In this document: positions 1-64,000 of the stretch, one piece after another
Layout: each line of letters opens with the position of its first letter
Position numbering within the stretch: position 1 is the first letter of the stretch
NCBI RefSeq assembly: GCF_005047635.1
Contig: NZ_SUKC01000001.1
Coordinates: 496,001-560,000 of the forward strand
From: Arthrobacter sp. CAU 1506
GTDB lineage: Bacteria > Actinomycetota > Actinomycetes > Actinomycetales > Micrococcaceae
DNA length: 64,000 nucleotides
Direction: 5' to 3'
The notes under the pieces: model-generated
What the model was told of the DNA's origin: nothing
Seen by the model: only the letters and a program-made list of their open reading frames with translations
Database searches by the model: none
Translations under genes and position numbers: made by a program

Positions 1-704
1 GCAATCACGGACGCGAGTGCTGTCCCCACTCCGGCGGGAGCATCCGGTGCGAAGTCGCGGTAGGCGCGGGCCACGTCGGGCGCAGCCTCGGCGGGCCACA
101 ACATCAGGCCGGACAAGCTCTGCTCGCCGACCTGATGCATCCGAAAGGTCAGCGAAACCGCTACGCCCAAATTTCCGCCGCCGCCGTGCAGCGCCCAGAA
201 CAAGTCCGGATTCTCCCGCTCGCTGGCGGTGACCAGTTCGCCGGATGCCGTCACCAGATCCACCGAGACCAGGTTGTCGCATGCCAGACCCCAGCTCCGT
301 TCCATCCACCCGGATCCGCCGCCGAGCGTGAAGCCGGCCACGCCGGTGGTGCTGACCCGGCCGCCGGTGGTCGCGAGTCCAAAGGGCTGGGCCGCCCGGT
401 CGAACTCACCCCAGGTCACGCCGCCGCCCACGGTGGCGGTCCTGGCCTCGGCGTCCACCGTCACCGTCTTCATCGGGCGGACGTCGATGACCAGTCCGCC
501 ATCGTTCATGGACATGCCCGCTACTGAATGGCCTCCGGACCGAACAGCCACGTCCAGCTGATGCGCCCGGGCGTAGCGCAGGGCCTCCCCCACATCATCC
601 GGGCTGCTGCATTTGGCAATGACGGCCGGCCGCCGGTCAATCATTGCGTTGAAAAGTTTTCGAGCCTCGTCGTAGCCGGAGTCTTCCGGCCGGATCCACT
701 CCAT
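1..704 (-). CDS. FAD-linked oxidase of the berberine-bridge/6-hydroxynicotine oxidase type (3' end outside window)
   Basis: The reading frame runs off the left edge, so only about 234 N-terminal residues are visible. They form the PCMH-type FAD-binding domain: RSGGHS with His59 at the usual site of an 8-alpha-histidyl FAD bond, then GVAGFTLGGGSGW, NPDLFWALHGGGGNLGV and the start of the substrate domain. The second flavin-linking Cys of bicovalent enzymes is absent, so FAD is probably held by one bond. Members oxidise alcohols, sugars or cyclic amines with O2; the substrate cannot be read here. The ATG at 704 follows GGAGAGG at good spacing. Confidence 0.9.
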   Translation of the reverse strand, partial: MEWIRPEDSGYDEARKLFNAMIDRRPAVIAKCSSPDDVGEALRYARAHQLDVAVRSGGHSVAGMSMNDGGLVIDVRPMKTVTVDAEARTATVGGGVTWGEFDRAAQPFGLATTGGRVSTTGVAGFTLGGGSGWMERSWGLACDNLVSVDLVTASGELVTASERENPDLFWALHGGGGNLGVAVSLTFRMHQVGEQSLSGLMLWPAEAAPDVARAYRDFAPDAPAGVGTALASVI

Positions 705-876
705 GGCGCTGGTCCTCTCCATATGTTGGACCCCCAGCAAGAAAAACCGTACGCCGCTCACCGGCGACACGCCAGACTTTTGGCCCGCCAGGACGGACCA
801 GACCGGACGCCCGTCCCTGCACCCACCTGCACGTTAATGAGCGCCGGCCTTCGCGGAAGCAATTGTTAAATGGAAT

Positions 877-912
877 GGGCGGCCGGATGACGTTGAAATC
901 ATCCGGCCGCCC
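877..912. terminator. Perfect 14-bp hairpin, possible terminator
   Basis: Arms GGGCGGCCGGATGA (877-890) and its exact complement (899-912) flank an 8-base loop. It lies in the gap between the FAD oxidase start and the small gene that ends at 1102, on whose transcript it would be downstream. There is no T-run on either side. The rest of 705-1101 holds only a weaker 7-bp hairpin (997-1014) and no convincing gene. Confidence 0.5.
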
Positions 913-1101
913 CGCAGGCGGATATTCATCGAACGGAAATTCAACGCAGGAAGACTCATTCCGCGGACTCTTTCCGTGGTTCCGCCAGTCAGCACGAACC
1001 GTGTTGCCACGGTTCTGCCGGCGCCATCGGCCCGTGCCCCCTCGAAACGTCAGCCCCGCAACTGGGCCGCCGTTTCCACGGACGGTGACGGTTCCGGCGC
1101 G

Positions 1102-1230
1102 CTAACGCTTCCGGCGCTTGGGAATGGTTTCACTCTCCAAGTTCGCCTTTTCGCGCTTTTCGGCACGCTTTTCTTTAATGCTGCGGCCCTGTTTTTTCGC
1201 GCTTTCGCGCGCAGGTGTTTTTCCGGACAT
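1102..1230 (-). CDS. Small highly basic protein (42 aa)
   Basis: A 42-residue ORF starting MSGKTPARESAKKQGRSIK and ending in PKRRKR. Lys and Arg dominate and one long amphipathic helix is likely. GAGGAG lies 6 bases before the ATG, which is strong support for translation. Short Lys-rich proteins of this look are common in Arthrobacter relatives, but no function is known to me; nucleic-acid binding is only a guess from charge. Confidence 0.65.
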   Translation of the reverse strand: MSGKTPARESAKKQGRSIKEKRAEKREKANLESETIPKRRKR

Positions 1231-1339
1231 TCTTGCTCCTCTTTCTCAAGCGGGATGTCTTGCTAGAGACCATACCCGCTTTAGGAAATAAAGCCAGCCC
1301 CTATCACCGGGAGCCAAAACAAACGGAAAGGAACGGCAT

Positions 1340-2143
1340 TCAGGCCTGCAGATCCACCAGTCCTTTAACCAACGCACCGGCCGCTCCCAGAAAGGCCAGC
1401 ACCACCACCGCAGCTCTGGCGTGCTCGTCACGCAGCCGCCGGCCGAGCCGTTCGCCGGCGAAGATGCCGACGATGATCGCGAGGGCAATGACCGCCCACA
1501 TCCACCACGCCAGGTGCGGCACGCTGCCTGGATCCACCGCCAGTTTCACGCCCACGGTGATGAGGCACAGTTGCAGGAAGAACGGCTGCAGCGTTGCTGC
1601 GAATGGTCGCGGAGGCCAATGGGACAGGATGGCGTAGGCGCTCACCGTCGGACCGCCCACTCCTGCGAGCGCGTTGGTCAGCCCCGACCCGAGCCCGGCG
1701 AGCGCCTTGGGCAGCTGCCCGGACACGGTGACCTGCGCGCGGCCCAGCACCACCGCGACGGCCAGCCCGGCCATCACCACCGCGCCGACCACGGTAGAGA
1801 GCACCGCGGGCTGGACCTGCACCGCCAGCCAAGAGCCAGCGACAGTGCCGACGACGGCGGGAACGGACAGCCACAGCAGCAGTTTCCAGTCGATCTGCTG
1901 CCACACCCGCGGCACAATCAGCCCGCAGGAGACCACTGCGCAGATGTTGATCATCATGATGCCCTCGTGCGGCCCCAACAAGATGGCCAGAATCGGCGCC
2001 ACCAGCAGGGCGAACCCGATGCCCGCGATGCGCTGGGCAACCGAACCGAAAAAGATCGCGCCGGTGATCAGCGCCAAGAGTCCCATGGTCACCCGACCAC
2101 CCTGCCAGAGCGGAGTTGGGCCGCCGTTCACCGACACGATCAC
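1340..2143 (-). CDS. TSUP-family (TauE/SafE) membrane transporter
   Basis: The 267-residue product has the usual size and about eight hydrophobic helices in two related halves, with the Gly/Ala-rich segment GLGSGLTNALAGVGGPTVSA typical of the second half. Family members move sulfite, sulfoacetate or other organosulfur anions out of the cell, or take up related anions. GTG at 2143 gives the full frame; an internal ATG at 2086 would also leave the first helix intact. The gene diverges from the glycosyltransferase. Confidence 0.85.
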   Translation of the reverse strand: MIVSVNGGPTPLWQGGRVTMGLLALITGAIFFGSVAQRIAGIGFALLVAPILAILLGPHEGIMMINICAVVSCGLIVPRVWQQIDWKLLLWLSVPAVVGTVAGSWLAVQVQPAVLSTVVGAVVMAGLAVAVVLGRAQVTVSGQLPKALAGLGSGLTNALAGVGGPTVSAYAILSHWPPRPFAATLQPFFLQLCLITVGVKLAVDPGSVPHLAWWMWAVIALAIIVGIFAGERLGRRLRDEHARAAVVVLAFLGAAGALVKGLVDLQA

Positions 2144-2187
2144 GCCTGCTTGCCTGCGCGTTGCCGACGGCAGGCAGGGTGGATGGC

Positions 2188-3357
2188 GTGAGGATAGCTA
2201 TCGTCGCCGAATCGTTCCTGCCGCATATGAACGGTGTGACCCATTCCCTGCTGCAGGTCATCGCCCACCTGAGGCGCCGCGGAGACGACGTCCTGGTGGT
2301 GGCACCGACGTCGTCGTGGCTGGAAGACACCGCACCGGCAACGGTGGAGGGCTACCCGGTCCACCGGCTGCCGTCCATCCCGTTGCGCGGCTACCCGAAT
2401 GTGCGCGTGGCCGCCGGAACCGTGGCACGCATCCGCCGGGTGTTGGCCGGCTTCCGGCCGGACGTGGTCCATGTAGCCTCCCCCTTCATTCTGGGCTGGC
2501 GCGCGGTGCAGGCCGCGCAGCAGCTCGGCCTGCCCACAGTCTCCGTTTACCAGACCGAGGTCCCGGCCTATGCTGCCCGGTACGGCGCTCCCTGGCTGCA
2601 GGAACTGCTCTGGCAGCGCGTAGAGAGCATCCACAACGCATCCACGCTGACCCTGGCGCCGTCGTCGTTCGCCATGCAGCAGCTGCGCAGCCGCGGCATC
2701 CGGGTCCACTTGTGGCGGCGCGGGGTGGATACCAACCGCTTCCATCCGGACAAGTACGACGCCGGTTGGCGGGCTTCCGTCGCGCCCAACGGCGAACGGA
2801 TCATCGGCTATGTGGGCCGCCTGGCGGCGGAAAAGCAAGTGGCGGATCTGGCCGTGCTGGCCGATCTCCCCGGGACCCGGCTGGTGGTGGTCGGTTCCGG
2901 CCCGCTGAAGGAGGAACTGCGGGCCGCATTGCCTGGTGCGCATTTTGACGGCTTCCAGACCGGCGAAGACCTGGCCCGACGCATCGCCTCGTTCGACCTG
3001 TTTGTTCACCCTGGCGAATCGGAGACCTTCTGCCAGACCATCCAGGAGGCGATGGCGAGCGGCGTACCCGTGGTGGCGGTGGGCCGCGGCGGGCCGCTGG
3101 ACCTGGTCGACCCGTCGAGGACCGGCTGGATCTACCGGCCCGGGAACTTGGACGAACTGCGCGAGTACGTCCGGGACCTGACCGGCGACGACACCAAGCG
3201 CCGGGCGCTCGGCGAAGCGGCTCATCACTCCGTGCAGGGCCGGACGTGGCCGGTCCTCTGCGAGCAGCTGGTGGACTATTACCGGCTTGCCATCAGGGTC
3301 AAGCGCCGGGAACTGAACCTAGAAGCCCGGGGCGTGCTGGGTTTCCTGGCCGGGTGA
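2188..3357 (+). CDS. GT4 glycosyltransferase, probably GDP-mannose-dependent alpha-mannosyltransferase
   Basis: A 389-residue GT-B enzyme. The N-terminal domain starts VRIAIVAESFLPHMNGV, typical of actinobacterial MgtA/PimB-like mannosyltransferases. The C-terminal domain has WRRGVDTNRFHP, GYVGRLAAEKQV and the nucleotide-sugar EX7E-type motif within HPGESETFCQTIQEAMASG. It likely transfers mannose from GDP-mannose to a membrane glycolipid acceptor on the cytoplasmic face. GTG at 2188 was chosen because family similarity begins exactly there; the frame is open up to 2116. Acceptor and donor are inferred from the family. Confidence 0.87.
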   Translation: MRIAIVAESFLPHMNGVTHSLLQVIAHLRRRGDDVLVVAPTSSWLEDTAPATVEGYPVHRLPSIPLRGYPNVRVAAGTVARIRRVLAGFRPDVVHVASPFILGWRAVQAAQQLGLPTVSVYQTEVPAYAARYGAPWLQELLWQRVESIHNASTLTLAPSSFAMQQLRSRGIRVHLWRRGVDTNRFHPDKYDAGWRASVAPNGERIIGYVGRLAAEKQVADLAVLADLPGTRLVVVGSGPLKEELRAALPGAHFDGFQTGEDLARRIASFDLFVHPGESETFCQTIQEAMASGVPVVAVGRGGPLDLVDPSRTGWIYRPGNLDELREYVRDLTGDDTKRRALGEAAHHSVQGRTWPVLCEQLVDYYRLAIRVKRRELNLEARGVLGFLAG

Positions 3358-3381
3358 ATGCTTCAGCCAAAGATTCGGCTA

Positions 3382-3410
3382 TTCAGCGCCTCGACCCGTT
3401 CCACTAGGAT
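3382..3410 (+). promoter_or_regulatory. Putative promoter giving a near-leaderless transcript
   Basis: TTCAGC (3382-3387), a 17-base spacer and TAGGAT (3405-3410) sit so that transcription would start at or beside the ATG at 3417. The AGGA in the -10 box could instead act as a weak ribosome-binding site. The match to the -35 consensus is modest. Confidence 0.4.
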
Positions 3411-3416
3411 GTGCCC

Positions 3417-3821
3417 ATGCCCACAGAAACCGGATCCGTATCGCCCGAATCTGCCCCGTCATCCCGGAAGGACCAGCGGCCGCCGGGGCCACCAGGCGGA
3501 CCGTCCGTACCGGAACGGCTGGCCGAACAGCTCAAATCCCTGGGCGTCGCCCGGACCTTTGGAGAACCGCTGCAGGTGGGCGGCGAGACCGTGGTCCCGG
3601 TGGCCTGGGTTCAGTACGGTTTCGGCGGCGGCGGGGATGCCGATGGAGCCGCCGGCGGTGGCGGAGGCGGTATAGCCCTGCCGCTCGGAGTCTACGCCGG
3701 ACGCGGCGACGGGCCCGCGACGTTCCGGCCCAACACCGTGGCGCTGCTGGCTGTGCTGATTCCCTTGGTCTGGTGCGCTGGCCGGGCCGTGGCCCGGGTT
3801 GTCCGCGCCGCCAAGAAGTAA
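3417..3821 (+). CDS. GerW (YtfJ)-family protein
   Basis: A 134-residue protein: a Pro-rich N-terminus, then LAEQLKSLGVARTFGEPLQV, a Gly-rich centre (GFGGGGDADGAAGGGGGG) and a C-terminal hydrophobic helix (LLAVLIPLVWCAGRA) followed by basic residues. This is the order seen in GerW-family proteins, named for spore germination in Bacillus but widespread in non-sporulating actinobacteria, where the role is unknown. ATG at 3417 is preferred over GTG at 3411. Confidence 0.75.
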   Translation: MPTETGSVSPESAPSSRKDQRPPGPPGGPSVPERLAEQLKSLGVARTFGEPLQVGGETVVPVAWVQYGFGGGGDADGAAGGGGGGIALPLGVYAGRGDGPATFRPNTVALLAVLIPLVWCAGRAVARVVRAAKK

Positions 3822-3845
3822 GGCTGGGGTGGCGCCGCGCTGACC

Positions 3846-3980
3846 GGTCTCCACGCGTTCGCTGGCGCTGTCGGTGGTCGAAGGAGGCGCGCCAGCGCCG
3901 AGTAGAGACCGGTCGACCACCGGAGGTATGGCGCGTGGGGTCTCCACGCGTTCGCTGGCGCTCACTTGGTCGACCGCCGG
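3846..3980. repeat. Dispersed intergenic repeat, TGGTCGACCA type, two copies
   Basis: GGTCTCCACGCGTTCGCTGG occurs at 3846 and again at 3939, and the palindromic part GGTCGACCACCGG at 3911 is echoed by TGGTCGACCGCCGG at 3967-3980. The same words occur at 30203-30302 and 60219-60405. The copies fill the gap between the GerW-like and DoxX-like genes. They look like a REP-type element and encode nothing recognisable. Confidence 0.75.
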
Positions 3981-4058
3981 GGTATGGGTCTAGCGGTCGG
4001 TGCGGCGGGACCGTAGGCTCGAACGTACCAGCGGACAACACAGATTCGAGGACTCCCG

Positions 4059-4487
4059 ATGAAACTGAGCCATATTCCGTTGCGCCTCACCAGCGGCGCG
4101 TTCATCCTCAACTCCGGGCTGGGCAAGCAGAAGCTGGACAAGGAAAGTGCCGCCGGCATGCAGCAGATGGGCAGCCGTGCGTTTCCCGCTTTGAAGCAGA
4201 TGGATCCGGAGAAGTTCGGCAAGATGCTTGCCTACGGCGAGACCGCATTGGGCGCGGCGCTGCTGCTGCCCTTCGTGCCCAGCCGGCTGGCCGGACTGGG
4301 CCTGGCCGCGTTCTCCGGGTCGCTGCTGGCCATGTACTTCAAGACGCCGCAGATGACGCAGGAGGACAACGTCCGCCCCAGTGCCGAGGGCACCCCTGTA
4401 GCCAAGGACATCTGGCTGTTTGGCATTGCGCTGGCCCTGATCCTGGATCCCAAGAACAAGAAGCCGGCGGTACTCCCGACCGCCTAG
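4059..4487 (+). CDS. DoxX-like small membrane protein
   Basis: A 142-residue protein starting MKLSHIPLRLTSGAFILNSG. An N-terminal amphipathic part is followed by hydrophobic segments ETALGAALLLPFVPSRLAGL, LAAFSGSLLAMYF and DIWLFGIALALIL. The size and Gly-x-hydrophobic pattern resemble DoxX/DoxD-type proteins of actinobacteria; no reaction can be assigned. A strong hairpin terminator follows at once, so it is probably monocistronic. Confidence 0.75.
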   Translation: MKLSHIPLRLTSGAFILNSGLGKQKLDKESAAGMQQMGSRAFPALKQMDPEKFGKMLAYGETALGAALLLPFVPSRLAGLGLAAFSGSLLAMYFKTPQMTQEDNVRPSAEGTPVAKDIWLFGIALALILDPKNKKPAVLPTA

Positions 4488-4497
4488 CTCTCTGGCG

Positions 4498-4540
4498 GAG
4501 AAAACGGCCGCGCCCGGGTCCTGCCCGGGCGGCCGTTCTC
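4498..4540 (+). terminator. Intrinsic terminator hairpin
   Basis: GAGAAAACGGCCGC and GCGGCCGTTCTC arms pair around a CCCGGG-TCCT-CCCGGG core directly after the DoxX-like stop codon. It is GC-rich without a long U-tract, as is common in actinobacteria. Confidence 0.7.
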
Positions 4541-4589
4541 GCTGTCCACAGCTTCAGCGCCCGGTGCCGGCCGCCGCTTCCACCATGAG

Positions 4590-7500
4590 ATGATGGAGGC
4601 CATGGCCGCACACACTTTTCCGCTGGTTGACGTCAGCGAAATCATCAGGCTGGTGGGCGGCGCCGCCTTTGCCCGCGGCAAAATTTATGCCTCCGACGGA
4701 TCCGTGGCCGAGCTGGACTGGGACCCGTCCGTCCGGCTCCTGACCGCCAAAGTTCTCGGTACCGCCGCGCTGCCGTACCGCTGCCGGATCTACCTGGAGA
4801 TCGGCAAGAGTGGCCAATGGCGTCCGGCCTCGGCCTCCTGCAGCTGCCCGGTGGGCTCCGACTGCAAGCACGTGGCCGCGGTGCTCCTCAACAGCAACAG
4901 CCAGCACCTGATCACCAGCCAGGCCTTTGCGCGCGAGCCGGAACCGGAGCAGGCCGGCTGGCAGGATTCACTCGCTGGCCTGATCGGCGGCACCCCGGAC
5001 GGAGCCACGGGCAGTGCAGGCAAAACCGCGAAGACCAAGGCGAAAAGCACGTCCGGGCTGGGGCTGCAGTTTGAGCTGATGGAGCCGGGCCGCCGTAACG
5101 ACCGCCAGTACCGACCCTCGGGCCTCTCCATGCCGCAGACCTCCGCAGCCGGACCGAGCTGGAGCCGCAAGGCCGGAAACCGGCTGCGGGTGGGCGTCCG
5201 CCCCGTATTGCAAAACGAGACCGGCCGGTGGATCCGGAGCAAACTGCGCTGGAACACCATCAGCTACAAGACCTACGGCCTGCCGCTGGACACCGAACAG
5301 CACCGCTGGTTCAGCCAGTTCGCGCCGCTGCACCGGGCCACCGGGCTGACCTATTTCGGCGAAGACAACGACTGGCTCTTCCTCGACGAGTTCAGCAGCC
5401 CGCTGCTCTGGGAGCTCTTCGCCGAAGCCAAGCGGCTGGGCATCGCACTGGTAGGCGCCAAGGCGGACACCGTCGTCGAAATCCGACAGCAGGCCGTGAT
5501 CGGCCTGGACGCCCATCTCGATGGGACAGCGTCGGCCGCCGGTGCCGAGGACAGCGGCGCCGGAGACCACCCGGGAACCGCCGACCTGGTCCTGACCCCG
5601 TCGCTGCGGATCGACGGCCAGGAGCTGTCCACGGAGACCGCGGGCATTGTCGGCACGCACGGCGTGTACCACTACGACTTCTCGGGCCAGACCGTCATCA
5701 CGCTGGCTCCCACCGCGCATACCGTCACCGACCAGGAAGCGAACCTGCTGCTCTCCGGCACCCCGCTGACGGTGCCGGCCGCCGACGTCGAGCAGTTCAT
5801 GGAGCGCTACTATCCGGCGCTCAGCCAGCGCATTGCGGTGGCCAGCAGCGACGAATCGGTCAGTTTCCCCGAGATTGTCCCGCCGGCACTGGTGCTGACC
5901 GCGTCCTACCGCAAGGGCAACGTGCTGCAGCTCGGCTGGCACATCGAATACCGCCACGGGGACAAGCCGCTGCGGTTTCCCGTCGACGCGGAACCGGACA
6001 CCAGCCACTACCGCGACCTGCCCGCCGAGCAGGACCTGCTGGAGGCCGCCGCGGCGGTGCCGGGTGCGGGCACGACGGCGGCGCGCACGCTGCGGGACAT
6101 GGCCACGGTGGACTTCACCCGCTATGCGCTGCCCGCGCTGGAGCAGCTGGACGGCGTACGTGTGGACATTGTGGGCGAAAAGCCCGACTACCAGGAGCTG
6201 ACCGAAGCACCCGAACTGACCATCAGCACGGTGGAGACCGAGGAGAGCGACTGGTTCGACCTCGGCGTCATGGTCCGCGTCGCCGGCCGCACCGTGCCGT
6301 TCGGAAACATCTTCAAGGCGCTGGCCCGCGGCCAAAAGCGGCTGCTGCTGGTGGACAAGTCCTACCTCTCGCTGAAGCAGCCGGTCTTCGACCGACTCCG
6401 CCAACTGGTGGATGAAGCCCGGCAGATGCAGGACCGGGAATCCGGGGAACTGCAGATCAGCCGCTACCAGGCCTCGCTCTGGGAGGATCTGGAGGAAGTC
6501 GCCACCGAAACGGTGCAGGCCCGCACCTGGCGGGAATCGGTCCAGGGCCTGCTGTCGCTGGAGGAAGTGGAACAGACTCCCCTGCCGGCCGGTCTGGACG
6601 CCGAGCTCCGCCCCTACCAGGCCGAAGGTTTCAACTGGCTTGCCTTCCTCTGGCGGCACCGGCTGGGCGGTGTGCTGGCGGACGACATGGGGCTGGGCAA
6701 GACGCTGCAGGCCTTGGCCCTGCTGCTGCATGCCAAGGAGAATGGCGAGCCGGCCGTGGCCCGCCCGTTCCTGGTGGTGGCACCTACCTCCGTGGTGTCG
6801 AACTGGGTCCACGAGAGCCGCCGCTTCGCCCCCGACCTGAAGATCGAGGGCATTACCGACACGCAGATTCGCAGCCGCCGGCCGCTGTCGGAGCTCGCTG
6901 CGGGCGCCGACGTCGTGGTCACGTCCTACACGCTGTTCCGGCTGGATTTCGAGACCTACCAGGAGACGGACTGGGCCGGGCTGATCCTGGACGAGGCGCA
7001 GTTCGTGAAGAACCGCGCCACCAAGGTCCATCAGTGTGCCCGCGATCTGCGCGCGCCCTTCAAGATGGCCATCACCGGCACGCCGATGGAAAACAACCTG
7101 ATGGAGCTGTGGTCCATCTTCTCCATCGTGGCGCCCGGACTGTTCCCCTCCGCCGTACGGTTCGTTGACCAGTACCAGCGGCCGATCGAGCGCAACCAGG
7201 ACTCCGAACTGCTGCAGAAGCTGCGCCGCAGGATCAAACCGCTGATGATGCGCCGCAGCAAGGAAGCGGTGGCCCGCGACCTGCCGGAGAAGCAGGAGCA
7301 GGTACTGGAGGTGGAGTTGACGCCCAAGCACCGGCGAATTTACGACACGCACCTGCAGCGCGAACGGCAGAAGGTCCTGCGGCTGGTCGAGGACATGGAC
7401 AAGAACCGGTTCACCATTTTCCAGTCGCTGACCCTGCTGCGGCTGTTGAGCCTGGACCCTTCTCTGGTGGACTCGAAGTACGCCTCGGTGCCATCCAGCA

Positions 7501-8000
7501 AGCTCGGCGTGCTGTTCGAACAACTCGAAGACGTCATCGGCGAGGGCCACCGGGCCCTGATTTTCAGCCAGTTCACCGGCTATCTGAAAAAGGCCGCCCA
7601 GCAGTTGGACGCGGCCGGCATCGACTATTGCTACCTGGACGGTTCCACCCGACGCCGTGCCGAGGTGATCGAGACGTTCAAAAACGGCAGTGCGCCGGTA
7701 TTCCTGATCAGCCTCAAGGCCGGCGGCTTCGGCCTCAACCTGACCGAGGCCGACTACTGCTTCCTGCTGGATCCATGGTGGAACCCGGCCACCGAGGCCC
7801 AGGCCGTGGACCGCACGCACCGGATCGGCCAGACCAAGAACGTCATGGTCTACCGCATGGTGGCCCGCGGGACGATCGAGGAGAAGGTAATGGCGTTGAA
7901 AGAGCGGAAGGCCAAGCTGATCTCGTCCGTGCTCGAAGACGACGCCATGTTCTCGTCCAAGCTCACCGCCACCGACATCCGCGGCCTGTTCGGCGACTAG
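4590..8000 (+). CDS. SWIM zinc-finger SNF2-family DNA-dependent ATPase
   Basis: A 1136-residue RapA/HepA-like protein. The SWIM finger lies near residues 84-96 (CSCPVGSDCKHV). After a long middle region come the two RecA-like lobes: Walker A LADDMGLGKTLQAL near 699, the DEAQ box (ILDEAQFVKN) near 801, and motif VI DRTHRIGQTKNVMVYR near 1075. Such proteins use ATP to move along duplex DNA and remodel protein-DNA or transcription complexes; nuclease activity is not indicated. Length is usual for the actinobacterial family. ATGs at 4590, 4593 and 4602 are all possible starts. Confidence 0.93.
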   Translation: MMEAMAAHTFPLVDVSEIIRLVGGAAFARGKIYASDGSVAELDWDPSVRLLTAKVLGTAALPYRCRIYLEIGKSGQWRPASASCSCPVGSDCKHVAAVLLNSNSQHLITSQAFAREPEPEQAGWQDSLAGLIGGTPDGATGSAGKTAKTKAKSTSGLGLQFELMEPGRRNDRQYRPSGLSMPQTSAAGPSWSRKAGNRLRVGVRPVLQNETGRWIRSKLRWNTISYKTYGLPLDTEQHRWFSQFAPLHRATGLTYFGEDNDWLFLDEFSSPLLWELFAEAKRLGIALVGAKADTVVEIRQQAVIGLDAHLDGTASAAGAEDSGAGDHPGTADLVLTPSLRIDGQELSTETAGIVGTHGVYHYDFSGQTVITLAPTAHTVTDQEANLLLSGTPLTVPAADVEQFMERYYPALSQRIAVASSDESVSFPEIVPPALVLTASYRKGNVLQLGWHIEYRHGDKPLRFPVDAEPDTSHYRDLPAEQDLLEAAAAVPGAGTTAARTLRDMATVDFTRYALPALEQLDGVRVDIVGEKPDYQELTEAPELTISTVETEESDWFDLGVMVRVAGRTVPFGNIFKALARGQKRLLLVDKSYLSLKQPVFDRLRQLVDEARQMQDRESGELQISRYQASLWEDLEEVATETVQARTWRESVQGLLSLEEVEQTPLPAGLDAELRPYQAEGFNWLAFLWRHRLGGVLADDMGLGKTLQALALLLHAKENGEPAVARPFLVVAPTSVVSNWVHESRRFAPDLKIEGITDTQIRSRRPLSELAAGADVVVTSYTLFRLDFETYQETDWAGLILDEAQFVKNRATKVHQCARDLRAPFKMAITGTPMENNLMELWSIFSIVAPGLFPSAVRFVDQYQRPIERNQDSELLQKLRRRIKPLMMRRSKEAVARDLPEKQEQVLEVELTPKHRRIYDTHLQRERQKVLRLVEDMDKNRFTIFQSLTLLRLLSLDPSLVDSKYASVPSSKLGVLFEQLEDVIGEGHRALIFSQFTGYLKKAAQQLDAAGIDYCYLDGSTRRRAEVIETFKNGSAPVFLISLKAGGFGLNLTEADYCFLLDPWWNPATEAQAVDRTHRIGQTKNVMVYRMVARGTIEEKVMALKERKAKLISSVLEDDAMFSSKLTATDIRGLFGD

Positions 8001-8090
8001 ATCCGGCGCCGCGCTGCTCCAACAGGCTCCCGCCCCGGACAAGCACGGCGATGTACCCGGTGGTTCCTTCCCGCGGGGTCCATCCTCTAA

Positions 8091-8110
8091 CCGGGAGTGT
8101 TTACTCCGGG
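8091..8110. terminator. Short hairpin, possible terminator of the 46-aa gene
   Basis: GGAGT (8094-8098), loop GTTT and ACTCC (8103-8107), extended by outer C/G pairs with one bulge, lie just downstream of the minus-strand gene ending at 8136. It is also downstream of the helicase on the plus strand. Confidence 0.35.
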
Positions 8111-8135
8111 CCAGGACTATCTCCTCCGGCCGGGA

Positions 8136-8276
8136 CTACTTGGTCAAGATCTGCAGCAAGCGCCAGCCTTCCGGCACCTGCGCTTCGAGGGCAGCCCTGG
8201 CGTCGGCATACGACTCGCCTTCAGCCGACAATTCCTTGGTTTCGACCGGCTGGATGATTCCCACAACTTTGACCAC
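8136..8276 (-). CDS. Small hypothetical protein (46 aa)
   Basis: A frame starting GTG-GTC-AAA and ending KPTAG-like in ILTK. The product begins MVKVVGIIQPVETKELSAEG and ends LEAQVPEGWRLLQILTK. Its beta-strand start, Glu/Ala-rich helix (SYADARAALEAQ) and closing GWRLLQI give the compact pattern of a real small domain rather than random GC-rich sequence. No strong ribosome-binding site is visible and an in-frame stop lies two codons upstream, so the GTG is the only start. Function unknown. Confidence 0.6.
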   Translation of the reverse strand: MVKVVGIIQPVETKELSAEGESYADARAALEAQVPEGWRLLQILTK

Positions 8277-8547
8277 GCACTAAAGGTATCCCCGACCCCG
8301 CCGGTATCGCGGCACCCTCGAGCATGGTTCCGGTCACGTCCGCGGGGAACGACGCATCCCGCCCCGTCTCGGCCGGTCCGGCGTCGCCGGAGCGGGCCGG
8401 CACGGACCGTTGCCGCCCGGTGACCGAGAGCAGCCCACAGCCCACCTCCCCAACCGCCGGGCTCCCCTGGGCCGCGGCCGGGCTATGGTGGTAGGCGGGA
8501 TCGTCCGTCTCCGCGGGCCGTCCCGTCCACCGGACAAAGGGGGCAGG

Positions 8548-9105
8548 GTGCTGGCACTGGTACGCCATGGACAAACCGATTGGAACGCGGCCGGGCGGCT
8601 GCAGGGTCACACTGATGTGCCGCTCAACAGCTTGGGCAGGCAGCAGGCGCACGACGCCGGCACCTCGCTGTCCGCGGGCCGCTGGGACGTCTTGGTGTCC
8701 TCGCCTTTGGGACGCGCCGTGGAAACCGCGCAGATCATCGGCAACCAGCTGGGCCTGGAACTGGAGGAAACGGTCCCCGAGCTCCTTGAGCGTAATTACC
8801 GCGGCATCGAAGGCACCGTCCTGCGCGGCATGGACCGGCCGCGCATCGACGAGTTGATGCGGCAAGCCGAACCGGAGGCGGACGTGGCGGTCCGCGGTAT
8901 TGCCGGGCTGCAGGCATTGCTGCGCACCTACCCGGAACAAAACATCATCGCGGTGGCGCACGGGACGATCCTGCGGCTCACCTTGAATGTGCTGCACGGA
9001 ACGCCCCGTGACTACATCCTCAACGGTGAAACCGTGGAACTGGACCCGGACGTGGTGCTCGGCTACCGCGCAGATCCGGACCAGTTGGCCGCCGCCTGCC
9101 CCTGA
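8548..9105 (+). CDS. Histidine phosphatase family protein
   Basis: A 185-residue phosphoglycerate-mutase-like phosphatase. The catalytic motif LVRHGQTDWN is at residues 4-13, SSPLGRAVETAQIIG supplies the phosphate-binding Arg, and AVAHGTILR near 140 the second catalytic His. Family members hydrolyse small phosphate esters such as 3-phosphoglycerate analogues or alpha-ribazole phosphate. GTG at 8548 is preferred because AAGGGGGC precedes it and the motif starts at once; the frame is open upstream to 8410. The gap 8277-8547 shows no further gene. Confidence 0.88.
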   Translation: MLALVRHGQTDWNAAGRLQGHTDVPLNSLGRQQAHDAGTSLSAGRWDVLVSSPLGRAVETAQIIGNQLGLELEETVPELLERNYRGIEGTVLRGMDRPRIDELMRQAEPEADVAVRGIAGLQALLRTYPEQNIIAVAHGTILRLTLNVLHGTPRDYILNGETVELDPDVVLGYRADPDQLAAACP

Positions 9106-9147
9106 CGACGGCGGGTTGTGCCGATCCCGGGGGCGGCCGCGGCCCGG

Positions 9148-10386
9148 CTACTCGCCGTTCAAACGCTGGTGCAGCGCCGCCACGCCGTGCTCGGACAGTT
9201 CTTCGCGCGGTGCGCACCAGTCCACCCAGCGGTGCAGGAACGCGGTGAGTTCGGCGGGGTCCACCGGTTCCAAGCCGCCCTCCGCCAGCAGCGTCTCGCT
9301 GATCAAATCCAACTTGACCGGACTCACCCGGGTGAACCGTCCGCCGTCGTAATCCCAGCTGTAGCCCAGGATCTGTTTCACCATGCCGAGTTCCGAGGCT
9401 GATTCGCGTCCGGTCTCCCGTACATAGCGGGCGGCCATTTCGTCGATTTGTTCCTGCCGGAGCGCCTCGATGTCCCCGTCCAGGCTGCCGCCCGCCGGTT
9501 GGGCATCTTCGTGCTGCGGCCTTGCGCTGGGTGCGGCCCCGGCTTCGGCGTCGTCGAGTTCAGCGTAGTCCTCGTCGGAGAGCCAGTCCTCGCTCTCGTC
9601 CTCCGTCTCGTCCGCCAGCTCGATGATGGTGCGCAGCCAGGCCTGGGCCACCCAGCGGCGGGCACCGAAGTCTTCATCCACCATGTGCTCGGGCAGGTCC
9701 AACGAGGCGTCCAGCCCTTCCCACGCGTCCAGTGCGGTGCCGGTCAGGTCGGCGTCGGCGTCGAGCACCAGCCCTTCTTCCTGGGCGTCTTCGTTCAGGT
9801 CCTTGAGCGTCGCGGCCGGGTCGTCCACCAGCCCGGTTTCCGTCACCGTCCCGCCGAAAATATTGCCGTCCAGCAGCGCCAGCAGGCCGACTTTTTCGTT
9901 CCCGGCAGTGAACTCGAAGAGCATGTTGGCTTCGTCGCCGTAAACGTCCGCATAGCGGTGCAGGGCCGTCACCGTCACCGGGTGCTTGGCCCACTCCGGC
10001 TCGGTAAAGCCGTCGGCTACCAGCCGGTCTGCCAGCGTTTCGGCGTCGCGGCGCATCTCCGGACGGCCGATCAGAAACGCCAATGCGCGCAGCATCGGCA
10101 CCGCGCCGGGTCCGTTGCGGTCCTCGGCCAGGTCCAGCCAGGCGTAGAACAGTTCGTTGCGGCGCTGCCGGCCGGCGTCGTCCTGGGTGTCCCACAGATC
10201 CAGCAGGTAGCCGCCCAACGAGTGGGCTTCAATCGGGCTGGCCGTCTCCAGGGTGTCGGCAAACGGGCGTTCCAGCTCGACGTACAGCTCCAGCAGCGGG
10301 TCGCTCTCCGGCCCGGACTGCCTGCCCGAGCCGGGCTGCCGGTTCTTTGGCTTTTTCGGCTTGCGCTTGCGGCTCACAGGACTCAT
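9148..10386 (-). CDS. Conserved hypothetical acidic protein (412 aa)
   Basis: No family I can name. It begins with a basic patch (SRKRKPKKPKNR), continues with a helical region (LGGYLLDLWDTQDDAGRQRR) and has a very acidic centre (ETEDESEDWLSDEDYAELDD). The C-terminal part, around GYSWDYDGGRFTRVSPVKLD and FLHRWVDWCAPREELSE, looks like a conserved small domain. A cytosolic soluble protein is likely. ATG at 10386 was chosen; the frame is open upstream to 10473 but that part is low-complexity. It converges on the phosphatase gene. Confidence 0.7.
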   Translation of the reverse strand: MSPVSRKRKPKKPKNRQPGSGRQSGPESDPLLELYVELERPFADTLETASPIEAHSLGGYLLDLWDTQDDAGRQRRNELFYAWLDLAEDRNGPGAVPMLRALAFLIGRPEMRRDAETLADRLVADGFTEPEWAKHPVTVTALHRYADVYGDEANMLFEFTAGNEKVGLLALLDGNIFGGTVTETGLVDDPAATLKDLNEDAQEEGLVLDADADLTGTALDAWEGLDASLDLPEHMVDEDFGARRWVAQAWLRTIIELADETEDESEDWLSDEDYAELDDAEAGAAPSARPQHEDAQPAGGSLDGDIEALRQEQIDEMAARYVRETGRESASELGMVKQILGYSWDYDGGRFTRVSPVKLDLISETLLAEGGLEPVDPAELTAFLHRWVDWCAPREELSEHGVAALHQRLNGE

Positions 10387-10442
10387 GCCACGAGTCTGCC
10401 ATGCCCTCGCCGCGAAGGTAACTGCCGGGGCCGGACCGGGAA

Positions 10443-10931
10443 TCAGAGCAGGGACTGGATGACCAGCCGCCATTTCTCCAGCCAGGCTGCGCTGCTTTCC
10501 GGGTCTTGCCAGGACTCCTGGTTCAAGTACAGCCCCTGAACCGGGATCGTGGCGCCCAGTTCCACCAGCACCGGTTTCAGCAGCAGCTCCGGTGCCAGCG
10601 CGTGGGCCGGCCCGGCGCCGAGCATCAGCGGCACCGCCACCACCCCGGCGAGCCCGTCACCGGTGGCGAACTGGTCGAGGAACAGTTTCAGCACGCCGGA
10701 GTAGGTGGCCTTGAAGGTGGGCGAGGCCACGATGATCAATTCGCTGCCTTGCACCGTCTTGACGGCAGCGGCCACGCCCTCATCGCCCCACCCCAGCAGG
10801 CCCGGGCCCAAGGTCACCACATCCACCGCGTGGTCCGCCGGCGCGCCGGTGATCTGTTCGGCCAACTGTTCAGCGGCGGCCAGCGTCCGGGAGCCGGGTT
10901 TGGGATTTCCTGCCACAACTGTCACGGTCAT
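10443..10931 (-). CDS. NADPH-dependent FMN reductase-like flavodoxin-fold protein
   Basis: A 162-residue flavodoxin-fold protein: GNPKPGSRTLAAAEQLAEQ is the FMN phosphate-binding loop, and ASPTFKATYSGVLKLFLDQF matches the second conserved segment of the SsuE/NAD(P)H:FMN reductase group. It probably reduces FMN with NAD(P)H to feed a partner monooxygenase or acts as a quinone/azo reductase; no partner lies beside it. ATG at 10931 gives the family start; an upstream in-frame start at 10985 would add 18 unrelated residues. Confidence 0.87.
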   Translation of the reverse strand: MTVTVVAGNPKPGSRTLAAAEQLAEQITGAPADHAVDVVTLGPGLLGWGDEGVAAAVKTVQGSELIIVASPTFKATYSGVLKLFLDQFATGDGLAGVVAVPLMLGAGPAHALAPELLLKPVLVELGATIPVQGLYLNQESWQDPESSAAWLEKWRLVIQSLL

Positions 10932-11056
10932 GCTCTGGACGCTACCGCGCGGGAAGGCCTGATCGCCAGCACTCGACTCAGCCATTGCGGCTTGTGGCGC
11001 GGCGTTACCCCACGTTGCCCATAGGCAACGTCTGCCCCGGATGTCACACTGGCCAC

Positions 11057-11818
11057 ATGCCGTTTTACCAGGACGCCGCCGCCACCGAGCCCCTGACGGC
11101 CATCTATCTGGTTCAGCGCACCAAGAGATGCTTCCAGTTAGCGCAACCGATTTACTACCGGGCGGAGGAAGCTTCGGCCATCGTCAGGATCGACGCACAC
11201 GATCTCTCCGCCGGACTCACCAACAACTCCACGGATTTGGCTTCGGTGCCCACCTGGATGTGGGGGCTCATCGCCAGCTACGGGCGGCAAACGGCCCCGG
11301 CCCTGCTGCATGACCAGCGGATGGCCGAGTGCTCAACGCTGCCGGCCGGGGAAGCGCTGCGGCTGCGCCGCGTCTATGACGAAGAGTTTCGCCGCGCCCT
11401 GCTGGATACCGGAGTGGCCGCGTTGCGTGCCCGGCTGATGTGGGCCGGCATATCGATCCAGGCCTACCTCGAGCATTCCAGGGTGCGCGGGCTGCTGCTA
11501 GCGGCGTCGGTCGCGGTGGGGGCGCTCGCGTTCATTGCCGCCATCTGGTTCACCGCAGCGGGTGCCGGACCGCTGCCGGTCACCGCCGCCGTGCTGCTGA
11601 CCGGCCTGCTGTGCCTGGCCTGGGCCCGGGACTGGCCGGTGCTTGCCGTGATGGTTCCGGCTTTCGCCCTGTTCTCCCCCGTGCTCGCCGCAGCCGCCGC
11701 CGGCTCACTGCTGTTGTGGCTTTGCGAAACCGGCTGGTGGGCGGTGACCAAACCCTTCGTCAGACACCCCGGCCCGCCGCCCGTCGTCGGACCGCTGGCG
11801 AGAACGCCGCAGCCATGA
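11057..11818 (+). CDS. DUF1353 domain protein with C-terminal membrane helices
   Basis: A 253-residue protein. Residues 1-120 match the DUF1353 pattern: PTWMWGLIASYGRQTAPALLHDQRM and the preceding TDLASVP stretch, a domain often found in phage and prophage proteins of unknown role. The C-terminal half adds three or four hydrophobic helices (LLLAASVAVGALAFIAAIWF and following). The fusion of DUF1353 to a membrane part is seen in actinobacteria. Its TGA is about 110 bp upstream of the marR promoter. Confidence 0.75.
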   Translation: MPFYQDAAATEPLTAIYLVQRTKRCFQLAQPIYYRAEEASAIVRIDAHDLSAGLTNNSTDLASVPTWMWGLIASYGRQTAPALLHDQRMAECSTLPAGEALRLRRVYDEEFRRALLDTGVAALRARLMWAGISIQAYLEHSRVRGLLLAASVAVGALAFIAAIWFTAAGAGPLPVTAAVLLTGLLCLAWARDWPVLAVMVPAFALFSPVLAAAAAGSLLLWLCETGWWAVTKPFVRHPGPPPVVGPLARTPQP

Positions 11819-11886
11819 TCCAGATCACAAATAACCATCCGGAAATGCCGAAAACCGGCCCCTGGAATCCACTTCCAAGAGGACAG

Positions 11887-11925
11887 TTGGTTTGATTGGC
11901 ACAACCAAACGGAATGGACTATGAT
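11887..11925 (+). promoter_or_regulatory. marR promoter with overlapping operator
   Basis: TTGGCA (11897-11902), 17 bases and TATGAT (11920-11925) form a near-consensus promoter. TTGGTT (11887) and AACCAA (11903) make an inverted repeat across the -35 box, as expected for an autorepressed MarR gene. Transcription would start at or next to the ATG at 11932, giving a leaderless message; no ribosome-binding site is present. Confidence 0.65.
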
Positions 11926-11931
11926 TGAGAC

Positions 11932-12453
11932 ATGCCTCCCACCCCCCGCAAACAGCCCGATCCGGGTGTCATGATCCGTGACGCCGTGGCTCAGGTGGTG
12001 CGCTGGGCCTCCCATGCCGACACGCGGAAACAGCTGTTCGATCCGCGCGAAGCCGGCCTGACACCTACCGACGTCGCCTTGCTGGAGTACATCGACGACA
12101 AGGGTCCGGTACGCGTTTCGGAGCTGGCCACGCAGCAAGGGGTGGACAAGTCCACGATGACGCCGCAGGTCCGCCGCCTTGAGGACAAGGGGCTGGTGGA
12201 CAAACAGGCGGATCCCGACGACGGCCGGGCCACCCTGCTGACCGCCTCCACAGCCGGCCGGCGGATGCACCGGAACATTGGCAAGGCCGGGGCCGCCGTT
12301 GTCGACGAAATCCTGTCGGATTGGACCGACGACGACCGCGAGGCTTTTGCCCGACTCTTTACCCGTTTCGCCGAGCAGCTCCTGCGCGGTGAACCCTCCC
12401 CACGAACCGACTCGGAAAGGAACACGACCGGCGATGTCATCAAAGGCTCTTGA
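11932..12453 (+). CDS. MarR-family transcriptional regulator
   Basis: A 173-residue winged-helix repressor: LTPTDVALLEYIDDKGPVRV leads into the recognition helix region (VDKSTMTPQVRRLEDKGLV) and the wing with the conserved DPDDGRA. Such dimers release DNA on binding small phenolic or hydrophobic ligands. The promoter overlaps an inverted repeat, and the coding region overlaps the next gene by 20 bp, so the two are probably co-transcribed and co-regulated. Confidence 0.92.
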   Translation: MPPTPRKQPDPGVMIRDAVAQVVRWASHADTRKQLFDPREAGLTPTDVALLEYIDDKGPVRVSELATQQGVDKSTMTPQVRRLEDKGLVDKQADPDDGRATLLTASTAGRRMHRNIGKAGAAVVDEILSDWTDDDREAFARLFTRFAEQLLRGEPSPRTDSERNTTGDVIKGS

Positions 12454-13144
12454 GCAAGGTGGCAAACACGATCTGCTCACTCTTTCTACCCGCCTGTCCG
12501 CCATCCGGCAGATGCTGGTCCTGAAAGTCCGTACCGCTGGCCTGCTGTTTCCGTTGCTGACCCTGGCCGCCACCGCGGTGTTCTGGTCCATCGTCTGGCT
12601 GCTGGACACCACACCGGTCCATGCCCTCTCCCCGGTCAACGCGCTGCTGCGGATTTACGGCACCGGCATCGCGGTGGTCGCCACCATGGTCATTGTCGGC
12701 GCCTCCCTCTGGCTGATTGCCAAGCGGCTGGGCTACGCGGACCGCTTCACCAGTGCCCTGTTCGAGCATTCCGATGACATCGGCCCCGTTCCTTCCAACG
12801 CCGTGCCGTTCACTGCCGCCGGTCCGGCTCAGGGCCCCGCTTCCCCGGCGTTGGTAGCCGACCGCATTTTTGCAGCGTTGCCGGCGGCTCCGGCCCGGCT
12901 CCAGCTGGAGGCGGCATCGAACGACGACGGCGCGCGGCCGGCTTCGGTGCTCATCGCACCGGCCCCGCTGGCTGAGTCCGTTGTCCCTGCCGTTGCGAAA
13001 GCGGACGTCCCGGCCAGCACGACGATCGTGCAGGAACCGCTTCTGGCCGAGGCATCCGCACCGGAAGCCAGCGTCCTGGCTGCTACCGCCCGGCCGCTCA
13101 CCAAGGCCAATCCCCTCGCCAAGGGCAAGGGCCGCAAAAAGTAA
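12434..13144 (+). CDS. Two-helix membrane protein co-transcribed with marR
   Basis: A 236-residue protein of no known family. Two transmembrane helices (LLFPLLTLAATAVFWSIVWL and GIAVVATMVIVGASLWLIA) lie between residues 35 and 95, followed by an Ala/Pro-rich cytosolic tail that ends in a Lys-rich run (LAKGKGRKK). It starts inside marR and ends at a strong terminator, so it is the last gene of the pair. What the MarR partner tells about its job cannot be read from sequence. Confidence 0.75.
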   Translation: MSSKALEQGGKHDLLTLSTRLSAIRQMLVLKVRTAGLLFPLLTLAATAVFWSIVWLLDTTPVHALSPVNALLRIYGTGIAVVATMVIVGASLWLIAKRLGYADRFTSALFEHSDDIGPVPSNAVPFTAAGPAQGPASPALVADRIFAALPAAPARLQLEAASNDDGARPASVLIAPAPLAESVVPAVAKADVPASTTIVQEPLLAEASAPEASVLAATARPLTKANPLAKGKGRKK

Positions 13145-13158
13145 CACCCCTCTAGACC

Positions 13159-13192
13159 AATGACCGGCGCCAGCGAACGGGCGCCGGTCATT
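13159..13192 (+). terminator. Intrinsic terminator, perfect 13-bp stem
   Basis: AATGACCGGCGCC (13159-13171) and GGCGCCGGTCATT (13180-13192) pair around an 8-base loop, followed by CTTG. It closes the marR operon. The remainder of the gap to 13302 has no gene. Confidence 0.8.
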
Positions 13193-13302
13193 CTTGCCCG
13201 GACACACCAGCCGCCGGGCCACGGGCCGGGCGGGCGGCCCGCCAGTTCAGGCGCCCGGCTTGATAGCCGCCAGCCCGCGTGCCGGAGTGTCGGCCCGTCA
13301 GC

Positions 13303-14208
13303 TCATGCGCCGGAAGGATCCAGCAGGGCGGCAGCCGTGCCCTGGTGATCGGGGTGTCCCGTTTGCAGGGCGTACATGGCGTAGACCACGGGGCCGGCGG
13401 CCACCAGTTCCGCGCAGTGTTCTCCGAGCCGCGGCGGCACGCGCCCGCCCGCGTCCAGAAAAGCCCGGACCGTCAAGTCGAAGGCCTCGGCCGTGGACAT
13501 CATGTGGTGGAGGCTGAAATCAGCTGCCGGATCGCCCACCCTCGCCGTCGTCCAATCCAGCACTGACCGGATTTCATACTCCTCGTCCAGCAGCAAATGG
13601 GCGGGGTAGAGCTCCCCATGCCCAAACGCCGTGAAGTCGGGCCAGTAGCTGTTGTCGCCGATCCATGCCGTCCAGCGCTCCATCCGTTCGTCGGCAATCC
13701 GGAACTCGGCGCTGACCGTGGCCACGTTGGTGCGCCATTCGTCGCGCACTTCGGCCGGCGTCAGCACCGGGACGCCCTTGGCCTGTGCTTCGGCCGCGCT
13801 GATCCGCTGCAGTTGGGCGATCAGGCGCCCCAGCGAGGCACAGTAGGCCGGCGACTCGCGGTCGAAATGCCAGACCGGTTCGCCGTCTTCTACCGTCAGG
13901 CCCAGCTCGCCCGGCAGTTCGGGATAGGCAATCAGCGATCGGTTTCGGATCCGCCAGTCGGGCACCGCGGCGGAGATCTTGTTCTTCACCAGGTCCAGGA
14001 TCTTGGCTTCATCTGAGATCTTCGCCGACACGTCCGGCCGCCGCGGGATCCGCAGCACCCACTTCTTGCCGTCCTTGGCCGTGGCGAAGGCCACCAGGTA
14101 ATCCAGCCCGGCTTCATTGAACCGCACGGATTTCGGCTGGATCGTCATCCCGTTCTGGGACGCAAGATCGGCCACGTAGTCCGGCGTGAATTCGTCCGCA
14201 GTGATCAT
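13303..14208 (-). CDS. Macrolide 2'-phosphotransferase-like kinase of the APH fold
   Basis: A 301-residue APH-fold protein resembling Mph macrolide kinases. The N-lobe has WVLRIPRRPDV with the Lys/Arg-rich ATP-binding strand. The C-lobe has the Brenner-motif position as HGELYPAH (197-204), then VLDWTTARVGDPAADF with D218 and D227. In classical APH/Mph enzymes the catalytic motif is HGD; here the third residue is Glu. It is therefore a Mph relative whose phosphotransfer activity and substrate are open. GGAAGG precedes the ATG at 14208; the frame is open to 14244. Confidence 0.8.
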   Translation of the reverse strand: MITADEFTPDYVADLASQNGMTIQPKSVRFNEAGLDYLVAFATAKDGKKWVLRIPRRPDVSAKISDEAKILDLVKNKISAAVPDWRIRNRSLIAYPELPGELGLTVEDGEPVWHFDRESPAYCASLGRLIAQLQRISAAEAQAKGVPVLTPAEVRDEWRTNVATVSAEFRIADERMERWTAWIGDNSYWPDFTAFGHGELYPAHLLLDEEYEIRSVLDWTTARVGDPAADFSLHHMMSTAEAFDLTVRAFLDAGGRVPPRLGEHCAELVAAGPVVYAMYALQTGHPDHQGTAAALLDPSGA

Positions 14209-14282
14209 GGCACCTTCCTTCAGCCTTGCTGCCACTGTAGCCATGTAGGCCTGTGGCGGCTACGGATGTCCCTCAGGCGACA

Positions 14283-14331
14283 GCACGACGGCGGTGCCCC
14301 ACCCCACCGGGGTGCGGCACCGACGTCGTGC
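14283..14331. repeat. Long hairpin with ACGAC-GKCGGTGCC arms (family B)
   Basis: GCACGACGGCGGTGCC (14283-14298) pairs with GGCACCGACGTCGTGC (14316-14331) with one mismatch. A closely similar hairpin is at 22689-22732. It lies downstream of the permease and could terminate that operon before the phosphotransferase gene. Confidence 0.65.
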
Positions 14332-14403
14332 GTCCTTGCGTCAGTTGCGTCAGCGTCCGCGCGTCAGTGACTTTGCGCCAGCCGTGGACGCTTGGCGTCA
14401 GTA
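14332..14403 (-). repeat. TGACGC repeats at the permease stop codon
   Basis: Reading the minus strand, the permease TGA stop lies in TGACGCC, and TGACGC recurs three more times within the next 70 bases, interleaved with three GGACGC-like words. The array includes the stop codon itself. Confidence 0.6.
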
Positions 14404-15939
14404 GCGGTCCGCCAGGTCTTCGGCAGCCACGCCCCGGCGCAGTGTGGCGCCGCGGAAGAACTCCGGGTTGCGCCGGTACATCAGCACCATCAGCACTGCC
14501 CCAAGCAGGATCACGCCGCAGCCGAGCACGAACACCAGGCCCACTCCGCCGATGGAGGAGCCGGAACCGTAGTCAGGGTCCAGCGAGTCGACGGCTGTCT
14601 GCACGAACATCACCAGCAGGATGATTCCGCCCAGCAGCGGAGCGGCGAACTTCAGCCCTAGGTTCCGCAGGGAGGTGAATGCCTCGGCCCGGAAGTACCA
14701 GACGCAGGCCAGCGCGGTGACGCCGTAGTAGAAGCAGATCATCATGCCCAGCGCGGTGATGGTGTCCCACAGCGCGTTCTCGGACAGCACCCGGGTCACC
14801 GTGTAGAACCCGCCCGCGGCAATCGCGGCGGCGACGGTCGCGTAGCTGGGCGACTTGAAGCGCGGGCTGATCTTCCCGTAGCCGGCCGGCAGCGCCTTGT
14901 AGTGTCCCATGGCCAGCATGGTCCGGGCCGGGGAGACGAACGTGGACTGCAGCGAGGCCGCCGAACTGCTCAGCACGGCCAGCGACATCAAGATGGCGAA
15001 CGGCCCCATGATCGGGCCGGCCAGCGCGGCGAAGATGCTTTCCTGGTTCTCCGGGTTGCCGGCCCCGAGCCCCTCGGTGCCCACGCCGGCGTAGGCCAGC
15101 ACGGCCAGTGCCACGGTCATGTAGATGACGACGATGACCAGGATGGTGGCCGTTGCGGCCCTGCCCGGAGTCTTTTCCGGATTCTTGGTCTCCTCGTTCA
15201 TGGTCAGCGTGACGTCCCAGCCCCAGAAGATGAAGATGGACAGCGAAATGCCGGCAGCGAAGGCAGAGAAGGACTCCACGCCGAACGGGTTGAACCAGTC
15301 GGCCGAGATTTCCAGCGCGTTGAACGCGGTGCCGCCGGCCACGTGCCCGAAGGCGGCTACCGCAAACCAGATCAGCACCACCACTTGGAACGCCACCAAC
15401 ACGTACTGGAAGGTCTTGGTGGTCTCCATGCCCCGGTACGAGATCCAGCAGGCCAGTCCGATGAATACCCAGGTGGTGGCGATGTTCAGCGGGAGGTTGT
15501 TGGTCAGGTCGGCGAGCGCCTCGTTGCCGGTGACCTGGGCGAGCATCAGGTAGAAGAAGTCCACCGCCACCGCCGCCAGGTTGGACAGCACGATCACCGT
15601 GGCGGCGATCAGCCCCCAGCCGCCCATCCAGCCCATCCACGGGCCGAAGGCGCGGGTGGCCCAGGTGAACGACGTGCCCGAGTCCGGCATGGCGTTGTTC
15701 AGTTCCCGGTAGCCCAGCGCAACCAGGAGCATCGGGATGAAGCCCACCAGGAAGATCGCCGGCAGATGCACGCCCACTTCCGCAATGGTGGGGCCGAGCG
15801 CGCCGGTCAGCGTGTAGGCCGGGGCAATGCAGGAAACACCGATGACGACGGCGCCCAGCAGGCCGACCGACCCCGACTTCAATCCCTTGCGGCTCAACCC
15901 GCCCGGAGCCTTTCCGGCCCGTTCAATGGTGCTGGTCAT
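14398..15939 (-). CDS. APC-superfamily amino acid/amine permease
   Basis: A protein of about 513 residues with twelve predicted membrane helices. IGVSCIAPAYTLTGALGP in helix 1 is the substrate-binding unwound segment of APC transporters, and GTSFTWATRAFGPWMGWMGG is the conserved helix 2-3 region. As third gene after an amine oxidase and a universal stress protein it probably imports an amine such as a polyamine, or exchanges amino acids. The upstream stop overlaps an ATG at 15945, but AGGAGG sits 7 bases before the ATG at 15939, which I prefer. Confidence 0.9.
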   Translation of the reverse strand: MTSTIERAGKAPGGLSRKGLKSGSVGLLGAVVIGVSCIAPAYTLTGALGPTIAEVGVHLPAIFLVGFIPMLLVALGYRELNNAMPDSGTSFTWATRAFGPWMGWMGGWGLIAATVIVLSNLAAVAVDFFYLMLAQVTGNEALADLTNNLPLNIATTWVFIGLACWISYRGMETTKTFQYVLVAFQVVVLIWFAVAAFGHVAGGTAFNALEISADWFNPFGVESFSAFAAGISLSIFIFWGWDVTLTMNEETKNPEKTPGRAATATILVIVVIYMTVALAVLAYAGVGTEGLGAGNPENQESIFAALAGPIMGPFAILMSLAVLSSSAASLQSTFVSPARTMLAMGHYKALPAGYGKISPRFKSPSYATVAAAIAAGGFYTVTRVLSENALWDTITALGMMICFYYGVTALACVWYFRAEAFTSLRNLGLKFAAPLLGGIILLVMFVQTAVDSLDPDYGSGSSIGGVGLVFVLGCGVILLGAVLMVLMYRRNPEFFRGATLRRGVAAEDLADRY

Positions 15940-15941
15940 GG

Positions 15942-16865
15942 TCATGCCTCCTGGTGGCCGTCGTCGTCGAAAAGTTCCGGAGCCTCGGACAGCTCGGGGT
16001 TGTCAGTGGGTAGTGGCGAGCTCCGATAGCCGCGAGGCACCACCACCATGGGCACCGGCAGGGCGCGGAGCACCTTGCTGGCGGTCGCCCCGAGGAACAG
16101 CCGGCTATGGGGTGCCAGCCGGCTGGAACCGATCAGCATCACTTCCCCGTCGTCCCACTCCAGCGCATCGATGGCGTCCTCGATGGAGCGGCCTTGCGCA
16201 ACGTGGGCCGTCACCCGGCCGGCCAGCATGGTTTCGGCCTGGGCCAGGCGCTCCTTCATCTGGGTTTCGGCACGGGACACGGCGTCCAGGTCGGACGAAT
16301 CGAGCGTCACCAGCGAGAGCAGGCGCAGGGCCAGTCCGCGCCGCCGGGCTGCATCCAGGGCGACGTGCAACACGTCGTCGGCGCCGGCCCGATTGCCCAG
16401 CCCGACGGTGATTCGGGTGACCGGCTCGGTGCGGCGGTAGCCCCGGGGCGCCAGGGCCACCGGCACCGTCGAGGCATGGAGCAGCCCGCTGGCCACCGTT
16501 CCCACGCTGAAGCGGCGGAACACGCTGCTGCGTCCGGCGCCGATCACGATCAGCGCGGCATCGAATTCCTCGGCCGCAGCAATCAGGCCTTCTGCGTTCG
16601 ATTCGGCCCGGCGCACGTGGGCGCGGGCCGTCACGTCGTCGGGAACCAGGCTGAGCCCTTCGGCCAGCCACTCCTGGATCTGGTCGGAGAGAATCGCGTC
16701 GTATCCGGATTCCGGCCTGGGGTAGGCACCCGAGTACGGCGAGGACTCCGCCAGCACCATGACCAGGTCCAGGCTCCCGCCCTGTCGGCGTGCCAACGCC
16801 GTTGCCAGATTAATCGCTTCGCGTCCGCTGTCGGTGGCCGTGTAGGCAACAACGTACCGGCGCAC
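15942..16865 (-). CDS. Two-domain universal stress protein (UspA type)
   Basis: A 307-residue protein with tandem Usp domains. Each has a GxG nucleotide loop: GAGRSSVFRRFSVGTVASG in the first and GSSRLAPHSRLFLGATASK in the second, suggesting ATP binding. It starts at GTG only 3 bases after the amine oxidase stop and its own TGA overlaps a permease ATG (ATGA), so it is coupled within the operon. Its role there, perhaps tuning transport or oxidative stress from H2O2 made by the oxidase, is inference. Confidence 0.92.
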   Translation of the reverse strand: MRRYVVAYTATDSGREAINLATALARRQGGSLDLVMVLAESSPYSGAYPRPESGYDAILSDQIQEWLAEGLSLVPDDVTARAHVRRAESNAEGLIAAAEEFDAALIVIGAGRSSVFRRFSVGTVASGLLHASTVPVALAPRGYRRTEPVTRITVGLGNRAGADDVLHVALDAARRRGLALRLLSLVTLDSSDLDAVSRAETQMKERLAQAETMLAGRVTAHVAQGRSIEDAIDALEWDDGEVMLIGSSRLAPHSRLFLGATASKVLRALPVPMVVVPRGYRSSPLPTDNPELSEAPELFDDDGHQEA

Positions 16866-16868
16866 GCC

Positions 16869-18266
16869 CTAGCCCTTCAGCCCGGCAGCACCGGCCAGCT
16901 CGCCGCGAGACGCAGCATGTGCCGCCAGGATGCGGGCGGCGGTCGCGTGGCCCATCCGCACTGCGCCGTCCACATGTTGGTAGCCGGCACCGGCCAGGTC
17001 GGAGCAGGACCAGTAGATCGGCCCCACCGGCGCCAACTGGTCCTTGCCGTAGCGGGACAGCCCGCCCAGATCGTAGCTGGCGGCATACGCGCCGCGGGTC
17101 CACTCTTCGGAACCCCAGTCGGACTCGTAGTACACCACCGGGTCCAGTGCAGCCGGGCCGAGGTAGTCGGCAATGGCGGAGAGGATCGCGGCCTTGCGCT
17201 CTTCCGGGCTGAGCTCGAACATGGCGTCGGCCTTTTCATCGCTCACGAAACCGACCAGGGTGCCGCGGGAGTCCGCGTGGTTGGTGTTGTCGTAGACCTC
17301 CTGCACCACCGACCCCGCGCCGAAGCAGGTGCCGGAGAGGCCGTCGGCCCGCCAGAACGGGGTCTCATAGACGGCGTGGACCTTGATCACCAGGCCCAGT
17401 GACTGGTGCTGGTGCATCTGGTGCTGCCGGCGCGGCAGTGGCGGCTCGAAGGAGACCCGCGAATACAGGTTCGGCGGCACGGCCATCACGGCGTGCCGGG
17501 CCTCAACGGTGACGCCGTCCGCGATGGCGGTCACGCCGTCGTCGTCCCAGCGCAGCGCGCGCACCGGAGCGTTCAGCAGTACGTCCTCGCCCAGTTCGGC
17601 GGCCATCCGGACGGACACCTCCTGCATGCCGCCCACCACGCGCTTGTCCAGGATGAAGTCGTCGTCCACCAGGTTACTGAACGAGCCCGCCGACGCGGCC
17701 ATCAGCACCGCCTGCAGCACGGAGAAGGAATGCGCGGGCTTGGTCAGCATGCCGCCGGCCACGAACAGGCCGATGTTGTTGCAGGCCTCCTCATCGGCAG
17801 ACTGCTGGCGCAGCCAGTGGTGGAAGGAGATGGTGTCCAGCTCGCGCGCCTTCGGATGCGCCCACGGCTCCTCCGCGCCCACCTCGGCCGCCAGGGCATC
17901 CAGCAGGCCGATCAGCCGGTTCATTTCCGCCTCGGTGGAGTCACTGACCGGGAACATGGCGCCGGTGTAGCGCTTGGCCTCGCCGACGGGATCCAGGTAG
18001 ATGCTCTGGCCGTCGCGGTAGCGGCTGTAGGTCTCCAGGCCCAGCTCCCCCAGCAGTTCCAGCAGGGCCGTCTGGTCCGGGGACACCCACTGGCCGCCGA
18101 TCTCGAGCATGGCGCCGTCCACCACATCGGTCCAGGTGCGGCCCCCCACACGGTCCCGCGCCTCCAGCACCGCCACGGACAAACCTGCCCGCTTCAGGTC
18201 ACGTGCCGCGGTCAGCCCGGAAGGTCCGGCCCCGATTACCACAACGTCCCGCTTCAACTTGCTCAC
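16869..18266 (-). CDS. Flavin-containing amine oxidase
   Basis: A 465-residue monoamine-oxidase-fold enzyme. GAGPSGLTAARDLKRAGLSV and EARDRVGGRTW bind FAD; the C-terminal GYQHVDGAVRMGHATAARIL is the second flavin segment. Relatives such as actinobacterial putrescine oxidase oxidise primary amines to aldehyde, ammonia and H2O2. The substrate is not decided by sequence, but the downstream APC permease suggests an imported amine. It is the first gene of a three-gene minus-strand operon and faces a TetR gene across a palindromic operator. GTG start at 18266. Confidence 0.9.
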   Translation of the reverse strand: MSKLKRDVVVIGAGPSGLTAARDLKRAGLSVAVLEARDRVGGRTWTDVVDGAMLEIGGQWVSPDQTALLELLGELGLETYSRYRDGQSIYLDPVGEAKRYTGAMFPVSDSTEAEMNRLIGLLDALAAEVGAEEPWAHPKARELDTISFHHWLRQQSADEEACNNIGLFVAGGMLTKPAHSFSVLQAVLMAASAGSFSNLVDDDFILDKRVVGGMQEVSVRMAAELGEDVLLNAPVRALRWDDDGVTAIADGVTVEARHAVMAVPPNLYSRVSFEPPLPRRQHQMHQHQSLGLVIKVHAVYETPFWRADGLSGTCFGAGSVVQEVYDNTNHADSRGTLVGFVSDEKADAMFELSPEERKAAILSAIADYLGPAALDPVVYYESDWGSEEWTRGAYAASYDLGGLSRYGKDQLAPVGPIYWSCSDLAGAGYQHVDGAVRMGHATAARILAAHAASRGELAGAAGLKG

Positions 18267-18323
18267 TGTTGCTCAACTCCCGTTAGTACTGCTGCGGAAC
18301 GCGGCCTGTTTCCGGCCTCCGCC

Positions 18324-18344
18324 TAAATGAACTGCATTCATTTA
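18324..18344. promoter_or_regulatory. Palindromic operator for the TetR regulator
   Basis: TAAATGAA (18324-18331), spacer CTGCA and TTCATTTA (18337-18344) form a perfect 8-bp inverted repeat, AT-rich against its surroundings, in the 184-bp gap between the divergent amine oxidase and tetR genes. This is the expected place and form for a TetR-family binding site controlling both directions. Confidence 0.75.
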
Positions 18345-18450
18345 ACGTCCACTGTAACCTGCACCACAGGATCTTGAAAAGGCTTGCGTAGGATGGTGAC
18401 ACGGGTTGTACCGCCGCAGCCCCGAGGGGACAAGGAAGAAGGAGTTTGTC

Positions 18451-19152
18451 GTGACAACACGCTCGGCGCGCGACGATGCCCCTGCCCCTCCCCCGAACGG
18501 ACATCGGCCGGCCGGCCGCCCCACCGAGAAGCTGCTCTCCAAGGAGCTCATGACGACGGCGGCGCTCGGCCTGATCGAAACGCGCGGCTATGAGGGACTG
18601 ACCATGTCCGGGTTGGCCCGCAGCCTGGGCGTGGCCCCGTCGGCGCTGTACAACCACGTGGCCTCCAAGCACGACGTCCTGCTGCTGCTGCAGGACCACC
18701 TGATGGCCCGCGTCGACGTGGCTGCCTTCTCCGAACTTCCGTGGCCGGACGCGGTGCGCCGCTGGGCCTGGTCCTACCGGGACGTCTTCACGCACCACGC
18801 CCCGCTGATTCCGGTCATTGCGGTGCTGCCCGTGACCGGTGCGCCGCACACGCTGGCCATGTACGAGGCGGTGGCGGCCGGCTTCCTGCGCGCGGGCTGG
18901 CCTGAACCTCAGGTGGTGCCGGCGATCGTGGCGCTGGAGTCCTTCATTTTCGGTTCGGCCTTCGATGTGACAGCGCCCGCCGACATCTTCGAATCAGGAG
19001 AGCTGGCCGCGGCGAACCCGGTCTTCACTTCCGCTGTGCGGACGCAGGATCTCAGCGACACCGGATCGGCCGCCGACGCCGCCTTCCAGCTGGGGCTCGA
19101 GGCCCTGATCGCCGGGCTGCAGGCACAGCTCAAAGCCGCCCAGTCCGCCTAA
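18451..19152 (+). CDS. TetR-family regulator of the amine oxidase operon
   Basis: A 233-residue regulator. The helix-turn-helix spans GLTMSGLARSLGVAPSALYN and continues HVASKHDVLLLL; the rest is an all-helical ligand domain with HHAPLIPVIAVLPVTGAPH. Its position divergent to the oxidase operon and the palindrome between them make it the likely local repressor. GTG at 18451 follows AAGGAAGAAGGAG; the frame is open to 18406. Confidence 0.9.
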   Translation: MTTRSARDDAPAPPPNGHRPAGRPTEKLLSKELMTTAALGLIETRGYEGLTMSGLARSLGVAPSALYNHVASKHDVLLLLQDHLMARVDVAAFSELPWPDAVRRWAWSYRDVFTHHAPLIPVIAVLPVTGAPHTLAMYEAVAAGFLRAGWPEPQVVPAIVALESFIFGSAFDVTAPADIFESGELAAANPVFTSAVRTQDLSDTGSAADAAFQLGLEALIAGLQAQLKAAQSA

Positions 19153-19242
19153 TCTTGGCGCACCCGGCCTGGCTCCCGAGCCCGGTAGCCAGACACCTCT
19201 TCGCTTCGCTCGCGTCGCCTCATCGGCTGTCCCCAACGACTG

Positions 19243-19285
19243 TTCAGATAACGCCCTTTTCAGGCCCGAACGGGCGTTATCTGAA
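19243..19285. terminator. Bidirectional terminator hairpin (family C)
   Basis: TTCAGATAACGCCC (19243-19256) and GGGCGTTATCTGAA (19272-19285) form a perfect 14-bp stem, extended by GACT/AGTC with one wobble. It lies between the convergent tetR and galK genes. The outer arms resemble those of the hairpin at 39868-39919. Confidence 0.8.
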
Positions 19286-19310
19286 TAGTCGATCTGGATG
19301 GAGGTTGGGC

Positions 19311-20555
19311 TTACAGCAGCCGGCGGGCTCCGTCCGCCGGGAGCACGGTAAACAGCTCGGGTTGCCGGTATCTGCGCGAGGCGAAAGCCCGCAAGACCGC
19401 ATCCCGCACCTTATCCAGGTCACCCACGGGAACCAGCGCGATGGCGGACCCGCCGAATCCCCCGCCGGTCATCCGGGCGCCGAGTGCGCCGTTGGCCTGG
19501 GCGGTATCCACGGCTAGGTCGAGCTCGGGACAGGAAATCTCGAAGTCGTCGCGCATGGAACCGTGGCTGGCGTCGAGCAGCCGGCCGATGGCCGCAGGCC
19601 CCTCGGAGCGCAATACCTTCACCGTCTCCACCACGCGCTGGTTCTCGGCCACGATATGTCGGGCGCGGCGGAACGTCTCTTCGTCGAGCAACTGCTGTGC
19701 TTCCGGCAGCCGGTCCAGCGGAACCTCGCGCAGCAGCGGCACGCCCAGGGCTTCCGCCGCCCGGGTGCAGGAGTCGCGGCGGCGGGCATAGTCACCGGTG
19801 GCGTGGGCGTGCGAAACCTTGGTATCCAGGACCAGGCAAACCAAGCCGGCGGCGTCCAACTCCAGCGGTACCAGCTGCACCTCTTCGCTGCGGCAGTCCA
19901 AGAAGACGGCGGATCCGGCGGCACCAAACAGGGAGGCGTACTGGTCCATGATGCCGGTAGGGGCGCCGACCATGTCGTTCTCGGCCCGGCGTCCGACGGC
20001 GGCCAGTGCCCGCCGGTCCAGCCGCGCCAGTCCACCTGGGCCACCGGGTTCACCCGGCCCGCCCGGCCCGCCCAGCGCAGCCAATCCTCCCCGCCGAACC
20101 GAGCCATCCAGCCCAGCCAGTTCAGCCAGGCCCACCGCCACGGCGCACTCGAGCGCCGCGGACGAGGACAGTCCGGCACCCACCGGCACGTCGGAGTCCA
20201 CCAGCAGGTCGAAGCCGGGCAGCCGCACCCCGGCCTGCTCCAGTGCCCAGGCCACGCCCAGCGGGTAGGCAGCCCAGCCGGTCACGGCGCCCGGGCGCAG
20301 GCCATCCAGGTCGACTTCCACGGCTTCGGTCCCGGACAGGGCGGAGGCAACCCGGACGGTGCGGTCGCCACGGACCGCAAGCGCCGCCGTCGTTGTTTTG
20401 TCGATGGCGAACGGCAGCACAAAACCGCCGTTGTAGTCGGTGTGCTCGCCGATCAGGTTCACCCGTCCGGGCCCGGCCCATACCCCGGCCGGCGTGCGGC
20501 CAAACCGTGCGGCGAAAGCGTCAGCGGTGCGGGCGGCCAGGGCGTCGGCGCTCAC
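19311..20555 (-). CDS. galK: Galactokinase
   Basis: A 414-residue GHMP kinase that phosphorylates alpha-D-galactose at C1 in the Leloir pathway. The signature GRVNLIGEHTDYNGGF is near residue 30-45, the ATP motif DVPVGAGLSSSAALE near 125, and MTGGGFGGSAIALV near the C-terminus. A Gly/Pro-rich insert (LGGPGGPGEPGGPGG) of about 20 residues between the two central motifs is unusual. The ATG overlaps the galT stop as ATGA, so translation is coupled. It ends at a shared terminator. Confidence 0.95.
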   Translation of the reverse strand: MSADALAARTADAFAARFGRTPAGVWAGPGRVNLIGEHTDYNGGFVLPFAIDKTTTAALAVRGDRTVRVASALSGTEAVEVDLDGLRPGAVTGWAAYPLGVAWALEQAGVRLPGFDLLVDSDVPVGAGLSSSAALECAVAVGLAELAGLDGSVRRGGLAALGGPGGPGEPGGPGGLARLDRRALAAVGRRAENDMVGAPTGIMDQYASLFGAAGSAVFLDCRSEEVQLVPLELDAAGLVCLVLDTKVSHAHATGDYARRRDSCTRAAEALGVPLLREVPLDRLPEAQQLLDEETFRRARHIVAENQRVVETVKVLRSEGPAAIGRLLDASHGSMRDDFEISCPELDLAVDTAQANGALGARMTGGGFGGSAIALVPVGDLDKVRDAVLRAFASRRYRQPELFTVLPADGARRLL

Positions 20556-21838
20556 TGCCCGCTCCTGGCGTCCGCATCAGTCCGGACAGCGTCCGCATCA
20601 GTCCCGTCGCCGGCCGCATCAGTCCCGGCGCCATCCGCACCAGTTCCGCCAGCGACCACACCGGCCCTGCCGGCATCCGCACCGGCCCCGCCGCCGGCCG
20701 CCCGCAGCGCCTCCGCGACCTGTTCGGGCAACGTGTCGTTGATGAAGGCACCCATCGCCGCCTCGGAGCCAGCCAGGTACTTGAGCTTGTCCGCCGCCCG
20801 GCGCGGCGAGGTCAGCTGCAGGTGCAGGTAGCCGGATTCGCGCAGCGCCGGATCCACGGGCGCCTGATGCCACGCGGCGATGTAGGGCGTGGGGCTGTCG
20901 TAGAGCGCGTCGAAGCGTCCCAGCAGCTGCGGGTACAGCTCCGCCAGCTCGTCCCGCTCGGCGCCGGTGAGTCCGGCCAGGTCCGCCACCTGCCGGTGCG
21001 GCACCAGATGCACCTCCAGCGGCCAGCGCGCGGCGAACGGCACGTAGGCGCTGAAATGTTCACCCTCGAGCACCATCCGCGAGCCGTCGGAACGCTCCTT
21101 CGCCAGCACCGATCCGGTCAGCGTCTCCCGCCCTCCGGACGCGGCAAAGTGCTGCTGCGCGGCCGCCGCCATCACCGCCCCGCGCGGCGGTAGGTACGAG
21201 TAGGCATAAATCTGTCCGTGCGGATGGTGCAGCGTGACGCCGATCTGCGCACCGCGGTTCTCGAAGCAGAACACCTGTGCCACCCCGTCCATCGCGCTCA
21301 GCGCGGCGGTCCGGTGCGCCCACGCGTCGATCACGGTCCGCACCCGGCGGGTGTCCAGGCCGGTGAACGAGCCGGTGTGTGCCGAGGTGAAGGAGACCAC
21401 CTCGCAGCGTCCGCCGGCGGTGTCGGCCCGGCCCCAGGTCGGGTGTTCCGGCACCGCCAGCAGGTCCGGACCGAGCGAGGGAAACCGGTTCTCGAATACG
21501 GCCACGTCATAGTCCGCGGCCGGGATCTCGGAGGCGTAGTCGGGCGTGCTGGGGCACAGCGGGCAGGCGTCGGCCGGCGGCAAGTAGGTGCGGGTCTGCC
21601 GGTGCGCGGCCAGCGCCACCCACTCCCCGGTCAGCACGTCGTACCGCAGCTCGCCGGCGGGCGTCCGTTCGGGAAGCTCCCGGGTGTCCTGTGTGGTCCG
21701 CGGAACCGGCTGCGCACCGTCGTCGAAATACAGCAGTTCCCGCCCGTCCGCCAGCCGGGTACTGGTCACGGCGGTGACCGGCTCCCCTTCCGGAACAACG
21801 ACGGCGGTGCCCGCCACGGGCGCATCCTGTTCCGTCAC
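20552..21838 (-). CDS. galT: Galactose-1-phosphate uridylyltransferase
   Basis: A 428-residue GalT that exchanges UMP between UDP-glucose and galactose 1-phosphate. CPLCPST binds zinc; the active-site motif HHPHGQIYAYSYLP supplies the His that carries UMP; HLVPHRQ and WHQAP are further conserved sites. The last 45 or so residues are an Ala/Gly/Asp tail made from a 21-bp tandem repeat (20571-20650) and are not part of the enzyme fold. Start and stop both overlap the neighbouring genes by 4 bp. Confidence 0.95.
   Translation of the reverse strand: MTEQDAPVAGTAVVVPEGEPVTAVTSTRLADGRELLYFDDGAQPVPRTTQDTRELPERTPAGELRYDVLTGEWVALAAHRQTRTYLPPADACPLCPSTPDYASEIPAADYDVAVFENRFPSLGPDLLAVPEHPTWGRADTAGGRCEVVSFTSAHTGSFTGLDTRRVRTVIDAWAHRTAALSAMDGVAQVFCFENRGAQIGVTLHHPHGQIYAYSYLPPRGAVMAAAAQQHFAASGGRETLTGSVLAKERSDGSRMVLEGEHFSAYVPFAARWPLEVHLVPHRQVADLAGLTGAERDELAELYPQLLGRFDALYDSPTPYIAAWHQAPVDPALRESGYLHLQLTSPRRAADKLKYLAGSEAAMGAFINDTLPEQVAEALRAAGGGAGADAGRAGVVAGGTGADGAGTDAAGDGTDADAVRTDADARSGQ
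20571..20650. repeat. 21-bp in-frame tandem repeat in the galT tail
   Basis: TCCGCATCAGTCC and close variants start at 20571, 20592, 20613 and 20634, exactly 21 bases apart. Seven codons per unit keep the frame, giving the TDADAVRTDADA-type tail at the GalT C-terminus. Confidence 0.75.
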
Positions 21839-22623
21839 GCCGGTTCCCCCGTTTCGGAGGCCACCAGCAGGTTGACGCCGAGTTCGGCATAGCGTGACCG
21901 GACCTCGTCCGGGATGCCGGCGTCGGTGATCAGCGTGTCCACCGCGGCCAGGGGGACGATCGGCGCGAGCGCACGGATACCGAACTTGGTGTGGTCGGCC
22001 AGCACCACCAGCCGGTCAGCCGACTCGGCGAGTGCGGCGTTCGTGTCCGCCTCCGCCAGGTTGGGCGTGCTGAGCCCGCCGTCCGGGTGGATGCCGTGCA
22101 CCCCCAAAAAGCACATGTCCACGTGCAGCGACCGGATCGCGGCGGTGGCCACCGGGCCCACCAGCGCTTCCGACGGCGTGCGCTCGCCGCCGGTCATGAT
22201 GACGGTCGCTTCGCCGCCGGTGGAGCGCCGGGCGACGTCCGCCCCGGTCAGCGAGTTCGTGACTACCGTCAGTCCCTCCAGCCCGGCCAGCAGGCCGGCC
22301 AGGCAATAAGTGGTGGTGCCGGCCGAGATCGCAATCGTGGCCCCGGGCCGCAGCAGTTCCCGAGCGGCCCGGCCGATGGCCAGCTTCGCCTGCCGCTGCC
22401 GGCCAAGATTCACGCTGAACCCCGGCTCCGCTTCCTGCGTGCCGCGCAGCCGGGTGGCTCCGCCGTGCACCTTGCGCAGCACGCCCTCGCCGTCGAGCGC
22501 CTCAATGTCCCGGCGCACGGTCATCTCGGATACGTTCAGCGCTTGCGCCACTTCGGAAACGCGCACGGTTTCGCGGACGCTGAGTTCCTGCAGCACATAG
22601 CGCCGCCGTTCCGGTGCCAGCAT
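21835..22623 (-). CDS. DeoR/GlpR-family regulator of the gal operon
   Basis: A 262-residue sugar-phosphate-responsive repressor. The N-terminal winged helix contains VRVSEVAQALNVSEMTVRRD; the effector domain has ISAGTTTYCLA, the phosphate loop of the DeoR sensor fold, and later LADHTKFG. As first gene of deoR-galT-galK, with overlapping stop/start codons, it probably represses the operon until a galactose-derived phosphate appears. ATG at 22623 is preferred because GGGAGG lies 7 bases before it. Upstream, on the minus strand, TGTGCGATGC-TGTGCTAC is a direct repeat that may be an operator. Confidence 0.92.
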   Translation of the reverse strand: MLAPERRRYVLQELSVRETVRVSEVAQALNVSEMTVRRDIEALDGEGVLRKVHGGATRLRGTQEAEPGFSVNLGRQRQAKLAIGRAARELLRPGATIAISAGTTTYCLAGLLAGLEGLTVVTNSLTGADVARRSTGGEATVIMTGGERTPSEALVGPVATAAIRSLHVDMCFLGVHGIHPDGGLSTPNLAEADTNAALAESADRLVVLADHTKFGIRALAPIVPLAAVDTLITDAGIPDEVRSRYAELGVNLLVASETGEPA

Positions 22624-22688
22624 GGCCGGGCCTCCCACAGATCGATCAAATCCGCACTTTCTCCCTCAAAGTAGCACAGCATCGCACA

Positions 22689-22732
22689 ACGACGTCGGTC
22701 CCCGTCTGCGAAAGGCGGGGCACCGACGTCGT
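22689..22732. repeat. Long hairpin with ACGACGTCGGT arms (family B)
   Basis: ACGACGTCGGT (22689-22699) pairs with ACCGACGTCGT (22722-22732), followed inwards by a CCCCG/CGGGG stretch with one bulge. It is the second member of the hairpin family at 14283-14331. It lies upstream of the gal operon start. Confidence 0.65.
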
Positions 22733-22860
22733 GCTGTCCCGGAGGGGACGGTTGCGCAGACGGATTCTGCGGTTTGCTGGATCGGGGTTGCCTCGGGCCA
22801 GACCTCGCCCGGCCGGCAGTGCGGCGGACGCGTTGTAGCGACCGGCATCGAACTGGCGCC

Positions 22861-22940
22861 GCGCCTCAGCCGCTAACGCGGTGCCTCATCGGCTAACGCG
22901 TTGCCTCAGCCGCTATAGAAGTGCGGCCGCTTCAGCTGCT
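22861..22940 (-). repeat. 20-bp tandem repeats spanning the dksA-like stop codon
   Basis: Units start at 22861, 22881 and 22901, each with GCCTCAKCSGCTA, and a degenerate fourth reaches into the coding end. On the minus strand each unit carries a TGA, at 22866, 22886 and 22906, after the real stop at 22932. Together the TGAs fall in all three frames. Confidence 0.75.
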
Positions 22941-23306
22941 GTGTTTCGCGGCGCAGCTGACGCAGTACTGCGCTTCCGGCCTGATCTCCAGGCGCTCACG
23001 CGGGATCGGATTGCCGCAGGACGTGCACCGGCCGTAGGTCCCGTCTTCCAGCCGTTCGCGGGCAGCAGCGATGTTGGCCAGCGCCTTTTCCGTGCTAACC
23101 AGCAGCGCTACTTCGCGGGCCCGTTCCAGCGTGGCCGTCGACCCTTCGGGGTCGTGCTCGTCGTCGGCCGGGATGTCGCGGGTCGCCGCGGTGACTTCGG
23201 CGATGTCCACGGTGAGGCGTTCAACTTGTGCCCGGTCGGACGCCTCCCGAGCATCCAGCAAGGCAGCGAAATGCGCCACCTCGTCCTGGGTTAGCTGGTC
23301 GCTCAT
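22932..23306 (-). CDS. DksA/TraR-type zinc-finger protein
   Basis: A 124-residue protein with an N-terminal coiled coil (residues 1-85) and a C4 zinc finger CTSCGNPIPRERLEI followed by YCVSCA. This is the DksA/TraR layout, whose members enter the RNA polymerase secondary channel or, in actinobacteria, act as general stress and transcription-modulating factors. AGGAGG lies 5 bases before the ATG, and GATAAT about 30 bases further up is a likely -10 box. Confidence 0.92.
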   Translation of the reverse strand: MSDQLTQDEVAHFAALLDAREASDRAQVERLTVDIAEVTAATRDIPADDEHDPEGSTATLERAREVALLVSTEKALANIAAARERLEDGTYGRCTSCGNPIPRERLEIRPEAQYCVSCAAKHSS

Positions 23307-23421
23307 GCTGGCCTCCTATCCACGCACAGTCCGGCATTATCCGAACCGGAGTGCCCCTAGAATACGCCGTTGTGGCAGCCGCGGAACCGTCTGCCGACAA
23401 AAGGCCGGACAACCGCCAGGG

Positions 23422-24933
23422 TCAGCCGTTGAGCTTGCCGGCCATCCGCTCGCGCATGGCCACGCTGGCAGAGTTCAGCCCGATGATCCGGACTTCTTTT
23501 CCGTGGTTCCGGTACTTCTCGGTGATCGCATCGAGCGCCACCACCGTGGAGGCATCCCAGAGGTGCGAGGCGTGCATGTCGATGACCACCTTGTCCGGGT
23601 CCAGCGCATAGTCGAACTGCGTGTAGAGGTCGTTCGAGGACGCGAAGAACAACTCGCCGTCGACCACATAGGTAGCGGTCTCTTTGCCGTTCACCTCCAG
23701 CACGGTCCGCTCCACCGTCACCAGATGCGACACCCGGTTAGCGAAGAGCACCATGGCGGTCAGCACACCGAGTCCCACGCCGACGGCCAGGTTGTGGGTG
23801 GCCACGGTGGCGACCACGGTGACCAGCATGACGGCGGTCTCGCTCTTCGGCATCATCTTCAAGGTCGAGGGCTTGATGCTGTGCCAGTCGAAGGTCGCGC
23901 AGGACACGAAGATCATCACCGCCACCAGGGCGGCCATCGGGATCAGCGCCACCACGTCGCCCAGAACCACTACCAGAATCAGCAGGAACACGCCGGCCAG
24001 GAAGGTGGAGATCCGCGTCCGGCTCCCCGAAGCCCGGACATTGATCATGGTCTGGCCGATCATCGCGCAGCCACCCATCCCGCCAAAGAAGCCGGTGATG
24101 ATGTTGGCCGCTCCCTGACCCCACGACTCCCGGGTCTTGGACGAACGGGTGTCGGTGATGTCATCCACCAGCTTGGCCGTCATCAGCGATTCGAGCAGGC
24201 CCACGAAAGCCATGGTCAGGGCATACGGGAAGACGACGCCGAAGGTGTCCCAACTCAGCGGCACTTGGGGGAAGAACAGGGCGGGCAGGCTGTCCGGCAG
24301 TTCGCCCTTGTCCCCTACAGTCGGCACGGCAACAGACGCGAACACCGTGATCAGCGTCAGCACCACAATCGCCACCAGCGGCGCCGGCACCGCACGGGTC
24401 AATTTCGGCAGGCCAAAAACAATCGCCAGCGCCAAGGCGGTCAGTGGGTACACCAGCCACGGAACGCCCAGAAGCTCGGGCACCTGCGCCATAAACACCA
24501 AGATCGCCAATGCGTTGACGAAGCCCACCATCACCTGCCGCGGGATGAACCGCATCAGCTTGGCCACACCGAGCAGCGCCAGCAGCACCTGCAACACCCC
24601 GGCCAGGATCACGGCTGCCACCAGATAGTCCAGTCCGTGGCTGTCCATCAGCGGGGCAATCACCAGCGCCACCGCGCCGGTGGCCGCGGAGATCATCGCC
24701 GGCCGGCCGCCCAGGAAGGCAATGGATACGGCCATGGTGAAGGATGCGAACAGCCCGATGCGCGGATCGACGCCGGCGATGATGGAGAACGCAATGGCCT
24801 CCGGGATCAGGGCCAGCGCCACCACCAGCCCGCCGAGCACTTCGGTCTTCAGCAGCCGCGGTGATTTGAGCGTCCGCAGGACGGACTGACGTTCTTCGGG
24901 AGTCAGGTCCGGCTGCGCGGTCATCTTGGGCAC
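23422..24933 (-). CDS. SulP-family anion transporter with STAS domain
   Basis: A 503-residue SLC26/SulP protein. The membrane domain (about 25-400) has ALALIPEAIAFSIIAGVDP, the conserved first-helix region, and MGGCAMIGQTMINVRASG. A C-terminal STAS domain starts near 415. Prokaryotic relatives carry sulfate, bicarbonate or dicarboxylates; no carbonic anhydrase or sulfur gene adjoins to decide. GTG at 24933 has GGAG at 6-base spacing and is preferred to ATG at 24924. Confidence 0.92.
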   Translation of the reverse strand: MPKMTAQPDLTPEERQSVLRTLKSPRLLKTEVLGGLVVALALIPEAIAFSIIAGVDPRIGLFASFTMAVSIAFLGGRPAMISAATGAVALVIAPLMDSHGLDYLVAAVILAGVLQVLLALLGVAKLMRFIPRQVMVGFVNALAILVFMAQVPELLGVPWLVYPLTALALAIVFGLPKLTRAVPAPLVAIVVLTLITVFASVAVPTVGDKGELPDSLPALFFPQVPLSWDTFGVVFPYALTMAFVGLLESLMTAKLVDDITDTRSSKTRESWGQGAANIITGFFGGMGGCAMIGQTMINVRASGSRTRISTFLAGVFLLILVVVLGDVVALIPMAALVAVMIFVSCATFDWHSIKPSTLKMMPKSETAVMLVTVVATVATHNLAVGVGLGVLTAMVLFANRVSHLVTVERTVLEVNGKETATYVVDGELFFASSNDLYTQFDYALDPDKVVIDMHASHLWDASTVVALDAITEKYRNHGKEVRIIGLNSASVAMRERMAGKLNG

Positions 24934-25067
24934 CGGGGGCTCCGATCTTGTGGTGGGGGAACGATCAATTCTACCGGCGGCCCGTGGCCAGAGGTGCTGC
25001 CCTCCCCTGCCAAAGCCCCTGCCGCTGCCGCATCGCCAGCGGTACGCTCTGTGCAGGAGGTACCGCC

Positions 25068-26642
25068 ATGGCAGCCGAACTTCAGACCGACGTGCTGATC
25101 ATCGGGGCCGGTCCCACCGGGCTCATGCTCGCCAACTGGCTGGCCAAGCTGAACATCAAGCACATCATCGCCGACGGCAAGTCGGGCCCCACCCGCGAAT
25201 CGCGGGCACTGGGCGTGCAGGCCCGCAGCATGGAAATCTACGACCAATTGGACCTCGCCGGCACCATTGTGGCCGAAGGGAACCTGGCGGAAGCAGCCGT
25301 CATCGGGTTCGGCCCGAAGCCCCGCGGCCGGATCCCGCTGGGCAGGATGGGCCGTGGCATCACGCCGTTCCCGGGCATCATGTTCTACGAGCAGAGCAAG
25401 AACGAAGAGCTGCTGCTGCGGAACCTGAAGGTACTGGGCGGCGAAGTGCTCTGGGAGTGCCGGCTGGCCGAGCTGGACATCGTGGAGGGCGGCACGTCTC
25501 CGGACTACCCCGTCCGGGCCAGGCTGACCGGCCCGGCAGGCGAGGCCGTGATCCGTGCCCGCTACTGTGTCGGGGCGGACGGGGCCTCCTCGGCGGTGCG
25601 CACCAGCCGCGGCATCAGCTTCGAGGGCTCCACCAGTCCGCATACCTTCTTCGTCTGCGATGCCACGGACGTCCGCGGCCTGTCCGATGAAGCGATCAAC
25701 ATCCGGGCCGGCATGGACGAGTTCCTGCTGGGTTTCCCCATGACGGGCCCCGGCCACGAGCGGCTCATCGGCGTCGTCGGCGATGCCGCTGCCGGCGTGC
25801 AGGGTCACAACAACGACGGCGGTGCGGAGGTTTCGGAGGAGGCCATCCGAGGGCGTTTGGCTGACAAGTTCGACGTCGGCTACGGCGGCTCGAACTGGTT
25901 CTCCACCTATCGCGTGCATCACCGGATCGCCGGGCAGTTCCGCGACGGCCCGGTGTTCCTCGCCGGGGACGCCGCGCACGTCCACTCCCCCGTGGGCGCG
26001 CAGGGTATGAACACCGGCCTGCAGGACGCCCACAATTTGGCCTTCAAATTCGCCGACATATTGAGCGGTCAGGCGGCGGACTCTTACCTGGACCGCTACC
26101 AGACCGAGCGGCGACCGGTGGCGGTGCGGCTGCTGCAGACCACCGACCGGGTCTTCGGGTTCGTCACGTCCACGACGCCCTGGGCCATCGCTGCCCGGAA
26201 ATGGGTGCTGCAGTTCCTGATCCCGGTGGTCACACGCGTCGTGCCCCGGACCTCGGGTGCCTCGCGCATGTTCGGCTATCTGTCGCAGACCCGGATCCAC
26301 TACTGGATGACCCCGGACGCGAAGGAAGCGGCCGGCGGCCGGCGCGGCAAAGTGGTGGGGCGGCGGCTGCCGTACGCGGGCAGCAACTTCGATACGCTGC
26401 GCAGCCTGCAGTGGCAGGTGCACTCCTACGGTGAGCCCGGCCCCGCCGTCGTCAATCATGTGCAGGCAGCGCTGGGGCTGACCATGCACGTGCTGCCGCG
26501 CGCCGGGAACACCACGCTGGATCCGGCGCAGCTGTACCTGGTGCGGCCGGATGGCTTCGTCGCGGCCCAGGCGGTGCCCAGCCACGCAGTCTCAACGTTC
26601 ACCGAGGCACTGCGGCGCGGACGCCGGTCTGTCAAAGTCTGA
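25068..26642 (+). CDS. FAD-dependent aromatic hydroxylase-type monooxygenase
   Basis: A 524-residue class A flavoprotein monooxygenase. The FAD motif GAGPTGLMLANWLA is at residues 13-26, CVGADGASSAVR is the DG motif and FLAGDAAHVHSPVGAQGMNT the GD motif that binds FAD and NAD(P)H. Related enzymes hydroxylate phenols or polyketides (MhpA, PgaE, PHBH groups). GCAGGAGGTACC precedes the ATG at good spacing. The GYD-domain gene starts 43 bp downstream and is probably co-transcribed. Confidence 0.92.
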   Translation: MAAELQTDVLIIGAGPTGLMLANWLAKLNIKHIIADGKSGPTRESRALGVQARSMEIYDQLDLAGTIVAEGNLAEAAVIGFGPKPRGRIPLGRMGRGITPFPGIMFYEQSKNEELLLRNLKVLGGEVLWECRLAELDIVEGGTSPDYPVRARLTGPAGEAVIRARYCVGADGASSAVRTSRGISFEGSTSPHTFFVCDATDVRGLSDEAINIRAGMDEFLLGFPMTGPGHERLIGVVGDAAAGVQGHNNDGGAEVSEEAIRGRLADKFDVGYGGSNWFSTYRVHHRIAGQFRDGPVFLAGDAAHVHSPVGAQGMNTGLQDAHNLAFKFADILSGQAADSYLDRYQTERRPVAVRLLQTTDRVFGFVTSTTPWAIAARKWVLQFLIPVVTRVVPRTSGASRMFGYLSQTRIHYWMTPDAKEAAGGRRGKVVGRRLPYAGSNFDTLRSLQWQVHSYGEPGPAVVNHVQAALGLTMHVLPRAGNTTLDPAQLYLVRPDGFVAAQAVPSHAVSTFTEALRRGRRSVKV

Positions 26643-26685
26643 CTGTAGGCCAGCTCAGGGCCGGAACCATTCGAAAGGAAAGACA

Positions 26686-27024
26686 ATGGCGCTCTATCTA
26701 TCGACGTTCAGCTACACCCCGGAGGCCTGGGCCAGAATGATCAACAACCCGGAAGACCGGGGGAAGGCCGCCAGGGCCTACATCGAGTCCGTCGGCGGAA
26801 AGCTGCACGGCTTCTGGTACGCCTTCGGAACGCACGACGGGTACAACCTCTGGGAGGCTCCGGACAACGTCTCCATGGCCGCAGTGGCGCTGGCCATCAG
26901 CGGAGGCGGCGCGATGAGCTCCTTCGAGACAACGGTGCTGCTGACCGTCGATGAGACGATCGATGCCTTGCGGATGGCCGGTGAAGTCCGCTACCGGGCT
27001 CCCGGTGCGGCCAGCACCGGCTAG
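26686..27024 (+). CDS. GYD-domain protein
   Basis: A 112-residue ferredoxin-like protein of the GYD family (TFSYTPEAWARMINNPEDRG, then HDGYNLWEAPD). GYD proteins are small, often dimeric, and of unknown biochemical role. AAAGGA before the ATG supports the start. Following a monooxygenase it may serve the same substrate. Its TAG shares the bases CTAG with the stop codon of the convergent universal stress gene. Confidence 0.88.
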   Translation: MALYLSTFSYTPEAWARMINNPEDRGKAARAYIESVGGKLHGFWYAFGTHDGYNLWEAPDNVSMAAVALAISGGGAMSSFETTVLLTVDETIDALRMAGEVRYRAPGAASTG

Positions 27025-28013
27025 ACCTGCACGCCTCTGGGAACCACCATCATCGGGCACAAACCGTGGTGCAGCACGGCCTGGCTCACCGAGCCGAGCA
27101 ACAGACCGGGAAAGCCGCCGTGGCCGCGGGTGCCCAGCACCATCAATTCGGCAGTGCGGGTGGCATGGATCAGCACCTCGGCGGGCTTAGTGACATAGAA
27201 GTTCCAGCTGGCATCCAATTCCGGATAGCGGCCTCGGACTTCGCCCAGCGCAGCGTCCAGTTCAGCGGTGACCTCCTCGCGGAACCGCTGCGCTCCCGCC
27301 ACGTTGTCCAGCCAGAGCGAGTCGCGGTAGAACGGCGCCCGGGCGGACAGCATCCGCAACGGAATGGCATGCCGGCTGGCCGTTTCGGCGGCTGCCCACA
27401 CGGCCGGATTCGAGCTGCCCGCGGCATCGACGCCGACCACCACTTGTCCGGCATAACTGAACTTTTCGTTGGGGTCCGGCGGATGTAGCCCCTGGTCCGT
27501 TCCGCCCTGCGGCGACGGGACCAGCCACGGCACCGGCCCGCCGGGCAGCGCCGCTGCCGCCTCATCGGAGATCTCGGCGGCCGTCGTCCCGGGCGTCCAC
27601 CGCTCCGGCACCACCACGGTGGGGCACTCCCCGTGAGCTGCCAGCCCGGAGGAGACACTGCCCAACAGCCGGCCTGCGAAGCCGCCGCGGCCGCGTTTGC
27701 CCACCACGGCCAGCCCCGCGGACGCCGATTCGTCCACCAGCACCTCGCTCGGATCCCCGGAGACCACGTGCCCTTCGGCCTGCAGCCCCATGGCTCCGGC
27801 TCGGTCCAGCGCGGTCTGCAACACGCCTTCCCCGCCGCGCCGGGCGGATGCAAGGTACTGGTGGTCCACTTGCGGATCGTCAACGCCGGCGGCCGAGATC
27901 ACCGTGACCAGCCGCACCCGCCAGCCCCGGGATCGAGCCTCGGACAGCGCCCAGTCCAGTGCCCGGCCACTGGTTTCCGAGCCGTCGAATCCCACCAGGA
28001 CGACCTCTTCCAT
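27021..28013 (-). CDS. Two-domain universal stress protein
   Basis: A 330-residue tandem UspA protein. Domain 1 starts VVLVGFDGSETSGRALDWAL and has VVGKRGRGGFAGRLLGSVS; domain 2 has VVGVDAAGSSNPAVWAAAET and VLGTRGHGGFPGLLLGSVS. Both glycine loops match the G2xG9xGS ATP-binding pattern well, unlike the less regular loops of the Usp in the amine operon. ATG at 28013 is the family start; the frame is open upstream to 28058. Confidence 0.93.
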   Translation of the reverse strand: MEEVVLVGFDGSETSGRALDWALSEARSRGWRVRLVTVISAAGVDDPQVDHQYLASARRGGEGVLQTALDRAGAMGLQAEGHVVSGDPSEVLVDESASAGLAVVGKRGRGGFAGRLLGSVSSGLAAHGECPTVVVPERWTPGTTAAEISDEAAAALPGGPVPWLVPSPQGGTDQGLHPPDPNEKFSYAGQVVVGVDAAGSSNPAVWAAAETASRHAIPLRMLSARAPFYRDSLWLDNVAGAQRFREEVTAELDAALGEVRGRYPELDASWNFYVTKPAEVLIHATRTAELMVLGTRGHGGFPGLLLGSVSQAVLHHGLCPMMVVPRGVQV

Positions 28014-28089
28014 GCCCCCACCATAGGGGAAGCCGGCAACGCTGAGTAGGTGTGGCATTAAGGACGACGGCGGGTGGCCGGCTGGCAGC

Positions 28090-28109
28090 CCAGGCCGGTT
28101 CGGGCCTGG
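28090..28109 (-). terminator. Hairpin downstream of nhaA
   Basis: CCAGGCC (28090-28096), loop GGTTCG and GGCCTGG (28103-28109) form a 7-bp stem between the nhaA stop and the usp start, both on the minus strand. An ACGACGGCGG word follows at 28064. Confidence 0.5.
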
Positions 28110-28150
28110 TAGCGGGAAGCGGACCTAGCAACGAAGGTTCCGAAGCGATC

Positions 28151-29497
28151 TCAGGCGGTGCCATCTCGCTGATAAAGATCCGGGATGCCGTCGTGGTCTG
28201 CGTCGATCCGCTCCTCCGCCTCGATCCGCCGGTAGTGCCGGTTGCGGGTACGCAACACCACCGAAGCGAGCAACGCTGCCAACAGCGACGCCGCAAGAAT
28301 CGCAACCTTGGCATGATCATTTGCCGGAGTGCCCAAGCCGAAGCTGAGCTCGCCCACCAGCAGTGAGACAGTGAAGCCGATGCCGGCCAGCACGGAAATT
28401 CCCAGCAAATCGACCCATTTGAAAGACTTGTCCAGTTCGGCCTTGGTCAGCTTGCTCATCAACCAGGTGGTCCCGACGATACCGATCGGCTTGCCCAGCA
28501 GCAGGCCGGCAATGATGCCGATGGCGACTGAATCGCCCAGCGCTGAGACAAAACCTTCGACACCGCCGATGGCCACGCCAGCGGAGAAGAAGGCGAACAC
28601 GGGGACCGCGAAGCCCGCCGACACCGGGCGGACCCGATGCTCGAATATCTCGGCGAGGCCAGGACCCGACTCCGGCCCTCCGCTGGCCCGGCTGCGCAGC
28701 ACCGGCACGGTAAAGCCGAGAACCACACCGGCGATGGTGGCGTGGATACCGGAGGCGTGGACCAGTGCCCACGCCACGAGGCCGATCGGCAACAGCACGG
28801 CCCACATGGCGATTTGGTGCTTGCCGAAGAAGGCGCGGAATTTCTGCACCAGGAAGGCGTAGATGACGATCGGAATCAGCGCCAGCAGCAGGGCAGAAGA
28901 ATGGATTTCCTCTGTGTAGACAAAGGCGATGATGGCAATCGCGATCAGATCGTCCACCACCGCGAGCGTCAGCAGGAAGATCCGCAGCGTGCTCGGCAGA
29001 TGCGAGCCGATGACGGCCAGAACCGCCACCGCAAACGCGATGTCCGTTGCCGTCGGAATCGCCCAGCCATTGAGCGTTTCCGGGTTGCCCCAGTTGATGG
29101 CGGCATAGATGAGCGCGGGAACAACCACTCCGCCGGCAGCGGCTGCCACCGGGACCATGGCTTTGCGCGGGCTGCGGAGGTCCCCTGCAACGAACTCGCG
29201 TTTCAGTTCCAACCCGACCAGGAAGAAGAACACCGCCAGTAAACCGTCGGCGGCCCATGCACCCAGACTCAATTCCAGATGCCAAGGCGCATAACCGACA
29301 GTAAAGTCGCGCAGATCGAAGTAACTGTCGGCCGCGGGCGAGTTTGCCCAGATCAGGGCCACGATTGCGGCGAAAACCAGCAAGGCGCCGCCAACCGTCT
29401 CCTTCCGCAGGATTTCGCCGATTCGCAGCGCTTCGGCATAGCTTCCGCGGCCCAATACCTTGGGTTTGGCGGACGGTCCAGGAATTTTGGTAGCCAC
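28151..29497 (-). CDS. nhaA: NhaA-type Na+/H+ antiporter
   Basis: A 448-residue antiporter exporting Na+ for H+ at alkaline or saline conditions. The paired aspartates are in [36 protein letters not shown] and [15 protein letters not shown] are further family signatures. A longer C-terminal tail ends with [13 protein letters not shown], a DxDxDGxxD calcium-binding-like loop not found in enterobacterial NhaA. GTG at 29497 follows TGAGGAGC. Confidence 0.94.
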
Positions 29498-29695
29498 AGC
29501 GGCTCCTCAGGGTCGACAACAGAAATTGCCGACCAGACTTCCCGGCGCACCTCCTCCACCCTAACTGCCGCTTCCGGTAAGCATCAAAACTAAGCCGAGC
29601 GCCAGCGGGGCAAACTCTGGGCAAACGTTCTGTACGACGACGACCGGATCATCGTGAAACCAGCAGGGCGAGGCAGAGGCCTTCAGCACCCCGGC

Positions 29696-30100
29696 TTAGC
29701 CGGAAAGCACCATGGCGACCAGTCCGGCAGCGGCGGACAGGAGGCCGACCACGGTAAGAATCTTGCCCAGCAGCAGCACTATTTTTCCCGGCGGCTCCGG
29801 CTCGGACACCTGCCACCGGTCGGGCCGGTGGGCGTCGTAATAGACCAGCACGTCCGAGCCCGCCGCCACGTCGGAACCGGTTCCCGCCGGGAAGACACCT
29901 TCCAGGAATCCGTGCCGGGTGTCGAACCAGCGCACGCCCCGGCGTCGTCCGTCGTCGAACGCCACACCGTCGGCACTGTGCCACCGGATCCCGGCCAACC
30001 TCAGCACTGCGGCCACCAACAGCAGCAGAACGCCCGGTACCAGGGCAGCCCACGTCAGCACTTCGGTCACCAATCCGATGGACGTGGCAAGATCTGGCAT
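29696..30100 (-). CDS. DUF3592-like membrane protein
   Basis: A 134-residue protein: an N-terminal helix (VLTWAALVPGVLLLLVAAVL), an extracytoplasmic beta-rich stretch with ADGVAFDDGRRRGVRWFDT and DVLVYYDAHRPDRWQV, and a C-terminal helix (IVLLLGKILTVVGLLSAAAG). This two-helix, one-domain pattern is that of DUF3592. Function unknown. ATG at 30100 is the first start consistent with the helix; the frame is open to 30367 across intergenic repeats. Confidence 0.75.
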   Translation of the reverse strand: MPDLATSIGLVTEVLTWAALVPGVLLLLVAAVLRLAGIRWHSADGVAFDDGRRRGVRWFDTRHGFLEGVFPAGTGSDVAAGSDVLVYYDAHRPDRWQVSEPEPPGKIVLLLGKILTVVGLLSAAAGLVAMVLSG

Positions 30101-30202
30101 GGACAGATCGTATGCCACCCGGCGGGCTCTCCGGGAAAAATTTTGCTGAACTTTGCGCGGACGGGCTGCAATAACGACGGCGGAGCTGTCGTCGGTCTTG
30201 GT

Positions 30203-30302
30203 GGGGTCTCCACGCTCGCTGGGGCTCGCTTGGTCGACCACCGGGGGCGCTCGCTTGGTCGACCACCGGGTGGGGTGGCGCTCGCTTGGTCGACCACCGG
30301 GT
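30203..30302. repeat. Dispersed TGGTCGACCA repeat, three copies
   Basis: GGTCTCCACGCTCGCTGG leads into TGGTCGACCACCGG at 30231, 30256 and 30287, each preceded by CGCTCGCT. The array fills the gap between the DUF3592-like gene and the tetR stop. Confidence 0.8.
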
Positions 30303-30305
30303 GGG

Positions 30306-31061
30306 CTAGGGCAGGCCGAGGATGTTGGCGAGGACGTCCAGATGGTGTTCGAACAGCGACCCGGCATCGGTGAAGGTTTCCCGGCCGTATTGGCCGAACA
30401 CCTCGAAGCTCACGGCACCGAAAAGCGCGGTCCAGACCAGGGTGCCGCGGGCGATCAGATCGTCGGGAGCGGCCAGGCCGAACTCGCGGCGGATGGCGGC
30501 GAGGTCATGGTGGAGCGGCCCGGGCAGAGCCGTCTCCTGCTGCGCGGAACCTTGCCGCCCCGGCTTGTGTCGAGCCGGATACACCCCGGCGCCCTCCGGA
30601 TCAAACGTCAGTTCGCCGGCCCGGTAGGCGTCGTCGATCATCCTGACCAACGCGACGACTACCCGGATGCCGGGACCGGTGGTGCGCTCGGCCGGAGCCT
30701 GGTATCCGGGCACCGGCGAGCCAAACAACAGGGCGTAGCGAGCCGGTTCGCGCAGGCCCCACTCCCGTACTGACCTGCACAGGGCCCGGAATCTTGCCCC
30801 GGCGTCGCGGTCCCCCGCAGCCGCGACCGCGTGCTCCACGGCCTCGCCCAGTTCGTTATAGGCCTCCACCACCAACAGGGTCAGCAGTTCGTCTCGGCTG
30901 CCCACGTAGCGGTAGACCGCAGAAGACACCACGCCGAGTTCACGGGCCACGGCGCGCAGCGATAGCGCGGCAGCGCCGACCTGACTCAACTGTTCGCGGC
31001 CGATCCGCACGATATCGCTGATGGTTTGCTCTCGGGCGCGTTCGCGCGGGGTGCCTGCCAT
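30306..31061 (-). CDS. TetR-family regulator of the divergent epimerase
   Basis: A 251-residue repressor with the helix-turn-helix LSLRAVARELGVVSSAVYRY and a C-terminal domain of the TetR_C_33/WHG sort (TLVWTALFGAVSFEVFGQYG). Three GAGAGCA-type operators lie between it and the divergent epimerase gene. ATG at 31061 gives the family start; an in-frame extension to 31214 would run through the operators and is rejected. Confidence 0.9.
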   Translation of the reverse strand: MAGTPRERAREQTISDIVRIGREQLSQVGAAALSLRAVARELGVVSSAVYRYVGSRDELLTLLVVEAYNELGEAVEHAVAAAGDRDAGARFRALCRSVREWGLREPARYALLFGSPVPGYQAPAERTTGPGIRVVVALVRMIDDAYRAGELTFDPEGAGVYPARHKPGRQGSAQQETALPGPLHHDLAAIRREFGLAAPDDLIARGTLVWTALFGAVSFEVFGQYGRETFTDAGSLFEHHLDVLANILGLP

Positions 31062-31083
31062 GAACCGATCCTTCCGCACACCC

Positions 31084-31166
31084 GAGAGCACTGTCAACTT
31101 TGGAGAGCAGTGCTCTTGACAAGTGAACACAGGAGGTCCATTCTGATTTCTGAGAGCAGTGCTCTC
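31084..31166. promoter_or_regulatory. Operator cluster GAGAGCAnTGCTCTC with promoter
   Basis: A perfect palindrome GAGAGCAGTGCTCTC is at 31152-31166, a near-perfect one at 31103-31117 and a half-site GAGAGCACTGTC at 31084. TTGACA (31116-31121) overlaps the second site and, with 17 bases, faces CATTCT (31139) as the -10 box for the epimerase gene. A repressor bound here would block both the promoter and early elongation. Confidence 0.8.
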
Positions 31167-31206
31167 GGATTGGCCGAAGCACACGACTACGAACAGGAAC
31201 ATCACC

Positions 31207-32166
31207 ATGAGCAACCTCTACATCGTCACCGGCGCCGGCCCGGTTGGCACCACCGTCGCCGAGCAGTTAGCCGGGCAGGGCCACCGTGTCCGGATCCTGA
31301 CCCGTTCCGGCAGCGGTCCGGACCACCCGCTGGTGGAACGCCGGCCGGTGGACGTTTCCCGTCCAGATGGACTGGACGAACTCTTCGCCGGCGCTGCCGC
31401 GATCTTCCACTGCATTCACGGCAGCGCCTACAGTGCCGCCGCGTGGGAGGCCGAGCTGCCGGGCGCCGAGCAGATTGTCCTGGCCGCGGCCCAACGGGCC
31501 GGTGCGGTGGTCGTCTTCCCGGAGAGCCTCTACTCCTATGACCGGCCGGATCAGGTGATGACTGAAGACGGCCCGCGCCTGGCCGAGGGCGGCAAACGCG
31601 GCGTGCGCACGGCATTGCTGGCGGCCCGCGCTGCGTCGGCCACTCCTACGGTGAGCGTGGTGGCCTCGGATTTCTTCGGGCCGCATGTGCTCAATGCACA
31701 CGCCGGCGAGCGCATGGTGCCGTTGGTGCTGTCCGGCAAGACCGTCCGGGTGCTGGGCAAGCCGGACCTGCCGCACTCGTTCACCTACGTCCCGGACCTG
31801 GCGGCCGCCATGATTGCCGCCGCGGGCAACCGGAAGGTATGGGACACGGTGCTGCATGCCCCGACGCTTCCGGCCCTCACGCAGCGCGGCATGGTGCAGG
31901 CCTATGCCCGGGCCGCCGGGACCCCGGCTCCCAAGGTCGGGTCCATTCCGGGCTGGCTGCTGCGCGGCCTGGGCCTCTTTTCAGCCGGAATGCGCGAGCT
32001 GGCGGAGATGACGTATCAGTTCGAGCGACCGTTCGTGATGTCCTCGGCGCAGAGCGAAGAACTGCTGGGGCTCCGGCCGACCCCGCTGGACCAGGCCGCT
32101 GCGGAGACCGTGGGCTGGTGGCGGATCCGCTTGGCCTCCCGGCAGGAAGCCGGATCGGCCGCCTGA
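31207..32166 (+). CDS. NAD(P)-dependent epimerase/dehydratase-like protein
   Basis: A 319-residue atypical SDR. MSNLYIVTGAGPVGTTVAEQ is the Rossmann glycine loop; VFPESLYSYDRPDQVMTEDG occupies the place of the Tyr-containing segment, and PHSFTYVPDLAAAMIAA is a family signature. Active-site YxxxK is not intact, so it may be an isomerase, reductase or NAD(P)-sensing protein. Transcription is probably repressed by the adjacent TetR. Confidence 0.85.
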   Translation: MSNLYIVTGAGPVGTTVAEQLAGQGHRVRILTRSGSGPDHPLVERRPVDVSRPDGLDELFAGAAAIFHCIHGSAYSAAAWEAELPGAEQIVLAAAQRAGAVVVFPESLYSYDRPDQVMTEDGPRLAEGGKRGVRTALLAARAASATPTVSVVASDFFGPHVLNAHAGERMVPLVLSGKTVRVLGKPDLPHSFTYVPDLAAAMIAAAGNRKVWDTVLHAPTLPALTQRGMVQAYARAAGTPAPKVGSIPGWLLRGLGLFSAGMRELAEMTYQFERPFVMSSAQSEELLGLRPTPLDQAAAETVGWWRIRLASRQEAGSAA

Positions 32167-32189
32167 GCCGACAGTCCGCCGTCGTACTT

Positions 32190-33752
32190 TCAGCGCATGG
32201 AAATGGTCCGCAGGTCCAGTTGCCGCAGCACGCGGTCGACGACTTCCGGATCCATGTCCGGCTCGCTGCGGGCCGCCACCACTTCTTGCCGGGCGGCATT
32301 CAGCGCAATGGTCTGGGCGGTGACCAGCACCTCGCGGCCGGCCTTGCGCGGCTTCGGGTGCTTGCTCCCGGCCATGCTCAGCAGGTCGTTGCCGAGCCGG
32401 TGCATCCGCTGCCTGACCGCTTCCAGTTTTTCCTCCGGCAGGTCCTTCATCAGTTCGGAGTCGCGCAGTGCGGCGATGGCCGCTTCCTGCGCCCGGCCGG
32501 CCAGGACGCGGGCCGCTTCGTGTTCTTCGGTGCCGCCGTCCTGGGCCTTCAGCACGCGCATCAGCCACGGCAAGGTCAGGCCGGGCAGCACCAGCGTGGC
32601 GAGCAACACCGCACAGGCGACCACCAGGATCTCGTGTCGGCCCGCGAAGGCCGTGCCGTCCGGCAGCGTCACCGGGATGGCCAGCGCCAGGGCCAGCGTG
32701 GCCAGCCCGCGCATGCCGCACCAAGTCAGGATCAGCACGTCCTTGGTTGACGTCGGCGGCAGCGCGTCCTCCTTGCCGCGGGCCAGCCACGCCAGCCCGG
32801 CCATCCACAGGAAGCGCACCGCGACGACCAGGACGCACACCGTGACGGCGAGGCCGAGCATGCCGAAGACGGCGATGCCTTCCTCCACCACGACTTGCCG
32901 GATCTCCAGCCCCATCAGGCCAAAGGCCAGGCCGGTAGCCAGCAATTCCACCACGTCCCAGAACGCCCGGCGGGTGACCCGCTCGGCGGCATCCTGCGGC
33001 CGGGAGCGCCGCTGGATCTCCAACGCCGTCACCACCACCGCCACCACTCCGGACGCGTGCAGTTCCTCGGCCAGGATGTAGGCGGCAAACGGCACCACCA
33101 GCGTGATCGCGCTGCGGGCCACCAACGACGTGACGAAGTGAGTCGTCATCATGGTGATCCAGCCCATCAGGATGCCGATGGCGACGGCAATGGCAGCACC
33201 CAGCAGGAACTGGGGCAACAAGCCCACGCCGATCTCGCTGCCGGAGAGCGCCGCCCCGACGGCGGCCTGGAAGATCACGATGGCCGCTGCATCGTTGAAC
33301 AGGCCCTCGCTCTGCAGCACGGTGATCAGCCGCCGCGGCATGCGGACGCGGCCGGCTACGGATTCCACCGCCACCGGATCGGGCGGTGCCATGACGGCGC
33401 CCAACGCGATGGCCGCCGGAAGTCCGATGCTGCCGATCATCAGCCAGGCCGCACCGGCGACCACTGCCGTGGTCACCGCCACCAGGGCCACCGCCAGCAG
33501 CACGATGGTGCGCCAGCGGATCCGAAACACCGCCCAGGAACTGCGCTGTGCGGTGGCATAGAGCAGCGGCGGCAGGAAGAGCGGGAGAATCAGTTCCGGG
33601 TCAATGTGGATTTCCGGGAACCCCGGGATGAAGGTCAGGGCGACGGCCAGCAGCAGCATCAGCACCGGGTAGGGCAGCCGCAGCCTTTCGCCCAGGCCGA
33701 CCGCCACCACTGTGGCAAAGAGCAGTCCGATGATGAGTGCCAGTTGGTCCAC
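32190..33752 (-). CDS. CPA1-family Na+/H+ antiporter
   Basis: A 520-residue antiporter with about twelve membrane helices. MAPPDPVAVESVAGR and LQSEGLFNDAAAIVIFQA are the helix 4 and helix 5 signatures; ND in the latter marks electroneutral CPA1 exchange. The C-terminal 110 residues are a cytosolic helical tail. GTG at 33752 starts the frame. With NhaA at 28 kb this gives two sodium/proton antiporters of different mechanism within 6 kb. Confidence 0.93.
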   Translation of the reverse strand: MDQLALIIGLLFATVVAVGLGERLRLPYPVLMLLLAVALTFIPGFPEIHIDPELILPLFLPPLLYATAQRSSWAVFRIRWRTIVLLAVALVAVTTAVVAGAAWLMIGSIGLPAAIALGAVMAPPDPVAVESVAGRVRMPRRLITVLQSEGLFNDAAAIVIFQAAVGAALSGSEIGVGLLPQFLLGAAIAVAIGILMGWITMMTTHFVTSLVARSAITLVVPFAAYILAEELHASGVVAVVVTALEIQRRSRPQDAAERVTRRAFWDVVELLATGLAFGLMGLEIRQVVVEEGIAVFGMLGLAVTVCVLVVAVRFLWMAGLAWLARGKEDALPPTSTKDVLILTWCGMRGLATLALALAIPVTLPDGTAFAGRHEILVVACAVLLATLVLPGLTLPWLMRVLKAQDGGTEEHEAARVLAGRAQEAAIAALRDSELMKDLPEEKLEAVRQRMHRLGNDLLSMAGSKHPKPRKAGREVLVTAQTIALNAARQEVVAARSEPDMDPEVVDRVLRQLDLRTISMR

Positions 33753-33908
33753 TGTCCCGCTTCCGTCGAGGTGTGCTGAGGATGAGCCGGGTCTGTGAAC
33801 GCGGTTCCGGGTGCTCTAAATCTACCGCCCGGTGCCCGGCCCCCGCAGGTCCTCCTCGCGGGCGGCACGGCCCTTGTGGCCAGCCAAGGCCGGTGAGAAA
33901 GTGATTCC

Positions 33909-34058
33909 ATGCCCACCGATTCCGCCCCCGTGAGCCATGAGCTCACCGGATCCGTGCCGCTGCCCGGCGGCGCCCGGTCCGGCCGGCCGGCTGCCGGCAC
34001 GTCCGGTGCCGCGGGCAAGCGCAACCCGATGTACCGTCGCAGTAAGGTTCCTTACTGA
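33909..34058 (+). CDS. Microprotein (49 aa) upstream of the stealth gene
   Basis: An ORF running MPTDSAPVSHELTGSVPLPG, a Gly/Arg/Pro-rich middle, and ending GKRNPMYRRSKVPY. The basic C-terminus with Tyr and the codon pattern look coded rather than random. It ends 116 bp before the stealth phosphotransferase, same strand. No clear ribosome-binding site is visible. Function unknown. Confidence 0.5.
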   Translation: MPTDSAPVSHELTGSVPLPGGARSGRPAAGTSGAAGKRNPMYRRSKVPY

Positions 34059-34174
34059 CCCTTAGGGCGGCGCCGCCGTCGCAGCGGCACCGCCTGTCAG
34101 CCCGTCCGCCCACGTCCCACCATGGGTGGCTCCAGCCCCACAACCGGCTGGCGCCACCAGTTTCCGGAGGTTAA

Positions 34175-35788
34175 ATGACCAGCATGCCTGCACCACAGGA
34201 CGCGTTCTACGCCGAGCCCGAGCCCGACCTCGCACCCGAGGCGTCCGTCGAGATCACCTCTCCCGCCGCCGTCGTGCGCCTCACCGAGCGCCCTGATGTG
34301 GCCAGGGTCAAGGGCGTTTACGCACTGGTCAACACGTCCCTCACGCCGCACCAGGCGATGGTGGAGGACCTGCTGTTTGTCCGCAAGGTCCTCGACCAGG
34401 CGCAGATTCCCTACCTGCTGGTCCGCGGCAACGACGCCCGGCCGGTGATGGCGGTGAACTGGGAACAGCGCGACGAGCTGCGCGCCGCCCTGGTGGCTGC
34501 CTGCGCGGACGAGCCGTTCTATTCGCTGACCATGGACGCGAAGAAGAAAACCGCCCGCCTGGTGGCCGACGGGGAGCTCGCCGACGGCGACCGCGCGCGT
34601 GCCATCCGGTTGTACCGCCCGCGGATTGAACCGACCGGCGGGCTGCGGTACGGCCAAGGCACCGGTGTGCAGGTGGAGCTGTGGCGCTGGGACAACGGGC
34701 TGATCCACCTGCCGATCGAAAACTCGTTGACCCGGCGCACGCTGCCGGCCGTGGAGGCCGTCCGGGGCGAGGTGGAGCGCTACGGGTATCGCTGGCCCAC
34801 GATCGAGAACATGTTCGCCGACCACGCCACGGACATTGATTTCGAGATCGACATCGTCTTTTCCTGGGTGGACGGCAACAACCGCGAGTACCAGCAGTAC
34901 CGGAACAGTTTCATGGAGAACGCGGTGGTGGGCGAGGGCGACGACGCCGAGGCGCGCTTCCGCCAGATCGACGAGCTGCGCTACGCGCTGCGCTCGGTCT
35001 ACATGTTCGCGCCGTGGATCCGGCGCATCTTCATCTGCACCGACTCGCCACTGCCGGAGTGGCTGGACGCGGAGCATCCGGACATTCGGGTGGTGCGCAG
35101 CGAGGAGCACTTCCGCGACTCCGCCGTGCTGCCGGTCTTCAACTCGCAGGCCATCGAGGCGCAACTGCAGCACATCGAGGGCCTGGGCGAGCATTTCCTG
35201 TACTCGAACGACGACATGTTCTTTGGCCGGCCGGTCGGCCCGGACATGTTCTTCTCCCCCGGCGGGATCACCAAGTTTGTGGAGGCCGACACCCGGATCG
35301 GGCTCGGCGACAACCACCTGGACCGCTCCGGTTTCGAGAACGCGGCCCGGGTGAACCGCAAGCTGCTGCACGACCGCTTCGGCCGGATCACCACCCGGCA
35401 CCTGGAGCACTGCGCGGCGCCGCTGCGCAAATCCGTGCTGCTCGAGATGGAGGAAGAATTCGCCGACGAGTTCAAGTCCACCGCCGCCAGCCGGTTCCGT
35501 GCCAAGGACAACATCTCGGTGACCAACTCGCTGTACCACTACTACGCCCTGCTGACCGGGAGGGCGGTGACGAATCCCGGCGCCGAGGTCCTGTACGTGG
35601 ACACCACCATGTACTCCGGCCTGAAGAAACTGGAGAAGCTGCTGCAGAAGCGGAACCGGGACTTCTTCTGCCTCAACGACGGCAGCTTCCCGGAGGTCCC
35701 GGCCGAGGAACGCCAGCGCGTGGTCACTGACTTCCTGGCCCGCTACTTCCCGTTCCGGGCCCCGTGGGAGAAGGCGCCGTCTGCCTAA
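34175..35788 (+). CDS. Stealth-family polysaccharide phosphotransferase
   Basis: A 537-residue stealth protein. These enzymes transfer a sugar 1-phosphate to build phosphodiester-linked cell-surface polysaccharides. The blocks appear in order: CR1 IDIVFSWVDGNNREYQQY near 228, CR2 RQIDELRYALRSVYMFAPWI and IFICTDS, CR3 HFLYSNDDMFFGRPV near 345, and a C-terminal CR4-like stretch. The N-terminal 220 residues are extra and variable. GGAGG is 4 bases before the ATG. No capsule locus adjoins, so it acts alone or with distant genes. Confidence 0.9.
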   Translation: MTSMPAPQDAFYAEPEPDLAPEASVEITSPAAVVRLTERPDVARVKGVYALVNTSLTPHQAMVEDLLFVRKVLDQAQIPYLLVRGNDARPVMAVNWEQRDELRAALVAACADEPFYSLTMDAKKKTARLVADGELADGDRARAIRLYRPRIEPTGGLRYGQGTGVQVELWRWDNGLIHLPIENSLTRRTLPAVEAVRGEVERYGYRWPTIENMFADHATDIDFEIDIVFSWVDGNNREYQQYRNSFMENAVVGEGDDAEARFRQIDELRYALRSVYMFAPWIRRIFICTDSPLPEWLDAEHPDIRVVRSEEHFRDSAVLPVFNSQAIEAQLQHIEGLGEHFLYSNDDMFFGRPVGPDMFFSPGGITKFVEADTRIGLGDNHLDRSGFENAARVNRKLLHDRFGRITTRHLEHCAAPLRKSVLLEMEEEFADEFKSTAASRFRAKDNISVTNSLYHYYALLTGRAVTNPGAEVLYVDTTMYSGLKKLEKLLQKRNRDFFCLNDGSFPEVPAEERQRVVTDFLARYFPFRAPWEKAPSA

Positions 35789-35884
35789 CCGGCGGCTCCG
35801 AAGCTGCCTCCGTCGCCCGACGTTGGGCTGGGTCTGAACCGCCCGGTTGCGCCGACCAGGGGTGCGCTCAGAGGTGGCCCGGCC

Positions 35885-36802
35885 TCAGAGGCGGGAGGGG
35901 ATCCGTCCCGGCCGGACGGCGTCGGGAATGACGACGGCGGCGTCCTCCAACCGCTGCCGGGTCTCCGCCGCGGTGACCTGCCGACCGACCGGCAACCCTC
36001 CGCGGGCCGGAACCACGGAATGGACCACGGTGTCCTCATAGACGTGGACCATGTTGTAGGCCTGCGCGGCATCGCGGCCGCGGGTGCTGCCGGCGTCGGC
36101 GGCCAGGTCCTGGGTGTAACAGGTCGCGGAGGCGACCGAGACCGGGATGCCGGCGAACGTGGCGGTGGTGGAATAGTGCAGGTGGCCGGCGATGATCCCG
36201 GACACGTCGCTGCCGCGCAGCACCTCGGCCAGCTCGGCCTGGCCGCGCAGCTCCACCAGCACCGCCAGGTCCTGCACGCTGGGCACCGGCGGGTGGTGCA
36301 TGGCGAGGATGGTTCCGTGCGGTGCCGGTTCGGCCAGCTCGTCGGCCAGCCACTGCAACTGGTCATCCTCCAGCTGCCCGTAATGCGCACCCGGCACTGT
36401 CGAATCCAGCGTCATCACGCGCAGGCCGTTGACGTCGTACACCCGGTCCAAAGGTTCGGCGCCGGCGGGCTCGTCCAGCAGCATGGTCTTCATCCCGGAA
36501 CGGTCGTCGTGGTTGCCCATCGCCCAGATCACTTGGGCGCCCAGGTTCACTGCCGCCGGTTCCACGATTCTGCGGAGTCTGGAGTAGGCCTCCGGCTCGC
36601 CCTTGTCCGCCAGATCGCCGGTAAAGACCAAGGCCTCGGGCCGGGAACCGGAGTCTTGCAGATCCTCGAAGATCTGCTCGAGCCGTGCTGCGCTGTCTAC
36701 CGCCCCGTAGAGCCGTCCGTCGCCGCCCACCAAGTGGGTGTCGCTGATGTGGAGTAGGAAGTGGTTGGGCCGTGGATGCTCGGCCTGACGGAGGTCCATC
36801 AT
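35885..36802 (-). CDS. Calcineurin-like metallophosphoesterase (CpdA/Rv0805 type)
   Basis: A 305-residue class III phosphodiesterase. The dimetal ligands appear as [28 protein letters not shown] and GHLHYS, the full set for the cAMP phosphodiesterase group. It may hydrolyse 3',5'-cAMP, 2',3'-cNMPs or other phosphodiesters. Two adjacent ATGs (36802, 36799) can serve as start. Confidence 0.92.
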
Positions 36803-36819
36803 CTACCTTCTGCTGCTCG

Positions 36820-36838
36820 CCGGACGTGTGCTGTCCGG
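36820..36838. promoter_or_regulatory. Inverted repeat in the metallophosphoesterase upstream region
   Basis: CCGGAC (36820-36825), 7 bases and GTCCGG (36833-36838) lie 18 bases upstream of the metallophosphoesterase start, next to an A/T-rich stretch (36840-36875) that probably holds the promoter. It may be an operator or a leader hairpin. Confidence 0.4.
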
Positions 36839-36912
36839 TCCACTACAAACCATACAAACAGAAAAACACTGAACTGTGGGTGAATTTGACGCGGCAATTA
36901 CGTGGAATCCGG

Positions 36913-37572
36913 CTAAGTTTTCTCCACGATGCCAAAATGGGCCGCGAACAAGGGAGCAAGTTCACTGATCTGGAACGGCGTCATCGCCGCCCCGCGCAGG
37001 CCTTCCAGCCCGGCCAGTTCCTGCAGCTCCAAGCCGCGCAGGTCAACATGCTTCAGCTTCGCCGCGGTCAGGTCCAGCCGCCGCACCCGGCTGTCGGCAA
37101 AAGCCAACCGGTGGGCGGCAGCGCCGCCCAGATCCAGTTCGTCAAGGATGCAGCCGGTAAACAGCACGTCCTGGAGTTCGGCGCCGCGCAGGTTCACATA
37201 GCCCAGCTTGCAGTTGCGGAACTCGACCGATTCCCATTCAGACTCGTACACCTCGGCTGAACCGAACCGTGAACCGTCAATCACCACCCGCCGGAACCGC
37301 GAGCGGGGCGCGCTGAACACGGGGGCGTTCATCCGTTCGATGGCCACGTCCACCAAGCCGGCCGAACGCAGGTCGGCCCCGTCCATTGAGACATCCTGGA
37401 ACGTGCACTCCGTGAAGGAGACACCGGCCAGGCGCTGGCCGTCCAGCTCAGCGCCGACATACCGCAGGCCTGCCACCCGCCCCTCCGGCACCAAGGCCGA
37501 CGCGTCGCCGTCGGTCATCTGCCCCAGGTCCGGGGCGTCGATACGGGGTGTGAAATCGGCAGGTTTGGCCAT
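36913..37572 (-). CDS. Pentapeptide-repeat protein
   Basis: A 219-residue protein whose centre reads as A(D/N)LxX-type pentapeptides (for example MDGADLRSAGL, LGYVNLRGAELQDVL, LKHVDLRGLELQEL), which fold as a right-handed quadrilateral beta-helix. Some relatives (Qnr, MfpA) mimic DNA and protect gyrase, but this one has non-repeat caps and irregular repeats, so that role is unproved. Confidence 0.85.
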   Translation of the reverse strand: MAKPADFTPRIDAPDLGQMTDGDASALVPEGRVAGLRYVGAELDGQRLAGVSFTECTFQDVSMDGADLRSAGLVDVAIERMNAPVFSAPRSRFRRVVIDGSRFGSAEVYESEWESVEFRNCKLGYVNLRGAELQDVLFTGCILDELDLGGAAAHRLAFADSRVRRLDLTAAKLKHVDLRGLELQELAGLEGLRGAAMTPFQISELAPLFAAHFGIVEKT

Positions 37573-37644
37573 CTTTGGAGCATAGCGAACAAGCCAGGCC
37601 GAAAATCGCGTGCACTCAGAGCCAAAGGCGTGTTCGATGGCACC

Positions 37645-38652
37645 ATGCAGATTCTCGTCTTGGGCGGTACCGCCTGGCTAGGCCATGAAATCGCCGCCGA
37701 AGCACTGCGCCGCGGGCACCAGGTCACCTGCCTGGCCCGCGGCACCTCCGGAGCGGTTCCGTCCGGGGCACGGCTGGTCCGGGCCGACCGCGATGCCACG
37801 GACGGCCTGGACGCCGTCGCGGGGCAGCACTGGGATGCCGTGCTGGATGTATCCCGCCAACCGGGCCAGGTCCGCCAGGCAGCGGCCGCGCTTGCGGGTG
37901 CGGCGAAGCATTTCACGTTCGTGTCCTCCTGCAGTGTCTACGCCGACCACGACAGCCCGGGCGCCGATGAATCCGCCGGGTTGCTGCCGCCCCTGGAGTC
38001 CGACGTGATGACCTCCCCGGACGTTTACGGCCAGGCGAAGGTCGCCTGCGAGAACGCCGCAAGGGATGCGTTCGGCCCCGGCCGCACCCTGATCGTCCGG
38101 CCGGGCCTGATCGCCGGCCCCGGTGACATCACCGACCGCACCGGCTACTGGCCGTTGCGTTTCGCTCGTCCGGTCAGCGACGACGGCGCCGTCCTCGTCC
38201 CCAATGCACCTGGCTTGGACGCCCAGGTCATCGATGCCCGCGACCTTGCCGCCTGGCTGGTCGCCTCTGCCGGAAAACGGCTGACCGGGGAGTTCAATGC
38301 GGTAGGCGACGTCTTGGGGCTGGCCGAGCACTTGGAGGTTGCCCGAAGCGTTGCGGGCCATTCCGGTCCGGTGATGGCGCTGGACCAAGAGGAGTTGGCG
38401 GCCGCCGACGTCAACCCCTGGGCTGGCCAGCGGTCCCTGCCGCTCTGGCTGCCCCTGACCGACTTCGCCGGCTTTACCTCCCGCAGCAACGCTGCTGCCA
38501 AAGCAGCCGGTCTGGCCCTGCGTCCGCTCGCCGAGACACTGGCGGACACGCTGGACTGGGAACTGGCAGCAGGTCCCGACCGCCCGCGCAACGCTGGCTT
38601 GGCCTCGGAGGAAGAACGCCGGCTGCTGACCATCGCCCACGCTCGCAGCTGA
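37645..38652 (+). CDS. NAD-dependent epimerase/dehydratase-family reductase
   Basis: A 335-residue extended-SDR protein. MQILVLGGTAWLGHEIAAEA is the nucleotide loop; FVSSCSVYADHD and DVYGQAKVACENAARDAFG place the catalytic Ser, Tyr and Lys in the usual spacing, so the YxxxK motif is intact. LIVRPGLIAGPGD is the substrate-loop signature. A sugar-nucleotide or flavonoid-type reductase is possible. ATG at 37645 is preferred to GTG at 37630. Confidence 0.87.
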   Translation: MQILVLGGTAWLGHEIAAEALRRGHQVTCLARGTSGAVPSGARLVRADRDATDGLDAVAGQHWDAVLDVSRQPGQVRQAAAALAGAAKHFTFVSSCSVYADHDSPGADESAGLLPPLESDVMTSPDVYGQAKVACENAARDAFGPGRTLIVRPGLIAGPGDITDRTGYWPLRFARPVSDDGAVLVPNAPGLDAQVIDARDLAAWLVASAGKRLTGEFNAVGDVLGLAEHLEVARSVAGHSGPVMALDQEELAAADVNPWAGQRSLPLWLPLTDFAGFTSRSNAAAKAAGLALRPLAETLADTLDWELAAGPDRPRNAGLASEEERRLLTIAHARS

Positions 38653-38741
38653 GAGCAGACCGCCCTTGAGACGTCCCAGCCGCGGTTGTAGCGTGACAGG
38701 ACAGCAGGCCGACAGGCCCGTCGCTTCCCGAGGAGGCTGCC

Positions 38742-38933
38742 GTGACGATTCCCCCGCCGCCGGATCCCAGGCCCGATCCGAACGAGCCCCGGCCCAACCC
38801 GCCGTTCCCGCCGGAACCGAATCCGGACCCGATGGCCCCGCCGGAACCGAATCCGGATCCCCTGGCGCCGCCGGACCCGGGGCCCGGCCCGTTCCCCGAT
38901 CCCGGGCCGATGGTTCCGCCGCGCGGGCCCTAG
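38742..38933 (+). CDS. Proline-rich small protein (63 aa)
   Basis: A GTG-started ORF behind a strong GAGGAGGCTGCC site. More than 40 percent of the residues are Pro, in repeats of the form PPEPNPDPMAPPEPNPDPL and PDPGPGPFPDPGPM. It would form an extended polyproline chain. No signal peptide or membrane helix is present. The ribosome-binding site argues that it is translated; function unknown. Confidence 0.6.
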   Translation: MTIPPPPDPRPDPNEPRPNPPFPPEPNPDPMAPPEPNPDPLAPPDPGPGPFPDPGPMVPPRGP

Positions 38934-39023
38934 GCTTCCCCCAACCCAGTCAAGGGCGGCGGCTCCGTGTTGCTGCCCGCGGCAACATCCGGCAACACAG
39001 CGGAAGCCGACGGCGGTCCACCA

Positions 39024-39062
39024 TACAATGAGCGGGTGACCGCTACTTTTCGGGCCGCATGA
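39024..39062 (+). promoter_or_regulatory. Promoter with leaderless 8-codon upstream ORF
   Basis: TACAAT (39024-39029) is followed after 6 bases by GTG (39036), which opens an 8-codon ORF (VTATFRAA) whose TGA overlaps the regulator ATG as ATGA. The main gene has no ribosome-binding site of its own, so coupling from a leaderless start is likely. Confidence 0.5.
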
Positions 39063-39784
39063 GTTCCCGCCTGCACAGCCTCGTCATCGAGACGCTTGGC
39101 AAGCGTATTGTCTCGGGGGAACTGACGGCCGGTGCCACCACCCATTCCGAGCACTTCGAGTCCGAGCTCGGGGTCTCCCGCTCCGTGATGCGCGAGGCCG
39201 TGCGCGTGCTGCAGTCGCTGGGGTTGGTGGAGTCGGTCAAGCGGATCGGAATCCGCGTGCTCCCGCCCGAGCGCTGGAACAAGTTCGATCCCTCGGTCAT
39301 CCGCTGGCGGCTCGCCGCCAAAGGCAAGGGCGCCCAGTTGCGCTCGCTCACGGAGCTGCGCTCCGCCGTCGAACCCGCTGCCGCCGAACTAGCAGCGCAG
39401 CACTCGCCGGAGGAGATGGCCGCAGAGCTCATGGCCATCGCCGCGAAGATGCGCGCGGTGGGCCGGTCCGGTGACCTGCAGCGGTTCCTGGAGCTGGATA
39501 TCCAGTACCACACGCTGGTCTTGGCCGCCTCCGGCAACGAGATGTTCGCACAGATGCACTCGATGATCGCCGAAGTGCTGCGCGGCCGGACCGATTACGG
39601 ACTGATGCCCACCCACCCGCACGAAGAAGCGCTGCAGCTGCACGTGGACGTCGCGGACGCCATCCAGTCCGGCCGGCCCGAAGCTGCCCGGCAGGCGATG
39701 GACCAGATCATGCGCCGGACCATTGAGGAAGTCCGGAGTGTCTGGGAAGACGAGCCACGGCTGTTCGAAGACGCCGAAGCCTAG
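39059..39784 (+). CDS. FadR-subfamily GntR regulator of the idonate/gluconate genes
   Basis: A 241-residue regulator: winged helix with FESELGVSRSVMREAVRVLQ and an FCD ligand domain whose metal/ligand residues lie in ELDIQYHTLVLAASGN and LQLHVDVADAI. FadR-type regulators of sugar-acid pathways sense gluconate or ketogluconate. It converges on the idnD-idnO-gntP-gntK genes, which carry a palindrome upstream of gntK. Confidence 0.9.
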   Translation: MSSRLHSLVIETLGKRIVSGELTAGATTHSEHFESELGVSRSVMREAVRVLQSLGLVESVKRIGIRVLPPERWNKFDPSVIRWRLAAKGKGAQLRSLTELRSAVEPAAAELAAQHSPEEMAAELMAIAAKMRAVGRSGDLQRFLELDIQYHTLVLAASGNEMFAQMHSMIAEVLRGRTDYGLMPTHPHEEALQLHVDVADAIQSGRPEAARQAMDQIMRRTIEEVRSVWEDEPRLFEDAEA

Positions 39785-39867
39785 TCCCGGCAGCCGGCCG
39801 GTGCGCCGGCGCGCGCCGGTTCAGGCACCGCAACGCCAGCCCTGCCAGCCCTCCCCTTTCGGCATCG

Positions 39868-39919
39868 ACTATGCAACAGGCGCCCTTCCCGCGTGCGAAA
39901 ACGGCGCCTGTTGAATAGT
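39868..39919. terminator. Bidirectional terminator hairpin (family C)
   Basis: ACTATGCAACAGGCGCC (39868-39884) and GGCGCCTGTTGAATAGT (39903-39919) pair over 17 bp with one mismatch, between the convergent regulator and idnD. The ACTATTCA-type outer arms are shared with the hairpin at 19243-19285. Confidence 0.8.
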
Positions 39920-39957
39920 GAACTCCGAGCCGAAGCCCGGCCTGAGGATGCCGGCGG

Positions 39958-41013
39958 CTACTGCGCGTCGTTGAAGCGCAGCAGCACCTTGCCGCTTTGC
40001 GACGAATCGCGCGCCATCCCGAACGCCTCCAGCGCATCGGCCGCGGCGTATTCATGGGTCATCACCGGATCCGCGTAGAGGGACCCGTCCGCCAGCGCGG
40101 CAATGACCTCGTCGATCTCGTCGTTGAAGCGGAAGGAACCCACCAGCTCCAGCTCACGGGTGATGGCCAGCGAAATCAGCGCCGGCTGTTCACCCGACGG
40201 CAGCAGCCCCACCATCACCACGCGACCGCCGCGGGCAGCACCGCGCACTGCCGACGCCAGGCCGTAGTGGTTGCCGGAGGACTCCAGGCAGATGTCCGCT
40301 TCGACCGCGGCAATCCCCTCCGCGTCGGTGGCCAGCAGGGTGCGGCTCGCGCCCACCTCCCGTGCGATGTCCAGCGGCTTCTCATGCATGTCGACGGCGA
40401 CGATCTCGGCCGCGCCCGCCCGCTTCAGCACGGCGATGATCAGCGCACCGATCGGGCCGCAGCCGATCACCAGCACCCGCTTGCCCGCCACGTCGCCGGC
40501 CCGCGAGACCGCGTGCCAGGCCACGCTGGCCGGCTCCACCAAGGCGGCGCGGCGCAGCGGCAGGGATTCCGGCAGCTCGCGCAACATCCGGGTGGGCAGA
40601 TTGATGTAGCGCGCGAACGCGCCCTCGGTATGCGGGAAGCGTGCCGCGCTGCCCAAGTACGTGCAGCCCGGGGACAGGTTGGGGCGGTCGGACGGGTACT
40701 TGGAGCCGTCCCCCGGGCCGGGCGTCGCCGGATGCACTGCCACAGCGGTGCCGGCGGCCGGCCCGCTGCCGTCGGCCGCAGCTGCCGCCACGGTGCCCAC
40801 CACTTCGTGGCCCAGCAGCATCGGCGCTTTCAGGATGGATTCGCCGGCCGCGCCGTGCTGCCAGTAGTGCAGGTCGGACCCGCAGATCCCGCCGTACGCA
40901 ATTTCCACCACGGCTTCGTCCGGCCCGGCGGGCGCCAGCGCCACCGGCTCAACCCGCAGGTCTCCGGCCGCATGGGCCACAACGCCAAGGGACTGTGCTG
41001 GAAGGGTTGTCAT
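39958..41013 (-). CDS. idnD: L-idonate 5-dehydrogenase (zinc-type alcohol dehydrogenase family)
   Basis: A 351-residue MDR enzyme oxidising L-idonate to 5-keto-D-gluconate with NAD(P)+. Catalytic zinc ligands are C44 in GGICGSDLHYWQHG and H69/E70 in LGHE; the cofactor loop is VIGCGPIGALII. The structural-zinc loop that has four Cys in E. coli IdnD is here HPATPGPGDG with a single later Cys, so that zinc is lost. The pairing with a gluconate 5-dehydrogenase, permease and kinase supports the assignment. Confidence 0.85.
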   Translation of the reverse strand: MTTLPAQSLGVVAHAAGDLRVEPVALAPAGPDEAVVEIAYGGICGSDLHYWQHGAAGESILKAPMLLGHEVVGTVAAAAADGSGPAAGTAVAVHPATPGPGDGSKYPSDRPNLSPGCTYLGSAARFPHTEGAFARYINLPTRMLRELPESLPLRRAALVEPASVAWHAVSRAGDVAGKRVLVIGCGPIGALIIAVLKRAGAAEIVAVDMHEKPLDIAREVGASRTLLATDAEGIAAVEADICLESSGNHYGLASAVRGAARGGRVVMVGLLPSGEQPALISLAITRELELVGSFRFNDEIDEVIAALADGSLYADPVMTHEYAAADALEAFGMARDSSQSGKVLLRFNDAQ

Positions 41014-41108
41014 GGGTGCTGCCTTTCAATCTGAAAAAGTACGACGGCGGTGCGCCGCCTTGGGTGCCTTGGCCCGCCGGTTAGCCGGCGTCGCTCGGAC
41101 GCCGTTGG

Positions 41109-41882
41109 TCAGACGACGGTGGTCATGCCGCCGTCGATGAAGACCACCTGGCCGTTGACAAAGTTGGACGCGTCGGACGCCAGCCAGATAGCCGGTCCCA
41201 CGATGTCCTCCACCGTGCCCCAGCGGTGAGCCGGGGTCCGGCCCAGGATCCAACTGTTGAACGCCTCGTCATCAACCAGCTTCTGGGTCATCTCGGTGTG
41301 GATGTAACCCGGGGCGATCGCGTTGATCTGAAGGCCTTGGGCCGCCCACTCGGCGGTCATCGCCCTGGTCAGGTTGCGAATGCCGCCCTTGGAGGCGGTG
41401 TACGGGGCGATCGTCGGGCGGGCCAGGTCGGTCTGCACGGAAGCGATGTTGATGATCTTGCCCGCGCCACGTTTGATCATGTGCCGGGCGGCCTCGCGGC
41501 CCACTAGGAAGGCACTGGTCAGGTTGGTGCGCAGTACGCGTTCCCAGTCGTCCACCTCCAGGTCCAGCATCGGCACCCGGTGCTGGACGCCGGCATTATT
41601 GACCAGCACCCACAGAGGTCCCACTTCGCGCTCGACCCAAGCCACGCCGTCGGCCGCTGCCTGCGCATCGGTGACGTCAAAGGCGCGCGCGAAGATCTTC
41701 TCCGCCCCGAACTCTGCCGCCAGTTCCGCTCGGGTGGCTTCCAAACGTTCCTCGTCCAGCCCATTAAGCACCACGACGGCGCCGGCGGCGGCCAACCCGC
41801 GGGCAATGGCCTTGCCAATGCCGCGGCTGGAGCCGGTTACCAGGGCGACCCGGGAGGAAATGTCGAACAGGTTCACAGTCAT
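41109..41882 (-). CDS. idnO: Gluconate 5-dehydrogenase-like SDR
   Basis: A 257-residue classical SDR. VALVTGSSRGIGKAIARGLA is the nucleotide loop, NNAGVQHR the structural Asn-Ala-Gly, and YTASKGGIRNLTR the catalytic YxxxK. MTVNLFDISSRVALVTGSSR is the start typical of 5-keto-D-gluconate reductases, which give D-gluconate. ATG at 41882 follows GGAGAGATAT; the frame is open to 41894. Confidence 0.87.
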   Translation of the reverse strand: MTVNLFDISSRVALVTGSSRGIGKAIARGLAAAGAVVVLNGLDEERLEATRAELAAEFGAEKIFARAFDVTDAQAAADGVAWVEREVGPLWVLVNNAGVQHRVPMLDLEVDDWERVLRTNLTSAFLVGREAARHMIKRGAGKIINIASVQTDLARPTIAPYTASKGGIRNLTRAMTAEWAAQGLQINAIAPGYIHTEMTQKLVDDEAFNSWILGRTPAHRWGTVEDIVGPAIWLASDASNFVNGQVVFIDGGMTTVV

Positions 41883-41944
41883 ATATCTCTCCAAATGCGG
41901 ACGGGACGGCCGCAGCCGTCCCGTCCATATTGCTCAGGTTAATA

Positions 41945-43351
41945 CTAGAACGACGAGGCGATCAGGAAGATGGCCAGCGCCAGCACGAAGCCGACCACGC
42001 CCACCAGCGCCTGGCCTACGGTCCAGGTCCTCAGCGTGGTCTTGGTGTCCATCTGGAAGAACCGGCTGACCAGCCAGAAGCCCGAATCGTTCACGTGGCC
42101 GGCGAAGACCGAACCCGCGGCCAGCGCCAGCACGATTGCGGCCAGTTCCACCGGGTTGAATTCCGGGTTGCCCATCACTACCGGCTGGACCAGCGCGGCG
42201 GCGGTGGTCAGCGCCACCGTGGCGGAGCCCTGTGCCACACGGACGACGGCGGCGATGACGAAGCCCGCCACGATGATCGGCAGGCCGATGGCGTCCAGCG
42301 ACTCGGCGATCGCGTTGCCGATGCCGCTGGCACGCAGCACGCCACCGAACATGCCACCGGCACCGGTGATCAGGATGATCGAGCAGACCGGGCCCAGCGC
42401 GCTGTCCACCACAGTCTCAATCAGGCTGCGTTCCTTGCCCTGGCGGCTGCCCAGCAGCCACATCGCCAGCAGCACGGTGATCAGCAGCGCCACCGGGGTC
42501 TCGCCCAGCATGCGCAGGATCTGCACCCAGGTGTCCTCCAGCGAGACCACCTCTGCCGTCGCCAGCATGTTCAGGCCGGTGTTCAGGAAGATCAGCACCA
42601 GGGGCAGCAGCAGCAGGAAGAAGATGGTGCCCAGCTTCGGAGCGGAGCGGAATTCGGATTCTACCGATCCCTTCGGGGCGTCCAGAATGTCCGGGACGGG
42701 GATGTCGAACCGGCGGCCCAGGTGACGGCCGAACAGGTAGCCCACAACGTACCAGGTGGGGATGGCCACGACGAGGCCCAAGACCAGAACCAGTCCGACG
42801 TCGGCGCCCAGCAGACCGGTAGCGGCCACGGGGCCCGGGTGCGGCGGCACGAAGATGTGCATCACGGAGAACGCGGTGGCAGCGGGGAATGCGTAGAAGA
42901 GCAGCGAACCGCCCAGGCGGCGTGCCACGGTGAAGATGATCGGCAGCATGACCACGAGGCCGGCGTCGAAGAAGATCGGGAAGCCGAACAGCAGCGATGC
43001 AATGGACAGCGCCAGCGGTGCGCGTTTCTCGCCGAAACGCTTAATCAGTGCCTGTGTCATGACCTCGGCGCCGCCGGAAACCTCCAGCATGCGGCCGAGC
43101 ATGGCGCCCAGGCCTACCAGCAGGGCAACGCTGGCCAAGGTTCCGCCAAATCCGCCCAGAAGGGTGGGCATGATCTGGCCTGCCGGTATGCCTGTGGCCA
43201 CGGCGGTGAGCAAGCTGACGATAATCAGCGACAGGAAAGCATGCACCCGGAACCGCATGATCAGCACCAGCAGCAGCGCAATGGCTGCCACGGCGACAAG
43301 CAAGAGGCCGGGCGTGCTCAACGTCCAGTTGAGCTCGAGTTCGGTCATCAT
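41945..43351 (-). CDS. gntP: Gluconate:H+ symporter (GntP family)
   Basis: A 468-residue permease with about thirteen helices. FGFPIFFDAGLVVMLPI and MHIFVPPHPGPVAATGLLGA are diagnostic for GntP proteins, which import D-gluconate and, in IdnT, idonate. It lies between gntK and idnO on the same strand. AAGGA precedes two adjacent ATGs (43351, 43348). Confidence 0.94.
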   Translation of the reverse strand: MMTELELNWTLSTPGLLLVAVAAIALLLVLIMRFRVHAFLSLIIVSLLTAVATGIPAGQIMPTLLGGFGGTLASVALLVGLGAMLGRMLEVSGGAEVMTQALIKRFGEKRAPLALSIASLLFGFPIFFDAGLVVMLPIIFTVARRLGGSLLFYAFPAATAFSVMHIFVPPHPGPVAATGLLGADVGLVLVLGLVVAIPTWYVVGYLFGRHLGRRFDIPVPDILDAPKGSVESEFRSAPKLGTIFFLLLLPLVLIFLNTGLNMLATAEVVSLEDTWVQILRMLGETPVALLITVLLAMWLLGSRQGKERSLIETVVDSALGPVCSIILITGAGGMFGGVLRASGIGNAIAESLDAIGLPIIVAGFVIAAVVRVAQGSATVALTTAAALVQPVVMGNPEFNPVELAAIVLALAAGSVFAGHVNDSGFWLVSRFFQMDTKTTLRTWTVGQALVGVVGFVLALAIFLIASSF

Positions 43352-43381
43352 TGTCCTTCGTTGAGTCGGATGGTTATCCGT

Positions 43382-43470
43382 TTAGTTGTGTGTTGAGCTT
43401 TAATCGTCGGTGGAGCCGGCTAGTTCTAGTTGTGCGTTGAGCCTTCGGTACCCGTGGAGCCGGCTGCCTC
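43382..43470 (-). repeat. 44-bp tandem duplication of the gntK 3' end
   Basis: AGTTGTGTGTTGAGC at 43384 and AGTTGTGCGTTGAGC at 43428, and GTGGAGCCGGC at 43410 and 43454, are both 44 bases apart. The gntK stop codon lies at the start of the second copy, so the duplicated unit spans the end of the gene. Confidence 0.7.
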
Positions 43471-43974
43471 TTGCAGATAGCTCTCTACCCTGACGGCAAT
43501 CTGCTCCGGCGAGTCGGTGACGGGCACTTCCAGCCCGGCTTCGTCCTCCCCCAGCGGTTCCAGAGTCTGGAACTGCGAGTCCAGCAAGGTCGGCGGCATG
43601 TACTCGTGGTCACGCCCGCTGATCCGTGCGGCGATCAGCTCGCGGCTGCCGACGAGGTGGATGAACCTGGTTTCGGGGGCAAACGAGCGGATGAGGTCGC
43701 GGTAGCTGCGCTTCAACGAGGAGCACGCAACAACGGCTGTGGTTCCCTCCTCCAATTTGTCCGCCATGACCTGGCCAATGGCGGACAGCCACGGGTGCCG
43801 GTCAGCGTCGGTGAGGGGGTGCCCGGAGGCCATTTTTTCCTTGTTGGCGGCGCTGTGCAGATCATCGCCGTCGATGAATTCCAGACCCAGATGCTGTGCG
43901 ACGGCGGCGCCCACCGTGGATTTTCCGCATCCTTGGACGCCCATAACCACCAAAGGGGGAAGTTGCAGAGACAT
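43426..43974 (-). CDS. gntK: Gluconokinase
   Basis: A 182-residue P-loop kinase making 6-phospho-D-gluconate, which enters the pentose phosphate or Entner-Doudoroff path. Walker A is GVQGCGKSTVGAAV; FIDGDDLHSAANKEKMASGH is the gluconokinase signature for the substrate, and ACSSLKRSYRDLIR follows. GAGGAG is 8 bases before the ATG at 43974. It is the first gene of the minus-strand island. Confidence 0.93.
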   Translation of the reverse strand: MSLQLPPLVVMGVQGCGKSTVGAAVAQHLGLEFIDGDDLHSAANKEKMASGHPLTDADRHPWLSAIGQVMADKLEEGTTAVVACSSLKRSYRDLIRSFAPETRFIHLVGSRELIAARISGRDHEYMPPTLLDSQFQTLEPLGEDEAGLEVPVTDSPEQIAVRVESYLQEAAGSTGTEGSTHN

Positions 43975-44030
43975 GGGCAAAACTCCTCAGACGCATCATT
44001 ACATCTGATTTGGTGACTAATCTCTCGCCA

Positions 44031-44045
44031 ATAAATCAGATTTAT
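44031..44045. promoter_or_regulatory. Palindrome upstream of gntK, likely regulator site
   Basis: ATAAATC-A-GATTTAT is a perfect 7-1-7 palindrome in an A/T-rich stretch 57-71 bases upstream of gntK. ATCTGATTT at 44003 is a partial second copy. This is the natural candidate for the FadR-type regulator. The rest of 43981-44278 shows no gene. Confidence 0.65.
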
Positions 44046-44278
44046 CCGGAACAAAGTACCACTGGCAGACAGACTCCAGCAAAACAAGAAAGGTTGCATC
44101 ACGCACCAGCGCCAGCCGGGAAGGCGCCGGCAGGTGCCGGATATTTGCCGAGACGGTAACGAATTGGCCTTCGCTTGCTCCGGCCCGTACCGCTGGCTGC
44201 ATCCCCCGGCTACATTGGTCTATACACGGTGTCCGACGCGGCACCATCTGCGGCGCCGCGGGGCCCGAGGAGGTCGAA

Positions 44279-44557
44279 ATGTCCTTATCGGATGAAGAGC
44301 AGCGGCGTCTGGACAAGCTTGGGCACGAATTGGAGAACGACGATCCTCGCCTGGCGCGCTCCCTGTCTGGTCGCGGGGTCATGGTGTTCGGACACATCAT
44401 CAGCGCCGGGACTCTCTGGGCCGTCATCGGCGCCCTTCTGCTGTTTATCGGCGTTGCAGGAAATTCTTTGGTTTTGGCCATGCTGGGAGTCATTGCCCTC
44501 GCCGCCGGCGCCATCCGCGGAACCGCAGGCTTCATGTCCCGGCACCGCCGCCTGTGA
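44279..44557 (+). CDS. DUF3040 small membrane protein
   Basis: A 92-residue protein: MSLSDEEQRRLDKLGHELEN is the DUF3040 signature, followed by two membrane helices (GTLWAVIGALLLFIGVAG and VLAMLGVIALAAGAIRG). The family is confined to actinobacteria; role unknown. GAGGAGG is 5 bases before the ATG. Confidence 0.92.
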   Translation: MSLSDEEQRRLDKLGHELENDDPRLARSLSGRGVMVFGHIISAGTLWAVIGALLLFIGVAGNSLVLAMLGVIALAAGAIRGTAGFMSRHRRL

Positions 44558-44614
44558 AACGTGTAGGCGCCCTCCCCTCCCGTTTGAAGGACGAGACAGC
44601 TTTCTGACGGCCGC

Positions 44615-44640
44615 CCAAACCCTTTGCAGCGAGGGTTTGG
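44615..44640 (+). terminator. Intrinsic terminator after DUF3040
   Basis: CCAAACCCT (44615-44623), an 8-base loop and AGGGTTTGG (44632-44640) form a 9-bp stem about 60 bp after the stop. From here to 45056 I see no gene; the stretch presumably holds the promoter of the next one. Confidence 0.7.
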
Positions 44641-45056
44641 ATTCCTACTCCCCCGCGCGCCGAGCACGCCTCCCCGTTCGGATTATCTTGCACGCTTTGT
44701 TCGGATCAACGTGCCCAGCGCGTTCGGCCGAGCGCGGCGCCTGCCCGGTAATTCAGCGCCCACCGCCCTAGCCGGTGGGACTCAGCCGCCGCTTGAACGC
44801 CCGAACCCGCGTCTTTTCGCGCCGTTTTCCGCGGGGTCGATCCCGTAGCGCACCGTGCTGCTCAACTTGTCCCGTGGCAGAACGCAATTCCGCCGATGCG
44901 AACCACGTCACGTTCGTTACCTCGCCGTGTCACAGGAACGGTGGCATAACACACTCCATCATGTACTTTTGCTCAAGCGCATTCGTCGTGGATCGTGCAT
45001 CCGCACGAGAAGAATGCAGCGGTTGAGTTCGATTCAAAGGTGAAAGAGGTCTCCCT

Positions 45057-46742
45057 GTGACACAGGTTCAAACGGAAGCGGTCGCAGCAGTCGCAGCTGA
45101 GCAGCAGCCCGGCCGCAAATCGGCAGGACACATCATTGTCGATTCGCTGATTGCGCACGGCGTCGAACGAACCTACGTCGTTCCCGGCGAGAGCTACCTG
45201 GAAGTGTTGGACGGGCTCCACAACTCCACCATCGACACGATCGTTTGCCGCCACGAAGGCGGCGCCGCCTACATGGCCGAGGCTGACGGAAAAATGAACC
45301 AGCGGCCCGGCATCGCGATGGTCACCCGCGGCCCCGGTGCCGCCAACGCCCACGTAGGCTTGCACACCGCATGGCAGGACTCCACCCCCATGGTGCTCTT
45401 CGTGGGCCTGATTCCGTTTGAGCACCGCGACCGTGAAGCCTTCCAGGAATTCGACATCAAGTCCTGGTTCGATACCGGCGCCAAGCGCGTCATGGTTCTG
45501 GACCACCCGGAGCGTGCGTCCGAAATCGTCGCCGAAGCCATGTTTGCGGCAACCAGCGGCCGCCCTGGCCCCGTCGTCGTCGGCCTGCCGGAAGATGTCA
45601 TTCGCGAAGAAACCGATGCCACTTTGCACCCGGTCATTCCCGTTGCCCAGGGCGGCATGACGGTCACCGACTGGAAGGCGCTGAAGGCAGCCCTGAAGGA
45701 AGCCGAAAAGCCGCTGTTTGTCGTCGGCGGCAACGACTGGACCCAGGAAGGCGCCAGCGCCCTCACCACCTGGCTCGAAGAGCACAACATTGCAGCTGCG
45801 GTCGAATGGCGCTGCGAGGGCACCATCCCCTTTGACTCCCCCTCCTACGTTGGTCCGATCGGCTACGGCCGGCCGAAGCCCACCTACGACTTGCTCGAAG
45901 AAACCGACCTGCTGGTCTTCGTCGGCACCGTTCCGGGCGATGTCATCACCGACGGCTTCCTGGTACGCCAGGACTGGTCCAAGAAGAACTTCCTGGTCAC
46001 CATTGACCCCTCGCTCCGCGGACGCTCCGGCCCCGTCTCCTACCAGATCGTGGCCAAGCCGGACGTGTTTGTCCGCGACCTGGTCATGATGGACCTGCCG
46101 CTGAAGGAAGAGTGGAAGAGCTTCACCCAGCGCATGCGGGGCGAGCAGGAGAAGTTTGCGGCCCTGCCGCCAGCCGAGCCCACCGACGGTCCGGCTCGGA
46201 TGGACACCATGATGGCCAATCTGGTGAGCGGCCTGCCGCGCGACGCCATGATCACGCTGGGCGCCGGCGAGCATACCAACTGGGCACACCGCTACTTCCC
46301 CACCCACGACTACGCCTCCATGCTCTCCGCACGGAACGGGTCCATGGGCTACTCCGTCCCCTCTGCGATCGCCGCATCGCTGGCCTACCCCGGACGCCGC
46401 GTGGTGACCATCGCCGGCGACGGCGAGTTCCTCATGAACGGGCAAGAGCTGGCAACTGCTGCGCAGTACGGGGCCACTCCGCTGGTCATCGTCATGGACA
46501 ACCAGGAATACGGCACCATCCGGACCCACCAGGAACGCTGGTACCCCGAGCGCATCTCCGGCACCCAGTTGAAGAACCCCGACTTCGCCCTCATGGCGCA
46601 GGCCTTCGGAGGTTTCGGCGTGAAGGTAGAGCGCGATGCCGACGTGCCCGCAGCCCTCGAAGCTGCCCTGAAGGCCATTGACGAGGACAAGAACTTCGCA
46701 CTGATCCACTTGGTGGTTGAGCAGCGGGTCAAGGCTTACTGA
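45057..46742 (+). CDS. Thiamine-diphosphate-dependent enzyme of the acetolactate synthase/pyruvate oxidase group
   Basis: A 561-residue three-domain ThDP enzyme. VCRHEGGAAYMAEADG carries the Glu that activates the cofactor (near residue 66); VTRGPGAANAHVGLHTAWQD is the N-domain signature; GDGEFLMNGQELATAAQYG and MDNQEYG form the GDG-N metal motif. Whether it is an acetolactate synthase, benzoylformate decarboxylase-like or other lyase is undecided. It stands alone between terminators. GTG start after GAGG at 45057. Confidence 0.88.
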   Translation: MTQVQTEAVAAVAAEQQPGRKSAGHIIVDSLIAHGVERTYVVPGESYLEVLDGLHNSTIDTIVCRHEGGAAYMAEADGKMNQRPGIAMVTRGPGAANAHVGLHTAWQDSTPMVLFVGLIPFEHRDREAFQEFDIKSWFDTGAKRVMVLDHPERASEIVAEAMFAATSGRPGPVVVGLPEDVIREETDATLHPVIPVAQGGMTVTDWKALKAALKEAEKPLFVVGGNDWTQEGASALTTWLEEHNIAAAVEWRCEGTIPFDSPSYVGPIGYGRPKPTYDLLEETDLLVFVGTVPGDVITDGFLVRQDWSKKNFLVTIDPSLRGRSGPVSYQIVAKPDVFVRDLVMMDLPLKEEWKSFTQRMRGEQEKFAALPPAEPTDGPARMDTMMANLVSGLPRDAMITLGAGEHTNWAHRYFPTHDYASMLSARNGSMGYSVPSAIAASLAYPGRRVVTIAGDGEFLMNGQELATAAQYGATPLVIVMDNQEYGTIRTHQERWYPERISGTQLKNPDFALMAQAFGGFGVKVERDADVPAALEAALKAIDEDKNFALIHLVVEQRVKAY

Positions 46743-46772
46743 TACGCGCTCAGTTTGACGGAGCTTGTTGGA

Positions 46773-46811
46773 GCCGGTGGCCGGGACGTCTTGTCCCGGC
46801 CACCGGCTTTC
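46773..46811 (+). terminator. Strong intrinsic terminator
   Basis: GCCGGTGGCCGGGAC (46773-46787) pairs perfectly with GTCCCGGCCACCGGC (46793-46807) over 15 bp with a short loop, followed by TTTCTGTT. Confidence 0.9.
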
Positions 46812-46858
46812 TGTTGGGCGGACGCAATTTTGAGGTTCCCGGCAACGCATCGGGTGCG

Positions 46859-48661
46859 TCATCTCCGTTGTCGGTCGAGCAGTGGGCTGGGGCTGCCCAT
46901 CAGGCGGGTCCGTCGGCGCTTTTGCGCGATTCGCCTGTCCCTCGTGCCGTTCACTCCGGCCGTGTGTCTGGTTTCCGGGGAGCAGGCTCCTGCAGTGAGC
47001 CCCTCGGCTGGCTCCCCCGGATCGATGGGAACGTGTGCTGACCCGGGCGAAAGCGTGGCAGGCCAGGTGGTGCCGGGCAGGGGCGGCGAGGTGGAAGGGT
47101 AGACATGGCCGGTGGGGGTACTGGTTTCCACCCTGCGGCCGGGACCGTCAATGGTCCTGCCGGTCCAGCCATCGGCTTCCCTGGCATAGTTGCAGTCTTC
47201 ACACAGGCCCCGGCCGTTGGCCAGCGTGGTCTCTCCTCCCTCGGACCAAGCAACGATGTGGTCGATATGCCGGATCGGCGCATCACACCAAGGACCGGTG
47301 CAAGAAGCGTCTCGGGCCATGACCATCCGGCGCAGACCATCGGGGAAATTCCGCGCCTTCGAATCCATCCCCAGTAGCTGCCCGGTACCGGGAGCGGTGT
47401 ACAGGCGGCGGATCCAGATGTCCTGCACACCGCCGACCTTGAGGGCTTTCAACCTCGCCCGCCGCGACGCATCGCGCGCCGTCTTCCATCCCGGCTCGGT
47501 CCCCGCCGGCAGCGCCTCCCTGCTGCTGCTCCGCGGCGGCCCGGCGGAGCTTTGGGCCGTCACTGTCCGTGAAGCCGGTCCATCTTCTGGGAGGTCTTGC
47601 GGCAGACGGATGAGGTCGCGTGCGTATTGGGCCGGGACGATGCCGTAGCCGGTCAGCCAGGCCGGCTCACTGTCTCCCTGCAGCATCGCCCGGTCCGTCA
47701 TCACCAACTGGACCTCGACCCGTGATGGGTCCGCCGTGGACTGGCCGGTCAGGCGCTCAAACACCGTATCCGCCATCGCTTGTCCCCGGGATCTGGGGTC
47801 CCCGGCATTACGCAGCCGGTCCGCTTCCCGGTTTAACGAGGCCATCACCGCCACTCCCTGCACTACAGGCAACAGGGTACGGACGGAGACCATGGTGTCC
47901 GGCTCGGGGCGAGAAGAGACATGACGGTCGGCCTCGGCCTTCGCCGCCCGATGCACCACCGAGCGCGGGTCCAGCCGATACGCGATTCTCTTGGCTTCGG
48001 CTTGCAACTGCCGGCTGCCCAGGCCTCGCAGACGTTCCGGGTCCCCTGATAATTCCGCGTCCACTCGCGCCCGGTCTTCCCGCGTCAGGCACGCGGTTTC
48101 ACTGACCAGAATCCCAGCCCGGAACTCATTCAAGACCCCGGATTCCAACGCGCGCAGAGTATGCGGCATCTCGTTGACCAAGATTTTCGCCACGCCAAGC
48201 AGCAGTCCGGCCCGGTGCGGAGACTCCCTACGCGCCAGCCCCACCTGCTGCGTGATCCCGCGGCCCTGTCGCTCCTTCGGCACCCCGGCTGCGGCACGGC
48301 GAGCACGAATAGATGCATCCAGTTCGACCTCGATCTTGGCCTGCGCGGCAGCGGCAGCATCCTTGAGGTTCTCCAGCGCGGTGATCTGATTGATCCGCTC
48401 CGCGTCCGAGACGTCCACATCGGGACAGACCAGAGCACTGGCAAACGCATTGATCATAGCCGCATCAACAGAACCCGCACCGGGATGGCCGGGCTGGGCG
48501 GAATCGCCGAGCTGGGCGGAATCGCCGAGCTGGCCGGAATCGCCGAGCTGGCCGGGCGGGGCGGAACCGCCGAGCTGGCCGGGCGGGGCGGAACCGCCAG
48601 TCTGGGCTAATGGCCCGGGCGGCGCGGCGGGTGGGCCTTCAGGTGCTGCCGGATCCAACAT
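46859..48661 (-). CDS. DUF222-HNH endonuclease
   Basis: A 600-residue protein: Pro/Gly-rich repeat N-terminus (residues 1-62), a DUF222 domain (about 70-380) and a C-terminal HNH nuclease with Cys pairs and His around CTGPWCDAPIRHIDHIVAW and GRGLCEDCNYAREADGW. Such proteins are numerous in Arthrobacter and Mycobacterium, are often near mobile DNA, and their targets are unknown; some are called 13E12-repeat proteins. The ATG lacks a clear ribosome-binding site. Confidence 0.93.
   Translation of the reverse strand: MLDPAAPEGPPAAPPGPLAQTGGSAPPGQLGGSAPPGQLGDSGQLGDSAQLGDSAQPGHPGAGSVDAAMINAFASALVCPDVDVSDAERINQITALENLKDAAAAAQAKIEVELDASIRARRAAAGVPKERQGRGITQQVGLARRESPHRAGLLLGVAKILVNEMPHTLRALESGVLNEFRAGILVSETACLTREDRARVDAELSGDPERLRGLGSRQLQAEAKRIAYRLDPRSVVHRAAKAEADRHVSSRPEPDTMVSVRTLLPVVQGVAVMASLNREADRLRNAGDPRSRGQAMADTVFERLTGQSTADPSRVEVQLVMTDRAMLQGDSEPAWLTGYGIVPAQYARDLIRLPQDLPEDGPASRTVTAQSSAGPPRSSSREALPAGTEPGWKTARDASRRARLKALKVGGVQDIWIRRLYTAPGTGQLLGMDSKARNFPDGLRRMVMARDASCTGPWCDAPIRHIDHIVAWSEGGETTLANGRGLCEDCNYAREADGWTGRTIDGPGRRVETSTPTGHVYPSTSPPLPGTTWPATLSPGSAHVPIDPGEPAEGLTAGACSPETRHTAGVNGTRDRRIAQKRRRTRLMGSPSPLLDRQRR
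48497..48600. repeat. In-frame tandem repeat in the HNH gene start
   Basis: GAATCGCCGAGCTG occurs at 48501, 48519 and 48537, 18 bases apart, and GAACCGCC variants at 48564 and 48591, 27 bases apart. All units are multiples of three and give the protein its GQLGDSAQ-type repeats. Confidence 0.8.
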
Positions 48662-49005
48662 CTCAGCGTCTCAATCGTCAGCATGCCCAGGGGCACGACA
48701 TCGAACACGAGCGGTCGTGGAACACGAGTCCACGGACGCCGCCAGGAAACGCGACACCTGACGGCCAACATGTGGTTCTGAACTACTAGAAACAGGCTAT
48801 CCGCTGGCACTGACAGTCTCGGAACCGGCGGTACTGCTACTAACTACAGCCTATGGATCGCTCCGGCTGGTCACCGGCGCAAGTTCCCGGTTGTGGCCAA
48901 ATTGCCCTTCTACCCGGGCTGTGGAGGACGAGACGAACCTTCGACGATGGTGCCTCATCGTGAGCCACCGCAGCACCCACCCAGCCGGCTTCGGCGCTTG
49001 AGCTG

Positions 49006-49230
49006 AGCAGCGCCGTCGTCGTCTTCCCATAGTGAAGGACGGAACAGCACGAAAGTGAACTGGGCACCGCCGTCGTCGGCTCAACGTGCCGACAGTAAAA
49101 ACGAGGTGGGCACCGCCGTCGTCGTCTTCCCAAGTTGAACGACGGAACAGCACGAAAGTGAGCTGCACACCGCCGTCGTCGGCTCAACGTGCCGACAGCA
49201 AAAAGAGGTGAGCACCCCGTCGTCGTCAGC
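49006..49230. repeat. 103-bp tandem repeat, two copies and a partial third
   Basis: GTCTTCCCA is at 49021 and 49124, AACAGCACGAAAGTGA at 49043 and 49146, and GGCTCAACGTGCCGACAG at 49078 and 49181. Both copies are rich in CCGCCGTCGTCG. A third copy breaks down after 49225. The array sits between the HNH gene start and the ECF promoter at 49271. Confidence 0.85.
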
Positions 49231-49270
49231 CCCCGGCCGACGCGGAGCAGCAAAAAAGAATCACGCAAGC

Positions 49271-49296
49271 GTAACCTTTCACGGGGCCGGCTCGAT
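49271..49296 (+). promoter_or_regulatory. ECF-type promoter
   Basis: GTAACC (49271-49276), exactly 16 bases, and CGAT (49293-49296) match the common ECF sigma pattern (AAC at -35, CG at -10). It lies 68 bp upstream of the secreted repeat protein, next to an ECF sigma gene. Confidence 0.65.
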
Positions 49297-49363
49297 TAGA
49301 CAGGTGTACGAGCGCGCTGCGGACTTCCACCAGCCGCGCGCCAAGCAACAACCGAGGAGATCC

Positions 49364-49954
49364 ATGACGAATCGTTTCCGTACCCTGAGCCTGCCCGCCA
49401 AGGGAACCGCTCTGGCCGCCATCATCGCCGTTGGCGGAGCAGGTGCTGCCGTTGCCGCCCCCGCGTTGACTGCGGGGGAAACCGAGAACGCCATCACCAC
49501 TCCCGCCGTTCCGGCGACTCCTGCTGTTCCCGCCGCTGACGGCGAGCAGGCTATTCCCGCAGTCCCGGCCACCCCCGCCGTGCCCGGCGCCAAGTCCGCT
49601 GCCGAGGTTGAGGCTGACGCTGAGGCCTCCGTGAGCGAAGACGGCCTCGAGTCCGATGCAAAGGCCGACGCCGAGACTCGTGTAGAGGCCGAAGCCGGAA
49701 GTGACGAGGCTGGCGCCGCCGCCGAGCTGCGTTCCGGTGCCGTGGTGACCCCGGCCGTTCCGGCAACTCCGGCCGTACCGGGCGCCGACGGTGAGTCCGG
49801 GATCCCGGCTGTCCCCGCCATCCCGGCCGTTCCGGAACTGCCGAAGAACGCTAACACCGACGCGCAGGCCAAGATCGATGCCCGTACTGACGCCGCAGAA
49901 GCCCGCGCCGAACTCCGGGGTGCAGCTTCCCTCGAGGTTGAAGCCGGACAGTAA
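49364..49954 (+). CDS. Secreted Ala/Pro/Glu-rich repeat protein
   Basis: A 196-residue exported protein. The signal peptide runs TLSLPAKGTALAAIIAVGGA to AVAAPA. The mature part has two modules of PAVPATPAVP spacers separated by acidic Ala-rich stretches (ADAEASVSEDG, DAKADAETRVEAEAG). No enzymatic domain is seen; a wall-spanning or stress-induced surface protein is plausible. CGAGGAGATCC precedes the ATG. The ECF promoter upstream suggests control by the next gene. Confidence 0.7.
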   Translation: MTNRFRTLSLPAKGTALAAIIAVGGAGAAVAAPALTAGETENAITTPAVPATPAVPAADGEQAIPAVPATPAVPGAKSAAEVEADAEASVSEDGLESDAKADAETRVEAEAGSDEAGAAAELRSGAVVTPAVPATPAVPGADGESGIPAVPAIPAVPELPKNANTDAQAKIDARTDAAEARAELRGAASLEVEAGQ

Positions 49955-50027
49955 TTTCGCATGGTGTCAGGTGCGGTGCCTACACTGATGGCGCCGCACC
50001 CGACGCCCGCAAAGAAGGACTTTTAGT

Positions 50028-50579
50028 TTGCTGCACGCGCTCTCCGACGACGTTGTGTATGCGGCGCAGTCCGGAAAAGCCGAGGCGTTCAGCGAGATCT
50101 ATGCAGCGCTGGCGCCCGGGATCACCGGCTACCTGAAAGTGCGCGGCCTGGAGGACCATGAAGGCGCCGTGCAGGAGGTCTTCCTCGCGCTCTTCTCGCG
50201 GATCGGATCTGTCCGGGGAGGCTTCCAAGGACTGCGGACGCTGGCCTACTCCATCGCCCACGCCCGCTATGTGGACGATGTAAGGCGCCGTGCCCGTCAC
50301 CCCCAGCTGACGCCCTACGACCCCGACGCCGACCGTCGCGCGGTGGAATCGGCCGAGACGGCCTTGCTGGAAACGCTCGGCGAGAGCGACGTGGGCCGCC
50401 AGCTCAAAGAACTGAAACCCGACCAGCAGGAAGTGCTGCTGCTGCGCGTGGTGGCAGACCTGTCGCTGGAACAGGTCGCCGAAATCATGGGCCGGAGCAC
50501 CGGCTCGATCAAGCAATTGCAGCGGCGCGCGCTGCTGAAACTGAAATCCGTTGTGGAAAGGAAGGAGGCCCTGCTGTGA
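50028..50579 (+). CDS. ECF-type RNA polymerase sigma factor
   Basis: A 183-residue sigma-70-family factor with region 2 (YAALAPGITGYLKVRGLEDH, then AVQEVFLALFSRIGSVRG) and region 4 (LKPDQQEVLLLRVVADLSLE, IMGRSTGSIKQLQRRALLKL) only. TTG at 50028 is the start, AAGGAC 10 bases upstream. Its stop overlaps the next GTG. It is likely held inactive by the downstream membrane protein. Confidence 0.9.
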   Translation: MLHALSDDVVYAAQSGKAEAFSEIYAALAPGITGYLKVRGLEDHEGAVQEVFLALFSRIGSVRGGFQGLRTLAYSIAHARYVDDVRRRARHPQLTPYDPDADRRAVESAETALLETLGESDVGRQLKELKPDQQEVLLLRVVADLSLEQVAEIMGRSTGSIKQLQRRALLKLKSVVERKEALL

Positions 50580-51391
50580 AACCCCATGAGATTTCCGACG
50601 ACGATGCGGTCCGCCGGTTGCTGGACGAAGCCGAAGTGGCCCCTTCTGACCGGCTCACGTCCTCACTGCTAGCATTCCGGGCTGCCGGCCAAGACATTCC
50701 GGCCCCTGAACCGTCTCACGAGCTGATGGCCTTCATGACGCCTCCGGTAGATGCGCCCGCAGTTGCGCCGGTGGTCCCGCTGCGGCGGCGCCGGAACGTC
50801 CGCGGTGCCCTGATGGTCACGGCCGCCCTGGCCGGGACCGGCCTGGGCGTCACGGGTGTGGCCGCGGCCAACCCCGATTTCCGGTCGGCCGCAGACCAGG
50901 CCGTTCAAAACGTCGTCGGATTCTTCGCTCCGGCCGATGGTCAAGCCGAAGCCCCCGACCAGACCCAGCCGGGCGTGCCCGCCGGTGACCCCGTTCCGCC
51001 GAGCCTGGACCAGCCCCACAACAGCGGCTCCGACTCAGGAACCGACACCGGTTCGGATAAAGACACTCCCGCCGACACAGATTCCGCCCCGGCATCAGCC
51101 GACCCGGCCGCGCCCGGAAAGTCCCTTGCCCCGGGACAGCAAACCGAGACTCCGGGCGGCGGCAATCGGTCCGGCAACGGTGAGCGCAACGCCGAACACC
51201 CTCCGGCAATGCCATTCCGCGATGGTTTGCCGGCAGTTCCGCCACTAGACGGCACGTTGCCGGGCCCATCCGACCCGGACCGCCCGCAGGACAAATCCGG
51301 CAAGGGTCTTCCGCTGCCGGAGAGCACCTTGCCCTCCGACGATCCGGCCCGGATCCCCGAACTGCCGGTGGTGCCGGAGCCGCAACGCTAA
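50576..51391 (+). CDS. Putative membrane anti-sigma factor
   Basis: A 271-residue single-pass protein. The N-terminal 60 residues (ISDDDAVRRLLDEAEVAPSD and beyond) are the cytosolic sigma-binding candidate, then a helix (ALMVTAALAGTGLGVTGVAA) and a 170-residue Pro/Asp/Ser-rich outer part. GTGA overlaps the sigma stop, so both are made together. No zinc HxxxCxxC motif is present. The gene ends in tandem repeats covering its stop codon. Confidence 0.7.
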   Translation: MKPHEISDDDAVRRLLDEAEVAPSDRLTSSLLAFRAAGQDIPAPEPSHELMAFMTPPVDAPAVAPVVPLRRRRNVRGALMVTAALAGTGLGVTGVAAANPDFRSAADQAVQNVVGFFAPADGQAEAPDQTQPGVPAGDPVPPSLDQPHNSGSDSGTDTGSDKDTPADTDSAPASADPAAPGKSLAPGQQTETPGGGNRSGNGERNAEHPPAMPFRDGLPAVPPLDGTLPGPSDPDRPQDKSGKGLPLPESTLPSDDPARIPELPVVPEPQR

Positions 51392-51500
51392 CTGGACGGA
51401 GCCTGGCGGTGGTACCGGTGTGCCGGAGCCGCAACGCAGACTGGCCAAACCGCCGGTGGTGCCAGAACCGAACGCAAACTGACAGGCCGAACCGCCGCGG
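51364..51500 (+). repeat. Tandem duplications spanning the anti-sigma stop codon
   Basis: GCCGGTGGTGCC at 51364 recurs in altered form near 51405 and at 51452, with GCCGGAGCCGCAACGC, GCCGGAGCCGCAACGC and GCCAGAACCGAACGC after them. The first copy includes the TAA at 51389. The units are about 41-47 bp. Confidence 0.65.
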
Positions 51501-51613
51501 GCTGCTGACGGCCAACCTTGGGCAATGCCGCGGCCTGCTCTTCCGGCGCACTGCAGATAATGGCAGAGTGTCGCCCAGGGGAAACCGTTCTGTCGGAATA
51601 GGCGGGAGGATTC

Positions 51614-53473
51614 ATGGCTCCATCGCCGCTGGTACTCGGCCCGATGCTGCGCTATGTGGATCAGACCACGGCCAGCATCTGGGTGGAAACCGCTGAGGCA
51701 GCCCGTGTCGCCGTCGTGGTTGCAGGCCGATCCTGGCAGGCACGCACCTTTGCCGTGCACGGCCACCACTATGCGCTGGTCGAGGTCGACGGGCTGGAAC
51801 CCGGCAGCGTTACTTCGTACCGGCTTGAGCTCGACGGCGTGACAGCTTGGCCGGAGCCGGACTCGCCGTACCCGGATCCCGTGATCCGCACCCTCGAACC
51901 GGGACGCCCGCTCAGCCTGGCCTTTGGGTCCTGCCGCACCAGCATCGAGCACGACGCCGCGGGCAACCGGAAGCACGGAGTGGACGCGCTCCGGGCCTAT
52001 GCGCTGCACCGCGCGGCCGCCGGCCAAGCCGGAAGCGGCTCCGGCCAGGACAGCAGCGGTTCCGACCCAGCCGAACGCGACTCGGGCTGGCCGGATTTGA
52101 TCCTCTTCTTGGGCGACCAGGTCTATGCGGATTCCACCTCAGAGGCGATGCAGGATTTCATCCGCTCCCGACGCGATATCAAAGAGCCGCCGGGCGAGGA
52201 GCTCAAGGACTATCAGGAGTACGCGCACCTCTACATGCTGGCGTGGTCGGACGGCGCCAACCGCTGGCTGCTGTCCACCGTTCCCAGCGCCATGATCTTC
52301 GACGACCATGACATCCGTGACGACTGGAACGCATCGCTGGCCTGGAAACGGAAGATGGAGGAAACGTCCTGGTGGCACGGGCGGATTGTTTCCGGGCTGA
52401 CGTCCTATTGGGTCTACCAGCACCTGGGCAATCTGTCCCCGGAGCAGCGCGCCGAGGACGAGATCTGGCAGCTGGTGGCCAACCACGCTGGCAACAGTGA
52501 TGGAGGCGGCGACGGCGGGGCCCGCGACGGGGCCGGTGGCGGCACCAGCAACATCGGCGGCGGGGCCCTCGACGGCGACGGCGGGGCACCCGAGGGCACC
52601 GGTGAAGGCGACGTCAACGGCGAGGAACCAGCCGAGCTGGACCTCACCGACGCGCTGGAGGCGTTCGCTGAGCGCTCGGACCAGCAGCCGGAGACCTACC
52701 GGTGGAGCTTCACTCGAGATGTCGGCGATGCCCGGCTGGTGGTGCTGGATTCGCGCGCGGCCCGGGAACTCGAACCGGAACGGCGCTCATTGCTGGACAA
52801 GGAGGAGATGGCCTGGCTGGACGGCCAACTGCAGGGCGGCTTCAAGCACCTGCTGATCGGAACTTCGCTGCCGTTCCTGCTTCCCAAGGGCCTGCACCAC
52901 ATTGAGTCGTGGAACGAGGCCCTGAGCGAAGGAGCCTGGGGCAGGTTCCCGGCAGCCATCGGCGAGCAGCTTCGGCAGGCCGTGGATCTGGAGCACTGGG
53001 CAGCCTTCCAACACAGCTTCCGGAAGGTGGCGGAGATGGTGCAGGAAGTGGCCGACGGCGAACGCGGGCCCGCGCCGGAAACCGTCACCTTCCTCTCGGG
53101 CGACGTCCATTTCTCCTACGTCTCCGAGGTCCAGCGGTCCTCGGGCAGTCGGATCGTCCAGGCGGTCTGCTCCCCGGTCCGCAACCCGCTGCCGCGGGTT
53201 CTGCGCTACTTCACGGCGGTCATGTCCTATGGCGTGGCCGCCCCGGTGGGCGCACTGGTGGCCAAAGGGGCCAAAGTACCGAAACCGCCATTCGACTGGA
53301 AGGGCCTCAAACGACCCTGGTTCGACAACAATCTGGCCAGCCTCCAGGTTTCCGATGATGGCTTGAGGATCCGGTGGGAAACAGGTGTGGTGGACGACGG
53401 CGATCATCTGCACCCGCGGCTTCAAGAGGTCGCCGCCATGACCATCGCCCCACGGGAGCCCGCCAGCCGCTGA
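51614..53473 (+). CDS. PhoD-type alkaline phosphatase/phosphodiesterase
   Basis: A 619-residue PhoD-family enzyme. Metal ligands are in ILFLGDQVYADS, IFDDHDIRDDW and SGDVHFSY, and an N-terminal fibronectin-like domain precedes (residues 1-110). PhoD uses Fe/Ca to hydrolyse phosphomonoesters and wall-polymer phosphodiesters. No signal peptide is visible, so this member may be cytosolic. A Gly/Asp-rich insertion (about 295-337) interrupts the catalytic domain. GGGAGGATTC precedes the ATG. Confidence 0.9.
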   Translation: MAPSPLVLGPMLRYVDQTTASIWVETAEAARVAVVVAGRSWQARTFAVHGHHYALVEVDGLEPGSVTSYRLELDGVTAWPEPDSPYPDPVIRTLEPGRPLSLAFGSCRTSIEHDAAGNRKHGVDALRAYALHRAAAGQAGSGSGQDSSGSDPAERDSGWPDLILFLGDQVYADSTSEAMQDFIRSRRDIKEPPGEELKDYQEYAHLYMLAWSDGANRWLLSTVPSAMIFDDHDIRDDWNASLAWKRKMEETSWWHGRIVSGLTSYWVYQHLGNLSPEQRAEDEIWQLVANHAGNSDGGGDGGARDGAGGGTSNIGGGALDGDGGAPEGTGEGDVNGEEPAELDLTDALEAFAERSDQQPETYRWSFTRDVGDARLVVLDSRAARELEPERRSLLDKEEMAWLDGQLQGGFKHLLIGTSLPFLLPKGLHHIESWNEALSEGAWGRFPAAIGEQLRQAVDLEHWAAFQHSFRKVAEMVQEVADGERGPAPETVTFLSGDVHFSYVSEVQRSSGSRIVQAVCSPVRNPLPRVLRYFTAVMSYGVAAPVGALVAKGAKVPKPPFDWKGLKRPWFDNNLASLQVSDDGLRIRWETGVVDDGDHLHPRLQEVAAMTIAPREPASR

Positions 53474-53656
53474 GCAGTGGCTCCCAGCCGGCCCGGGGCT
53501 ACCGCCGACGCCGGCCACCGCTAACCCTGGTCAGCCGCTACCGCAGCAGCTGACCCGGGCAACCACCGACGCCGCCGACCACCGCCGTCGTACACCACAG
53601 AGCCGTAGCTCACAGCCGAACCCGACGCACCGCCGTCGCTCCTTAGACTGGTAGGC

Positions 53657-55294
53657 ATGACTTCAACGCTGGTGGCCAAAGACCTCTCGGGCGGCCACGG
53701 CCACCGCGCCCTGTTCGCCAACTTGAACCTCACCGTCGCGCCCGGGGATGTGGTGGGCGTGGTCGGTGCCAATGGCGCCGGCAAAACCACGCTGCTGCGC
53801 ATCCTCGCCGGCGTCGATTCCCCGCTGGCCGGGACGGTCAGCACCGCGCCCTCGGATGCGTTCATCGGTTGGCTGCCGCAGGAACACGAGCGGATTCCCG
53901 GCGAGACCATTGCCGCGTACATCAGCCGGCGCACCGGAGCGGCCGACGCCACCGAAGCCATGGAGTCCGCCGCCGAAGCGCTGGGCTCCGGTTCCAAGCA
54001 GGCCGCCGACGCCTACGCCGCGGCGCTGGACCATTGGATGGCCAGCGGCGCCGCTGACCTGGAGGATCGGATTCCGCCGGTGCTCGCCGAACTCGGGCTG
54101 GAGGTTGGCCCGGACGCCGCCATGACCAGCCTCTCCGGCGGCCAGGCCGCGCGGGCGGCACTGGCGGCCTTGCTGCTGAGCCGGTTCGACGTGGTGCTGC
54201 TGGACGAGCCCACCAATGACCTGGACCTGGCCGGACTGGCCCGGCTGGAGTCCTTCGTGCAGGGCCTGCGCGGCGGCGCGGTGCTGGTCTCCCACGACCG
54301 CGAGTTCCTGGCCCGCTGCGTCACCACCGTGGTGGAGCTGGACCTGGCCCAGAACAAAGTGGCGGTGTACGACGGCGGCTACGACGCCTTTTTGGAGGAG
54401 CGTGCCGTGGCCCGCCGCCACGCCCGCGAGGCCTATGACGAGTTCGCGGAGAAGAAGGCGGATCTGGTGGCACGGGCCCGCACGCAGCGCGAATGGAGCT
54501 CGCAGGGCGTCCGCAACGCCATGAAGAAGAACCCGGACAATGACAAGATCCGCCGCAGGGCCAGCATGGAATCGTCCGAGAAGCAGGCCCAGAAGGTCCG
54601 CCAGATGGAGTCCCGGATCGCCCGGCTGGACGAGGTGGAGGAGCCGCGCAAGGAGTGGCAGCTGCAGTTCAGCATCGGTGCCGCCCCGCGCTCCAGTTCC
54701 GTGGTCGCCACGCTGAACCAGGCCACGGTCCGCCGCGACGGCTTCACGCTCGGCCCGGTCTCGCTCCAGGTCAACGCCGGCGAACGCATCGGCATCACCG
54801 GGCCCAACGGCGCGGGCAAATCCACCCTGCTGCGCCTGCTGCTGGAACACCAAGAGCCCGACGACGGCGCTGCCGCCTTGGGTGCCAGCGTCGCCATCGG
54901 CGAGATTGACCAAGCGCGCGGCCAGCTCGCGGAGGACCAGCCGCTCGGCGCTGCCTTCGAAGCGCTGGTGCCGGACTACAGCCAGGCCGAGGTCCGCACC
55001 CTGCTGGCGAAGTTTGGGCTCAAGGCAGACCAAGTTGCCAGCGCAGTCGGTGCCCTCTCCCCCGGCGAGCGCACCCGCGCCGCTCTGGCCCTGCTGCAGG
55101 CCCGCGGCGTGAACCTGCTGGTCCTCGACGAACCTACCAACCACTTGGACCTGCCCGCCATCGAACAGTTGGAGCAGGCGCTGGACAGCTACGACGGAAC
55201 CCTCCTGCTGGTCTCCCACGATCGCCGCCTGCTGGAAAACGTCCGGCTGGACACCCGATGGGACGTCGACGCCGGCCAAGTTACCGTGAGGTGA
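53657..55294 (+). CDS. ABC-F family ATPase (translation/antibiotic-resistance type)
   Basis: A 545-residue protein with two ABC domains and no membrane part. Walker A motifs GANGAGKTTLLRIL and GPNGAGKSTLLRLL, signatures LSGGQAARAALA and LSPGERTRAALAL, and Walker B ending LLDEPTNDLD and VLDEPTNHLD. A charged linker (about 255-350) enters the ribosomal exit site in ABC-Fs. It could be a housekeeping translation factor or protect against macrolide/lincosamide drugs; sequence alone does not decide. Confidence 0.93.
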   Translation: MTSTLVAKDLSGGHGHRALFANLNLTVAPGDVVGVVGANGAGKTTLLRILAGVDSPLAGTVSTAPSDAFIGWLPQEHERIPGETIAAYISRRTGAADATEAMESAAEALGSGSKQAADAYAAALDHWMASGAADLEDRIPPVLAELGLEVGPDAAMTSLSGGQAARAALAALLLSRFDVVLLDEPTNDLDLAGLARLESFVQGLRGGAVLVSHDREFLARCVTTVVELDLAQNKVAVYDGGYDAFLEERAVARRHAREAYDEFAEKKADLVARARTQREWSSQGVRNAMKKNPDNDKIRRRASMESSEKQAQKVRQMESRIARLDEVEEPRKEWQLQFSIGAAPRSSSVVATLNQATVRRDGFTLGPVSLQVNAGERIGITGPNGAGKSTLLRLLLEHQEPDDGAAALGASVAIGEIDQARGQLAEDQPLGAAFEALVPDYSQAEVRTLLAKFGLKADQVASAVGALSPGERTRAALALLQARGVNLLVLDEPTNHLDLPAIEQLEQALDSYDGTLLLVSHDRRLLENVRLDTRWDVDAGQVTVR

Positions 55295-55360
55295 CGCCTG
55301 GGGCCGTCACCGTGAGATGACGCCCGGGGCCGTCACTGTGAGGTGAGGCCCGGGTGCCGG
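55283..55360 (+). repeat. 26-bp tandem repeat, three copies, from the ABC-F stop codon
   Basis: ACCGTGAGGTGACGCC at 55283, ACCGTGAGATGACGCC at 55309 and ACTGTGAGGTGAGGCC at 55335 are 26 bases apart. The first includes the ABC-F stop (TGA at 55292). Every copy carries a TGA, shifted by two frames each time. The remaining stretch to 55577 shows no gene. Confidence 0.8.
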
Positions 55361-55577
55361 TGCGACCGGCAGCCCTCCTTTTTGCCAGCGCCCGCCCGTC
55401 GAACTATGGCTTCGCGGCCCCCGAACTGCTAGCTTCCCGCCCCCGAAGCTGCCGCCTTCGCACCCCGGAATCGGCCGTCTTACCGCCGAGGAACCTGACG
55501 TTTTGGCACCCGGAAAATTCCCCATTGTGCGTGGACCATTCGGCGCTTACCCTGATGCCATGGGGTAGGAGTTGGCC

Positions 55578-55880
55578 ATGCAAGTCACCCTTTTTGTTAT
55601 CGACGTCGTACTTGCCTTCATTCCTTTTGTGGTGCTGGTGGTCGCCCCCGATCGGCCGGTGAACAGGCGCGTTGCACCCCGCCGCCGTTCCGCTTCCGGC
55701 TTGGCCGCGTACCGGCGGGCCAGGAAGACGGCAACCCCGGACGGGACCGGGCTTTCAGTACTCCCGCCTACGCCAGGTGCCGGTGGAGGGACCCATGCGT
55801 CTGTGCGGCTGCGGCCGGCCCGGCGGCACACCGGAACGCGATTCCATCGTCCTCCCAAACGTCCGTCCCGGCCACGCTGA
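55578..55880 (+). CDS. Small single-pass membrane protein (100 aa)
   Basis: An N-terminal helix (VTLFVIDVVLAFIPFVVLVV) and a basic tail (VNRRVAPRRRSASGLAAYRR and on). GTAGGAG is 7 bases before the ATG. No family is recognised. The tail's composition could be partly random, so the real stop is less sure than the start. Confidence 0.5.
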   Translation: MQVTLFVIDVVLAFIPFVVLVVAPDRPVNRRVAPRRRSASGLAAYRRARKTATPDGTGLSVLPPTPGAGGGTHASVRLRPARRHTGTRFHRPPKRPSRPR

Positions 55881-55948
55881 GAGGACCTCGGTAAGAGGAC
55901 CACTTACCCCTGCGGGCAGGTTCGCCCGGCCCCCGCTCGTAGTACCTC

Positions 55949-55998
55949 TTGACCAGTTGAGTGCATGAGAGTAGGTTCTTAGTCAACCGCAAGGTTGA
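55949..55998 (+). promoter_or_regulatory. arsR-type promoter and operator
   Basis: TTGACC (55949-55954), 17 bases and TAGGTT (55972-55977) form the promoter. TCAACC-GCAA-GGTTGA (55983-55998) is a perfect inverted repeat at the likely transcription start, fitting autorepression by the ArsR-type regulator. Confidence 0.65.
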
Positions 55999-56019
55999 TC
56001 AAAGGAAGAGTTGAACACC

Positions 56020-56364
56020 GTGACTGATCGCAGCGACGAGGCACTTCTCGACCGGGCCTTCATGGCTCTCGCGGATCCCGCCCGCCGCCGCATCATCGCC
56101 CGGCTCAGCCGCGGACCGGCAACGGTCAACGAACTGGCCGAGCCCTTCGAAATCACCAAGCAGGCGGTCTCGAAGCACATCCAGGTCCTCGAGCAGGCGG
56201 AACTGGTCACCCGCACCCGGGATGCCCAGCGCCGGCCCGTCCACCTGAACGCCGCACGGCTCGAAGCGCTCACAGCGTGGATCGACCAGTACAGACTGGC
56301 CCGCGAGGCACAGTACCGCGGACTGGATGCCGTGCTCAGCCAACTATCCAAGGACAAACCATGA
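56020..56364 (+). CDS. ArsR-family regulator
   Basis: A 114-residue winged-helix protein: ALADPARRRIIARLSRGPAT and the recognition part FEITKQAVSKHIQVLEQAEL. It lacks the CxC metal site, so it senses something other than metal, as usual in ArsR genes paired with AHSA1 genes. GTG at 56020 (AAGGAAGAG upstream) is preferred to TTG at 56011. Its stop overlaps the next ATG. Confidence 0.92.
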   Translation: MTDRSDEALLDRAFMALADPARRRIIARLSRGPATVNELAEPFEITKQAVSKHIQVLEQAELVTRTRDAQRRPVHLNAARLEALTAWIDQYRLAREAQYRGLDAVLSQLSKDKP

Positions 56365-56846
56365 GCAATGCACTCAAAGTGACCGTCCCGGACGGCGTCC
56401 CGTTCATCGAGACCGAACGGGAATTCGACTATCCGGTTGCCGAGGTCTTCCGCGCCCACCAGGACCCCGAGTTGATCAAGCAGTGGCTGGGCCCGCGCGG
56501 CATGAAAATGGACATCGACCACTACGATTTCCGCTCCGGCGGCAGCTATAAATACCTGCACACCGGACCCGACGGCGTGCAGTACGCCTTCACCGGCGTC
56601 TTCCACACCGTGCGCGAGAACGAGTTCGCCGTGCAAACGTTCGAATTCGGCGGCTACCCGGATGTTGTCAGCATCGAGTTCATGACCTTCGAGGACCTCG
56701 GCAACGGGCGCTGCAAGCTGATCGGCCACTCGGTCTACCCCACGCTCGAGGCACGCGACGGCATGGCCCAGTCCGGCATGGAAGGTGGCATGAGCGAGGG
56801 CTACGAGCGGCTGGACGAACTCCTGGCCGGCGTCCGGACGGCCTAA
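56361..56846 (+). CDS. SRPBCC (AHSA1-like) ligand-binding protein
   Basis: A 161-residue START/Bet v1-type fold: EREFDYPVAEVFRAHQDPEL, IKQWLGPRGMKMDI and SGMEGGMSEGYERLDELLA are the AHSA1 signatures. It follows arsR with an ATGA overlap, the classic ArsR-SRPBCC pair whose small-molecule ligand is unknown. A terminator follows. Confidence 0.92.
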   Translation: MSNALKVTVPDGVPFIETEREFDYPVAEVFRAHQDPELIKQWLGPRGMKMDIDHYDFRSGGSYKYLHTGPDGVQYAFTGVFHTVRENEFAVQTFEFGGYPDVVSIEFMTFEDLGNGRCKLIGHSVYPTLEARDGMAQSGMEGGMSEGYERLDELLAGVRTA

Positions 56847-56885
56847 GGCACAAGCGCAGGGACAGGCACAGGCACCAGCTCGGCG

Positions 56886-56917
56886 AAGGGGCCGGAGCCC
56901 GCTGGCTCCGGCCCCTT
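56886..56917 (+). terminator. Intrinsic terminator, 14-bp stem
   Basis: AAGGGGCCGGAGCC (56886-56899), loop CGCT and GGCTCCGGCCCCTT (56904-56917) form a perfect stem directly after the SRPBCC gene. Confidence 0.85.
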
Positions 56918-56918
56918 C

Positions 56919-57140
56919 TCGCGCCGCGTCGGCACGCGATTTCGCCCCCTCCGTCTCACCCCCTCGCGCCGCCACACGCGTCCGGCCGCTTCCCAACCGT
57001 TGCACCCTCCGCCTCGCCCCCTCGCCCCCTCGCGCCGCCACACGAGTCCGGCCGCTTCTCAACCGATGCATCCTCCGCCCCCCTCCTCGCGCCGCCCCAC
57101 ATGCCGCCGGCCGCTTCCCAACCGTGGCGCCCCTTCCGCC
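56919..57140. repeat. Degenerate 45-66 bp tandem repeats, four copies
   Basis: TCGCGCCGC starts copies at 56919, 56964, 57030 and 57087, each followed by CCGGCCGCTTC-CAACCG and CCTCCGCC. Copies differ by indels and substitutions. They fill the gap before the PPOx gene. Confidence 0.75.
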
Positions 57141-57212
57141 TCCGAGCATTGGCGTCCCCGAGATTAGAAAGTATGCTGAGGATTCCCTGCACCCGACACG
57201 GAAGGTGGTCCC

Positions 57213-57701
57213 ATGGCCAACGATGACGAAGGACGCAAGGAAGTCGCCAAGATCCTGAAGGACGCGGACATCGGCGTCCTCACCACGGTCAATGCCAGCG
57301 GCCAGCTGTTCAGCCGCCCGTTGGCGCTGCAGAAAGCCGAGTTCGACGGCGACCTGTGGTTCGTGACGCAGGACCCCTCGCCCAAAGCCGACGAAATACG
57401 CGGCAATCCCCACGTCAATGTCTCGGTCAGCGGATCGGACGGCTACCTGTCCATCTCGGGCACGGCCCAGATCGTCCGCGACCAAGCGAAAATCGACGAC
57501 CTCTGGGGCCCCACGATGGAACCGTGGTTTGAGCACGGCAAGGACGACCCCAAGGTGACGTTGATTCACGTCGAGTCGCACACAGCCGAATACTGGAGGC
57601 CGGACTCCCCCAAGGTAGTCACGCTGTTCAAGCTGGCCAAGGGGATGGTCACCGGCAAGAAAGCTGACGACGTCGGCAAGAACGACGTCGTGGACCTTTA
57701 G
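57213..57701 (+). CDS. Pyridoxamine 5'-phosphate oxidase-fold protein (general stress protein 26 type)
   Basis: A 162-residue split-barrel flavoprotein: DADIGVLTTVNASGQLFSRP starts the family domain and AEYWRPDSPK ends it. Such proteins bind FMN or F420 and act on small stress-related compounds; true pyridoxamine phosphate oxidase residues are not all present. GAAGGTGG precedes the ATG. Confidence 0.88.
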   Translation: MANDDEGRKEVAKILKDADIGVLTTVNASGQLFSRPLALQKAEFDGDLWFVTQDPSPKADEIRGNPHVNVSVSGSDGYLSISGTAQIVRDQAKIDDLWGPTMEPWFEHGKDDPKVTLIHVESHTAEYWRPDSPKVVTLFKLAKGMVTGKKADDVGKNDVVDL

Positions 57702-57788
57702 CGGGTCCGGCGCACGGGACAAGTCTCCTGGCCCCGTGCGCCGGACTCGCTTCATACTGAGGCATCCGCCGATCCCGTCAGGAGGACA

Positions 57789-58232
57789 ATGAACCGCTTG
57801 GGTCGGAGCTTGAAGAGGTTCGCCATGTTGGCCGCTCTCCTGCTGCTCGCGACCGGCTGCAGCAGCGGGCTGGCCGATCCGTTGGGACAGTCCGCCAAGG
57901 AGGCTTCGGCAGCGGTGGGGTCGGCGGCCATGGTGCTGCGGCTGGAAACCGAGGACAAGGCCACTGACGCGCTTTCGGAGACCACCCTCGGGGACATGGT
58001 GGACCAGAGCACGGCGGCTTACCAAAGCGCCGCCGAGCTGACTCCGAAGACCGCCGACGATCTGGCGCTGCAGCAGAACATCCTGCAGACCCTGGACCGG
58101 GCGCTGCGAAGCCTGCACAGCGCCCAGTTGGCGCAGGCGAGCGGGGACGCGTCGGCTGTCCAAGCGGTTGTGGTCAGGTTGCAGGCGCAGGCTGCCGAGC
58201 TGGCAGAACTGGGCAAGGAGCTCAAGCCGTGA
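57789..58232 (+). CDS. Lipoprotein, first gene of the NRAMP operon
   Basis: A 147-residue exported lipoprotein with lipobox LLATGCSSG at 17-25. The mature part is all-helical (ETEDKATDALSETTLGDMVD, LRSLHSAQLAQASGDAS) with a coiled-coil tendency. AGGAGG is close to the ATG and the TGA overlaps the next GTG. No family recognised; a periplasmic-side partner of the transporter is inferred from coupling. Confidence 0.75.
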   Translation: MNRLGRSLKRFAMLAALLLLATGCSSGLADPLGQSAKEASAAVGSAAMVLRLETEDKATDALSETTLGDMVDQSTAAYQSAAELTPKTADDLALQQNILQTLDRALRSLHSAQLAQASGDASAVQAVVVRLQAQAAELAELGKELKP

Positions 58233-59515
58233 GCGGCAAGGGATCCGGCTCACTAGCTGACCAGGCCACCGGCAAGTCGTCCGCCAACCTGAGCATCCTC
58301 GGGGTGGCGCTGGGCATCCTGACCGCCATTGGCGGATTTGTGGACATCGGCGATCTGGTGACCAACGCCGTCGTCGGGTCCCGCTTTGGGCTCAGCCTGG
58401 TCTGGGTGACGGTGTTGGGCGTGGTGGGCATCTGCATTTTCGCGCAGATCTCCGGCCGGGTGGCGGCGGTGAGCGGGCGGGCCACCTTCGAGATCATCCG
58501 CGAGCGATTGGGGCCGCGGGCGTCCCTGCTCAACCTGCTGGCGTCGTTCTTCATTAACCTGATGACGCTCACAGCGGAGGTCGGCGGCGTTGCCTTGGCA
58601 CTGCAACTGGCCAGCAGCGTGCACTACCTGGCGTGGGTGCCGGTGGCCGGTTTTGCCGTCTGGCTGGTGGTGTGGCGAGTGAAGTTCAAGATCCTGGAGA
58701 ACGTGACGGGCCTGCTGGGCCTGACGCTGATTGTGTTCGCGGTGTGCCTGTTCCTGCTGAACCCGGACTGGAACCACTTGTTTAACCAGGCCACGCGGCC
58801 GGCGGTTCCGGAAGGCGAGGCACCGGCCACGTACTGGTACTACGCCGTGGCACTGTTCGGCGCCGCGATGACGCCGTACGAGGTGTTCTTCTTCTCCTCC
58901 GGCGCGGTGGAGGAGAAGTGGACGGTGAAGGACCTGTCGCAGTCCAGGCTGAACGTGCTGGTGGGCTTCCCGCTGGGCGGGTTCTTGTCCGTCGCCATCG
59001 CCGCGTGCGCCGCCGTCGTGCTGTTGCCGGCCGGAATCGGCGTCACCTCGCTGTCCCAGGTGGTGCTGCCGGTGGCCGAGGCTGGCGGCAAACTGGCGCT
59101 GGCGTTCGTGATCGTGGGCGTGCTGGCGGCGACCTTCGGCGCGGCGCTGGAAACCACACTCTCCAGCGGCTATACGCTCTCGCAGTTCTTCGGCTGGTCC
59201 TGGGGAAAGTTCCGGCGTCCGGTCCGCGCGGCGCGGTTCCACCTGGTGATGATCCTGTGCCTGCTGGTGGGCATGGGCGTGCTGGCCACCGGGGTGGACC
59301 CGATCAAAGTCACCGAGTACTCCGTGGTGTTCTCGGCGGTCGCGCTGCCGCTGACCTACATCCCCATCCTGATCGTGGCCAACGACCCCGACTACATGGG
59401 CCGGCATGTCAACGGGCGGCTGCTGAACTTCACCGCCCTCGTCTTCATGGTCATCATCTTGTTGGCCGCCCTTGCCGCCATTCCGCTGATGCTGCTGTCA
59501 GGAGCGGGAGCATGA
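58229..59515 (+). CDS. Divergent NRAMP-family divalent-metal transporter
   Basis: A 428-residue LeuT-fold transporter with eleven predicted helices. Helix 1 has GFVDIGDLVTNAVVGSRFGL where classic NRAMPs have DPGN, and helix 6 has GAAMTPYEVFFFSSG where they have MPH. Both metal-binding motifs are thus altered (DIGD; MTPYE), so Mn2+/Fe2+ selectivity is doubtful and Mg2+ or another ion is possible, as in NRAMP-related magnesium transporters. It starts and ends with 4-bp overlaps, tying it to a lipoprotein and two PRC-like proteins. Confidence 0.82.
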   Translation: MSGKGSGSLADQATGKSSANLSILGVALGILTAIGGFVDIGDLVTNAVVGSRFGLSLVWVTVLGVVGICIFAQISGRVAAVSGRATFEIIRERLGPRASLLNLLASFFINLMTLTAEVGGVALALQLASSVHYLAWVPVAGFAVWLVVWRVKFKILENVTGLLGLTLIVFAVCLFLLNPDWNHLFNQATRPAVPEGEAPATYWYYAVALFGAAMTPYEVFFFSSGAVEEKWTVKDLSQSRLNVLVGFPLGGFLSVAIAACAAVVLLPAGIGVTSLSQVVLPVAEAGGKLALAFVIVGVLAATFGAALETTLSSGYTLSQFFGWSWGKFRRPVRAARFHLVMILCLLVGMGVLATGVDPIKVTEYSVVFSAVALPLTYIPILIVANDPDYMGRHVNGRLLNFTALVFMVIILLAALAAIPLMLLSGAGA

Positions 59516-59886
59516 CTTCGGCCGGCAAGATGTTCGACGCCGTCATGCACCTGCTGGACCGGCAGGTTCTGGACGTGGACAAGATGCCGGTGACCGTGGT
59601 GGACGACGTTGAACTTTCCGACATCCCGTCCGGCCGCATTCCGCCGGGCACTCCCGCGCCGGTGATCACCAACCTGCTGGCCGGCTCGGTGCTGGGTACG
59701 CGCATGTTCGGCGGCCGTCCGCCGTCCTCCCGGCTGAACCGGATCCGCTGGCGGCACGTCGCGGAGTTGGGCACCGCGCTGCGCCTGAACATCCGCGGCG
59801 ATCAACTGGATGTGCTCTGGACCGAACGCTGGGTGCGGAATCGGATCATTGGCCGGATTCCGGGAGGGCGCCATGATCCTGAGTGA
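59512..59886 (+). CDS. PRC-barrel-like small protein 1 of the NRAMP operon
   Basis: A 124-residue soluble protein: AVMHLLDRQVLDVDKMPVTV opens a beta-barrel-like domain resembling PRC barrels, followed by a Pro-rich link and RIRWRHVAELGTALRLNI. The ATG overlaps the transporter stop. It may bind the transporter or RNA/protein partners on the cytosolic side; no function is known to me. Confidence 0.65.
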   Translation: MTSAGKMFDAVMHLLDRQVLDVDKMPVTVVDDVELSDIPSGRIPPGTPAPVITNLLAGSVLGTRMFGGRPPSSRLNRIRWRHVAELGTALRLNIRGDQLDVLWTERWVRNRIIGRIPGGRHDPE

Positions 59887-60211
59887 CCTGCTGACCGCGA
59901 AGGTGTTCGACGACGCCGGCGTCCGGCTGGGTCGGGTGATTGACGGCAGATTCGCGCTGGACGGACGGCCGGAAGCGGAGGCTTCGCTGGCGCAGGCCCG
60001 GCTGGTGGGCCTGTTGGTCAGCCCCCATTCGCGTGGCTCCTACCTGGGCTACGAACGGCGGGACCTCAACGCGCCTTGGCCCATCGCGAAGCTGGAGCGA
60101 TGGCGGCATCGCGGGTCGTTCCTGGTGCTGTGGGAGGACCTGCACAGCATTGACGACGACGGCGTGCACCTCCGTGCGGGATTCACCCGCCACGACATCC
60201 GGCTGGGTTAG
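59873..60211 (+). CDS. PRC-barrel-like small protein 2 of the NRAMP operon
   Basis: A 112-residue protein starting MILSDLLTAKVFDDAGVRLG, the PRC-barrel beginning (motif LxG-x-V-x-D: VRLGRVIDGRFALD). It overlaps the previous gene by 14 bp, so four genes are coupled head to tail. Intergenic repeats follow its stop. Confidence 0.65.
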   Translation: MILSDLLTAKVFDDAGVRLGRVIDGRFALDGRPEAEASLAQARLVGLLVSPHSRGSYLGYERRDLNAPWPIAKLERWRHRGSFLVLWEDLHSIDDDGVHLRAGFTRHDIRLG

Positions 60212-60218
60212 GCCGCCT

Positions 60219-60405
60219 CCGGTGGTCGACCACGCGAGCGCCAGGACCTCCGGTGGTCGACCACGCGAGCATCCGGTGGTCGACCACGCGAGCGCCAGCG
60301 AGCACGCGGAGACCAGATGCGCTCGCGGCGGCATCTCGAGCGGCCGGATCTCCACGCGGCCGCAAGCGGCCTTGGTCGATCGCCGAAGGCCTTGGTCGAT
60401 CACTG
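60219..60405. repeat. Dispersed TGGTCGACCA repeat, inverted orientation
   Basis: CCGGTGGTCGACCACGCGAGC occurs at 60219, 60250 and 60273, and TTGGTCGATC variants at 60372 and 60392. It is the reverse orientation of the element at 3846 and 30203, with the CGCGAGC and GGAGACC words on the other side. Confidence 0.8.
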
Positions 60406-60497
60406 GCGCCACGCGGAGAGTCAGCGCGGATCGCATGTGTGTCGCAGCTACCATTGGTGAAACGAAAACATCAGACGGCTGAAGTGGGGGAACGGGC

Positions 60498-60515
60498 ATG
60501 CCGGCAGCATCATGA
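60498..60515 (+). other. Five-codon upstream ORF before the GGDEF-EAL gene
   Basis: ATG-CCG-GCA-GCA-TCA-TGA reads MPAAS. GGGGGA lies 6 bases before its ATG, while the main ATG at 60512 has no such site within reach; the uORF stop overlaps it as ATGA. Translational coupling is the simplest reading. Confidence 0.5.
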
Positions 60516-62827
60516 CGGCCGCGAAAGCGGCGGCCGCATTGTCGTGGGCTGCTATCGCCGGTATTTCGGCTGCGGGACTGCTGGTACTAGCGCAGGTTGT
60601 TACCGCCTCACTCGTCTCGCCGCCGCGCCTGGGACTGGTGTCGGTTATTTCCGTGCTGGTCCTGGTCCTGGCCTGGCACCTGCGCGTGGATACGCCACTG
60701 ATGCGGCGCCAGACCACCGCGGCGATGACCGCCATGGTCATTGTCTGCAACGACCTCACCGCCCCGCTGCACCACACGGTCGCGGTAGTGGGTGTCGGGC
60801 TGCTCGCCACCCGGGTGGTGTTCCGGCGTTTCCGCTGGGCCGACCTGTACTGGTTCATCAGCCGCCTGCTCGCCGCCGCCATCCTGGTGGCGGTCTTCCA
60901 GAATGCCCAAGCGGCCGGCTTCATCTGGCCGGTCTCCTTGCTGGCTGCTTGGCTGGCCTTCTTCCTCACGGCGATTGCGGTCGAGGGAGCCTTCGCCACG
61001 TCGTCGAAACGGCGCAGCACGTTCCGCAACGGCATCGGCTGGCCGTCGGCGCTCGGCACGCTGGTCATCAACCTTGTACTGTGCGTGGCCGGGCAGCATG
61101 CCGCGCAGCAGTTCCACCGCGACGGCGTCCAGGCGTTCTTCCTGGTCTTCGCTTCTGTCCTGGCGCTGGCGGTCACCGGCTGGCTGCGCAACCGCGACCT
61201 GCGCCGCCGACTCACCGGCTTGGTGGACGCCTCGCTGGAGTTACCGTGGAACCCGGATGGGCTGGACAAGACCCTGCTCGCCGCCGCCAGCGCCTCGGTG
61301 CGCGCTGACAAAGTGGCCCTGCAGTCCGAGGCTCCGATGGACAAGGAGATCGGCGTCCGGATGCGCCGCTGGGACGACGGCGACAAGTACCTGGTGGCCT
61401 CCCGGAACGGCGGGGCCCAGTTCACCGAAGAAGACGAACAGGTCCTCGACGCCCTGGCGCACGTAGGCAGCATCATGGTCCGCCACGATGAGCTGGTGCA
61501 CGAGCTGCGGCTGCAGGCGGACACGGATGCGCTGACCGGGCTGGGAAACCGCCGCACGCTCTGGCACCGGCTGGCCGAGATCAATACCGGCCGCCGCCCC
61601 GGCGAGGCCATCGCCGTCGTCTATCTCGATCTGGACGAGTTCAAGTCCGTCAACGACCAGCACGGCCACGACGTCGGCGACCTGCTGCTGACCGCCACCG
61701 CGCAGCGCATCCGCTCGGAAATCCGTCAGGAGGACGTGGCCGCGCGCATCGGCGGCGATGAATTCGTCGTCGTGCTCCGCGACGTGGGCACCGAGGCGGA
61801 CGCCCGCGCCGCCGCGGAGCGCATTGCGGCCGCGATCGCCCGGCCACTCCCCGCCCGCGGCAGCACGCTGCAGGTCCAGGCCAGCCTCGGCGTGGCCTAC
61901 TCCGGCAGTCCGGCGAAGGACATCGAGGAGTTGCTGCGCAGCGCCGATGCCTGCATGTACGGTGCCAAGCGGCTGCAGCAGCGGCTGCGCGAGTCCGAGC
62001 GCGCGGGGTCCGGTTTCGAAACCAGCCTGGCCGCAGCAGTGGAGCGCGGCATCCGCCGGCACCGACTGCGGGTGGCGCTGCAGCCGATCATTGCACTGGA
62101 TCTGGATGCGATCGTGGGCTTTGAGACGCTGGCGCGCTACGAAGACGAGGAACTGGGCAACATTCCGGCGGACCAGCTGGTGGAGGAGGCGAACCGGCTG
62201 GGCCTGCTCAACGAGCTGACCATCCAGGTGATCGACGGCGCGGCCGCTGCGATGGCCCGGGTATGCGAGATCAGCGACCTCCGCTCCATCTCCGTCAACG
62301 TGGAATTGGGCCAGCTCGTCCCCGGCTCTACCGTGGTGGACCGGCTGCGCCGGATGCGGGCCGAAGGGCCAGACCTGAATATCATCATCGAGCTGACCGA
62401 AAACTCCCTGGACACCATGACCGAGGAGTGCCGGATCATGCTGGCGCAGCTGCGCAGCGAGGGCTTCAGGATCGCCGTGGACGACTTCGGCTCCGGGTAC
62501 TCGTCGATGAACTCGCTGACCGAGTTTGCCTTCGACATCGTCAAGGTGGACCGAGCCCTGGTCAGCGGCGACGATGGCAGCGCCCGGAACATCGTGGTGA
62601 GCCACCTGATCGCCATGTTTACGGCGCTGAAGGCGGATGTGGTGATTGAAGGCATCGAGACGGCGGAGGCCGTGGAGTGGCTGGCCGGCTGCCCGGACCT
62701 GAACGTACAGGGCTTCTACTTCGGCCGTCCCATGTGGCCGGATGAGCTCATCGCCCGCTTGGAAACGTCCGGCAAGGCTGCGCGTCCGGAGTCGGTCAGG
62801 CAGTCCCACCCCGCCATGGTTGACTAA
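60512..62827 (+). CDS. Membrane GGDEF-EAL protein (c-di-GMP turnover)
   Basis: A 771-residue protein. Residues 1-210 hold six or seven helices, then a linker, the GGDEF domain near 400-440 with intact ARIGGDEFVVVL and an RQED I-site exactly five residues before it, and an EAL domain (FETLARYEDE, ELTENSLDTMTEECRIMLAQ, DDFGSGYSSMNSL, EGIETAEAVEWL, QGFYFGRP). All metal-binding residues of both seem present, so both synthesis and hydrolysis of c-di-GMP are possible. Tandem repeats span its stop. Confidence 0.9.
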   Translation: MTAAKAAAALSWAAIAGISAAGLLVLAQVVTASLVSPPRLGLVSVISVLVLVLAWHLRVDTPLMRRQTTAAMTAMVIVCNDLTAPLHHTVAVVGVGLLATRVVFRRFRWADLYWFISRLLAAAILVAVFQNAQAAGFIWPVSLLAAWLAFFLTAIAVEGAFATSSKRRSTFRNGIGWPSALGTLVINLVLCVAGQHAAQQFHRDGVQAFFLVFASVLALAVTGWLRNRDLRRRLTGLVDASLELPWNPDGLDKTLLAAASASVRADKVALQSEAPMDKEIGVRMRRWDDGDKYLVASRNGGAQFTEEDEQVLDALAHVGSIMVRHDELVHELRLQADTDALTGLGNRRTLWHRLAEINTGRRPGEAIAVVYLDLDEFKSVNDQHGHDVGDLLLTATAQRIRSEIRQEDVAARIGGDEFVVVLRDVGTEADARAAAERIAAAIARPLPARGSTLQVQASLGVAYSGSPAKDIEELLRSADACMYGAKRLQQRLRESERAGSGFETSLAAAVERGIRRHRLRVALQPIIALDLDAIVGFETLARYEDEELGNIPADQLVEEANRLGLLNELTIQVIDGAAAAMARVCEISDLRSISVNVELGQLVPGSTVVDRLRRMRAEGPDLNIIIELTENSLDTMTEECRIMLAQLRSEGFRIAVDDFGSGYSSMNSLTEFAFDIVKVDRALVSGDDGSARNIVVSHLIAMFTALKADVVIEGIETAEAVEWLAGCPDLNVQGFYFGRPMWPDELIARLETSGKAARPESVRQSHPAMVD

Positions 62828-62950
62828 CGACGGCGGAGCTCGGCTCAGTCGGCTGGCGTCTCCATCCCGCCATGGTTGACTGACGACGGCGGGGCTCGGC
62901 TCAGCCGGCTGGCGTGTCCATCCCGCCGTGTCGACCGACGACGGCGGAGC
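62811..62950 (+). repeat. 55-56 bp tandem repeat, three copies, from the GGDEF-EAL stop codon
   Basis: ACGACGGCGG is at 62827, 62883 and 62938, with GCTCGGCTCAG and CCATCCCGCC words at the same spacing. Copy 1 starts in the last codons (CCATGGTTGACTAA) of the CDS and includes its stop; copy 2 reads ATGGTTGACTGA. Confidence 0.8.
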
Positions 62951-62955
62951 CCGGC

Positions 62956-63336
62956 TCAGCTCGCCGCTTGCTTGACGAGTTCGGCGATCCTGGCTTCCCC
63001 GGCTTCGCTGAGCTGCGACAGCGCGTACGACGTCGGCCACATCCCGTCATTCTCATCGAGGTTCGCGTCCTCGTTGAAGCCGAAGGTCGAGTAGCGCACT
63101 TTGTCCCCCTGCCCGCTGCGGAAGAAACACACGACTTTCCCGGACTTGGCGTAGGCGGGCTGGCCGTACCACAGCTTAGGCAGCAGCTCCGGCGCTGCAG
63201 TGGTCACGATCTTGTGCAGCCGCTCCGCCATGTCGCGGTCCGGCATCGGCATCTCCGCGATCTTTGACAGCACTGCGGCCTCGTCGGCGGCTGCCTTTTG
63301 CTTCTGTTTCTCGGTGGCTTTGGATTCAGCTGCCAT
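62956..63336 (-). CDS. DUF1801 protein
   Basis: A 126-residue small protein: [20 protein letters not shown] and [20 protein letters not shown] are DUF1801/YdhG-type (iron-chaperone-like, cystatin-like fold). Function in actinobacteria unknown. GAGGAG is 8 bases before the ATG at 63336. It converges on the GGDEF-EAL gene. Confidence 0.88.
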
Positions 63337-63379
63337 CACACGGCTCCTCTAGTGGCTGGTGGTTTCTCCGACAACGAAG

Positions 63380-63910
63380 CTACTGCAACTGCTCCAAGGC
63401 CTGTAGTTGCAGCACGATCCATGGGCTGAACGCCCAAGGGGCAGCGGTGGCGGCTGTCTGCAGGTCCGACGGCAGCACCCAGCGGTACTCGGCCACTTCG
63501 TCATCCCTCGGGTCGGGTTCCCCTACTGCCAGCGCGGTGTAGACCGGGCAGAACTCGTTCTCGACCACTCCGGAAGCGTCCACAGCCCGGTAGCGGAAGT
63601 CGGGCAACACCAGCTTCAGGTCCTCGAGTTCCAGCCCCAGCTCATAGCGCACGCGGCGCCTCACGGCGTCGGCCATCTCCTCCCCCGGCGCCGGATGCCC
63701 GCAGGCGGAATTGGTCCAGACGCCCGGCCAGGTTAATTTGTTCAACGCGCGCCGGGTGACCAACACGCGGCCTTCGGCGTCGGAAATGTGGCAGGAGAAC
63801 GCCAAGTGCAGTGGCGTCTCGCCTGTGTGGATTGCGGCCTTGTCGGCCACGCCGGACGGCTTCAGCTTCTCGTCCAGCAGCACTACCTGTTCGGTTTCCT
63901 GTGCCGTCAT
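63380..63910 (-). CDS. idi: Isopentenyl-diphosphate delta-isomerase type 1
   Basis: A 176-residue Nudix-fold enzyme converting IPP to DMAPP for isoprenoids. TNSACGHPAPGEEM carries the catalytic Cys and metal His; FRYRAVDASGVVENEFCPVY has the second catalytic Glu. LHLAFSCHIS and the length match bacterial Idi. The ATG overlaps the stop of a 20-codon upstream ORF. Confidence 0.94.
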   Translation of the reverse strand: MTAQETEQVVLLDEKLKPSGVADKAAIHTGETPLHLAFSCHISDAEGRVLVTRRALNKLTWPGVWTNSACGHPAPGEEMADAVRRRVRYELGLELEDLKLVLPDFRYRAVDASGVVENEFCPVYTALAVGEPDPRDDEVAEYRWVLPSDLQTAATAAPWAFSPWIVLQLQALEQLQ

Positions 63911-63982
63911 CGTCGCCCGCCGGATCCGGGCCGCTGCCCCAAGCGCGCACAGCGGTCATTCGTCGTCATGTCCCCCATCGTA
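63907..63982 (-). promoter_or_regulatory. idi promoter -10 box and leaderless 20-codon upstream ORF
   Basis: On the minus strand TACGAT (63982-63977) is followed after 7 bases by ATG (63969), opening a 20-codon ORF (MTTNDRCARLGQRPGSGGRR) whose TGA overlaps the idi ATG. The -35 box would be at the window edge. Confidence 0.5.
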
Positions 63983-64000
63983 CGGGGGCTACGAACGGAC

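Follow-up and report, generated by a model that had tools for sequence, protein, structure and literature searches.

A conserved four-gene cassette around an NRAMP-like carrier in Arthrobacter may encode a type of ion importer not yet described

The analyzed window, a stretch of 64,000 nt from Arthrobacter sp. CAU 1506 (GCF_005047635.1, NZ_SUKC01000001.1, positions 496,001 to 560,000 of the forward strand), contains a run of four plus-strand genes. These are gene 1 for a lipoprotein, identified as an ORF (57789..58232), gene 2 for an NRAMP-like carrier of 428 aa with a GTG start, identified by its Pfam match to PF01566 (58229..59515), and g3 (59512..59886) and g4 (59873..60211), genes 3 and 4, for two PRC-barrel-type proteins. 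The ORF coordinates agree with the sequence-only reading, in which the genes were joined by a GTGA overlap of 4 bp between genes 1 and 2, an ATGA overlap of 4 bp between gene 2 and g3, and a 14-bp overlap between g3 and g4 (59873-59886). All four genes look protein-coding and under constraint. In disjoint close pairs, after removal of pairs whose dS was saturated or very low, the carrier was the most constrained gene of the four (median dN/dS 0.08, 24 pairs), followed by g3 (0.22, 24 pairs), g4 (0.28, 24 pairs, maximum 0.58), and the lipoprotein gene (0.29, 16 usable pairs, maximum 0.86).

Rfam gave no family at the gathering threshold anywhere in the window. An M-box riboswitch was therefore not detected, and riboswitch control was rejected. 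No sigma-70-like promoter was found in 57600-60520. A sigma-B/F-type promoter upstream of gene 1 occurred in 3 of 58 loci, where shuffled sequences gave 0.9 on average and at most 4, and was discarded as unconvincing. A Pyrid_ox_like gene is also present in the window.

In the gene 1 product, a hydrophobic stretch resembling a signal peptide and a lipobox with Cys24 (57858-57860) bear out its initial annotation as a lipoprotein. A homologue whose end meets the start of the carrier gene is present in 80 of 81 loci, and lipidation is predicted, from a lipobox and a hydrophobic stretch, for 79 of these 80 proteins. The AlphaFold2 model (mean pLDDT 92) predicts a four-helix bundle behind the lipobox, with helices at residues 29-54, 60-82, 89-118, and 121-145. 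The window copy gave no Pfam match over the cut-off and no NCBIfam match, and the four-helix fold matches all had E values above 0.06, including a non-significant one to the periplasmic sensor domain 4k0d (E 0.09). No metal-ligand pattern was detected in 79 mature lipoproteins, with His, Met, and Cys contents of 1.0%, 1.1%, and 1.1%, respectively, and one Asp, Asp69, near-invariant.

The linkage of the genes was followed in 81 loci, comprising 80 fetched loci and the window, with L073 and L075 sharing one contig. All four genes were found together in 79 of the 81 by profile search with profiles partly built from the same loci; in the two incomplete ones, L094 and L096, the contig ends inside the cassette. 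Searches with single proteins of the window located both g3 and g4 at their expected position in 80 of 81 loci, and did so for the lipoprotein in 55 of 81. The recurrence of the four-gene arrangement is far beyond chance. A genome search for g3, in which no more than 10 candidates from a first look were scored per genome, gave a match in at least 13 of 396 Actinomycetota genomes, every one within about 350 bases of the carrier gene. The four-gene order was also observed on alpha- and betaproteobacterial plasmids of Rhizobium, Mesorhizobium, and Caballeronia; the plasmid loci L158 and L160 were fetched in addition to those analyzed gene by gene. The co-occurrence proposed earlier as a check is thus kept in Actinomycetota and on proteobacterial plasmids. 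In a haloarchaeal locus (L162, 25% identity), a PRC neighbor was absent from the annotation.

No fifth conserved gene was found. The commonest coding cluster outside the cassette reached 15 of 78 loci, with members on either strand and at varying positions. Two minus-strand clusters over the carrier end and g3/g4, from 26 and 7 loci, were read as antisense frames. A stress-regulon role was considered from scattered neighbors, namely the Pyrid_ox_like gene of the window and the DUF3618, holin, and nutrient-deprivation genes next to the cassette copy of Rhizobium CB3060, and was left as unproven.

The PRC-like nature of the two small proteins, suggested by the sequence-only reading, was upheld for g3 by predicted fold and is indicated for g4 by Pfam PRC matches among homologues, with profile alignments (hhalign) adding to both. 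Alignments were made from chosen subsets of 38 of 75 g3 proteins, 45 of 75 g4 proteins, and 43 of 58 lipoproteins, the window included. The AlphaFold2 model of g3 (mean pLDDT 79) matched 1pm3 (MTH1859) best in Foldseek (E 3.9e-4) and the PRC heterodimer 8onw at E 6.4e-4. By sequence, Pfam PRC was detected in 1 of the 38 g3 members (E 0.098) and DUF2171 in 6 (best E 0.0098); the protein ends with a conserved C-terminal helix and an IPGG tail. Among the 45 g4 homologues, 35 matched Pfam PRC at E values up to 1 (best 3.4e-6), and the window copy itself scored 13.5 bits for PF05239 against a cut-off of 21.2. Three homologues carry a PRC-barrel annotation in plasmid records. A pair of PRC-barrel proteins is also known in the CdpB1/CdpB2 heterodimer of Archaeoglobus fulgidus (8onw and 8qzo), several chains of which were matched by the g3 model; these entries name no carrier, whereas g3 and g4 are tied to a membrane carrier gene.

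A link of the PRC pair to NRMT-type carriers was observed through their gene neighbors. In seven of eight NRMT-type loci (L144-L149 and L151, not L150), a neighbor was matched by the g3 profile, the g4 profile, or both. In the six long partners (600-643 aa, L144-L149), Pfam detected MgtE_N and CBS over the cut-off in 6/6, PRC in 5/6, and a second PRC stretch in 1/6. In hhalign, g4 aligned best with PRC region 1 of the partner (E 3e-12) and also with region 2 (E 5e-9), g3 aligned best with region 2 (E 2.8e-7), and g3 and g4 matched each other at E 5e-8. The two are fused in one genome (G118, locus L137), in the order g4-g3. A direct search of the ORFs in the first NRMT-type loci with the g3 profile had given no match; the link emerged once further NRMT loci were included and profiles were aligned with each other. 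Given how widespread PRC barrels are, the match of g3 and g4 to the NRMT partner may reflect the fold and not a common function. The MgtE_N/CBS profile gave two matches in 101 cassette loci (L156 and L116), both identified by Pfam as CBS only. Among the NRMT-type controls it matched 7 of 9, with six of these loci having gone into the profile itself. The claim that the PRC proteins and the lipoprotein have no known role with NRAMP carriers has to be softened for the PRC partners, which are less unassigned than claimed, since PRC regions stand at the head of a partner protein of NRMT-type carriers.

The carrier passes PF01566 with 198.1 bits against a cut-off of 29.8 (E 2.8e-58). Its closest solved structure is EleNRMT (7qia, E 3.3e-45), and the best canonical NRAMP was matched at E 3.1e-17. 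The first ~20 aa of the window carrier form an extension missing from the four relatives of the first alignment, in which the starts were set by the analyst. In the second tree, from which eight rows with long branches, duplicates, and near-duplicates were dropped, the cassette carriers formed one clade (support 100/100) outside both the canonical NRAMPs and the NRMT magnesium carriers. This clade grouped with the NRMTs and a GTTISPY set and not with the canonical NRAMPs (97/90). The 17 canonical rows formed a clade of their own (100/99) with no cassette carrier inside, and the 10 NRMT rows, including EleNRMT, formed a group (99/91) with the cassette clade outside. The NRMT rows were not a single group in the first tree because the long-branch row L119a fell among them. 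A comparison with characterized NRAMP subgroups, advised in the initial annotation, therefore places the carrier outside the canonical and EleNRMT-containing groups.

The ion site was analyzed in an alignment of 87 core rows (78 including the window, 8 from deeper genomes, and 1 from a Streptomyces plasmid), together with 6 proteobacterial rows, 10 of NRMT type, and 14 canonical ones. The features are given on the plus strand. In TM1, the window carrier reads DIGD (D39-D42, 58343..58354) in place of canonical DPGN, as the sequence-only reading had stated. Position 39 is Asp in 87/87 core rows and Glu in 6/6 proteobacterial rows; position 42 is Asp in 86/87 core rows and Gly in none of the 93 cassette carriers, with one Asn, the sole Asn of the 93, and one Gln in the proteobacterial rows. 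In TM6 (AAMTPYE, A212-E218, 58862..58882), the proposed change from MPH to MTPYE was right in that the Met ligand is lost, but M214 had been misplaced and lies one residue before the ligand column; canonical A-T-V-M-P-H aligns with A-A-M-T-P-Y, and Thr215 therefore replaces the binding-site Met. Met at 215, His at 217, and Thr at 212 each occur in 0/93 cassette carriers. Glu218 of the TPYE stretch is present in 87/87 core rows, 78 of which were picked by a motif filter that includes this residue, and is replaced by Leu in 6/6 proteobacterial rows. The filter also removed L088, L105, and L115, and L133 and L134 were not added. The uniformity of DIGD and TPYE is thus partly selection, which does not hold for positions 117, 308, and 366. 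Glu117 in TM3 (58577..58579), in the column of EleNRMT Glu133, is Glu in 93/93 cassette carriers. Glu308 (59150..59152), in the column of EleNRMT Val320 and, judged by spacing, in TM8, was found in 93/93 cassette carriers and 0/24 NRMT or canonical rows. Conversely, the TM10 Gln (position 366) is present in 24/24 NRMT/NRAMP rows and in 0/93 cassette carriers. The acidic positions 39, 117, and 308 are retained in 93/93.

The window carrier, with DIGD and AAMTPY, departs from the canonical signature (DxxN in TM1, A/CxxM and His in TM6), and its DxxD-AxxT departs from the DxxG-TxxA/T of NRMTs. On this signature and the tree, its assignment to either family was rejected. With canonical NRAMP/MntH (SLC11) proteins, including MntH-type carriers of relatives at 25-31% identity, the cassette carriers share the PF01566 fold, the TM1 acid, the TM3 Glu, and Ala (or Ser) first in TM6, but lack the DPGN and MPH ligands, the TM10 Gln, and the Asp that precedes the TM3 Glu by three residues. 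With CabNRMT and EleNRMT, they share the fold, EleNRMT being the nearest solved structure, and a gene neighbor in which PRC regions matching g4 and then g3 stand at the head. They differ from NRMTs in their separate clade, altered site, loss of the TM10 Gln, and gain of Glu308, in a partner reduced to two small PRC proteins with no MgtE_N-type gene in 101 cassette loci, and in the added lipoprotein.

The reading we prefer, held tentatively and at slightly less than an even chance, is that the products of the cassette together import a hard divalent cation, with Mg2+ as the likeliest candidate, in a unit that includes a PRC pair and an outside lipoprotein. The gene 2 product, a LeuT-fold carrier, would move the ion through the membrane via a site rebuilt from oxygen ligands, for which D/E39 and position 42 in TM1, Glu117 in TM3, Ser/Thr215 in TM6, and the new Glu308, expected in TM8, are proposed. 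The PRC barrels of g3 and g4 would pair in the cytosol and bind the inner face of the carrier as a gate or assembly platform. They may represent a stripped-down counterpart of the PRC regions heading the PRC-MgtE_N-CBS protein, with the MgtE_N and CBS parts missing. The gene 1 product, anchored outside, might detect the ligand or hand it over, or stabilize the outer face of the carrier. The transport unit suggested by the sequence-only reading is thus partly supported, and the residues named there may set selectivity in this carrier; complex formation, gating, and the direction of transport are what we infer. Taken alone, Mg2+ as the substrate is a more doubtful proposal. In EleNRMT, mutation of Gln379 strongly impaired transport and T224A abolished detectable Mg2+ transport (PMC8806188); the cassette carrier has neither residue, which counts against Mg2+. 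Also to be set against the preferred reading are the negative Rfam result for an M-box riboswitch in the window and the lack of a metal-ligand pattern in the lipoprotein. In addition, an NrmT adjoining an MgtE-like gene behaved as a Mn carrier, and Mg transport by Clostridium proteins did not need the MgtE-like gene (Shin 2014, PMC4072509), so NRMT kinship fixes neither the ion nor the role of the partner.

The same kinship leaves room for a Mn2+ (or Fe2+) importer with an unusual site and with PRC and lipoprotein accessories. Consistent with it are the PF01566 relationship and the retained TM1 acid and TM3 Glu, the latter contacting Mn2+ directly in BfraNramp (PMC12873925), as well as the rescue of a Mn-transport defect by the NrmT of Acidobacterium capsulatum (PMC4072509). 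It is nevertheless unlikely, since the canonical Met, TM6 His, and TM10 Gln are missing in 93/93 cassette carriers and the TM1 Asn in 92/93, and since three relatives that carry the cassette (G009, G017, and G048) hold a second, distant carrier match (27-29% identity), possibly an ordinary MntH.

The LeuT fold has a cation site between TM1 and TM8, and Glu308, with its distribution of 93/93 against 0/24, would suit a carrier of another hard cation such as Ca2+, or a Na+/H+-coupled step using this residue. In EcoDMT, Ca2+ permeation increased when the NRAMP Met was changed (PMC8806188), yet Glu308 is assigned to TM8 by alignment spacing, which makes its nearness to the ion conjectural, and this explanation appears improbable. 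A sensor ("transceptor"), in which an outside signal reaches the lipoprotein and is passed on to the PRC pair by a carrier-like protein with little transport activity, is less probable still. The outside four-helix bundle with its weak match to 4k0d, the soluble PRC pair inside, and the lack of an enzyme in the unit would fit such a relay, but the helical matches fall short of significance, and the carrier is the gene with the strongest constraint and has invariant acidic positions.

The cassette has stayed intact across distant bacteria, and its ion pocket is unlike that of characterized relatives; it may therefore represent a type of ion importer not described before. A bolder form of the uptake-unit reading, that of a separate NRAMP-superfamily class with an obligate four-part complex, a three-carboxylate path (D/E39, E117, and E308), no TM10 Gln, and an ion or coupling mode new to the superfamily, is conceivable but unlikely. 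The cassette carriers are probably one of, or nested in, the uncharacterized "Nramp-related" groups described by Ray et al. (2026, PMC12873925), the available text of which does not mention gene neighbors for these groups. In a collection with few subscription titles, literature searches found no paper for PRC-barrel in combination with any of NRAMP, MgtE, manganese transport, magnesium transporter, or divalent metal plus lipoprotein.

The characterized NRAMP-family carriers named here for comparison were studied as single proteins, and the cassette presents a clade with a rewired ion site that is tightly linked, in both Actinomycetota and Pseudomonadota, to three partners. Being small and self-contained, and occurring in named Arthrobacter-type strains and on Rhizobium plasmids, it lends itself to expression and testing as a whole. 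Two questions thereby become testable: the role of the MgtE-like/PRC partner of NRMTs, which was left open in Shin 2014 (PMC4072509), and the evolution of ion choice in the superfamily.

The cassette occupied 57789-60211 of the plus strand, where four ORFs were called with successive overlaps of GTGA, ATGA, and 14 bp, the same coordinates and overlaps as in the sequence-only reading. Gene 1 encodes a lipoprotein (147 aa, with Cys24), gene 2 a carrier matching PF01566 in Pfam (428 aa), and genes 3 and 4 the small proteins g3 (124 aa) and g4 (112 aa), for which no Pfam or NCBIfam match above the curated cut-off was found in the window. The conserved core of the carrier began about 20 residues into the ORF in the alignment, and its GTG start preserves the 4-bp overlap with gene 1. 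The median dN/dS was below 0.3 for each of the four genes in 24 disjoint pairs (16 usable pairs for the lipoprotein, with single pairs up to 0.86), which supports the four ORFs as real genes. Directly behind gene 4 (60215-60298) lay three copies of a 30-nt repeat that contains a GTGGTCGACCAC palindrome; the exact 19-mer GGTGGTCGACCACGCGAGC occurred in the genome only in these three copies, and the shorter GGTCGACCAC also at window positions 3911, 30232, 30257, and 30288. A C-rich 66-nt unit in three imperfect copies (56946-57136, spacing 66 and 59) was located upstream of the pyridoxamine-oxidase-like gene, and an inverted repeat with perfect 15-bp arms spanned 56885-56918.

The four genes were kept together in other genomes. 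Five carriers used as queries against genome contigs gave at least 304 relatives, of which the best 80, with titles naming actinobacterial genera, were kept, a sample that leans toward close kin. Among 81 loci, including the window, profiles built partly from the same loci detected the carrier in 81, the lipoprotein homolog, g3, and g4 in 80 each, and all four in 79; both loci without the full set (L094 and L096) were contigs ending inside the cassette. With single window proteins as queries, g3 and g4 were in place in 80 of the 81 loci and the lipoprotein in 55. Using a script that favored starts giving such overlaps, the carrier-g3 overlap was -4 in 74 of 75 gene models and the g3-g4 overlap -14 in 70 of 75. 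Deeper members with 50 to 74% identity were also fetched, and eight of the nine with an unbroken carrier (L132 to L140) had all four genes, the lipoprotein not being detected in L139.

The cassette is accessory and patchily distributed, because it was present in few genomes and decayed remnants were found. The carrier was detected in 6 of the 59 nearest genomes (own included), once broken, and at ≥50% identity in 14 of 396 Actinomycetota genomes, in two of which (G120 and G193) it is in two pieces; below those 14, the matches listed were one 38% fragment and then ≤31% identity. The g3 profile matched 13 of the 396 genomes, each time within approximately 350 bases of the carrier. Decayed cassettes (L152 and L153) were seen in G008, one of the 59 nearest genomes, where only the lipoprotein and a part of g4 remain, and in G036, with a broken carrier.

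Joint retention extended beyond Actinomycetota. The carrier was present at 33 to 38% identity on plasmids of Rhizobium, Mesorhizobium, Caballeronia, and Paraburkholderia, with the same four-gene order in six annotated copies (L155 to L157, L159, L161, and L163). In a profile search among 28 proteins, g3 matched all six copies (E 3e-17 to 4e-22), g4 weakly four (4e-6 to 1e-4), and the lipoprotein three (8e-11 to 3e-14). One of the two g4-position proteins missed by the profile, in L156, is annotated as PRC-barrel in its record; the remaining three putative lipoproteins were assigned by position, with a lipobox-like Cys as further support in L156 and L159. All four genes are also present in a copy on a Streptomyces plasmid (L154, 62% identity). 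In Rhizobium sp. Pop5, another gene (L161 703-1971) immediately upstream of the cassette and in divergent orientation also carries the annotation divalent metal cation transporter.

The transporter, described earlier as a divergent NRAMP, fell outside the canonical NRAMP and NRMT groups. Its best solved-structure match in the profile search was EleNRMT (E 3.3e-45, 158 bits), an Nramp-related Mg2+ transporter (NRMT), followed by canonical NRAMPs (best E 3.1e-17, 66 bits). In a 60-row maximum-likelihood tree, unrooted, with a long stem and a long-branch warning from the program, 29 cassette carriers formed one clade (100/100), separate from the 10 NRMT-type rows (99/91) and the 17 canonical rows (100/99); a larger grouping (97/90) united them with NRMT and a small set of GTTISPY rows. 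This grouping had 99/91 in an earlier tree without proteobacterial rows, in which a long-branch row split the NRMT rows. The second PF01566 protein of the genome (L121, C9) had a very long branch and aligned without the site residues of either NRAMP or NRMT; the PF01566 search of the own genome revealed no MntH carrying DPGN/MPH.

PMC8806188 gives DxxN-A/CxxM as the NRAMP signature and DxxG-TxxA/T as that of NRMT. In contrast to both, the window carrier has DIGD in TM1, as previously read, and TM6 of the cassette carriers is A/SxxT/S, with one Ala. Position 39 was Asp in 87/87 core rows and Glu in 6/6 proteobacterial rows, and position 42 was Asp in 86/87 core rows, with Ser in the remaining one, and varied among Ser, Glu, Asn, and Gln in proteobacterial rows. 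Uniformity of the core rows at DIGD and TPYE is partly selection, 78 of them having been picked by a filter on these two motifs, which did not cover positions 117, 308, and 366. Glu117 was present in all 93 cassette carriers; Mn2+ is contacted by the TM3 Glu in BfraNramp (PMC12873925). Unlike EleNRMT and canonical NRAMPs, the cassette carriers are without the TM10 Gln and have an extra Glu308: position 366, aligned with EleNRMT Gln379, was Val, Ile, Leu, or Met in 93/93 and Gln in all 24 NRMT and canonical rows, and position 308 was Glu in 93/93 and in none of the 24. In EleNRMT, transport is strongly impaired when Asp55 or Gln379 is changed, and the T224A mutant shows no detectable Mg2+ transport (PMC8806188). 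The NRMT-type carriers of L144, L145, L147, and L148, located beside MgtE_N-CBS proteins, have Gly aligned at the otherwise conserved TM1 Asp (GASG), unlike EleNRMT.

Both small proteins appear PRC-like, as first proposed. The AlphaFold2 model of g3 (mean pLDDT 79) had PRC proteins as its best PDB matches, namely, MTH1859 (E 3.9e-4) and the CdpB1/CdpB2 PRC heterodimer (E 6.4e-4), and Pfam PRC was detected in 35 of 45 g4 homologs at E up to 1 (best 3.4e-6). At six NRMT-type loci (L144 to L149), carriers of 28 to 31% identity adjoin proteins of 600 to 643 aa with MgtE_N and CBS above the Pfam cut-offs in 6/6, PRC in 5/6, and the C-terminal MgtE membrane domain in 3/6. The L151 partner is shorter, with PRC above and MgtE_N just below cut-off, L149 additionally has a free 196-aa ORF with PRC, and no partner was detected in the NRMT-type locus L150. 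In profile-profile alignments, g4 matched PRC region 1 of the partner at E 3e-12 and region 2 at 5e-9, g3 matched region 2 at 2.8e-7 and region 1 at 1.4e-4, and g3 and g4 matched one another (E 5e-8); region 2 was seen by Pfam only in L149 and elsewhere was assigned from the profile alignments. Since g4 aligns best with region 1 and g3 with region 2, and L137 has both fused in a single ORF in the order g4-g3, the pair reads as one putative tandem-PRC partner that most cassette loci encode as two separate genes. In contrast to NRMT, no MgtE_N-type neighbor was found in 101 cassette loci, where the MgtE_N/CBS profile gave two matches, both CBS only by Pfam; it matched 7/9 NRMT-type control loci and was itself derived from six of them. 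Shin 2014 (PMC4072509) described an MgtE-like gene next to NrmT genes without settling its role, and searches of its main text found no words beginning with "prc" or "barrel".

AlphaFold2 predicted the lipoprotein with high confidence as a four-helix bundle (mean pLDDT 92), which had no significant match in PDB (best E 0.065, a designed protein). Asp69 is conserved in 75/79 lipoproteins and position 57 is Arg or Lys in 69/79. A high-affinity metal-binding function is unlikely because no His/Met/Cys-rich site was found in the 79 sequences; sensing, presenting, or steadying are guesses at its role.

No paper was found in the literature searched for PRC-barrel together with NRAMP, MgtE, or metal transport. 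Four points were likewise not found in the literature examined: the set of four genes as a unit, its occurrence in Proteobacteria, the PRC match to the partner of NRMT, and the change at Glu308/Gln366. The cassette carriers may belong with the uncharacterized Nramp-related groups of PMC12873925. The suggestion of an undescribed transport unit was partly supported, and its tentative Mg2+ assignment would be the favored one, with points against it. Counted against Mg2+ were the absence from the cassette carrier of two residues important in EleNRMT and the fact that Mn2+ is the ion of one NrmT relative. Mg2+ would be tentatively favored as the substrate because of the NRMT kinship and the loss of the Met that disfavors alkaline-earth ions in NRAMPs. 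The carrier, with putative hard oxygen ligands, would import a divalent cation, the PRC pair g3 and g4 would gate or assemble the carrier on the inner side, and the lipoprotein would work on the outside.
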